Source of the DNA: an uncultured Peptococcaceae bacterium
Lineage (GTDB): Bacteria > Bacillota > Peptococcia > Peptococcales > Peptococcaceae
Assembly: GCA_949743265.1 (NCBI GenBank)
Contig: CATJSX010000031.1
Span: forward strand, 1 to 33,868
DNA length: 33,868 bases
Reading direction: 5' to 3'
Translations under genes and position numbers: made by a program
Shown: positions 1 to 33,868 of the stretch, one piece after another
Layout of the letters: every line of letters starts with the position of its first letter
Numbering within the stretch: the first letter of the stretch is position 1
Notes under the pieces: model-generated
Databases searched by the model: none
Seen by the model: the letters and a program-made list of their open reading frames with translations, nothing else
Told to the model about the DNA's origin: nothing

Positions 1-371
1 ATGCGGTTTTCAAGGTTCAAATATATCTGAAATGCATTTCTGCAATTCATTCAAAAAATTTCATTTTTGACTTGACTTTTAATAGTTAGTCTTTCTAAAT
101 ATGTGTCAATAATAAAACAAATAAACTTTTCCACCTTAAAATAAAGTACAGAGAAATTGTTGTATTAGCAAAATCTCTGTAAGTAATTATATATAGTCAA
201 TAGTATTTTCGCTATTTTTTTGATTATAAATAATGAAATATTATATTTTTCAAATTAAAAAAGTAATAAGATGTCTTTGAAAAGTTTGCTGCTGGGCGAT
301 CGCCAACATTTTTGTTGGCAATTATTTAAAGAAATCATTTTTGAACATCGAATAATTATTCGAAAAAACTA
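1..371. other. AT-rich non-coding stretch
   Basis: I see no credible gene in this very AT-rich stretch: reading frames are short and none has a Shine-Dalgarno-backed start. The only structure I can support is a small perfect hairpin at 302-319, listed separately. The gene upstream of this interval lies outside the window, so this may be the end of another unit plus upstream promoter DNA. Confidence 0.6.
302..319. repeat. Small hairpin, possible weak terminator
   Basis: GCCAACA at 302-308 and TGTTGGC at 313-319 form a perfect 7-bp stem with a TTTT loop. It is followed by AATTATTT rather than a clean T run, so it would be a poor intrinsic terminator. It could mark the end of an upstream transcript or be a protein-binding site. 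Confidence 0.4.
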
Positions 372-400
372 TTGACAAATAGAAACATCTATTCTATAAT
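372..400 (+). promoter_or_regulatory. Perfect-consensus sigma-A promoter
   Basis: TTGACA at 372-377 and TATAAT at 395-400 are separated by exactly 17 bases, matching the housekeeping sigma-factor consensus at every hexamer position. Transcription would begin near 407 and give a leader of about 170 nt before the small gene at 576. CTAATG at 416-421 can pair with CATTAG at 444-449 in that leader. Full-consensus promoters are uncommon, so this gene may be highly expressed or held down by a repressor. Confidence 0.8.
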
Positions 401-523
401 GATGACAATCAGGAACTAATGTTTTTGTATTTTATCTAATTCTCATTAGCGCTGAAGAGTCATGTAACAGAAAAACAGATGAAAAATTTGCCGGCATAAA
501 AAGCGTCATCTATAAGAAAATAA

Positions 524-552
524 TTGACAAAGAGACATCGCAGCAATATTTT
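524..552 (+). promoter_or_regulatory. Second possible promoter before the orphan gene
   Basis: TTGACA at 524-529 is followed after 17 bases by TATTTT at 547-552. The -35 is perfect and the -10 matches four of six positions. Initiation near 559 would leave only a few bases before the Shine-Dalgarno AAAGGGG at 561-567, so this is a weaker candidate than the promoter at 372-400. Confidence 0.3.
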
Positions 553-575
553 GTTCAAGAAAAGGGGTTATAATC

Positions 576-890
576 ATGGAAGTTGATTTGGGATATGGCA
601 TTTATTTGCGGGCTGATAATCGTTGTTTCATTCTTTCTGAAAAGAAGCAGCAGGAAGAAGGCAGATTGAAAGGGAAATGGTATTTTGAAGACATCGGCTA
701 TTATCATACATTGTCAGACGTTTTTAAAGCCGTGCTTAAGCGGCAGATTCGTTTGGTTGACGCGTACACACTAGAGCAGTTGGCAGCTTCTTTTGAACAA
801 ATTGCTGCTCAGTTGGCAGAAAAAGTGGAACAAACAGTACAGACGGTTTATCAAGAAGAGATGGGTCGAATAAAAAAACAATTAGGCTAA
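576..890 (+). CDS. Small hypothetical protein, 104 aa
   Basis: I do not recognise this protein with certainty. It starts at ATG 576 after AAAGGGG. The first half looks like a small beta-rich domain, with a motif around WYFEDIGYYHTLSDVFKA at residues 45-62. The second half is predicted helical and possibly coiled (LEQLAASFEQIAAQLAEKVE). The pattern of a short N-terminal strand, a GYY motif and a helix recalls small phage- or plasmid-type proteins of Firmicutes (DUF5405-like), which I offer only tentatively. It is monocistronic, with a consensus promoter upstream and a strong terminator 20 bases downstream, and no phage gene is visible nearby. No function can be assigned. Confidence 0.75.
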   Translation: MEVDLGYGIYLRADNRCFILSEKKQQEEGRLKGKWYFEDIGYYHTLSDVFKAVLKRQIRLVDAYTLEQLAASFEQIAAQLAEKVEQTVQTVYQEEMGRIKKQLG

Positions 891-911
891 AAGTATCGCA
901 AATATCAATAG

Positions 912-949
912 CGCCTCGTTAAGTATGGTTACTTAACGAGGCGTTTTTT
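912..949 (+). terminator. Intrinsic terminator of the orphan gene
   Basis: A perfect 14-bp stem, CGCCTCGTTAAGTA at 912-925 with its complement at 930-943, is closed by a TGGT loop and followed by six T residues (944-949). This is a textbook rho-independent terminator. It separates the orphan gene from the sporulation operon that follows. Confidence 0.95.
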
Positions 950-978
950 GCTGTGTTATCGTATGAAACTATTTTGCG

Positions 979-1008
979 GTATAAAAATTTTTTGATTCGG
1001 ACAATCTA
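979..1008 (+). promoter_or_regulatory. Possible SigF-type sporulation promoter
   Basis: GTATA at 979-983 and GGACAATCTA at 999-1008 are separated by 15 bases. This resembles the forespore SigF pattern known from Bacillus (GYATA, 15 bases, GGnnAnAnTR), with one clear mismatch in the -10 block. It sits directly before the operon containing spoIIP, a gene with SigF/SigE-type expression in Bacillus. The predicted start would fall next to the Shine-Dalgarno at 1016, so the leader would be very short. A sigma-A -10 (TATAAA at 980-985) without a good -35 is the alternative. Confidence 0.35.
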
Positions 1009-1030
1009 TAGAAAAAAGGAGGCTTGTATT

Positions 1031-1747
1031 ATGACTTTTGCAGTAGGACGATGGGTATTAGTGGGGTTATCATTATTGATTTTTTTGGGCATTACTGAGC
1101 GAGTTTTTGACCGAATGCATTTGAGCAATCGCATGGCTTTGCTCATGGTTGCAGCATTGATTGTAGGAAGTTTCATCAATCTTCCTCTTTATAATGGCGA
1201 AGATTTATCAGTGCAAATCAATTTGGGTGGCGCACTGGTACCAGTGGGGTTGGCGTTGTATGTGTGGTTCAAGGCAGGTACTATAAAAGAGAAAGCACGT
1301 TCTTTATTTGGTGCTTTGGTAACAGCAGGTATTATTTTTGCGATGGGAAGGTTTTTGACCATCAATGAATATGCTTTGCCCATTGACGTGATTTATATTT
1401 ATCCCATTATTGCTGGCTTACTGGGCTATTTATTTGGACGCTCCCGTAAAGGCGCTTTTATCTCGGCTGTTTTGGGAATTGTTTTCTTTGATATGTTGCA
1501 TGGCATTTATTTAATCGTGACCAACACGCCGGGATTGGTTCATTTTGGCGGCGGCGGTATTTTCGATACCATTATTTTATCCGGCGTTTTAGCAGTAGTT
1601 TTGGCAGAAGTTATTGGCGAAAGCCGCGAACGGCTGCAAGGAGGTCCCTCTAGTGAAGGACGGGATCCTAGCGTACTGAAAAATCTGCAAGCGGCAGATG
1701 ACGCCAGTATGTTGTATTTGAGGGAGGAAGAAGAGAATGAAGAATAA
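1031..1747 (+). CDS. DUF1614 family membrane protein
   Basis: This is a 238-aa polytopic membrane protein of the DUF1614 type, with no established function. I chose ATG 1031 because AAGGAGG at 1016-1022 lies eight bases upstream; the in-frame TTG at 953 has no Shine-Dalgarno and directly abuts the preceding terminator. Hydrophobic segments cover most of residues 5-195, including a Gly-rich turn (HFGGGGIF). The last 40 residues are soluble and acidic (LREEEENEE). The stop overlaps the spoIIP start by 11 bases, so translation is probably coupled. Association with a spore-engulfment amidase and a YIEGIA protein suggests a role in the sporulating cell envelope, which is an inference from context. 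Confidence 0.8.
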   Translation: MTFAVGRWVLVGLSLLIFLGITERVFDRMHLSNRMALLMVAALIVGSFINLPLYNGEDLSVQINLGGALVPVGLALYVWFKAGTIKEKARSLFGALVTAGIIFAMGRFLTINEYALPIDVIYIYPIIAGLLGYLFGRSRKGAFISAVLGIVFFDMLHGIYLIVTNTPGLVHFGGGGIFDTIILSGVLAVVLAEVIGESRERLQGGPSSEGRDPSVLKNLQAADDASMLYLREEEENEE

Positions 1748-2837
1748 AATATTATTTGCGGCAGGACTTTTTTGTTTGTTTTTGGGGGGATTGTATTTTT
1801 ATCCCTCTCAGGAGCAGGAAGCTGTTTGGACAAGTGTTGATGCGCCTTTGGCAGAAAGTGATGAACGCACTGACGGCAGTTATTTTACTTTGTATGATAT
1901 GGACAGCAATGATGCCATTGAGTATATGAGTCGTGTCGTTTATGAAGGCGATGAACTCATTACGAGCGACAATCGCCACTATCAAATTATGACGATTGAC
2001 GGCGATAAAGCTTATTGTCGCTATCTGGGCAGTGGCAATACTTATTCTTATGTACCTGTTGGCAATGAGGAAGTGCTGTCTGTAGAAGGTGAAAAAAAAT
2101 ATCAGGCAGTGGCAATTTATACTACTCATTCTGATGAAAGTTATGTACCGACTTCTGGAACAGAGAGCAAAAAAGGAGACGGCGATATTTTAAAAGTTGC
2201 TGGAGTCATTGCTGAAGAATTGGAAAAGGAGGGCGTAGAAGTATTACACAGCGAAAATATTCATGATCCGCATGACGTTAACGCTTATCAACGTTCTCGC
2301 AAAACGGCGGCACAGCTTTTGCAGGGAGCACCGGCTGCTATTATTGATGTGCATCGCGATGGCGTACCGGATCCTGACTATTATGCAACAGAAATCGACG
2401 GTGAGCCGGCAACACAAATTCGTCTGGTGGTAGGCAAACAAAATCAAAACAGCGAAGCCAATATCGAATTTGCGGAAAAAATGAAAGCCTATTATGATGC
2501 GGAAAAACCGGGATTGATCAAATCTATCTATATGGCAAAAGGAAATTATAATCAAGATATGGCGCCCCATTCGGTTTTATTGGAAGTTGGTACGCATACT
2601 AATACGCTAGAGGCGGCAGAAAAAGGTGCGCTGGAATTTGCTGAGGCCTTGCCGGATTTTTTAGGTATTGCTACTAATGAAAAAGCAGCGGAACAACGTT
2701 TTATTGTTAACTCTGATCAAGTCGAGGTGAAGAAAGGAATGAATGGCACAACCAAATCTATTCTTTTGTTAGTTGGTTTGGCGTTAATTGGCGGCGCTGC
2801 TTTTATGTTTATTAGCAAAGGAGCGAGCAGCCGGTAG
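1737..2837 (+). CDS. spoIIP: Stage II sporulation protein P (SpoIIP)
   Basis: A 366-aa SpoIIP-family N-acetylmuramoyl-L-alanine amidase. In Bacillus this zinc enzyme cuts stem peptides from glycan strands and works with SpoIID and SpoIIM to thin septal peptidoglycan and drive engulfment. Residues 3-22 form an N-terminal membrane anchor. The amidase domain spans about 120-310, and likely metal or catalytic residues are visible: H131 and E134 in YTTHSDESY, H206 in IDVHRDG, and E283 in LLEVGTHTNT. A second hydrophobic segment at 341-359 is followed by a basic end, so the protein may be anchored at both ends, unlike the Bacillus protein, which has only the N-terminal anchor. AGGGAGG at 1721-1727 precedes the ATG. 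The stop shares one base with the next start. Confidence 0.9.
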   Translation: MKNKILFAAGLFCLFLGGLYFYPSQEQEAVWTSVDAPLAESDERTDGSYFTLYDMDSNDAIEYMSRVVYEGDELITSDNRHYQIMTIDGDKAYCRYLGSGNTYSYVPVGNEEVLSVEGEKKYQAVAIYTTHSDESYVPTSGTESKKGDGDILKVAGVIAEELEKEGVEVLHSENIHDPHDVNAYQRSRKTAAQLLQGAPAAIIDVHRDGVPDPDYYATEIDGEPATQIRLVVGKQNQNSEANIEFAEKMKAYYDAEKPGLIKSIYMAKGNYNQDMAPHSVLLEVGTHTNTLEAAEKGALEFAEALPDFLGIATNEKAAEQRFIVNSDQVEVKKGMNGTTKSILLLVGLALIGGAAFMFISKGASSR

Positions 2838-3727
2838 TGGAGCAATATATAGCACAAGTAATTTTTGGCTTTTTTGGCGGTTTTTGCGCTCGTTTGTATA
2901 TGTTGCGCACTGATTATCGTAGCTATCCTTCTTATCCTCACGGCTATATTATTCATCTATCATTAGGCGCTATTGCGGCAGCTTTGGCAGCTATTGCTGT
3001 GCCTGCACTTTTGACAGAGGAATACACGGCGATCACTTTTTTGGTGCTTTGTGCGCAGCAGTTCCGCGATATTCGTAATATGGAGCGGGAAACGTTGATG
3101 AAATTGGATGAACAAAAACTGGTTCCACGCGGGCTGGATTATATCGAAGGAATTGCTAAAGTATTTGAATCACGTAATTACTTAGTGATGCTGGTAGCTT
3201 TGGCGATAACTTCTTGCGCTATTTTTGCAGGCTGGGGCTGGGGAATGGCAGCTTTTGGCATATTACTTTTAATCTGCAGATGGCTGATGCGAGGCAGTTA
3301 TATTCGACACGTTGCTGAGATTAAGCCGGGCAGATTGTATTTTGAAAAATCTTTGTTGATGGTTGATGATATTGTGATGATGAATGTTGGTGACGAATCG
3401 GCACGAGAAAAAATTTTAGCCGAAGGCGTAGGCATCGTTTTACACCCTAAAGATGATGACGGTCGCGCTATTCTCAACGATATTGGACAACGACAAGCGA
3501 TTTTGCATGATGTAGCCGTTTTGGTTGGCAGTAAGTTAGAAGTCGGCGAACCCGACTGGACGCCTATGGCCAGAAAGAATATCGATACCGGCGCTGTAGG
3601 GCTGTTCTTTTTGCCCAACGAAAAAGATTTGGACTGCATCATTGAAGCGGCTTATCGCACACCTATTTTGGAAAGCGCTGTGCAAAAACCATTGGCAAGT
3701 CGCATTGGTCGCAAAGCTGCCGATTAG
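2837..3727 (+). CDS. YIEGIA family membrane protein
   Basis: A 296-aa protein carrying the exact family signature YIEGIA at about residues 102-107. Hydrophobic segments lie near residues 5-20, 36-60, 115-135 and 138-152, followed by a soluble C-terminal domain from about residue 155. The family is restricted largely to endospore formers and has no proven biochemical role. GTG 2837 overlaps the TAG of spoIIP, with AAAGGAG at about 2817-2823 as the ribosome binding site, so the two are translationally coupled. The next gene encodes its usual small partner. The context implies a membrane complex made during sporulation, which is an inference. Confidence 0.85.
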   Translation: MEQYIAQVIFGFFGGFCARLYMLRTDYRSYPSYPHGYIIHLSLGAIAAALAAIAVPALLTEEYTAITFLVLCAQQFRDIRNMERETLMKLDEQKLVPRGLDYIEGIAKVFESRNYLVMLVALAITSCAIFAGWGWGMAAFGILLLICRWLMRGSYIRHVAEIKPGRLYFEKSLLMVDDIVMMNVGDESAREKILAEGVGIVLHPKDDDGRAILNDIGQRQAILHDVAVLVGSKLEVGEPDWTPMARKNIDTGAVGLFFLPNEKDLDCIIEAAYRTPILESAVQKPLASRIGRKAAD

Positions 3728-3748
3728 TTCAAAAGAGGAGATGAACAT

Positions 3749-3946
3749 ATGAGCACCGTCATCAGTGATTTGATTTTAGCTGTAGTCACTACCAAAGAAA
3801 ATCGTGATAAGGTTACTGGCAGTACGGCTGTTTTCATTACCGAAGACCAAGAGGAACAAAGCCGTCTTTGTTTGTTATTATCGCGAATCTTAAAAGGCAT
3901 GACGCATGATTTGGAAAATGGTGTGTTTATTATTGTGAAACATTAA
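3749..3946 (+). CDS. Small partner protein of YIEGIA (capping-complex subunit type)
   Basis: A 65-aa protein placed 21 bases after the YIEGIA gene, with AGAGGAG at 3733-3739 before ATG 3749. Its sequence (MSTVISDLILAVVTTKENRD at the start, ENGVFIIVK at the end) fits the short family usually annotated as the capping-complex subunit for YIEGIA. It lacks a convincing membrane span and is probably a soluble or peripheral partner. It is the last gene of the operon; a terminator follows at 4066. The family name rests on my recollection of its conserved linkage and pattern, and no activity is known. Confidence 0.65.
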   Translation: MSTVISDLILAVVTTKENRDKVTGSTAVFITEDQEEQSRLCLLLSRILKGMTHDLENGVFIIVKH

Positions 3947-4065
3947 CTCTTGGGAACAAGGGGCGTTTTGGCTAATGATGATAAAATTGGAATAAATGGG
4001 CTATTATAGCGGCTCTAAACCGTTTGACCATGGGTTAATTTTACAAATAATAATATCCGTAATGG

Positions 4066-4119
4066 AAATCCTCATTTAGTTCATGATACTGAGCTAGATG
4101 AGGATTTTTATTATTTTTT
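4066..4119 (+). terminator. Terminator of the spoIIP-YIEGIA operon
   Basis: A 14-bp stem with one G-T pair (4066-4079 with 4094-4107) has the core AATCCTCAT/ATGAGGATT and is followed by a T-rich tail interrupted by A (4108-4119). It ends the sporulation operon and lies before the polC promoter. The rest of 3947-4165 shows nothing else that I can support. Confidence 0.8.
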
Positions 4120-4165
4120 ATGTGCAGTGCTGAAGATAAAAACGGTAGTTTTTCTTAAATAAACA

Positions 4166-4174
4166 TGTTATAAT
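4166..4174 (+). promoter_or_regulatory. Extended -10 promoter of polC
   Basis: TGT at 4166-4168 directly precedes a perfect TATAAT at 4169-4174, giving an extended -10 element. The -35 position 17 bases upstream reads TAGTTT and is poor, as is common for extended -10 promoters. Initiation near 4181 would give a leader of about 18 nt containing only the Shine-Dalgarno AAGGAG at 4185-4190. Confidence 0.6.
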
Positions 4175-4198
4175 TTTTTCAGCGAAGGAGAGAAAATC

Positions 4199-7100
4199 AT
4201 GCATGAAGAAATTTTTGCTAAACTGTCTCTTGATGAGACTGTTAAAGGGCTATTAGAAGAGGCCGTTATTGAGCGGATAAAAGTTTTAAAATCCGAAAAC
4301 CAACTAACGTTGTATGTACGTAATAATCGTTTATTGCCCTATGAATTGCAAAAAAAATTACAAGAGCAAATTCAAGACGAGCTTTTTCATCACGCGCCGT
4401 ATCAGATTGAATTAAAATTATCTTATCAATTATCGGAACAATATTCGCCGGAAAAATTATGGCAACTGCACCATCATGATTTTCTAACGGAAATCAAAGA
4501 GCAAAGTATTGCTGCATATGCTATCTTACACGACGCTAAAAGCCAATTTTCAAATGATGAACTGCATTTTACGTGCGAAGATAATGCGATTGCTCGCAGT
4601 AAAACGCCTAAGATCAAAGCGTTTTTGGAGAAAATTTTTGCTGAACGATTTGGCTATCAAATAGTGGTACAGTTTGATTATACGACACCGAAGCCGCCAA
4701 AACTAAATGAGCCAGTTCATTATGGTTTGCCAGCAAAGACAGTTGAAACAGTTTCACCAAAAGAAACGATCAAGCCTACTGGAACATCATCTGTTAAAGA
4801 AAGAAATCCTGCGTTTAAATCCTCTAAATATCGCAAAAACAGTGATCCCGATATTTTTTTTGGTCGTGCTTTCGAAGGAGAAGCTATTCCTATTAGTGAC
4901 ATTCAGGCAGAAATCAACGATGTTGTGATAAGAGGCAAGATTATTAAACTAGATTCTCGTGAGCTGCGTAATGAAAAGACAATGATTACTTTTGCGCTGA
5001 CCGATTTTACCGATTCTATTGGGGCAAAAATTTTTGTGGCTAATATGGAAGCACCAGAATTACTAGAGCAGTTAGCAGTAGGAAATTTTGTTAAACTCAA
5101 GGGGTTAGCGTTATTGGATAAATATGATCGTGAAATTGCCATCAGTTCCGTTGCTGGCATAAAGAAAATTCCCGATTTTACGGAAAGTCGCATGGATCAT
5201 TATCCTGAAAAACGAGTAGAGCTTCATTTGCATACGGTTATGAGCGATATGGATGCTGTTGTCGATGTCAAAAAAGTTATTGAGCGAGCGAAGTCTTGGG
5301 GACACAAAGCGCTTGCTATCACTGATCATGGTGTAGTGCAATCTTTTCCAGAAGCTAATCACGTTATAGAAAAAGATCCCGATTTCAAAGTAATTTATGG
5401 CTGTGAAGCTTATTTGGTGGATGATTTAAAGGAAATTGTAGAAAATGAGCGGGGACAATCGCTAAAAGCGCCTTGCGTTGTATTTGATTTGGAAACTACT
5501 GGTTTAAGCGCAGTCAATGATCGCATTATTGAGATTGGAGCGGTCAAAATTATCAACGGTACCATAACAGAACGTTTTAGTACGTTTGTTAACCCTGATA
5601 TTCCTATTCCGTTTGCTATTGAAGAATTGACTGGCATCAATGACCGTATGGTTCTGGAAGCGCCCAAAATTGAAACGGTGTTGCCAGAATTTTTGTCTTT
5701 TTGTCAAGACTGTCTATTAGTAGCGCACAATGCTGCTTTTGATGTTGCTTTTGTGACTGCTAAAGCTGCACAAATGAATATTACTGTCGATTTTACCGTA
5801 CTAGATACTGTTGCATTAGCGCGATTATTGTTACCGGATTTAAACAAATATAAATTGGATTCTGTAGCGAAAGCTTTGAATATTTCTTTGGAAAATCATC
5901 ATCGCGCTGTTGACGACGCTAACGCTACAGCGGAAATTTTTCTCAAGTTCGTGGCAATATTAGAAGATAAAGCAGTGCTGACGTTGGCACAGTTGAATGA
6001 ATTAAATAAATTATCGGCAGATGCGGTCAAAAAATTACCGACTTATCATGCCATTATTTTAGCTCAAAATGACATTGGTCGAGTGAATTTATATAAATTG
6101 GTTTCCTTATCCCATTTAGAGTATTTTAATCGTCGCCCTCGTATTCCTAAAAGCGTTCTGATGGCAAATCGTGAAGGGTTGATTATTGGTTCGGCTTGTG
6201 AAGCCGGCGAATTATTTCAAGCGTTGCTAGGTAATAATACGCCGATGGAGATTAACAAGATCGCTTCTTTTTATGACTATTTGGAAATTCAACCTTTGGG
6301 TAATAATCGTTTTATGATTGATAATGACAAAATCGACGTTCATTCTGAAGAAGATTTAAAAAACCTTAATCGTCGTATTGTTGCATTGGGTGAAGAATTG
6401 CAAAAACCGGTAGTCGCTACCTGTGATGTGCATTTTCTTGATCCAGAAGATGAAGTGTATCGGCGGATTATTATGGCAGGCAAGGGTTTTAAAGATGCGG
6501 ATAATCAAGCGCCGCTGTATTTGCGTACTACAGAAGAAATGATGGCGGAATTTATGTATTTAGGCAAAGAAAAAGCGTACGAAGTCGTTATTACCAATAC
6601 CAACAAAATTGCGGATATGATTGAACGCATTTCACCAGTACGTCCTGATAAATGCCCGCCAGTTATTGCTGACTCTGACAAGGAACTGCGACGGATTTGT
6701 TATGATAAAGCTCATGCCATGTATGGTCCAAATTTGCCGCCGCAAGTCAGTCAGCGATTGGAACATGAGCTGAAATCTATTATTTCTAACGGTTTTGCGG
6801 TGATGTATATTATTGCTCAGAAATTGGTCTGGAAATCTAATGATGACGGTTATTTGGTTGGTTCGCGCGGTTCGGTAGGGTCTTCTTTTGTGGCGACTAT
6901 GTCAGGCATTACCGAAGTCAATCCGCTGTCAGCTCATTATTATTGTCCTCATTGTTTCTATTCCGATTTTACTTCAGAAGAAGTAAGCGCTTTTGCTGGT
7001 TCTTCGGGCTGTGATATGCCTGATAAGGTTTGTCCCAACTGTGGTCAAATGTTGAAAAAAGACGGACATGACATTCCTTTTGAAACTTTTTTGGGCTTTA

Positions 7101-8551
7101 ATGGTGATAAAGAGCCAGATATTGATCTTAACTTTTCAGGCGAATATCAAAGCCAAGTCCACGCTTATACGGAAGTGATTTTTGGTAAAGGACACACTTT
7201 TCGCGCTGGTACCATCGGTACCTTAGCGGATAAAACGGCCTATGGCTATGTTTTAAAATATTATGAAGAGCGAGGTATGACTAAGCGTCGCAGTGAAATT
7301 GAACGTATCGTACAAGGCTGCGTCGGTGTGCGCCGCACGACAGGACAGCATCCCGGCGGCATTATCGTTTTGCCTCATGGCGAAGAAATTTATTCGTTTA
7401 CACCCGTGCAGCATCCGGCCAATGATATGACTACCAATATTATCACTACGCATTTTGATTATCATTCTATTGATCATAATTTGCTCAAACTGGATATACT
7501 AGGTCATGATGATCCGACGATGATTAGAATGTTGGAAGATTTAACGGGGGTTGACGCTAAAAGTTTACCGTTAGAGGACGCTAAAGTTATGTCGTTATTC
7601 AACAATTTGAGCGCGCTAGGCGTTAAGCCTGACGATTTAGGCGGTTGTGATTTGGGTTCACTGGGAATTCCTGAATTTGGGACTGATTTTGTTATGCAGA
7701 TGCTCAGAGATACCAAACCGCAAAATTTTTCTGATCTGGTGCGCATATCAGGACTTTCTCATGGCACTGATGTTTGGCTGAATAATGCACAGACGTTAAT
7801 TATGGAAGGGAAATGCACGATAAGTACAGCAATTTGTACTCGCGATGATATTATGACTTATTTGATTCATACTGGCGTAGAGAGCGGTAAAGCATTCAAA
7901 ATTATGGAGAGCGTTCGTAAGGGAAAAGGATTGACCGAAGAAATGGAAGAAACCATGCTTGCCTGCGGTGTGCCTGAATGGTATATTTGGTCTTGTAAAC
8001 GAATTAAATATATGTTTCCCAAAGCTCATGCTGTCGCTTATGTTATGATGGCGGTACGCATCGCGTATTTTAAAGTTTATGAGCCGTTAGCATATTATGC
8101 TGCTTATTTCAGCGTGAGAGCGTCTTCTTTCAATTACGAATTGATGTGTCAAGGACGTAGCCGCTTGGAAGATCATATTCGTGATTACAAAAGCCGCTAT
8201 AACGATTTGAGCAAAAAAGAGCAGGATACTTTTAAAGATATGCGTATTGTACAAGAAATGTATGCGCGTGGTTTTGATTTTGTGCCTATTGATATTTATA
8301 CAGCCCAAGCTAATCGTTTTCAAATTATCAACGGCAAGTTGATGCCGGCGCTCAATACTATTGATGGTTTGGGCGATAAAGCGGCAGAAGCTATCGTCGA
8401 AGCTGTCAAAGATGGTGAATTTTTATCTCGCGATGATTTTCGCAAGCGCAGCAAAGCCAGCGCGACGGTTGTTGAGACAATGATTTCGTTAGGTCTTTTG
8501 GATGGTATGCCGGAAAGCAATCAGTTGTCGCTGATGGATTTTATGATGTGA
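4199..8551 (+). CDS. polC: DNA polymerase III PolC (replicative, Gram-positive type)
   Basis: A 1450-aa replicative DNA polymerase with intrinsic 3'-5' proofreading, close to the usual PolC length (about 1437 in Bacillus). Visible in order are an N-terminal domain, an OB fold around residues 230-330, a PHP domain starting at HLHT (343-346) and interrupted by the exonuclease insert (D430 and E432 in FDLETTGL), then the rest of the PHP and the palm. A zinc finger is formed by C916, C919, C945 and C948. The catalytic palm carries D974 and D976 (PDIDLNFSG) and D1099 (LDILGHDD). It ends with beta-clamp-binding-like LSLMDF. It stands as a single gene, away from the rseP-proS neighbours common in other Firmicutes. 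ATG 4199 has AAGGAG eight bases upstream. Confidence 0.98.
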   Translation: MHEEIFAKLSLDETVKGLLEEAVIERIKVLKSENQLTLYVRNNRLLPYELQKKLQEQIQDELFHHAPYQIELKLSYQLSEQYSPEKLWQLHHHDFLTEIKEQSIAAYAILHDAKSQFSNDELHFTCEDNAIARSKTPKIKAFLEKIFAERFGYQIVVQFDYTTPKPPKLNEPVHYGLPAKTVETVSPKETIKPTGTSSVKERNPAFKSSKYRKNSDPDIFFGRAFEGEAIPISDIQAEINDVVIRGKIIKLDSRELRNEKTMITFALTDFTDSIGAKIFVANMEAPELLEQLAVGNFVKLKGLALLDKYDREIAISSVAGIKKIPDFTESRMDHYPEKRVELHLHTVMSDMDAVVDVKKVIERAKSWGHKALAITDHGVVQSFPEANHVIEKDPDFKVIYGCEAYLVDDLKEIVENERGQSLKAPCVVFDLETTGLSAVNDRIIEIGAVKIINGTITERFSTFVNPDIPIPFAIEELTGINDRMVLEAPKIETVLPEFLSFCQDCLLVAHNAAFDVAFVTAKAAQMNITVDFTVLDTVALARLLLPDLNKYKLDSVAKALNISLENHHRAVDDANATAEIFLKFVAILEDKAVLTLAQLNELNKLSADAVKKLPTYHAIILAQNDIGRVNLYKLVSLSHLEYFNRRPRIPKSVLMANREGLIIGSACEAGELFQALLGNNTPMEINKIASFYDYLEIQPLGNNRFMIDNDKIDVHSEEDLKNLNRRIVALGEELQKPVVATCDVHFLDPEDEVYRRIIMAGKGFKDADNQAPLYLRTTEEMMAEFMYLGKEKAYEVVITNTNKIADMIERISPVRPDKCPPVIADSDKELRRICYDKAHAMYGPNLPPQVSQRLEHELKSIISNGFAVMYIIAQKLVWKSNDDGYLVGSRGSVGSSFVATMSGITEVNPLSAHYYCPHCFYSDFTSEEVSAFAGSSGCDMPDKVCPNCGQMLKKDGHDIPFETFLGFNGDKEPDIDLNFSGEYQSQVHAYTEVIFGKGHTFRAGTIGTLADKTAYGYVLKYYEERGMTKRRSEIERIVQGCVGVRRTTGQHPGGIIVLPHGEEIYSFTPVQHPANDMTTNIITTHFDYHSIDHNLLKLDILGHDDPTMIRMLEDLTGVDAKSLPLEDAKVMSLFNNLSALGVKPDDLGGCDLGSLGIPEFGTDFVMQMLRDTKPQNFSDLVRISGLSHGTDVWLNNAQTLIMEGKCTISTAICTRDDIMTYLIHTGVESGKAFKIMESVRKGKGLTEEMEETMLACGVPEWYIWSCKRIKYMFPKAHAVAYVMMAVRIAYFKVYEPLAYYAAYFSVRASSFNYELMCQGRSRLEDHIRDYKSRYNDLSKKEQDTFKDMRIVQEMYARGFDFVPIDIYTAQANRFQIINGKLMPALNTIDGLGDKAAEAIVEAVKDGEFLSRDDFRKRSKASATVVETMISLGLLDGMPESNQLSLMDFMM

Positions 8552-8647
8552 AAAATTATCGTTTGAAAATCATCAGCAAACTAAGATTAAACGACAATAA
8601 ATTAGGTAAGCATTGTATAAAAAATAGATAGTTAAGGAGCAGAAATT

Positions 8648-8974
8648 ATGAAATCTTTCGATGCACAGTATCAATTTTTACAGGAAATGTATCAAGACAA
8701 CTATTATCCAGAATTTCTGGTAGACAAAATTAAAGCGCTTCTGGTTAATATGGCTGATTATCTGGCTGAAGGCGACCATCAGCTAGATGAAATCCAAGAA
8801 CGTTTCGATTGTATGACAAGGGCGATTAACGACTTAGCAAAGGAATTTGAAGATAATGACAGTGAAATTGAAACCGTTGCCAGAGATGCTATCGCTACAG
8901 ATGTGATTTATATGCTTGATTGGTTTGATTTAGCGATTGACGTTGAGGACGCTTTGGGCGAAAGAGATTGGTAG
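8648..8974 (+). CDS. DUF5713-like small acidic protein
   Basis: A 108-aa acidic, probably all-helical soluble protein. The motif YYPEFLVDKIKALLV (about residues 18-32), the later ESDSEIETVARDAIATD-like segment and the RDW C-terminus fit my recollection of DUF5713, a family of unknown function. TAAGGAGC at 8633-8640 lies seven bases before ATG 8648. A possible -10 (TGTATAAA near 8614-8621) stands in the 96-base gap after polC, without a convincing -35. Nothing ties it functionally to polC or to the flavoprotein downstream. Confidence 0.65.
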   Translation: MKSFDAQYQFLQEMYQDNYYPEFLVDKIKALLVNMADYLAEGDHQLDEIQERFDCMTRAINDLAKEFEDNDSEIETVARDAIATDVIYMLDWFDLAIDVEDALGERDW

Positions 8975-9029
8975 CAAAATGCCTAACAAAGATAAACAAA
9001 ATAATTGATGAGCGAATGAGAAAGTATAG

Positions 9030-10667
9030 GTGAAAATATTGGTTAGAATCACAGGCATAAAAGTCGACGTTCACAAGAATCAAGATCATATCTTGCAGCG
9101 TCAGATTATAGCAATCTTGAAAATTAAACCGGAAGAGTTGCTGGAATATCGCATTATCAAACGTTCTTTGGACGCACGCAAAAAAGAACGGTTAGTTTTT
9201 ATTTATACGATAGACGTCAAAATCAAAGGCAAAAGCGATAAAATCGTCAAACGATGTAATAATAAGAACGTTACTTTGCCTGTTTATGAAAAATATCAAA
9301 AACCGCTCCATGGCGAAGAAGTTCTACACGATCGTCCATTGGTAGTGGGTGCTGGTCCTGCTGGATTATTTGCTGCGCTGCTTTTAGCAGAGGAAGGCTA
9401 TCAGCCGATTGTACTGGAACGAGGGCAAGATGTAGATACTCGTACAAAAGATGTGGAAAATTTTTGGCGAAACGGTATTTTTAACAGTGAAAGTAATGTG
9501 CAATTTGGCGAAGGAGGTGCGGGCGCTTTTTCTGATGGCAAGTTGACAACGTTGATTAAAAATATTCGCTGTCAAAAAGTATTGGAAATTTTGGTCGCGC
9601 ATGGTGCTCCAGCAGATATTGTTTATACACATCACCCACATGTTGGTACCGATGTTTTAAAAGAAGTGGTTAAAAGCATGCGGCGAAAAATTATCGCTTT
9701 GGGTGGCGAGGTGCGATTTGGTGCTAAAGTTACTTCGCTGATCATAGAAAATCAGCAGTTAAAAGGCGTTGTAGTAAATAATCAAGAACAATTAAACGCA
9801 CAAGTGGTTGTTTTAGCGCTGGGACACAGTGCGCGAGACACTTTTGAACAGCTCAATGAGCAAGGCGTGGAAATCGTTCCAAAGGCTTTTTCTATCGGTG
9901 TACGTATTGAACATTTGCAGCAGGCATTGAATCAAAGTCAATACGGCAACTTTGCTCAATTAGCGGCGTTGGGTGCGGCGGAATATAAATTGACGCATTT
10001 AGCCCAAAATGGTCGTCATGTCTACACCTTTTGCATGTGTCCCGGCGGTTCGGTGGTAGCGGCTTCTTCTGAAGACGGCGGAATTGTAACCAATGGCATG
10101 AGTTATCATGCTCGTGACGGTGTTAATGGTAATAGCGCTTTAGTTGTAGGTGTTGATCCTAGTGATTTTGGTAGCATTGAGCCATTAGCGGGTATGTATT
10201 TTCAGCGTAAATGGGAGCAACTGGCTTTTGAATTGGCAGGAAAAACGTATCAAGCACCTTGTCAGTTGGTTGGCGATTTTTTGGCGGATAAGCCTAGTAA
10301 AAAATTTGGTAAAATTGCTTGTACTTATCAACCGACAGCGGTTTTTGCGGAATTAAAAAATGCATTGCCTGATTATGTTATTGAAGCGCTTAAAGACGCT
10401 ATTCCCGCTTTTGGGCGCAAATTGAAAGGATTTGATGATCCAGATGCCGTATTGGTTGGTGTAGAAACGCGAACATCTTCGCCTATTCGGATTTTGCGTA
10501 ATAATTCTTGTCAAGCAGTTAATTTAGCTGGGCTTTATCCTTGCGGCGAAGGTGCCGGCTACGCTGGCGGTATTGTTTCGGCAGCGGTAGATGGACTAAG
10601 AGTAGCAGAAGAAGTGATTAAACGCTATCGCTCGTTAGTGTCGGACGGTGGAAATAGTGACTGTTAA
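9030..10667 (+). CDS. FAD-dependent dehydrogenase, COG2509 type
   Basis: A 545-aa flavoprotein of the uncharacterised COG2509 family. An N-terminal domain of about 100 residues (with KVDVHKNQ and IIKRSLDARKKE) precedes the Rossmann FAD-binding fold, whose dinucleotide motif GAGPAG is at 107-112. The family motif GEGGAGAFSDGKL is at 160-172. A C-terminal FAD-contact motif, YPCGEGAGYAGG, lies near residue 511. The substrate is unknown. No signal peptide or membrane span is seen, so it is cytoplasmic. It starts at GTG 9030 with only a weak purine-rich stretch (GAGAAAG) upstream. Its 3' end overlaps yraN by 20 bases, indicating co-transcription. Confidence 0.88.
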   Translation: MKILVRITGIKVDVHKNQDHILQRQIIAILKIKPEELLEYRIIKRSLDARKKERLVFIYTIDVKIKGKSDKIVKRCNNKNVTLPVYEKYQKPLHGEEVLHDRPLVVGAGPAGLFAALLLAEEGYQPIVLERGQDVDTRTKDVENFWRNGIFNSESNVQFGEGGAGAFSDGKLTTLIKNIRCQKVLEILVAHGAPADIVYTHHPHVGTDVLKEVVKSMRRKIIALGGEVRFGAKVTSLIIENQQLKGVVVNNQEQLNAQVVVLALGHSARDTFEQLNEQGVEIVPKAFSIGVRIEHLQQALNQSQYGNFAQLAALGAAEYKLTHLAQNGRHVYTFCMCPGGSVVAASSEDGGIVTNGMSYHARDGVNGNSALVVGVDPSDFGSIEPLAGMYFQRKWEQLAFELAGKTYQAPCQLVGDFLADKPSKKFGKIACTYQPTAVFAELKNALPDYVIEALKDAIPAFGRKLKGFDDPDAVLVGVETRTSSPIRILRNNSCQAVNLAGLYPCGEGAGYAGGIVSAAVDGLRVAEEVIKRYRSLVSDGGNSDC

Positions 10668-11010
10668 TAAAGCGTTAGGTGAAAAAGGAGAGCGGTTGGC
10701 GATGTGGTATCTCAGGCTTAAAGGCTATAAAATCATTGCACGCAATTTTTCTAGCCCAAGCGGTGAAATTGATTTGATTGCTAAAGACAAAGATACGCTT
10801 GTATTTGTTGAAGTACGCAGTAAAAGCAGTATTGAATATGGACGTCCGGAGGAAACCGTTGACCAGCGCAAGCAGCAGAAAATTAAGCAAACGGCGCGTT
10901 ACTATTTGCATCAAACTCATCAGGAAGATATTTACTGCCGTTTTGATGTCGTAGCCATTGTTTGGCAAGGCAGGCGAACTGAGATCACACTATATCAAGA
11001 TGCGTTTTAG
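10648..11010 (+). CDS. YraN/UPF0102 family endonuclease-like protein
   Basis: A 120-aa protein of the YraN (UPF0102) family, which has an endonuclease-like fold. Conserved features are LGEKGERLAMWYL near the start, GEIDLIAKDKDTLVFVEVRSK at about residues 40-60 (with the acidic D and E-x-R residues of the nuclease-like core), and RPEETVDQRKQQKI. The exact role is unsettled; links to recombination and DNA uptake have been proposed for relatives. GTG 10648 lies inside the end of the flavoprotein gene; GTG 10657 in the same frame is an alternative start, and neither has a strong Shine-Dalgarno. Confidence 0.9.
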   Translation: MEIVTVNKALGEKGERLAMWYLRLKGYKIIARNFSSPSGEIDLIAKDKDTLVFVEVRSKSSIEYGRPEETVDQRKQQKIKQTARYYLHQTHQEDIYCRFDVVAIVWQGRRTEITLYQDAF

Positions 11011-11024
11011 GGAGAGATATAATC

Positions 11025-11801
11025 ATGAAATGGCAAGGACATTTTTGCGATGATAAGCATGATACACTAGTGGAAATTGAAAATTGCTTTAGTGAAGCAA
11101 ACGCAGCGGAAGCGTTGAAAATGGTCATTGACGGCGTAACATTTTGCGGAATGGCTTTTGATGATTGGGCGCTAGGCAATCTTGGCCAGCTTCATACGGC
11201 ACAAAAACGATTTCATTTATTGAAATGGGGCAGCAAACAAGACGGTTATCAATACGATTTGCTCCGTTATCGTTTGCGCGTGTGTATTCCTACGACAGTA
11301 ATTATTATGGAAAGTCAAAAAGAGCAAGCTGCGGAAATTGCTTTTAGCTATCAGTTACGCCCTTTTGAGCAAGGAAAAGATTGTCAAAGCCAATATTACT
11401 GCGAGGATGAACAGGTATTTCGCGATGTTTGTCAGTGCCATTATTTTCAGCTAACAGTCGGCGAAGAAGTCTTTGCGGCAGAAGAACCGACGCTGGACTT
11501 TGAAACGTCACTCAAACAAATTTGTCGTAAAATTTGGGGCAAATACTTGCTTAAAAATTGTTTTGGCTGTTTGTACTCCGATTATTCTCCCCTAGGCAAT
11601 GACAATTTTGGCTCTATGTTGTGCTATCAAACCGTGGGCAATGATTATTTGCAAGTAGTTGGTAAATATGGCGATGAATATGGCGGCAAAAGCATTTGGG
11701 AAGTTTATGAGCAAGGCAAACAGCGACAAGAGACCGATTTATGTCCTTATTTTCAACCAAGAATCAAAACCAAAGGCGGCTATCGCGGTTTGATTTATTA
11801 A
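11025..11801 (+). CDS. Unrecognised Cys-rich soluble protein, 258 aa
   Basis: A soluble 258-aa protein that I do not firmly recognise. ATG 11025 follows GGGAGAG with normal spacing, 14 bases after yraN, so it is probably the last gene of that operon. Cysteines and aromatic residues are frequent, notably NCFGCLYSDYSPLGND near residue 177 and the C-terminal DLCPYFQPR and GYRG. The central CLYSDYSP-GND-FGSMLCY pattern recalls a small DUF6304-type family, which I give as a weak suggestion. Paired cysteines could bind metal. There is no signal peptide. Its position after a flavoprotein and YraN does not reveal a role. Confidence 0.7.
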   Translation: MKWQGHFCDDKHDTLVEIENCFSEANAAEALKMVIDGVTFCGMAFDDWALGNLGQLHTAQKRFHLLKWGSKQDGYQYDLLRYRLRVCIPTTVIIMESQKEQAAEIAFSYQLRPFEQGKDCQSQYYCEDEQVFRDVCQCHYFQLTVGEEVFAAEEPTLDFETSLKQICRKIWGKYLLKNCFGCLYSDYSPLGNDNFGSMLCYQTVGNDYLQVVGKYGDEYGGKSIWEVYEQGKQRQETDLCPYFQPRIKTKGGYRGLIY

Positions 11802-12001
11802 AAACAGTTCATTGGGTTAATAATATTTTAAGCAGTGTTTATCGTACCATTGTTGCAGAGCCAATGAGAAGACTGATTAGCTGCAATTGGATGATGCTCA
11901 TAACAATAAAGTTTTTTTGAAGGATAGCGATAGATGATAACATTTAATGACCACTTTTTTATAAGCGGCAGTTTGTCATACTACCTTATAGAGTGGTTGG
12001 C

Positions 12002-12007
12002 TATAAT
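12002..12007 (+). promoter_or_regulatory. Possible -10 box before the lipoprotein flavoenzyme
   Basis: A perfect TATAAT lies 30 bases before the next ATG. No good -35 stands at 16-18 bases upstream (TTGTCA at 11973-11978 is too far away). The rest of 11802-12001 shows a modest inverted repeat (TTGCAG 11853-11858 with CTGCAA 11881-11886) and nothing else that I can support. Confidence 0.3.
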
Positions 12008-12036
12008 GAACCCTCATCAATTACTAGGAGGACAAT

Positions 12037-13884
12037 ATGAAAAAAATAGTTACACTATTCTTAGTGGCCACTGTGTTGTTAACTGGCTGTGGCAGCAATA
12101 CGACGCTAGTAGAAGAAATTATTTTTGAGAATGCTGAAAAAGTCAGCAGTGATTATGATATCATCGTTGTTGGAGGAGAACCAGAAGGGATTGCAGCGGC
12201 GGTATCGGCGGCCAGAAACGGCATGAGAACATTATTGATTGAAGATGATGGTGCCTTGGGTGGGCTGATGACTTTAGGAAAACTCAATTTTATTGATATG
12301 TGTAATGGGCGTGACGGTACGTTATTGACGCAAGGCATATTTGAAGAATTTTATAATGCGGTTGATGGTAGTGCTTTCGATGTGACGGAAGCAAAAAATG
12401 TTTTTTTGCAAATGGTTGTTAACGAACCTAATTTGACGTTGCGGCTTAATTGTCAATTCGTTGCGCCAGTCAAAGATGGCGATACGATTATCGGCATTAC
12501 CGCCAGAGAAAATGGCAGTACGGTAACTTATTTGGGTAAACGTATTATTGATGCAACCGTAGACGCTGATGTGGCGGCTGCTAGCGGTGTGCCGTATACT
12601 TTTGCCGGTGAAGACATTGGCGAAAAAGACCGTCAGATGGGCGTGACGCTGGTTTTTGAACTTTCTGGTGTTAACTGGAACAAAATATTTTTGACCTTAA
12701 ATTGGCAGCGTTTTAAAGCTAATACGTTTAGCGGTTCTGCTGATATGGGTGCGACTAAAAAAATGGCGTGGGGTTTTACTGAAGAAGGTTATGGCTATGA
12801 ACCGCAAGACGATATGATGCGTTTGCGAGGCTTCAATATTGCTCGCCAAGATAATGGCAATGTGCTGATCAACGCTTTGATCATTTTCGGCGTCGATGTC
12901 CTTGATGAAGAAAGCAAAGCGGAAGGTATCGCACGCGGTAAAAAAGAATTAACGTATATTTTGCCTTATATTCGAGAGAATTTTGCTGGATTTGAAAAAG
13001 CAGAACTGGTAGGTACAGCAGAGCAGCTCTATGTGCGCGAAAGCCGACATATTATTGGCGAATATCAACTAACTATTGACGATGTTTTGGAAAATCGCGA
13101 CCAATGGGATAAAATTGCTATTGGCAGTTATCCTGTTGACGTTCAGCCTACGGCGACACAGCGTTATGGTACCGTTATCGGCGCGCCTGATCGCTATGCG
13201 GTGCCTTTTCGTTCTTTAGTGCCACTAAAGGTAGAAAATTTGTTGGTTGTCGGACGTAGCGCTTCTTATCAATCGCTTGCTGCTGGCAGTGCTCGCGTAA
13301 TTCCTTTAGGTATGGCCGAAGGTGAAGCGGCCGGTGTCGCGGGCGCTTATAGTGTTAAACAGCAGGTGAGTTTTCGAGAAATGACGACTGATAAAGAAGC
13401 TATTGCCGTTATTCAACAAACATTAAAAGAACAAGGTGCCTATTTAGAAGATATTCAAGTTGAACCAGAACCGTTCATGACGCATTGGGCTTATTCTGGC
13501 GTTAAAGTACTGCGTTCGTTAGGACTTTTGGATGGTGGCTACAGCAACGATTATCATTTAGAGGATCAACTGAGTCGGTGGCGCTATCAAAATATGATTA
13601 ACGGAGTGTTAAAAAAAGCTGGCATTGTTACTGATTATATTGAAGTCAATGATCAGCCGCCTAACCGACAAATTATTGGTACAATGGCAAGAGAAGCCGC
13701 TAAACTGGATGGCGTAAAATATGAAAATGTTTATGACATTTACAAAGATGCTCTCTACGAGCGAGGGATTATGACCGAAGAACTGGCACCTTATTTTGCT
13801 GATGGTGAAAAAAATCCGCAAGCGGCTGAAGTGATTATGCTTTGTGCTAATTTCTACAATTGGATAATCGCTAATCATCAATAA
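12037..13884 (+). CDS. Lipoprotein FAD-dependent oxidoreductase
   Basis: A 615-aa flavoprotein of the FAD_oxidored (PF12831-like) group with a lipoprotein signal peptide: a basic start, a hydrophobic stretch at residues 4-15, and a lipobox LTGC with the lipidated cysteine at C18. It should be exported by Sec and membrane-anchored outside the cytoplasm. The FAD motif is at 45-54 (VVGGEPEGIA), where the central glycine of the usual GxGxxG is replaced by E48; similar variants occur in relatives. A second conserved block, around residues 400-445, ends in AEGEAAGVAGAYS. The last 150 residues resemble a helical SLH-like repeat region (LRSLGLLDGGYSNDYHLED). AGGAGG at 12026-12031 precedes ATG 12037. 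It stands alone, and its substrate is unknown. Confidence 0.85.
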   Translation: MKKIVTLFLVATVLLTGCGSNTTLVEEIIFENAEKVSSDYDIIVVGGEPEGIAAAVSAARNGMRTLLIEDDGALGGLMTLGKLNFIDMCNGRDGTLLTQGIFEEFYNAVDGSAFDVTEAKNVFLQMVVNEPNLTLRLNCQFVAPVKDGDTIIGITARENGSTVTYLGKRIIDATVDADVAAASGVPYTFAGEDIGEKDRQMGVTLVFELSGVNWNKIFLTLNWQRFKANTFSGSADMGATKKMAWGFTEEGYGYEPQDDMMRLRGFNIARQDNGNVLINALIIFGVDVLDEESKAEGIARGKKELTYILPYIRENFAGFEKAELVGTAEQLYVRESRHIIGEYQLTIDDVLENRDQWDKIAIGSYPVDVQPTATQRYGTVIGAPDRYAVPFRSLVPLKVENLLVVGRSASYQSLAAGSARVIPLGMAEGEAAGVAGAYSVKQQVSFREMTTDKEAIAVIQQTLKEQGAYLEDIQVEPEPFMTHWAYSGVKVLRSLGLLDGGYSNDYHLEDQLSRWRYQNMINGVLKKAGIVTDYIEVNDQPPNRQIIGTMAREAAKLDGVKYENVYDIYKDALYERGIMTEELAPYFADGEKNPQAAEVIMLCANFYNWIIANHQ

Positions 13885-13922
13885 AGCCATATTCATTTGA
13901 GCAAAAATATTATAAAAAAATT

Positions 13923-13978
13923 ACTGCTTAAAAATTAGGGACAGGATTTCTTGCCCGATTTTTAAGCAGTTTTTATTT
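13923..13978. terminator. Bidirectional terminator between convergent genes
   Basis: A perfect 13-bp stem, ACTGCTTAAAAAT (13923-13935) with its complement at 13958-13970, is followed by TTTTATTT on the plus strand and flanked on the other side by AAAAAAATT. It can therefore stop transcription from both directions. An inner GGG/CCC pairing may extend the stem. Confidence 0.9.
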
Positions 13979-14035
13979 GACGTCGTTTTGCAGTGGCTTA
14001 TTAAAATATCTGAAAAAATTGTACCGATTGATACG

Positions 14036-14073
14036 TCAAAAATGAGACCGCATGAAATTTATCTGCGGTCTCA
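14036..14073 (-). terminator. Terminator of the MacAB-like operon
   Basis: Read on the minus strand, TGAGACCGCA (14073-14064) pairs perfectly with its complement at 14052-14043 and is followed by TTTTTGA (14042-14036). It lies 12 bases after the stop of the ATPase gene and ends the exporter operon. Confidence 0.88.
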
Positions 14074-14085
14074 AGAAGTTCATTT

Positions 14086-14787
14086 TTAATGGGAGGATTC
14101 TGTTGTCATAGTTTGCTCGTCATAAAGTCGTCCGTCGACGATATGGTAAACGCGTTCTGCATGATGACCAACTTTTTGATCATGGGTAATCATGATAATG
14201 GTGTGACCCATCGTATTCAGCTCTTCAAATAAAGCCAAAACATCATCGCCAGTTTTTGAGTCTAAAGCGCCAGTAGGCTCATCGGCCAATAGAACTGCTG
14301 GATTGCAAACTAAAGCTCTAGCAATAGATACTCGTTGTTGTTGACCGCCGGAAAGTTCATTAGGTTTATGCGTCAATCTTTTGCCTATACCTAAAAGCTC
14401 TAGTTTTTCTTTTGCTCGTGCAATAGCTTCATTTTTAGGTATACCGCGGATTAAAAGCGGCAAAATCGTATTGAGCAGCACATTATATTTGCTGATTAGG
14501 TGATAACGCTGAAAAATAAATCCGATAAACTGATTACGGACTTGTGCCAAATTATCGTCAGCAATATCATGAATCGCTAAATTATCCAAGTAATACTCTC
14601 CTTCATCAGCGGTATCCATACAGCCAATGATGTTCATCAGCGTTGATTTGCCGCTGCCGGAAGGACCGAGAATCGAAACGAATTGCCCTTTTTGCACTTC
14701 TAAATTGATATCGAATAATACTTGTAGTTTTTCAGCGCCTAGAGCATACGATTTGTTTAAATGGCTAATGCTGAGTAATGCTGTCAT
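14086..14787 (-). CDS. MacB-type ABC transporter ATP-binding protein
   Basis: A 233-aa ATPase of the MacB/LolD class that powers the permease encoded two genes upstream in the operon. All key motifs are intact: Walker A GPSGSGKST at 41-49, Q-loop Q93, signature LSGGQ at 145-149, Walker B VLLADE at 165-170 and H-loop H202. I place the start at ATG 14787, preceded by GGAGGG at 14795-14800, rather than at an upstream ATG that would add 28 residues lying inside the lipoprotein gene. The start overlaps the lipoprotein stop by 23 bases, so the two are translationally coupled. In E. coli MacB this domain is fused to the permease; here it is separate. Confidence 0.93.
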   Translation of the reverse strand: MTALLSISHLNKSYALGAEKLQVLFDINLEVQKGQFVSILGPSGSGKSTLMNIIGCMDTADEGEYYLDNLAIHDIADDNLAQVRNQFIGFIFQRYHLISKYNVLLNTILPLLIRGIPKNEAIARAKEKLELLGIGKRLTHKPNELSGGQQQRVSIARALVCNPAVLLADEPTGALDSKTGDDVLALFEELNTMGHTIIMITHDQKVGHHAERVYHIVDGRLYDEQTMTTESSH

Positions 14788-15169
14788 GGTATCCCTCCAA
14801 AAGTTCAGCGTGGTTGATAACAGTTTCATCGCCATTAGTGTCATAACGGCATTTGATCCAATCGCCAACAAGTAAATCCTGACAATTCAAATTTTCTTTA
14901 CCAGCTGTAATCAGTGTATCTTCCGAAAGATAGACGACCTTTGTTTGTTCACTGGCTTCCCATTCGGTTATAGAATCTTCCGTCAAATAATCATCAGTGA
15001 CGATTTGTATTGTCGAATCTGCTAATGCTAATGTCAGCGTCTGTCCGTCAATGGCTTTGATTTGACCGATAATGGACTGCGTAGAGTAGCTGACTTGTTG
15101 TTCGCTGTCGCAGCCACTTAAGGCGACGATTAGAGAAAGAACCAGCGTGTTTATCCAAAAATTTTTCAT
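14765..15169 (-). CDS. Small lipoprotein of the exporter operon, 134 aa
   Basis: A 134-aa predicted lipoprotein with signal peptide and lipobox LSGC, lipidated at C20. The mature part begins with a short beta-barrel-like motif (SIIGQIKAIDGQTLTLAL, about residues 32-49), reminiscent of DUF5666-like domains, and continues as an acidic beta-rich domain with one later cysteine (LNCQDLL). AAAGGAGG at about 15178-15185 precedes ATG 15169. It is encoded between permease and ATPase, which suggests it is an accessory subunit, a substrate-binding factor or a sensor for the exporter. I know of no assigned function. Confidence 0.75.
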   Translation of the reverse strand: MKNFWINTLVLSLIVALSGCDSEQQVSYSTQSIIGQIKAIDGQTLTLALADSTIQIVTDDYLTEDSITEWEASEQTKVVYLSEDTLITAGKENLNCQDLLVGDWIKCRYDTNGDETVINHAELLEGYHDSITQH

Positions 15170-15211
15170 GATAGGAGCCTCCTTTGCTAAACACGTTTTT
15201 GGTGAATTGGA

Positions 15212-16519
15212 TTAACTTTGATTTAAAGCGTCAATAGGTTTTAAATTAGCCGCTTGATAAGCGGGGTAAAAACCAAAGAGCGTTCCTGTAGCGACGGCAA
15301 AAATGAGCGCCATCACTGCACCGGTAGTACTAGGCAAAACACTCATGCCCGTATAGCGAATGAGCGGCATCAAAAGATAACTAATGATGATGCCCATAAC
15401 GCCGCCAAAAATGCTAATTAAATTAGCTTCCAGTAAAAATTGCAGCAAAATATCCCGTTTGGAGGAACCTAGCGCTTTTAAAATGCCGATTTCATTAGTT
15501 CTTTCTTTGACGGAAATAAAAAGCACGTTCATAATTCCAATACCTCCGACGATAAAAACAATGCTGGCAACAGCGATTAACAAAACTGAAAGGGTGTTGG
15601 CTGATTGCTGGCTGGCTGCCACTTGGCTGCCAGCGTCTTCAACATTAAAGCTGCCTTTGGGGTACATTTCCGACAAAAGCTGTTCAATATTGGCAATGGT
15701 CGTTTCTATTATGTTAATATCATTGACTAATACGATAATTTGCGGTGAGTAATTTCTGGCGCCCATGACGTATTTTTCCGCAGTTGTCAAGGGAATATAG
15801 AGCGCGCTGTCCAGCGTAATGCCAGAAACAACTGAGCCTGTTTTTTCTAGTACGCCAACGACAGTGAATTTTTTGCTGTTGATATTGATTACACTGCCAT
15901 AAGCGTCAAAAATATTATCAAACATTTCAGCCGCCGCGTCGTAGCCCAAAACGGCAATTTTTTCATTGCTTTCTACAGCTTCTTCGTCAAAGAAAGTGCC
16001 TTGCAACAAAGAAAGATTGGTGATTTCTTGATAAGTAGGCGTTGCTCCAACGATAGTTTTTGTGGCTTCTTCTTCCATATCGCCACCCTCTACTGTACTG
16101 GAGGATTGTGCCATTAAGCAAATATCATCAATATTATTAACGAAAAATGTCATTTCTTCCAGATCCGCTTCTGAAAAAGTTGTTGGCTCGATGCGCATAT
16201 TGGCGCCGAAACCACCAAAACCCATCATCGGGAAATCGCCGCCACGATTGCCGCCGGATCCGCCGCGACTACCACCGCCCATTGGCGCGTCGCGAAACAT
16301 ACCGCCAGAGGATGAAGTGCTGTTATCAGAAATAGTTACGGTACCTGCATTTAAATTTTTAAATTGTTCTTCAACATCATGCTGACCGCCTTGACCGATA
16401 GCAATCACAATAACGATGGTTGCTGCACCGACAATGATGCCCAAAGAAGTTAAAATTACTTTAAATTTGCTTTCTAAAATGTTAATCCAAACTAAAGCGA
16501 GGAGTTCTTTAAAAGCCAC
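15212..16519 (-). CDS. MacB-type ABC transporter permease (FtsX domain)
   Basis: A 435-aa permease of the MacB/FtsX type. One N-terminal membrane span (about residues 21-42) is followed by a large extracytoplasmic domain and three C-terminal spans (from about residue 315). These flank the conserved motif MNVLFISVKERTNEIGILKA, typical of MacB permeases. The extracytoplasmic domain carries an unusual Gly-rich insert at about residues 72-106 (GGGSRGGSGGNRGG). I chose GTG 16519 because a strong GGAGGAGG motif lies just upstream (about 16527-16536); the longer frame from 16597 would run inside the adaptor gene. The start overlaps the adaptor gene by 11 bases, so the two are coupled. Confidence 0.92.
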   Translation of the reverse strand: MAFKELLALVWINILESKFKVILTSLGIIVGAATIVIVIAIGQGGQHDVEEQFKNLNAGTVTISDNSTSSSGGMFRDAPMGGGSRGGSGGNRGGDFPMMGFGGFGANMRIEPTTFSEADLEEMTFFVNNIDDICLMAQSSSTVEGGDMEEEATKTIVGATPTYQEITNLSLLQGTFFDEEAVESNEKIAVLGYDAAAEMFDNIFDAYGSVININSKKFTVVGVLEKTGSVVSGITLDSALYIPLTTAEKYVMGARNYSPQIIVLVNDINIIETTIANIEQLLSEMYPKGSFNVEDAGSQVAASQQSANTLSVLLIAVASIVFIVGGIGIMNVLFISVKERTNEIGILKALGSSKRDILLQFLLEANLISIFGGVMGIIISYLLMPLIRYTGMSVLPSTTGAVMALIFAVATGTLFGFYPAYQAANLKPIDALNQS

Positions 16520-18452
16520 TGGATCTTCCTCCTCCTGCTGGTGCGCCGCCCGCTGGCATACTGTTGCCAGCAAAAATGCCGCTGTCGGAACGACCATTAA
16601 AATTACTTTCGATTAGCACAATATCTCCTTCATTTAAGCCAGAAAGGATTTCTACATTGACACCGTCGGTAAAACCAGTCGTTACTTCTACTAAACTATT
16701 GGAGCCGTCGGCATTTTTTACTTTAACCAGCGAGAGACCGTCTTTATCAGTGGTAATAGCGCGTTTAGAAACTTTTATCACATCATTGACTCGTTCGGAA
16801 ACCAGTTCCACTTGACAAGACATGCCGTTATAAATGTTTTCCAGTCCTTCTCCGCTCAAAAGTACAGTAACCGAATAATTGACCACCGGCGCACCCATCA
16901 CTGCTGGCGAAATGCTGATAGCATCAACTTTTCCTGTAAAAGTTTGATCGTCAAAAGCATCAAAAGTGACAATGGCTTCTTGATCCAATGAAACATCGCC
17001 GATATCTTCTTGATCCAATGTTAAATTAACCGTTACTTCATCAGAACGACTAATAGTGATAGCGGCTTCCAACAAATTAACATCGTCACCAGCGGCAAAA
17101 TCCACATCGGTTACTAAACCATCGCAAGGGGCTACGATAGTAGAGCCTTTCAAAATACTATTCATTTTACTGATAGCCGCTCCTAGTTTATCTACTTTAT
17201 TTTGGGCGGTGACCACATTAAGCTCTAGTTGATTCAGTGTGCTTTGATAAGTCAAATCAGCTGTTTCGCTGGTAGCAAGTTCTTTGAGACGTTGATTTTC
17301 TGCGGCTAAAATATTGGCTTCATAGTTTAATTCGTAATCATTCAGCGCTAGTTGGGCTTCTTTAATATCTAATTCTAGTTGAGAAACTTTGCGCGCTAAA
17401 TCGTTTTTGCCCATAGAACCGTACATTTCCCGATATTCTTCGGCATAATCGTTGTACGTTTCTTGTGCATCTTCATAAGTCTTTTTAGCGTTCTCTGTCC
17501 GATCTTCAAGTGTATTATATTGTTCGACGGTTTTGCTATATTTATTGATAATATTGACAGCATCATTGAGTTGTTCTGACAATGAGCTGTAAGTTTTTTG
17601 CGCATTAGTAATGCCTTCGTTTAAATCAGCGTCGCCGTCATAACCCTGATAATAATCCAGCGTGGCGCGTGCCGTATTTAATTCTTTGACTAAATTATCA
17701 ATGCTTTTTTCTGCATTATGGTATGAAGTAACCACCTGACCGTTATCTTTATTGTAATCGTCAAAGGTTTCTTGCAAGGCTTCATAAGTATCTTTGCCAC
17801 TGTCCATTAGTCGTTCAAAAACGTTTAAGTTTGCTGTTCTTTCATCATAGCTATTGTACAACTTTAAATAGTACTCGTAATCATCTTGCGCATTTTGCAG
17901 ATTTTGTTTATATTGCGCTAATGTATTGTCAATTTTGCGTACGTTGCTTTCGTAGGTGCTGTTGGCGGTTTGCGCCAGCGATTGGTTGACGCTTTTTTCA
18001 GCTTGCGCTTCAGTGGTATTTTTTTGTTGCGTTAGTTTGGCTTGCTCCAATTTTAATATCGCTTGTTGATACTCGTTGTTTAGCGTGTTTAAGACTGTAT
18101 TCAACGAGGATTTTTCAATGGTAAAGAGCGGCTGACCGGCGGTAACATATTCGCCGGATCGTACCAACACGTCTTCGATAGCGACGTCCAGATTGACCTT
18201 AACGTCATCAATCGTTACGTCGACGTCTAACTTGGTTGAAACAGTATTGACATTGGCGGTGCCTTCTTCGGTTAGACCAATAATAATATCGCCGCGTTCT
18301 GCCCGTTCTTCTCGAGCCGTTGTTTGCCCCATGGCTTCTTGATCACGCGCCATATACCAATAAATGCCTCCGCTTAGTACGCCTACCGCCAAAAGAACTA
18401 CCGTTGTGCGACGCAATGTTTTTTTCGTCAATATTTCCCGTATTTTTTTCAC
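16509..18452 (-). CDS. MacA-like periplasmic adaptor with very long coiled coil
   Basis: A 647-aa membrane-fusion (HlyD/MacA-type) protein that should connect the inner-membrane ABC exporter to an outer component. It has a membrane anchor at about residues 17-34, a lipoyl half-motif at about 80-113, a helical coiled-coil region of about 320 residues (115-435), the second lipoyl half (STIVAPCDGLVTDV), a beta-barrel domain, and a Gly/Pro/Ala-rich tail ending GGRSSGF. MacA proteins are usually near 370-400 aa, so the hairpin is greatly enlarged. GTG 18452 with GAGGAG at 18462-18467 is preferred over the ATG 45 bases upstream, which has no Shine-Dalgarno. It is the first gene of a four-gene operon. 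Confidence 0.88.
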   Translation of the reverse strand: MKKIREILTKKTLRRTTVVLLAVGVLSGGIYWYMARDQEAMGQTTAREERAERGDIIIGLTEEGTANVNTVSTKLDVDVTIDDVKVNLDVAIEDVLVRSGEYVTAGQPLFTIEKSSLNTVLNTLNNEYQQAILKLEQAKLTQQKNTTEAQAEKSVNQSLAQTANSTYESNVRKIDNTLAQYKQNLQNAQDDYEYYLKLYNSYDERTANLNVFERLMDSGKDTYEALQETFDDYNKDNGQVVTSYHNAEKSIDNLVKELNTARATLDYYQGYDGDADLNEGITNAQKTYSSLSEQLNDAVNIINKYSKTVEQYNTLEDRTENAKKTYEDAQETYNDYAEEYREMYGSMGKNDLARKVSQLELDIKEAQLALNDYELNYEANILAAENQRLKELATSETADLTYQSTLNQLELNVVTAQNKVDKLGAAISKMNSILKGSTIVAPCDGLVTDVDFAAGDDVNLLEAAITISRSDEVTVNLTLDQEDIGDVSLDQEAIVTFDAFDDQTFTGKVDAISISPAVMGAPVVNYSVTVLLSGEGLENIYNGMSCQVELVSERVNDVIKVSKRAITTDKDGLSLVKVKNADGSNSLVEVTTGFTDGVNVEILSGLNEGDIVLIESNFNGRSDSGIFAGNSMPAGGAPAGGGRSSGF

Positions 18453-18629
18453 TTCAAAAACTCCTCTCACTTTAGTTGATGTTCCTATCATAATCAACTT
18501 TTGTGTTCAATTTGTGAGAAACAATTTAAAAAAATGTCAGCATTAGGAAAAAGAAAGGTTTGCGATTTCAAACATTTTAATCATTAAAGGTTCTATAACT
18601 TTGTTTTAGCGTTTTCAAGACTCTTTAAA

Positions 18630-18658
18630 TAAATATTATTGAAAAATGTTCTTGTCAA
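18630..18658 (-). promoter_or_regulatory. Possible promoter of the MacAB-like operon
   Basis: On the minus strand TTGACA (18658-18653) is followed after 17 bases by TATTTA (18635-18630). The -35 is perfect and the -10 is weak. It would give a leader of about 170 nt. The -35 overlaps the plus-strand -35 of yjdF on the other strand. A perfect TTTAAT-C-ATTAAA inverted repeat at 18576-18588 lies in this leader and might be an operator, although such AT-only repeats arise easily by chance. Confidence 0.35.
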
Positions 18659-18680
18659 AGCGTCGAGAATTTTTTACAAT
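18652..18680 (+). promoter_or_regulatory. yjdF: Sigma-A promoter of the yjdF leader
   Basis: TTGTCA at 18652-18657 and TACAAT at 18675-18680 are spaced by 17 bases, each with one mismatch to consensus. Transcription would begin near 18687, just before the structured leader. This is the only good plus-strand promoter in the gap. Confidence 0.75.
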
Positions 18681-18694
18681 AAAAATGAGAGATA

Positions 18695-18800
18695 AAAACA
18701 CAGTGCCGGTCGGTAGTCCGTGCCGCAAAGATTTTCTTTGTCAGTAACCTGCCTCCTTGGTTGTCCGTTCTCTTTTTAGATAAATAAAGGAGGAATAGTC
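18695..18800 (+). promoter_or_regulatory. yjdF: yjdF-type riboswitch (azaaromatic-sensing RNA)
   Basis: The leader between promoter and yjdF start carries GGTCGGTAGTCCGTGCCGC (18708-18726), a hairpin GCAAAGA/TCTTTGT (18725-18731 with 18735-18741), and the block CAGTAACCTGCCTCC (18742-18756). I recognise this pattern, placed before a yjdF gene, as the yjdF RNA motif, a riboswitch class reported to bind diverse azaaromatic compounds. CCTCCTT at 18752-18758 is the exact complement of the AAGGAGG Shine-Dalgarno at 18787-18793, so translational control by sequestration is directly visible. The class assignment is from memory and gene context; the anti-Shine-Dalgarno pairing is seen in the sequence. 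Confidence 0.8.
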
Positions 18801-19220
18801 ATGCAATGGGTGAAAACATCTTTTACGTTGTGCTTTGCAGAACCTTTTTGGATGGGGTTGTATGAACGATGGGATAATGATGGGTATGCTGTGGCTAAAG
18901 TAACTTTTGGCGCTGAACCCAAACTGGGAGAAATCCATCAGTTGCTTTTGCATCCCAAAAATACTTTCCATTTTACGCCGCATTTAGCAGCTGAAGCAAC
19001 GGAAATAAAAATAATCAATCCTAAGCGGCAGCAGCGAATGATTCAAAAGCAAATGCAGCGTGCATCATTAAGTACTAAGGCTCAGGAAGCGCTGAAAATG
19101 CAACGACAGTTAGCAAAAGACAGTCGTCAAAAACAATGCAAACAATCTAAGCAACAGCAGCAGGAAGAACGGTTCGTCAAAATTCAAACCAAGCGCAAAG
19201 CCAAGCATCGAGGGCATTGA
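18801..19220 (+). CDS. yjdF: YjdF family protein (DUF2992)
   Basis: A 139-aa protein of the YjdF (DUF2992) family. The first 70 residues form a beta-rich domain with the family pattern FAEPFWMGLYER and AKVTFGAEPKLGEI. The rest is very basic and Gln/Lys-rich (KQCKQSKQQQQEER, then KRKAKHRGH) and probably helical. The biochemical role is unknown; it is thought to respond to azaaromatic or related toxic metabolites because of the riboswitch that precedes it in many Firmicutes. ATG 18801 has AAGGAGG seven bases upstream. It is monocistronic, divergent from the MacAB-like exporter; no clear terminator was found after it. Confidence 0.9.
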   Translation: MQWVKTSFTLCFAEPFWMGLYERWDNDGYAVAKVTFGAEPKLGEIHQLLLHPKNTFHFTPHLAAEATEIKIINPKRQQRMIQKQMQRASLSTKAQEALKMQRQLAKDSRQKQCKQSKQQQQEERFVKIQTKRKAKHRGH

Positions 19221-19480
19221 GTAGATAACGATGATTATATATTAAGAAGAAACCATTACAGATTGTTTATTGACGCGTAGCATATGATGATTTTGTGAAT
19301 TACAACCACATCGCTTTGTATGTTTGTTAGTCAGTTAGACTTTGTTTGAGAAATTCACTTCATCAACTAACTTAAGTTTTTGGATAAAAAGCGACTGGAT
19401 AAAATCATAGCGTTGTCGTAAAGGTATTGATTGTAAAATATAAATTTATTTCACAGGCAATTCAAATGTTCAGGTTTTTA
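19221..19480. other. Intergenic stretch before the ribosomal cluster
   Basis: No gene is visible here. A weak inverted repeat (GTTAGT near 19325 with ACTAAC near 19366) is not followed by a convincing stop signal in the right place. I looked for a tRNA, common near rpmG-secE in other Firmicutes, and saw none. Confidence 0.5.
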
Positions 19481-19509
19481 TTGACACGTCCGCAAAACTG
19501 TGATAGAGT
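19481..19509 (+). promoter_or_regulatory. Promoter of rpmG-secE-nusG
   Basis: A perfect TTGACA at 19481-19486 is followed after 17 bases by TAGAGT at 19504-19509, four of six matches. Initiation near 19516 gives a leader of about 60 nt before rpmG. It is the best promoter in the gap and probably serves rpmG, secE and nusG, and perhaps the downstream ribosomal genes. Confidence 0.65.
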
Positions 19510-19575
19510 GTATAAGTGCGAAAATTGGATGCTTTAGTAGCTTGTTGATATAATTGGTTTAGGAGGTGCGATGTA

Positions 19576-19725
19576 ATGCGTGTTGGTATCACCTTAGCTT
19601 GTACTGAATGCAAACGCCGTAATTATAGTACAAAAAAGAATAAGAAAAATAACCCTGATAGAGTTGAGTTGAAGAAATACTGTCCGTTCTGTAAAACTCA
19701 TACTTTACACAAAGAAACCAAGTAG
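19576..19725 (+). CDS. rpmG: 50S ribosomal protein L33
   Basis: A 49-aa L33 of the large ribosomal subunit, a normal length for the family. It starts [17 protein letters not shown] and carries the two Cys pairs of the zinc-binding form: C9/C12 and C36/C39 (YCPFCKTHT). A second, Cys-free paralogue is often present elsewhere in Firmicute genomes but is not seen here. AGGAGGTG at 19561-19568 precedes ATG 19576. Between them lies an ATG immediately followed by TAA (19571-19576), overlapping the real start by one base. secE starts 16 bases later. Confidence 0.96.
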
Positions 19726-19741
19726 TTAGGATGAGTGCCCA

Positions 19742-20002
19742 ATGAGTGAAAAAGAAGTGGAAAAGAAAGTGCCTGAAAAGAAATCGGCTGAGAAAAAAGC
19801 GGCGGAAAAAAAACCAGGCTTTTTTCAACGCATAAAACGTTCCAGCAAGGCGTCACTTAACGAGTTAAAGAAAGTTCATTGGCCCACTAGACAAGAACTT
19901 CTAACCTATACGGGCGTCGTTTTGGTATCTGTTGCCGCTGTATCAGCCATGATTTGGATAGTGGATTCGTTGATTACTGCGTTATTTGGCTTGTTGGTAT
20001 AG
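19742..20002 (+). CDS. secE: Preprotein translocase subunit SecE
   Basis: An 86-aa SecE, the small essential clamp subunit of the SecYEG protein-export channel in the cytoplasmic membrane. The first 30 residues are Lys/Glu-rich, then comes the conserved amphipathic segment (ELKKVHWPTRQELLTYTGVV, about residues 41-60) and one membrane span (about 56-84). This is the single-span form typical of Firmicutes. A modest AGGATGAG at 19728-19735 serves as ribosome binding site. It is flanked by rpmG and nusG in the conserved order. Confidence 0.96.
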   Translation: MSEKEVEKKVPEKKSAEKKAAEKKPGFFQRIKRSSKASLNELKKVHWPTRQELLTYTGVVLVSVAAVSAMIWIVDSLITALFGLLV

Positions 20003-20015
20003 ACTGACGTAACTG

Positions 20016-20054
20016 AAGGGAGGAAGAAGGTTCTTATTAAAGAAACCTTATAAT
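20016..20054 (+). promoter_or_regulatory. nusG: nusG ribosome binding site displaced by a hairpin
   Basis: The only good Shine-Dalgarno (AAGGGAGGAAG, 20016-20026) ends 28 bases before the nusG ATG, far outside normal spacing. The gap contains AAGGTT at 20027-20032 and its complement AACCTT at 20044-20049, an imperfect hairpin that would bring the two sites to within about six bases when folded. No in-frame GTG or TTG start lies closer to the Shine-Dalgarno. Confidence 0.55.
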
Positions 20055-20582
20055 ATGGATAAACATTGGTATGTTATACACACTTATTCAGGTTACGAAA
20101 ATAAAGTCAAAACTGATTTGGAAAAACGCATCGAGTCAATGAATATGGAAGATAAAATTTTTCGTATTATGGTGCCAACGGAAGACGTCGTTGAAAAGAA
20201 AAACAACAAGGAAAAAATCAATAAACGGAAAGTTTTTCCGGGATATGTGCTTGTTGAAATGATTATGACAGATGATTCTTGGTATGTTGTTAGAAATACA
20301 ACTGGGGTCACAGGCTTTGTTGGTACAGGCGCTAAACCAGTTCCCTTGTATGAGAGTGAAGTGAAAGCGCTTTTAAAACAAATGGGATTGGAAGAAATTA
20401 AGAAAAGCGTTGATTGCGAATGCGGCGATGAAGTGGAAATTTTGGACGAGTCTTTTAAAGGGCACATTGGTAAAGTACATGCCATTGATAGCGAGAAAAG
20501 CAAAATCGTCGTTATGGTATCGTTATTTGGAGGTCGCGAGACGCCTATTGAATTAGAGTTTGACCAAGTGCGTAGAATTTAG
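20055..20582 (+). CDS. nusG: Transcription elongation factor NusG
   Basis: A 175-aa NusG that binds the RNA polymerase clamp, modulates pausing and links transcription with translation and termination. The NGN domain (residues 1 to about 115) starts with the conserved WYVIHTYSGYENKV; the C-terminal KOW domain follows (GDEVEILDESFKGHIGKV, about residues 122-140, through VSLFGGRETPIELEF). The length is usual for the family. The start at ATG 20055 is fixed by homology because its Shine-Dalgarno is distant. It stands between secE and rplK as in most bacteria. Confidence 0.97.
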   Translation: MDKHWYVIHTYSGYENKVKTDLEKRIESMNMEDKIFRIMVPTEDVVEKKNNKEKINKRKVFPGYVLVEMIMTDDSWYVVRNTTGVTGFVGTGAKPVPLYESEVKALLKQMGLEEIKKSVDCECGDEVEILDESFKGHIGKVHAIDSEKSKIVVMVSLFGGRETPIELEFDQVRRI

Positions 20583-20654
20583 ACAGATAAAAAGTTTTAA
20601 GGACGGAAACTGTTTTTATGATTGCGCTACATTCTGTTAAGGAGGTGTATTGAA

Positions 20655-21083
20655 ATGGCAAAAAAAGTCATTGGTTTTATAAAACTGCAAGTTCCTGCTG
20701 GTAAAGCTAATCCAGCGCCGCCAGTTGGTCCGGCATTAGGTCAGCATGGCGTCAACATTATGGGCTTTTGTAAGGAGTTTAATGAAAGAACGAAAAATGA
20801 TGCGGGATTGATAATCCCTGTTGAAATTACTGTTTATGCAGACCGTTCTTTTACCTTTATTACCAAAACGCCGCCTGCCGCTGTATTATTGAAAAAAGCT
20901 GCTGGGATTGAAAGAGCTTCTGGCGAACCAAATCGTAAAAAAGTTGCTAAAGTGCCAGCTTCTAAAGTCAAAGCTATTGCTGAACAGAAAATGGTTGATT
21001 TGAATGCAGCCAGTTTGGAAGCAGCAATCAGCATGATTGAAGGTACTGCTCGCAGTATGGGTATTGAAGTCGTTGAAGGCTAA
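20655..21083 (+). CDS. rplK: 50S ribosomal protein L11
   Basis: A 142-aa L11, part of the GTPase-associated centre of the large subunit and needed for RelA-type stringent signalling and thiopeptide binding. It begins [20 protein letters not shown] and carries the proline-rich switch region [16 protein letters not shown] at residues 20-35. AAGGAGGTG at about 20639-20647 marks ATG 20655 as the true start; the longer frame from 20622 adds eleven residues without support. The C-terminal rRNA-binding domain ends [16 protein letters not shown]. Confidence 0.97.
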
Positions 21084-21143
21084 CGATGGATTTGCTGTGG
21101 GAGGAAGAAATCCGAAAAACCACAAAGAGAGGGAATAAAAAGT

Positions 21144-21836
21144 ATGCCTAAACATGGTAAAAAATATGTGGAAGCCAGTAAAAAAGTGGATTCCAATAAA
21201 TTGTACGAAATAAGCGATGCATTGGAGTTAGTGCAGCAGATGGCTAGCGCTAAATTCAATGAAACTGTAGAAGTTGCATTTAAATTGGGCGTTGACCCAA
21301 GACATGCTGACCAACAGATTAGAGGCGCTGTTGTTCTGCCACACGGGACAGGCAAAACTAGAACAGTTTTAGTTTTTGCTAAAGGTGAAAAAGCTAAAGA
21401 AGCTGAAGCTGCCGGAGCAGAATTTGTTGGTGCTGAAGATATGGTCGCCAAGATCCAAGAAGGCTGGTTTGGCTTTGACGTTGCTATCGCTACGCCGGAT
21501 ATGATGGGCGTTGTTGGGAAAATTGGGCGTTTATTAGGTCCTAAAGGTTTAATGCCAAATCCTAAAACCGGTACCGTAACGATGGATGTTACTAAAGCAG
21601 TGCAGGAAGTTAAAGCTGGTAAAATTGAGTATCGTGTAGATAAAGCAGGGATTATCCATGCGCCTATTGGCAAGGTTCAATTTACTAAGGATCAACTGGT
21701 AGAAAATTTTAATACTTTAGCAGATATTTTGATCAAAGCAAAACCTGCTACGATTAAAGGTCAATATGTTAAAAGTGTTTCTGTTTCTAGCACGATGGGA
21801 CCAGGGGTAAAAATTAATCCGTTGAAAGTTCAGTAA
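21144..21836 (+). CDS. rplA: 50S ribosomal protein L1
   Basis: A 230-aa L1, which forms the mobile L1 stalk near the ribosomal E site and in many bacteria represses its own operon. It begins [16 protein letters not shown] and includes the conserved [15 protein letters not shown] at about residues 130-144. AGAGAGGGA (21126-21134) precedes ATG 21144. It follows rplK with a 60-base gap, and the rplJ leader comes after it. Confidence 0.97.
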
Positions 21837-21839
21837 TCA

Positions 21840-21869
21840 TTGATATTTCATTCATATGAAAAGTATAGC
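21840..21869 (+). promoter_or_regulatory. Possible internal promoter before rplJ
   Basis: TTGATA at 21840-21845 and TATAGC at 21864-21869 are 18 bases apart, and a perfect palindrome TTCATATGAA (21851-21860) lies in the spacer. Initiation would fall just at the start of the L10 leader. Firmicutes such as Bacillus have a separate rplJ promoter at this place. Confidence 0.4.
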
Positions 21870-21870
21870 T

Positions 21871-21963
21871 GTAGACAGCAGGTGTGGCATACACTTAATT
21901 TCCTGCCGAGGCCTTATTGCTTTGTGCAATTTCTGCCTTTGTGTCGCTACGCAAAGGCTTTTT
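21871..21963 (+). promoter_or_regulatory. L10 (rplJL) leader with attenuator
   Basis: A structured leader sits between rplA and rplJ, where the ribosomal protein L10 leader family is found. GCAGG 21878-21882 pairs with CCTGC 21902-21906, forming the probable L10/L12-binding arm. ATTGC/GCAAT forms a hairpin at 21916-21930. A 10-bp terminator stem at 21935-21944/21949-21958 is followed by TTTTT. AGGC at 21909-21912 can instead pair with the terminator's left arm (GCCT 21935-21938), giving an antiterminator. Excess L10 would thus lower rplJL expression. Confidence 0.8.
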
Positions 21964-22018
21964 GTATGTATAAAGATTTAGCAATGACTAGATAAAGGTC
22001 GAAAAGGGGGTGAACCGG

Positions 22019-22519
22019 TTGGGTAGTCTCGAAGGTAAGAAACAGGTCGTTCAAGATTTGGTTGAAAAATTTAAAACGGCAGTGTCTGTTGTAGTTGTCG
22101 ATTATCGTGGCGTCAGCGTTGCTCAGATTACAAAGCTCAGAAAGGAATTGAGAGAAGCTGGCGTTGAATACATGGTTGTTAAAAACACATTGTTAACTAT
22201 TGCTGCTAAAGAAGCTGGATATGAAGACATTACAGGTGTTTTTAAAGGCGTAACGGCGATTGCTTTTTCAGAAAATGATGTTGTTGCACCAGCTAAAATT
22301 ATCAGCAAATTTATCAAAGACAATAAAGTCATGGAGCTTAAAGGCGGAATTTTAGAAGGCAATGTACTTGATGTTGAAGGCGTAACCGCTCTTGGCGAAT
22401 TGCCAAGCAAAGAAGCGTTGTTGGCACAAGTGGCTTCTTGTTTCCAAGCACCGATTCAAAAAATGGCTTATGTTTTGGAAGAGGTTCGCAAAAGCAAAGA
22501 AGGCACAGAAGTTGCCTAA
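22019..22519 (+). CDS. rplJ: 50S ribosomal protein L10
   Basis: A 166-aa L10, the base of the ribosomal stalk that binds L7/L12 dimers, and the likely ligand of the leader upstream. Conserved text includes GSLEGKKQVVQDLVEKF at the start, VVVDYRGVSVAQITKLRKEL, and the C-terminal helix (IQKMAYVLEEVRKSKE) for L12 binding. I favour TTG 22019 because AAAGGGGGTGA (22003-22013) is well spaced before it. GTG 22010 in the same frame lies inside that Shine-Dalgarno and would add three residues. Confidence 0.93.
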   Translation: MGSLEGKKQVVQDLVEKFKTAVSVVVVDYRGVSVAQITKLRKELREAGVEYMVVKNTLLTIAAKEAGYEDITGVFKGVTAIAFSENDVVAPAKIISKFIKDNKVMELKGGILEGNVLDVEGVTALGELPSKEALLAQVASCFQAPIQKMAYVLEEVRKSKEGTEVA

Positions 22520-22577
22520 AAATAATCTTGCGTCGTAAAAAGACAAATAATGAATTTAATGTAGAGGAGAAAATAAA

Positions 22578-22952
22578 ATGTCTGATAAAATTCAATCTAT
22601 TATCGATACTGTCAAAACAATGTCTGTTATCGAGTTGGCAGACTTAGTAAAAACATTTGAAGAAGAGTTTGGTGTAAGCGCTGCTGCTCCAGTAGCAGTT
22701 GCCGTACAAGGTGGCGGTGCAGCTCCTGCAGCTGAAGAACAAAATGAATTTGATGTCATATTGACTGCTGCTGGTGGCAATAAGATTGCTGTTATCAAAG
22801 TTGTTCGTGAAATCACGGGTTTAGGCTTGAAAGAAGCTAAAGAAGTCGTTGATAACGCTCCAAAACCAGTTAAAGAAAAAGTTGAAAAAGCTGAAGCCGA
22901 AGAAATTAAGAAAAAATTGGAAGAAGCAGGTGCTAGCGTAGAAGTGAAATAA
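22578..22952 (+). CDS. rplL: 50S ribosomal protein L7/L12
   Basis: A 124-aa L7/L12, the multicopy stalk protein that recruits translation GTPases. It has an N-terminal dimerisation domain (residues 1-35), an Ala/Gly/Val-rich flexible hinge ([20 protein letters not shown], about residues 34-53) and a C-terminal factor-binding domain with [26 protein letters not shown] at 22563-22568 precedes ATG 22578. The 58-base gap after rplJ indicates one transcript. Confidence 0.97.
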
Positions 22953-22990
22953 ATTCGCTTAGACGTTTATGGACCATATTTTATAATCTC

Positions 22991-23075
22991 AAAAAGAGCA
23001 TTACTGATGATTGGCGTTGGGAGGTCAGTGGAATGAAGATAGATCAACGAAGCAATCAACAGAAATGCTCTTTTT
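22991..23075 (+). terminator. Large hairpin after rplL, possible partial terminator
   Basis: AAAAAGAGCATT (22991-23002) pairs perfectly with AATGCTCTTTTT (23064-23075). Inside, GATTG and CGTTG (23009-23019) pair with CAACG and CAATC (23045-23057), making a long interrupted stem that exposes a loop of about 25 nt containing GGGAGG. The outer arm ends in T5, so it may lower read-through from rplL into rpoB. It could also be an RNase III-type processing site. Confidence 0.6.
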
Positions 23076-23125
23076 GCGTACATATTTATTAAAACATTTT
23101 TATTTAAAAATTGATTAACAATGAC

Positions 23126-23154
23126 TTTACAATTAAAGGAAATTGTGCTAGTAT
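23126..23154 (+). promoter_or_regulatory. Extended -10 promoter of rpoBC
   Basis: TTTACA at 23126-23131, a 17-base spacer ending in TGC, and TAGTAT at 23149-23154 form a good promoter with an extended -10. Initiation near 23161 gives a leader of about 170 nt before rpoB. That leader contains an imperfect hairpin (about 23250-23284, GTTAC-ACAAA-GTTC with GAAC-TTTGT-AAC) ending some 35 bases before the Shine-Dalgarno. Confidence 0.7.
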
Positions 23155-23333
23155 GAAAAAATATGACTATGATATACTGGATTTAGTGTTTGTTGTGAAT
23201 AGAATATCCTTTTTATGGAAATAATAGGCTAAATGTTATGTGGAGAATCGGTTACGACAAAGGTTCATTTTAGGAACTTTGTAACAAATAGTTATCTTTT
23301 GGAGCTTTGAAAAATGTTAAGGGGTGAGGAGCA

Positions 23334-26300
23334 TTGGTCAATTATATGACACATGCACTAACGAAAAGGCACAGTTTTGCGAAAATCGATGAAGTTATGG
23401 AAATGCCAAATCTTATCGAAATCCAGCGCAATTCCTACCAATGGTTTCTGGAGGAAGGAATTAAGGAGATGTTCAATGAGGTTTCGCCTATCACTGACTT
23501 TACGGGAAATCTTATTTTGGAATTCGTTGATTATAATTTAGGCGATCCAAAATATGATGTTGATGAGTGCAGAGAACGGGATGCGACTTATGCGGCACCC
23601 TTACGCTTAAAAGTGCGTTTGATCAATAAGGAAACAGGAGAAGTAAAAGAACAAGAAGTTTTTATGGGCGATTTCCCCCTGATGACGACAAAAGGAACTT
23701 TCATTATTAACGGTGCAGAGCGTGTTATTGTTAGTCAGTTAGTGCGTTCACCGGGGGTGTATTATGCTGAAAACATTGATCAAAGTGGGAAAAAAATCTA
23801 CGGTGCGACGGTTATTCCTAATAGAGGAGCATGGTTGGAGTTTGAAACCGATGTAAATGAAAATATATTTGTGCGTATAGACCGTACCAGAAAATTACCA
23901 GCTACAGTTTTGTTCCGTGCGTTAGGGTATTCCAGTAATGGACAAATTTTGGCGCTTTTTGACAACGATGATCGTATTCGGATGACTTTGGAAAGAGATC
24001 ATACTGAAAATGAAGGAGAGGCTTTGATCGAAATTTATAAACGCCTTCGTCCTGGCGATCCGCCAACTGTGGAGAATGCTCGTTCTTTGTTGAATTCATT
24101 GTTTTTTGATCCTAAACGTTATGATTTTGCTAAAGTTGGTCGGTATAAAGTTAACAAGAAATTGGGTTTGACCATTGATAAAAGCCAAAAAACGATTACT
24201 CGTGAAGATATTATTGCAGTAGTTAAATATTTATTGGATTTGATCAATGCTGTTCCCGAACATACTTCTGATGATATTGATCATCTGGGTAATCGACGTA
24301 TTCGTTCTGTTGGAGAATTATTGCAAAATCAATTCAGAATAGGTTTGACTAGAATGGAAAGAGTCGTACGGGAAAGAATGACAATCCAAGATCAAGAAGG
24401 TGTAACACCGCAGGGATTAATCAACATTCGTCCTGTTGTAGCGGCGATTAAAGAGTTTTTTGGCTCTAGTCAGCTGTCACAGTTTATGGATCAAATCAAT
24501 CCGTTAAGTGAATTGACTCATAAACGACGCCTTAGTGCCTTGGGTCCTGGAGGCTTAAGCAGGGAGAGAGCGGGTTTTGAAGTTCGTGACGTTCATTTTT
24601 CTCATTACGGCAGAATGTGTCCTATTGAAACACCAGAAGGACCTAACATCGGTTTGATTAACTCTTTAAGTACGTATGCTCGCGTTAATGAATATGGATT
24701 TATTGAAACGCCTTATCGTCGAGTTGATAAGGAAAATGGACGGGTTACTACAGAAATTGATTATTTGACTGCTGATGAAGAAGATAAATTTGTTGTTTGT
24801 CAGGCAAATACACCGTTAGATGAAGACGGTTATTTTATTGATAAAAAAGTTAACGCTCGTCATGGTAGCGATAACTTGCTTGTAGACGCTAATAAAGCGG
24901 ATTATATGGACGTATCGCCAAAGCAAGTAGTATCCATTGCAACGGCGTTGATTCCTTTTTTAGAGCATGATGATGCTAATAGAGCTTTGATGGGAGCCAA
25001 CATGCAGCGGCAGGCAGTACCATTATTAAAAACAGATGCACCTTATGTGGGAACTGGTATGGAATTTAAGGCTGCTTATGATTCAGGCGTTTGTATTATT
25101 GCTGAACGAAGTGGTGAAGTTGCATATGTTTCAGCCAATGAAATTGTTGTTAAAACGGAAAATGGTGAAAAAGATCGCTATAAATTGACTAAATTTGAAC
25201 GATCTAATCAAGGCAGTTGTATCAATCAAAAACCTTTAGTTCGAAAAGGGCAGATTGTTGAAGAAGGGGCGATTTTGGCTGATGGACCTTCTACAGATCG
25301 TGGAGAGTTAGCTTTGGGACGCAATGTTTTGATCGCGTTTATGAATTGGGAAGGTTATAATTATGAAGATGCTGTTTTGATTAGTGAGAAATTGGTTAGA
25401 GAGGATTATTATACGTCTATTCATATTGAAGAATATGAATGTGATGCTCGCGATACAAAATTAGGACCAGAAGAAGTGACTCGCGATATTCCTAACGTTG
25501 GAGAAGATGTTCTTAAAAATCTTGATGAGCGAGGGATTATTCGCATTGGCGCAGAAGTTCGCCCTGGCGATATTTTAGTGGGCAAAGTTACGCCTAAAGG
25601 TGAAACAGAATTAACTGCTGAGGAAAGATTGTTGCGGGCAATTTTTGGTGAGAAAGCGCGTGAAGTACGTGATACTTCTTTGAGAGTACCACATGGTGAG
25701 AATGGCATTATCGTTGATGTTAAGGTGTTTAATCGTGAAAATGGCGATGAGTTATCACCGGGAGTCAATCAAGTTGTTCGCGTTTATATTGCCCAGAAAC
25801 GTAAAATTTCTCAAGGGGACAAAATGGCGGGACGTCATGGTAATAAAGGGGTTGTTTCGCGCATTTTGCCAGAATGTGATATGCCTTATTTGCCTGATGG
25901 AACGCCGATTGAGATTGTATTAAACCCGCTTGGCGTACCATCGCGTATGAATATTGGGCAGGTTTTAGAAGTCCACTTAGGTATGGCGGCTAAAGCGCTT
26001 GGGATGCATTTGATGACGCCAGTTTTTGATGGTGCTAGTGAAAAAGATATTGAAGAAATGTTGGAAAAAGCTAATTATCCGAGGACGGGCAAATTTCGTT
26101 TGAGAGATGGCCGTACTGGTTTGGAATTTGATAATCCGGTTACTGTTGGCTATATGTATTATTTGAAATTAGCTCATTTGGTTGATGACAAAATTCATGC
26201 TCGTTCTACTGGTCCATATTCTTTGGTTACCCAACAACCGCTGGGTGGTAAAGCTCAATTCGGTGGTCAGCGTTTTGGTGAAATGGAAGTTTGGGCACTG

Positions 26301-26789
26301 GAAGCCTATGGCGCAGCATATACTCTGCAAGAAATTTTGACGGTAAAATCTGATGATATTGTTGGTCGTGTCAAAACTTATGAGGCTATTGTAAAAGGGG
26401 AAAATATTCCAGAACCGGGCGTACCAGAGTCTTTCAAAGTATTGATCAAAGAATTGCAGAGCTTATGTCTTGATGTCAAAATTCTTTCAGAAAATGATGA
26501 AGAGATTGAGATGGGCGAGGATGACGACGATATTGCGGAAACGGCTAAAGAATTGGGAATAGATTTGCCCATAGAAAAAAATGAAAGATCTACCGAATCT
26601 GATGCATTTAATCGTGACTTTATCATTGAAAATAGTGACGGTGAAACGGATAGTTTGGATGAGCTGGACGATGAAATTGATTTAGATATTATTGATGATG
26701 ATATTAAAATTGATATTCCGTTGAATTTTGATGATGAAGAAGATTTGGGCGATGAGTTTATCCTTGATGGTCTTGATGATGAGCTTTAA
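23334..26789 (+). CDS. rpoB: DNA-directed RNA polymerase subunit beta
   Basis: An 1151-aa beta subunit of RNA polymerase. The rifampicin pocket ([10 protein letters not shown] then [20 protein letters not shown]) retains the residues equivalent to E. coli Q513, D516, H526, R529 and S531, so no known resistance change is seen. Active-centre contacts such as [13 protein letters not shown] and [16 protein letters not shown] are intact. The last 99 residues, after the conserved [17 protein letters not shown], are a strongly acidic tail with 44 Asp/Glu. I chose TTG 23334, five bases after AAGGGGTGAGG; ATG 23346 in frame is too far from it. Confidence 0.98.
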
Positions 26790-26839
26790 CCAGTCGTATT
26801 GTAAGAGGAGAAATAGACTTTTGGAAGGGAGCGACCTCC

Positions 26840-29800
26840 TTGATAGATGTAAATAATTTTGATCGAATGAGAATTGGATTGGCTTCACCAGAACAGATTC
26901 GGGCGTGGTCAAGCGGTGAAGTCAAAAAGCCGGAAACCATCAATTATCGTACGTTAAAACCTGAACGGGAAGGATTATTCTGTGAAAGAATTTTTGGTCC
27001 AACTAAGGATTGGGAATGTAATTGCGGTAAATATAAAAGGATACGTTATAAAGGAATTGTTTGTGATCGTTGCGGTGTTGAAGTTACTCGTTCTAAGGTA
27101 AGAAGGGAACGATTAGGGCACATTGAGTTAGCTGCGCCTTGTTCACATATTTGGTATTTTAAAGGGATTCCCAGTCGTATGGGGTTGTTATTAAATATTT
27201 CACCACGTCAGTTAGAAAAGGTAATTTATTTTGTTTCCTATATTGTGTTGGATCCCGGTGATACGCCATTAGAAAAAATGGCGTTGTTGACTGAAACAGA
27301 ATATCGGGAAAATAAGGAAAAATATGGGAATAGATTCCAAGCAGGTATTGGTGCAGAAGCAATCAAGCAGCTGCTTTTAGATTTTGATATGGACGTATTA
27401 TATGACGAATTAAAAGAAGAAGTTCGAACAACGACTGGTCAACGAAATGTAAAAGCGGTTAGACGTTTGGAAGTTGTAGAAGCGTTTAAAAAATCCAATA
27501 ATCATCCCAGTTGGATGATTTTGGATGTATTGCCGGTTATTCCACCTGAATTAAGGCCAATGGTTCAGTTGGATGGCGGGCGATTTGCAACATCAGATTT
27601 GAATGATTTATATCGACGTGTCATCAATCGAAATAACCGCTTAAAAAGGCTGTTGGATTTAGGCGCGCCGGATATCATTGTCCGCAACGAGAAACGTATG
27701 CTTCAAGAAGCTGTTGACGCATTGATTGATAATGGAAGACGGGGCAGACCTGTTACTGGTCCCGGCAATAGACCGCTAAAATCGTTGAGCGATATGCTTA
27801 AAGGGAAACAAGGGCGGTTTCGTCAGAATTTATTGGGTAAACGTGTTGATTATTCTGGGCGTTCTGTTATCGTAGTTGGACCGGAATTAAAAATGCATCA
27901 ATGTGGTTTGCCTAAAGAAATGGCAATTGAATTGTTTAAGCCTTTTGTTATGAAAAAATTGGTTAATGAAGGTTATGCACATAATATCAAAAGTGCCAAA
28001 CGCATGGTTGAACGCTTAAAACCGGAAGTATGGGATGTTTTGGAAGAAGTTATTAAAGACCATCCTGTATTATTGAATAGAGCGCCGACGTTACATCGTT
28101 TGGGAATTCAAGCTTTTGAACCGGTATTGGTTGAAGGACGGGCTTTGAAACTTCATCCATTGGTTTGTACGGCTTATAATGCTGACTTTGACGGCGATCA
28201 AATGGCGGTACATGTACCTTTATCGACAGAAGCTCAAGCAGAAGCAAGAATTTTGATGTTAGCTGCGCATAATATTCTCAATCCTAAAGATGGTAAGCCA
28301 GTAACAACGCCAACGCAGGATATGATTTTAGGGTCATATTATTTGACGATTGATCGTGAAGGCGCATTGGGTGAAGGAAAATATTTCAAAGACATCAATG
28401 AAGCAATTTTAGCACAAGATGCCGGCGCTGTTCATTTACAGGCGAAAATTTTTGTTAGAATGTCAAATGGGGAGCGTTTGGAAACAACTCCGGGACGTAT
28501 TATTTTTAACAGTGTTATTCCAGAAGAAGTCGGCTATGTTAATGAAGTCGTGGGCAAAAAAAGTTTGGGTAAAATCGTTGCCAAATGTTATAACAAGTTG
28601 GGTGCTTCGGCAACAGCTGAAATGTTAGACGGGATTAAAACATTAGGATTTAAACATTCTACCCAAGCGGGCATTACTGTTGGCTTCAGCGATATCATCG
28701 TGCCCGATGCAAAAGCAGAAATTATTGCCGCGTCCGATGCTGAAGTCGATAAAATTGAAACCAAATATCGCCGTGGTTTAATTACTAATGATGAACGTTA
28801 TAACTTAGTTATTGATGTTTGGAATAAAGCAACAAAAGATGTTACTGATGCTTTACTGTCCAATTTGGATAAATTTAACAATATCAATATGATGGCGACT
28901 TCCGGCGCACGTGGGAATAATCAACAGATTAGACAGTTAGCCGGTATGCGTGGCTTAATGGCTGACTCTACTGGTAAAACGATTGAATTGCCGATTAAAG
29001 CAAATTTCCGCGAAGGGTTAAATGTGTTAGAATACTTTATTTCTTCACATGGTGCTCGCAAAGGGTTGACTGATACGGCTTTGAGAACGGCAGACTCTGG
29101 TTATTTAACTAGACGTTTAGTTGATGTTGCGCAGGAAGTTATTGTTAGAGAAGATGACTGCGGTACGCATGAAGGATTGCTGGCAGAAGATATAAAAAAT
29201 GGTACAGAGATTATTGAGCCATTGGAAGAAAGAATTGCTGGACGCTATGCCTTGGAGCCGGTTATTCATCCAGAAACAGGCGAAGTTATTGTTGGCGCTA
29301 ATGAAGAAATTACTGATGAATTAGCGGTTTATATTCAAAGTGTAGGCGTTAAGCAAGTCGTTATACGTTCTGCGTTGACTTGTAAAAGTCGTTATGGTAT
29401 TTGTCGCAAATGCTATGGGCGCAATTTGGCAACAGGCAGTCATGTTGATATTGGAGAGGCTGTAGGTATTATTGCTGCGCAATCAATTGGTGAACCGGGA
29501 ACTCAGCTGACTATGCGTACTTTTCATACTGGTGGGGTTGCTGGTGATGATATCACACAAGGGTTACCGCGTGTTGAAGAACTATTTGAAGCTAGAAAAC
29601 CGAAAGGGCAAGCGGTTATTGCTGAAAATGATGGTATTGTGAAAATTACTGAAGTAAAAAATCGTAAAGAAGTTACCATTGCAGATAATAACGGCGGGAT
29701 GATAACTTATGGAATTCCATTTGGCTCTCGTATGAAAGTTAACGAAGGGGATCACGTATCAGCTGGTGATGAATTAACGGAAGGATCCATCAATCCTCAT

Positions 29801-30352
29801 GATTTATTGCGGATTAAAGGGGTATTAGGAGTTCAGACCTATTTGTTGCGTGAAGTGCAGAAAGTTTATCGTTTGCAAGGGGTTGATATTAACGATAAGC
29901 ATATCGAAGTTATGGTTAGACAAATGTTACGCAAAGTGAAAGTTGACGAGTCAGGAGATACCGATTTATTGCCGGGTAGCCAAGTTGATATTTTTGAGTT
30001 TGAAAGCGAGAATGAACGGGTGCGCGCTGTTGGTGGTGTGGAAGCGACTGGTAAGACAATGTTATTGGGGATTACAAAAGCTTCTTTGGCGACGGATTCA
30101 TTTTTATCAGCGGCTTCTTTCCAAGAAACTACTAGAGTATTAACTGATGCTGCTATAAAAGGCAAAGTTGATCCTTTACTTGGTTTGAAAGAGAATGTTA
30201 TTTTAGGGAAATTAATTCCAGCTGGTACAGGAATGAGTCGTTATAGAGATTTAAAAATCCGTTCAGAACAAGATATGGTTTCAGAAAATGATATAATAGG
30301 AAAGATTGATGAAGATATCGTTTTTGAAAAAACAGTTGACATTATAGAATAA
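26840..30352 (+). CDS. rpoC: DNA-directed RNA polymerase subunit beta'
   Basis: A 1170-aa beta' subunit, which holds the catalytic magnesium through D449, D451 and D453 in [14 protein letters not shown]. The N-terminal zinc ribbon (CNCGKYK, then CDRCGVEV), the second zinc site ([19 protein letters not shown]) and the trigger-loop region ([19 protein letters not shown]) are all present. The length is near that of Bacillus (about 1199). TTG 26840 follows GGAAGGGAG. That Shine-Dalgarno and the start can pair imperfectly with each other (26825-26841), so initiation may be tuned by structure. It lies 50 bases after rpoB. Confidence 0.98.
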
Positions 30353-30358
30353 TTTTAA

Positions 30359-30387
30359 TTGACAACAGTGGAGTTTGGTGCTATACT
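30359..30387 (+). promoter_or_regulatory. Strong promoter of the str-type operon
   Basis: TTGACA at 30359-30364, a 17-base spacer ending in TGC, and TATACT at 30382-30387 form a near-perfect extended -10 promoter directly after the rpoC stop. It should drive the L7Ae-type gene, rpsL, rpsG, fusA and perhaps tuf, starting near 30394. The TTG that could be read as the next gene's first codon is the -35 box. Confidence 0.8.
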
Positions 30388-30409
30388 ATGTCCGCGTCTA
30401 TATGAAGGA

Positions 30410-30655
30410 GTGGGTATCATCAATTTATCTCAAAAATCTGTTGTCATTGGATTGAATCAGACCAAAAAAGCTTTGTTAAAGGATAGTGTTGCTGTTCTTT
30501 ATATTGCTGAAGATGCTGATAAGCGATTGCTTAATCCTATTGAGCAGTTGGCTCAAGAAAAGAATATCGTGGTTCAACAAGTGCCGACGATGAAAACATT
30601 AGGAAAAGAGTTCGGCATTGATGTAGGCGCTGCAGCTGGTGCTGTTTTGAAATAG
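30410..30655 (+). CDS. L7Ae-family ribosome-associated RNA-binding protein
   Basis: A protein of about 80 residues in the L7Ae/YbxF family that binds kink-turn RNA. Conserved text includes VVIGLNQTKKALLKDSVAVL, IAEDADKRLLNPIEQLA and the C-terminal GIDVGAAAGAVLK. The position between rpoC and rpsL is standard in Firmicutes. The start is uncertain. The frame is open from TTG 30359, but that codon is a -35 box. GTG 30410 overlaps the Shine-Dalgarno AAGGAG (30405-30410). The codon with ideal spacing, ATC 30419, is not a usual start. I list from GTG 30410; ATC 30416 or 30419 would give a 79- or 78-residue protein of typical family length. Confidence 0.85.
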   Translation: MGIINLSQKSVVIGLNQTKKALLKDSVAVLYIAEDADKRLLNPIEQLAQEKNIVVQQVPTMKTLGKEFGIDVGAAAGAVLK

Positions 30656-30660
30656 TTTAA

Positions 30661-30697
30661 AAGATGATGCAGAGCGTTTTTGGCTTTGCATCATCTT
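30661..30697 (+). repeat. Long hairpin between L7Ae gene and rpsL
   Basis: AAGATGATGCAGAGC (30661-30675) pairs with 30683-30697 over 15 bp with one G-T pair and a 7-nt loop. It is followed by AAATATTATTG, not a T run, so it is not a good intrinsic terminator. An RNA processing or stability element is more likely, or a weak attenuator before rpsL. Confidence 0.6.
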
Positions 30698-30739
30698 AAA
30701 TATTATTGTTTTTAAACTTGTGAAAGGAGGTGTAGGGGA

Positions 30740-31123
30740 ATGCCAACAATCAACCAATTGGTTAGACAAGGCAGATTTGCTGCTCAAAAGAAATCCAATG
30801 CTCCTGCATTAAAAAATAATCCACAGAAAAAAGGGGTTTGCACAAGAGTTTATACAACAACTCCTAAAAAACCAAACTCTGCATTAAGAAAAGTTGCTCG
30901 TGTTAGATTGACAAATGGTATGGAAGTAACTGCATATATTCCGGGGATTGGTCATAACTTGCAAGAACACAGCGTTGTTCTAGTAAGAGGTGGCAGAGTC
31001 AAAGACTTGCCGGGGGTTCGTTATCACTTAGTTCGTGGCACGCTAGATGCAGCTGGTGTCAATAACCGTAATCAAGCTCGTTCTAAATATGGTACTAAAA
31101 AACCAAAAGCAGGCAAGAAATAA
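30740..31123 (+). CDS. rpsL: 30S ribosomal protein S12
   Basis: A 127-aa S12, which helps monitor codon-anticodon pairing in the decoding centre. It begins [20 protein letters not shown] and carries both streptomycin-relevant lysines in their usual contexts ([12 protein letters not shown] and [13 protein letters not shown]), so no classical resistance change is seen. AAAGGAGGTG (30722-30731) precedes ATG 30740. It is followed 40 bases later by rpsG. Confidence 0.98.
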
Positions 31124-31151
31124 ATTTTAATGATGATTAATTAATAAATGA

Positions 31152-31634
<483 letters not shown>

Positions 31635-31683
31635 AATAAGCACCGCTGAGTATAAGCGCGTAGCTTAAAAAGGAGGAAGAATA

Positions 31684-33753
31684 GTGGGTAGAGCCTTTCC
31701 TTTAGAAAAAACAAGAAATATTGGTATCATGGCTCATATTGACGCAGGTAAAACCACTACAACAGAACGTATCTTGTTTTATACCGGTAAAGTACATAAG
31801 ATTGGTGAAGTTCATGATGGTGCTGCTACTATGGACTGGATGGTGCAAGAACAAGAAAGAGGTATTACGATTACTTCAGCAGCGACAACTGCGCAGTGGA
31901 AAGGACATCGTATAAATATTATAGACACGCCAGGACACGTTGATTTTACTGTAGAAGTTGAACGATCTTTGCGCGTTTTGGATAGTTCTGTAGCTGTATT
32001 TTGTGCAGTTGGTGGCGTTCAACCGCAATCTGAAACTGTTTGGCGTCAAGCGGACAAATATCATGTTCCAAGAATTGCATATGTTAATAAAATGGATAGA
32101 ACGGGCGCGAATTTCTTAAGCGTTGTTGAACAAATTAAAGAACGTTTAGGTGCCAATCCTGTTCCGTTGCAATTACCAATTGGTGCTGAAGACAATTTTA
32201 TAGGCATAATTGACTTGGTTGAGAATAAAGCCTATCGTTATACTGATGATATAGGAACTTTGGAAGAGGAAGCTATTCCAGCCGATATGAATGATCTGGT
32301 TGCGGAATACAGAGAAAAACTTATTGAATCGGTTGCAGAAACTGACGAAGACTTGATGATGAAATATTTAGAAGGCGAAGAACTTACTTTAGAAGAAATT
32401 AAAACAGGAATTCGTAAAGCTACTTGTGCAGTTAAAATGATTCCGGTTTTATGTGGATCATCTTTTAAAAACAAAGGGGTACAAATGCTTTTGGATGCTA
32501 TTGTGGATTATTGTCCGGCACCAACTGATATTCCAGCTATTCGTGGAGTATTGCCTGATGGTGAAGAAACTGCAAGAGAATCTAGTGATAGCGAACCTTT
32601 TAGTGCTTTGGCTTTTAAAATTATGACTGATCCTTACGTTGGTAAGTTGACATTTTTTAGAGTTTATTCTGGGACGTTGACTGCTGGTTCTTATGTATAT
32701 AACGCAACCAAAGGTAAACGGGAAAGAATTGGTCGTATCCTACAGATGCATGCTAATCATCGAGAAGAAATTGATACAGTATATGCTGGAGATATTGCTG
32801 CTGCCGTAGGATTAAAGGATACAGTAACTGGCGATACTCTTTGTAGTGAAGATAATCCTATCGTTTTGGAATCTATGGAGTTTCCAGAGCCTGTTATTAA
32901 TATTGCTATTGAACCAAGTACGAAAGTCGATCAGGAAAAAATGGGTGCAGCTTTAGCAAAATTGGCTGAAGAAGATCCGACTTTCAAAGTTTATACTGAC
33001 CAAGAAACAGGACAAACCATTATTGCCGGAATGGGTGAATTACACTTAGACATTATTGCTGACCGTTTAAAACGTGAATTTAAAGTGGAATGTCAAGTTG
33101 GTAAGCCTCAGGTTGCTTATAAAGAAACCATTCGAGAAAGCGTAAAAGCTGAAGGGTTATTTAAGAGACAATCTGGTGGTCGCGGGCAATATGGTCATGC
33201 AATTATTACTTTGGAGCCGTTAGAAGCTGGTCAAGGATTTGAATTTGAAAGCAAAATCGTTGGTGGTGTTGTCCCCAAAGAATATATTGGACCTATTGAA
33301 AATGGCATTAAAGAAGCAATGAGCAATGGCGTTGTAGCTGGATATGAAATGGTTGACATTAAGGCAACTTTGATAGATGGCTCTTATCATGATGTCGATT
33401 CATCTGAAATGGCATTTAAAATAGCCGGTTCTATGGCATTTAAGAATGGGGCAACAAAAGCAAAACCTGTTTTGCTAGAACCTATTATGAAAATTGAAAT
33501 TACAGTACCTGATGAATATATGGGTGATGTAATGGGCGATTTAAATGCTCGTCGTGGGCGGATTGAAGGTATGGAAGCACGAAGCAATACGCAAGTAATT
33601 AGAGGCTTTGTACCACTCTCAGAAATGTTTGGTTATGCAACAGATTTGCGTTCTAAAACGCAAGGACGTGGCGTTTATACTATGCAATCCGACCATTTTG
33701 AAGAAGTACCAAAGAATGTTGCTGAAGAAATTATAGCAAAACGCAGAGGTTAA
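31684..33753 (+). CDS. fusA: Translation elongation factor G
   Basis: A 689-aa EF-G, the GTPase that drives translocation of tRNA and mRNA on the ribosome. GTP-binding motifs are intact: P-loop AHIDAGKT at 17-24, switch I region [13 protein letters not shown] at 81-85 and NKMD at 135-138. Domains II to V follow, with domain IV containing [12 protein letters not shown] and the C-terminal [13 protein letters not shown] 31684 is well supported by AAAAAGGAGGAAG (31668-31680). There is one copy in this window; tuf follows after 35 bases. Confidence 0.98.
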
Positions 33754-33788
33754 TCTGCCTAAGAGATAGATTTGAGGAGGAAGAAATA

Positions 33789-33868
33789 ATGGCAAAAGCA
33801 AAGTACGAACGTACAAAACCCCATGTAAATATTGGGACAATCGGTCACGTCGACCATGGAAAAACAAC
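33789..33868 (+). CDS. tuf: Elongation factor Tu, 5' fragment cut by the window end
   Basis: The first 26 codons of EF-Tu are visible. They read [20 protein letters not shown] and then VDHGKTT, which is the G1 GTP-binding motif (GHVDHGKTT). TGAGGAGGAAG (33773-33783) lies just before ATG 33789. The rest of the gene lies beyond the window. Its place after fusA is the normal str-operon order. Confidence 0.97.

Follow-up and report, generated by a model that had tools for sequence, protein, structure and literature searches.

The leader of yjdF in the window, by which we mean the whole 33,868-nucleotide stretch of DNA analysed here from an uncultured Peptococcaceae bacterium, is very probably a riboswitch of the azaaromatic class (yjdF, RF01764), acting on the translation of this single gene and switching it on when ligand is bound. 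The leader belongs to the RF01764 family, carries an exact complement to the Shine-Dalgarno (SD) sequence that covaries with it across homologues, can adopt two mutually exclusive pairings and contains no terminator.

Scanning the whole window against Rfam returned two matches above the curated thresholds, one to the ribosomal protein L10 leader and one to the 'azaaromatic' (yjdF RNA) family. The latter scores well above its curated cut-off of 45 bits (E 1.3e-13) and extends over model positions 1-101 of 101, and all of the defining features of the RF01764 class that sequence can address are present. The ATG of yjdF follows 16 bases past the aptamer match, and residues 8-139 of its product cover positions 1-132 of 132 of the PF11208 profile. 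A sequence-only reading of this DNA had proposed a yjdF-type riboswitch ahead of a yjdF gene and a scan with the Rfam covariance model (CM) as its check; both the RNA, matched at full length, and the gene are confirmed, and the motifs that it named, CAGTAACCTGCCTCC (18742-18756), CCTCCTT and AAGGAGG, are correct to the base. A search of the genome found one RF01764 RNA and one yjdF gene, and yjdF is evidently the only gene under control of the riboswitch leader.

The elements of the leader and its surroundings are collected in Table 1. Seven of the eight pairs of P1 are standard, U18686 x U18775 being broken. The conserved pocket strands UAAAAACAC, GGUAGU, CAGUAACCU and UGUCC are all present in the CM alignment, as are the strands named by the crystal structure (AACAC, GGUAGU, AGUAAC and the CC of J4/1, whose partner in the solved relative is the GG of L2b; PMC10987639). 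These conserved strands depart from the class at one base only: 18711, second in L2b, carries C in place of U, and the equivalent position is not named as a pocket contact in the structure paper (PMC10987639). P2b is broken at C18706 x U18721 and U18704 x C18723 in the model register; in a shifted register, with U18704 and U18721 bulged, it reaches -4.2 kcal/mol vs -9.7 kcal/mol for the consensus stem. In four relatives (L002, L005, L010 and L012) P2 is undisturbed, unlike in the window. Just upstream of the aptamer lies a promoter-like site, for which we argue from position rather than score, since 3.4 equally good sites per 1.2 kb are expected by chance. As this site ends at 18680, the transcript is predicted to start at about 18687, inside P1, and P1 may therefore comprise only six to seven pairs.

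Table 1. Positions of the riboswitch elements, yjdF and neighbouring features in the window
Feature	Position	Strand	Basis or remark
Divergent MacAB-like efflux operon	14086-18497	-	Shares intergenic region with riboswitch
Sigma-70-type promoter-like site, TTGTCA-17-TACAAT	18652-18680	+	10/12 consensus matches; predicted
Azaaromatic (yjdF) riboswitch aptamer	18682-18784	+	RF01764, 75.3 bits, full length
P1, 5' strand	18685-18692	+	CM alignment, pair listing; partner 18769-18776
J1/2, UAAAAACACA, ligand-pocket strand	18693-18702	+	Same as conserved consensus block UAAAAACACa; pocket role from PMC10987639
P2b stem with T-loop-like L2b (UCGGUAGU, 18710-18717)	18703-18724	+	CM alignment; stem weaker than consensus
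P3 hairpin, six pairs (6/6)	18725-18741	+	CM alignment, pair listing
J3/4, CAGUAACCU, ligand-pocket strand	18742-18750	+	Same as consensus
P4, three pairs (G18751-U18761, C18752-G18760, C18753-G18759), loop UCCUU	18751-18761	+	Pair listing
Anti-SD CCUCCUU, common to P4 and OFF-state duplex	18752-18758	+	Exact 7-base complement, pairing probability, swap test
J4/1 with UGUCC	18762-18768	+	Consensus match
P1, 3' strand	18769-18776	+	CM alignment, pair listing
SD AAGGAGG of yjdF	18787-18793	+	7 bases before ATG
yjdF (DUF2992), 139 aa	18801-19220	+	PF11208, E 4.8e-39, 134.1 bits
Ribosomal protein L10 leader, between rplA and rplJ as expected	21851-21973	+	RF00557, 78.2 bits

P4 and the P4:SD duplex both use C18752, C18753 and the whole loop, and are therefore mutually exclusive. 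No terminator-like site was found between the aptamer and the ATG, which rules out transcription-terminator control and, taken with the mutual exclusion, identifies the switch as a translational one; control at the level of translation is thus well supported. The minimum-energy fold of the leader without ligand is the OFF state. In the ligand-free ensemble each P4:SD pair has a probability of 0.77-0.92 and the SD is unpaired with a probability of 0.00-0.11. Taken as a whole, the leader has no exceptional folding energy (z -0.67). In the mechanism that we propose, the anti-SD would pair with the SD in the absence of ligand and block the ribosome. A planar azaaromatic-type ligand, as judged from homologues, would occupy the pocket formed by J1/2, L2b, J3/4 and J4/1; P4 would then form, with anti-SD bases 1 and 2 in its stem and the other five in its loop. 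By analogy with the same homologues, this would free the SD for production of YjdF, giving an ON switch, and the ligand-bound RNA would also offer the ribosome tRNA-like help. The sequence-only reading had the ligand-bound fold either releasing or trapping the ribosome binding site (RBS): its anti-SD switch is supported, and the direction that it left open is probably ON, given the behaviour of tested members.

Several properties count against this explanation, namely a P2 weakened by bulges or broken pairs and the shortness of P1 and P4. By secondary-structure energies, which take no account of tertiary contacts, ligand or cotranscriptional folding, the aptamer fold lies approximately 9 kcal/mol above the OFF fold, and because of this the window copy might be a poor switch or require much ligand. 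A more radical reading of the same features is that the copy is degenerate, its damaged P2 no longer supporting ligand binding and its anti-SD holding yjdF constitutively low. The mismatched or bulged P2 described above would fit such a loss, and the system does decay, since four other genomes with the RNA have a broken yjdF. We nevertheless consider degeneracy unlikely, as the CM score of 75 bits falls within the 45-99.6 range of the RF01764 loci found, the pocket residues are retained and yjdF is intact and full length.

The bulged P2 might alternatively mark a subtype of the riboswitch with a shifted ligand preference, the MacAB-like operon next door serving the same toxic compounds; we regard this as very doubtful. 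The operon encodes an HlyD-type adaptor, a 134 aa putative lipoprotein without a Pfam match, a MacB/FtsX permease and an ABC ATPase, and on the other side yjdF is followed by rpmG-secE-nusG-rplKA, as read from the open reading frames. No such operon was found beside yjdF in the two genomes of the same family (G010 and G011) and three of the same class that we inspected, which rules it out as a clue to the ligand. Indeed, the neighbours of yjdF differ each time in these five genomes, and the expectation that each new genomic context would be informative fails. The context in the window sheds no new light on the class question of the natural ligand and the role of YjdF. Elsewhere in the window, at 12037-13884 (+), a FAD-dependent oxidoreductase (PF12831) carries a lipoprotein-type signal sequence (LLTGCGS).

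For the riboswitch as a ligand-ON translational switch, the pairing between P4 and the SD is central. CCUCCUU is, as had been claimed, an exact seven-base complement of AAGGAGG. Dinucleotide shuffles of the 100-base leader contained CCTCCTT in 1.4% of cases and, in 12%, some 7-base stretch complementary to the 21-base SD region; because of the latter figure a match in a single sequence is weak evidence when taken alone. Using RF01764 matches gathered from related genomes (32 leaders, 18 distinct P4 sequences), we set the P4 strand of each leader against the SD region of that leader and against those of the others. In this swap test the native P4:SD duplexes averaged -15.3 kcal/mol vs -12.8 kcal/mol for swapped ones (sd 0.43), and none of 100,000 permutations equalled the native pairing across the 32 leaders. 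Kinship among leaders inflates the test somewhat; retaining one leader for each of the 18 distinct P4 sequences, which limits this inflation without removing it, gave p 5e-5, and a re-run on 29 leaders had the same outcome. Compensating changes are visible in individual leaders: where the window has CCUCCUU/AAGGAGG in P4/SD, homologues have CCUCCUAA/UUAGGAGG (L010), UCCCCCUC/GAGGGGGA (L004), CCUCCUG/CAGGAGG (L014), CCCCUG/CAGGGG (L024) and, with one G-U pair, CUCCUCG/CGAGGGG (L022). P4:SD pairing across homologues therefore exceeds chance.

The window leader itself gives a mixed picture. With its own SD it forms a Watson-Crick run of 7, above the mean of 6.0 with other SD regions, but its own duplex, at -11.9, is slightly weaker than the -12.9 that its P4 would reach with the average other SD. 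The covariation is thus a property of the class, of which the window leader is an ordinary, rather short case. The same comparison bears on the only other candidate for the anti-SD, the P1 3' strand (UUCUCUUUU), which lies shortly before the SD and would place switching in P1 instead of P4. This strand does offer a 9-pair match to the SD, G-U pairs included; however, its pairing is far weaker on average (-6.4 vs -15.3 kcal/mol for P4) and hardly specific (native vs swapped, p 0.03 for all leaders and 0.16 for distinct P4 sequences). We reject it as the anti-SD, and masking of the SD by P1 is accordingly highly improbable. That the complement arises by chance and lacks function, with purine-rich SDs facing a P4 that is pyrimidine-rich for reasons of the aptamer, is in keeping with the 12% of shuffled leaders but hardly credible given that changes in P4 and SD coincide across homologues.

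The product of the regulated gene was considered through an AlphaFold model, locally good (pLDDT 83.6, pTM 0.39), in which a three-stranded sheet with a helix precedes a long helix at residues 92-136. The second half of YjdF is very basic (21 K/R to 4 D/E), and no hydrophobic membrane segment was found in the protein, its best 19-residue Kyte-Doolittle mean being 0.62. A function could not be drawn from the fold through a convincing solved relative: Foldseek gave no match to the model at E 0.001 or better, the best VIA-align Z, 4.6, is a value that common arrangements also reach, and a search for sequence relatives in the PDB found none. YjdF has been suggested to be an exporter (PMC7266159). 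The modelled architecture, which combines a small sheet domain with a long basic helix and lacks any membrane segment, speaks against this suggestion, and it is tempting to guess at a soluble protein that binds nucleic acid or the ribosome. In four genomes (L015, L017, L018 and L022), three of them from one genus, yjdF follows an intact riboswitch but is itself broken, the lesion varying between frameshift, inner stop and truncation. This diversity of lesions suggests that YjdF may have been lost repeatedly while the RNA persists, although the broken genes could be assembly errors.

An anti-SD has been proposed for the yjdF class since 2010. In Bacillus subtilis, azaaromatics turn a reporter ON, and P4 contains an 11-nucleotide complement to the RBS (PMC4793209). 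Work on the RNAs of S. aureus and S. ratti describes an off state in which the RBS is paired with 9-11 nucleotides of P4, and a tRNA-like fold of the liganded RNA that further assists translation (PMC9142559). In the crystal structure from Ruminococcus gauvreauii, UUCCUCCUUA lies in P4 and is complementary to the RBS (PMC10987639). The tested members switch in one direction: ligand folds P4 and leaves the SD free, and the ligand-free RNA has its SD paired with the P4 strand (PMC4793209, PMC9142559, PMC10987639). Hence the anti-SD described as 'directly visible' is the published expression platform and not a new one; for the class, the literature already records the RBS-complementary P4 motif and the direction of switching (ON), along with a crystal structure, and notes that the natural ligand is unsettled. 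What is particular to the window leader is small, comprising the weakened P2 stem, the short P1 and the adjoining divergent efflux operon. Since the class has already been validated and crystallised, the leader, as one further member, has little importance alone, and the P4-SD covariation over homologues provides useful statistical support for the published platform.

Set beside the B. subtilis riboswitch (PMC4793209), which has an 11-nucleotide complement and a tested ligand response, the window RNA, known from sequence, shares the alternative pairing of P4 with itself or with the RBS and, by analogy, a translational ON switch. Its 7 continuous SD pairs compare with the 9-11 nucleotides reported for studied members. 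The R. gauvreauii riboswitch (PMC10987639) has an extra stem, P2a, that the window RNA lacks, and the two have in common the CCUCCUU motif in P4 and the pocket of L2b, J1/2, J3/4 and J4/1. Measured against the RF01764 class as a whole, the window departs in the second base of L2b and in its bulged P2, and shares the full aptamer, the conserved pocket strands, a P4 with an RBS complement and yjdF downstream.
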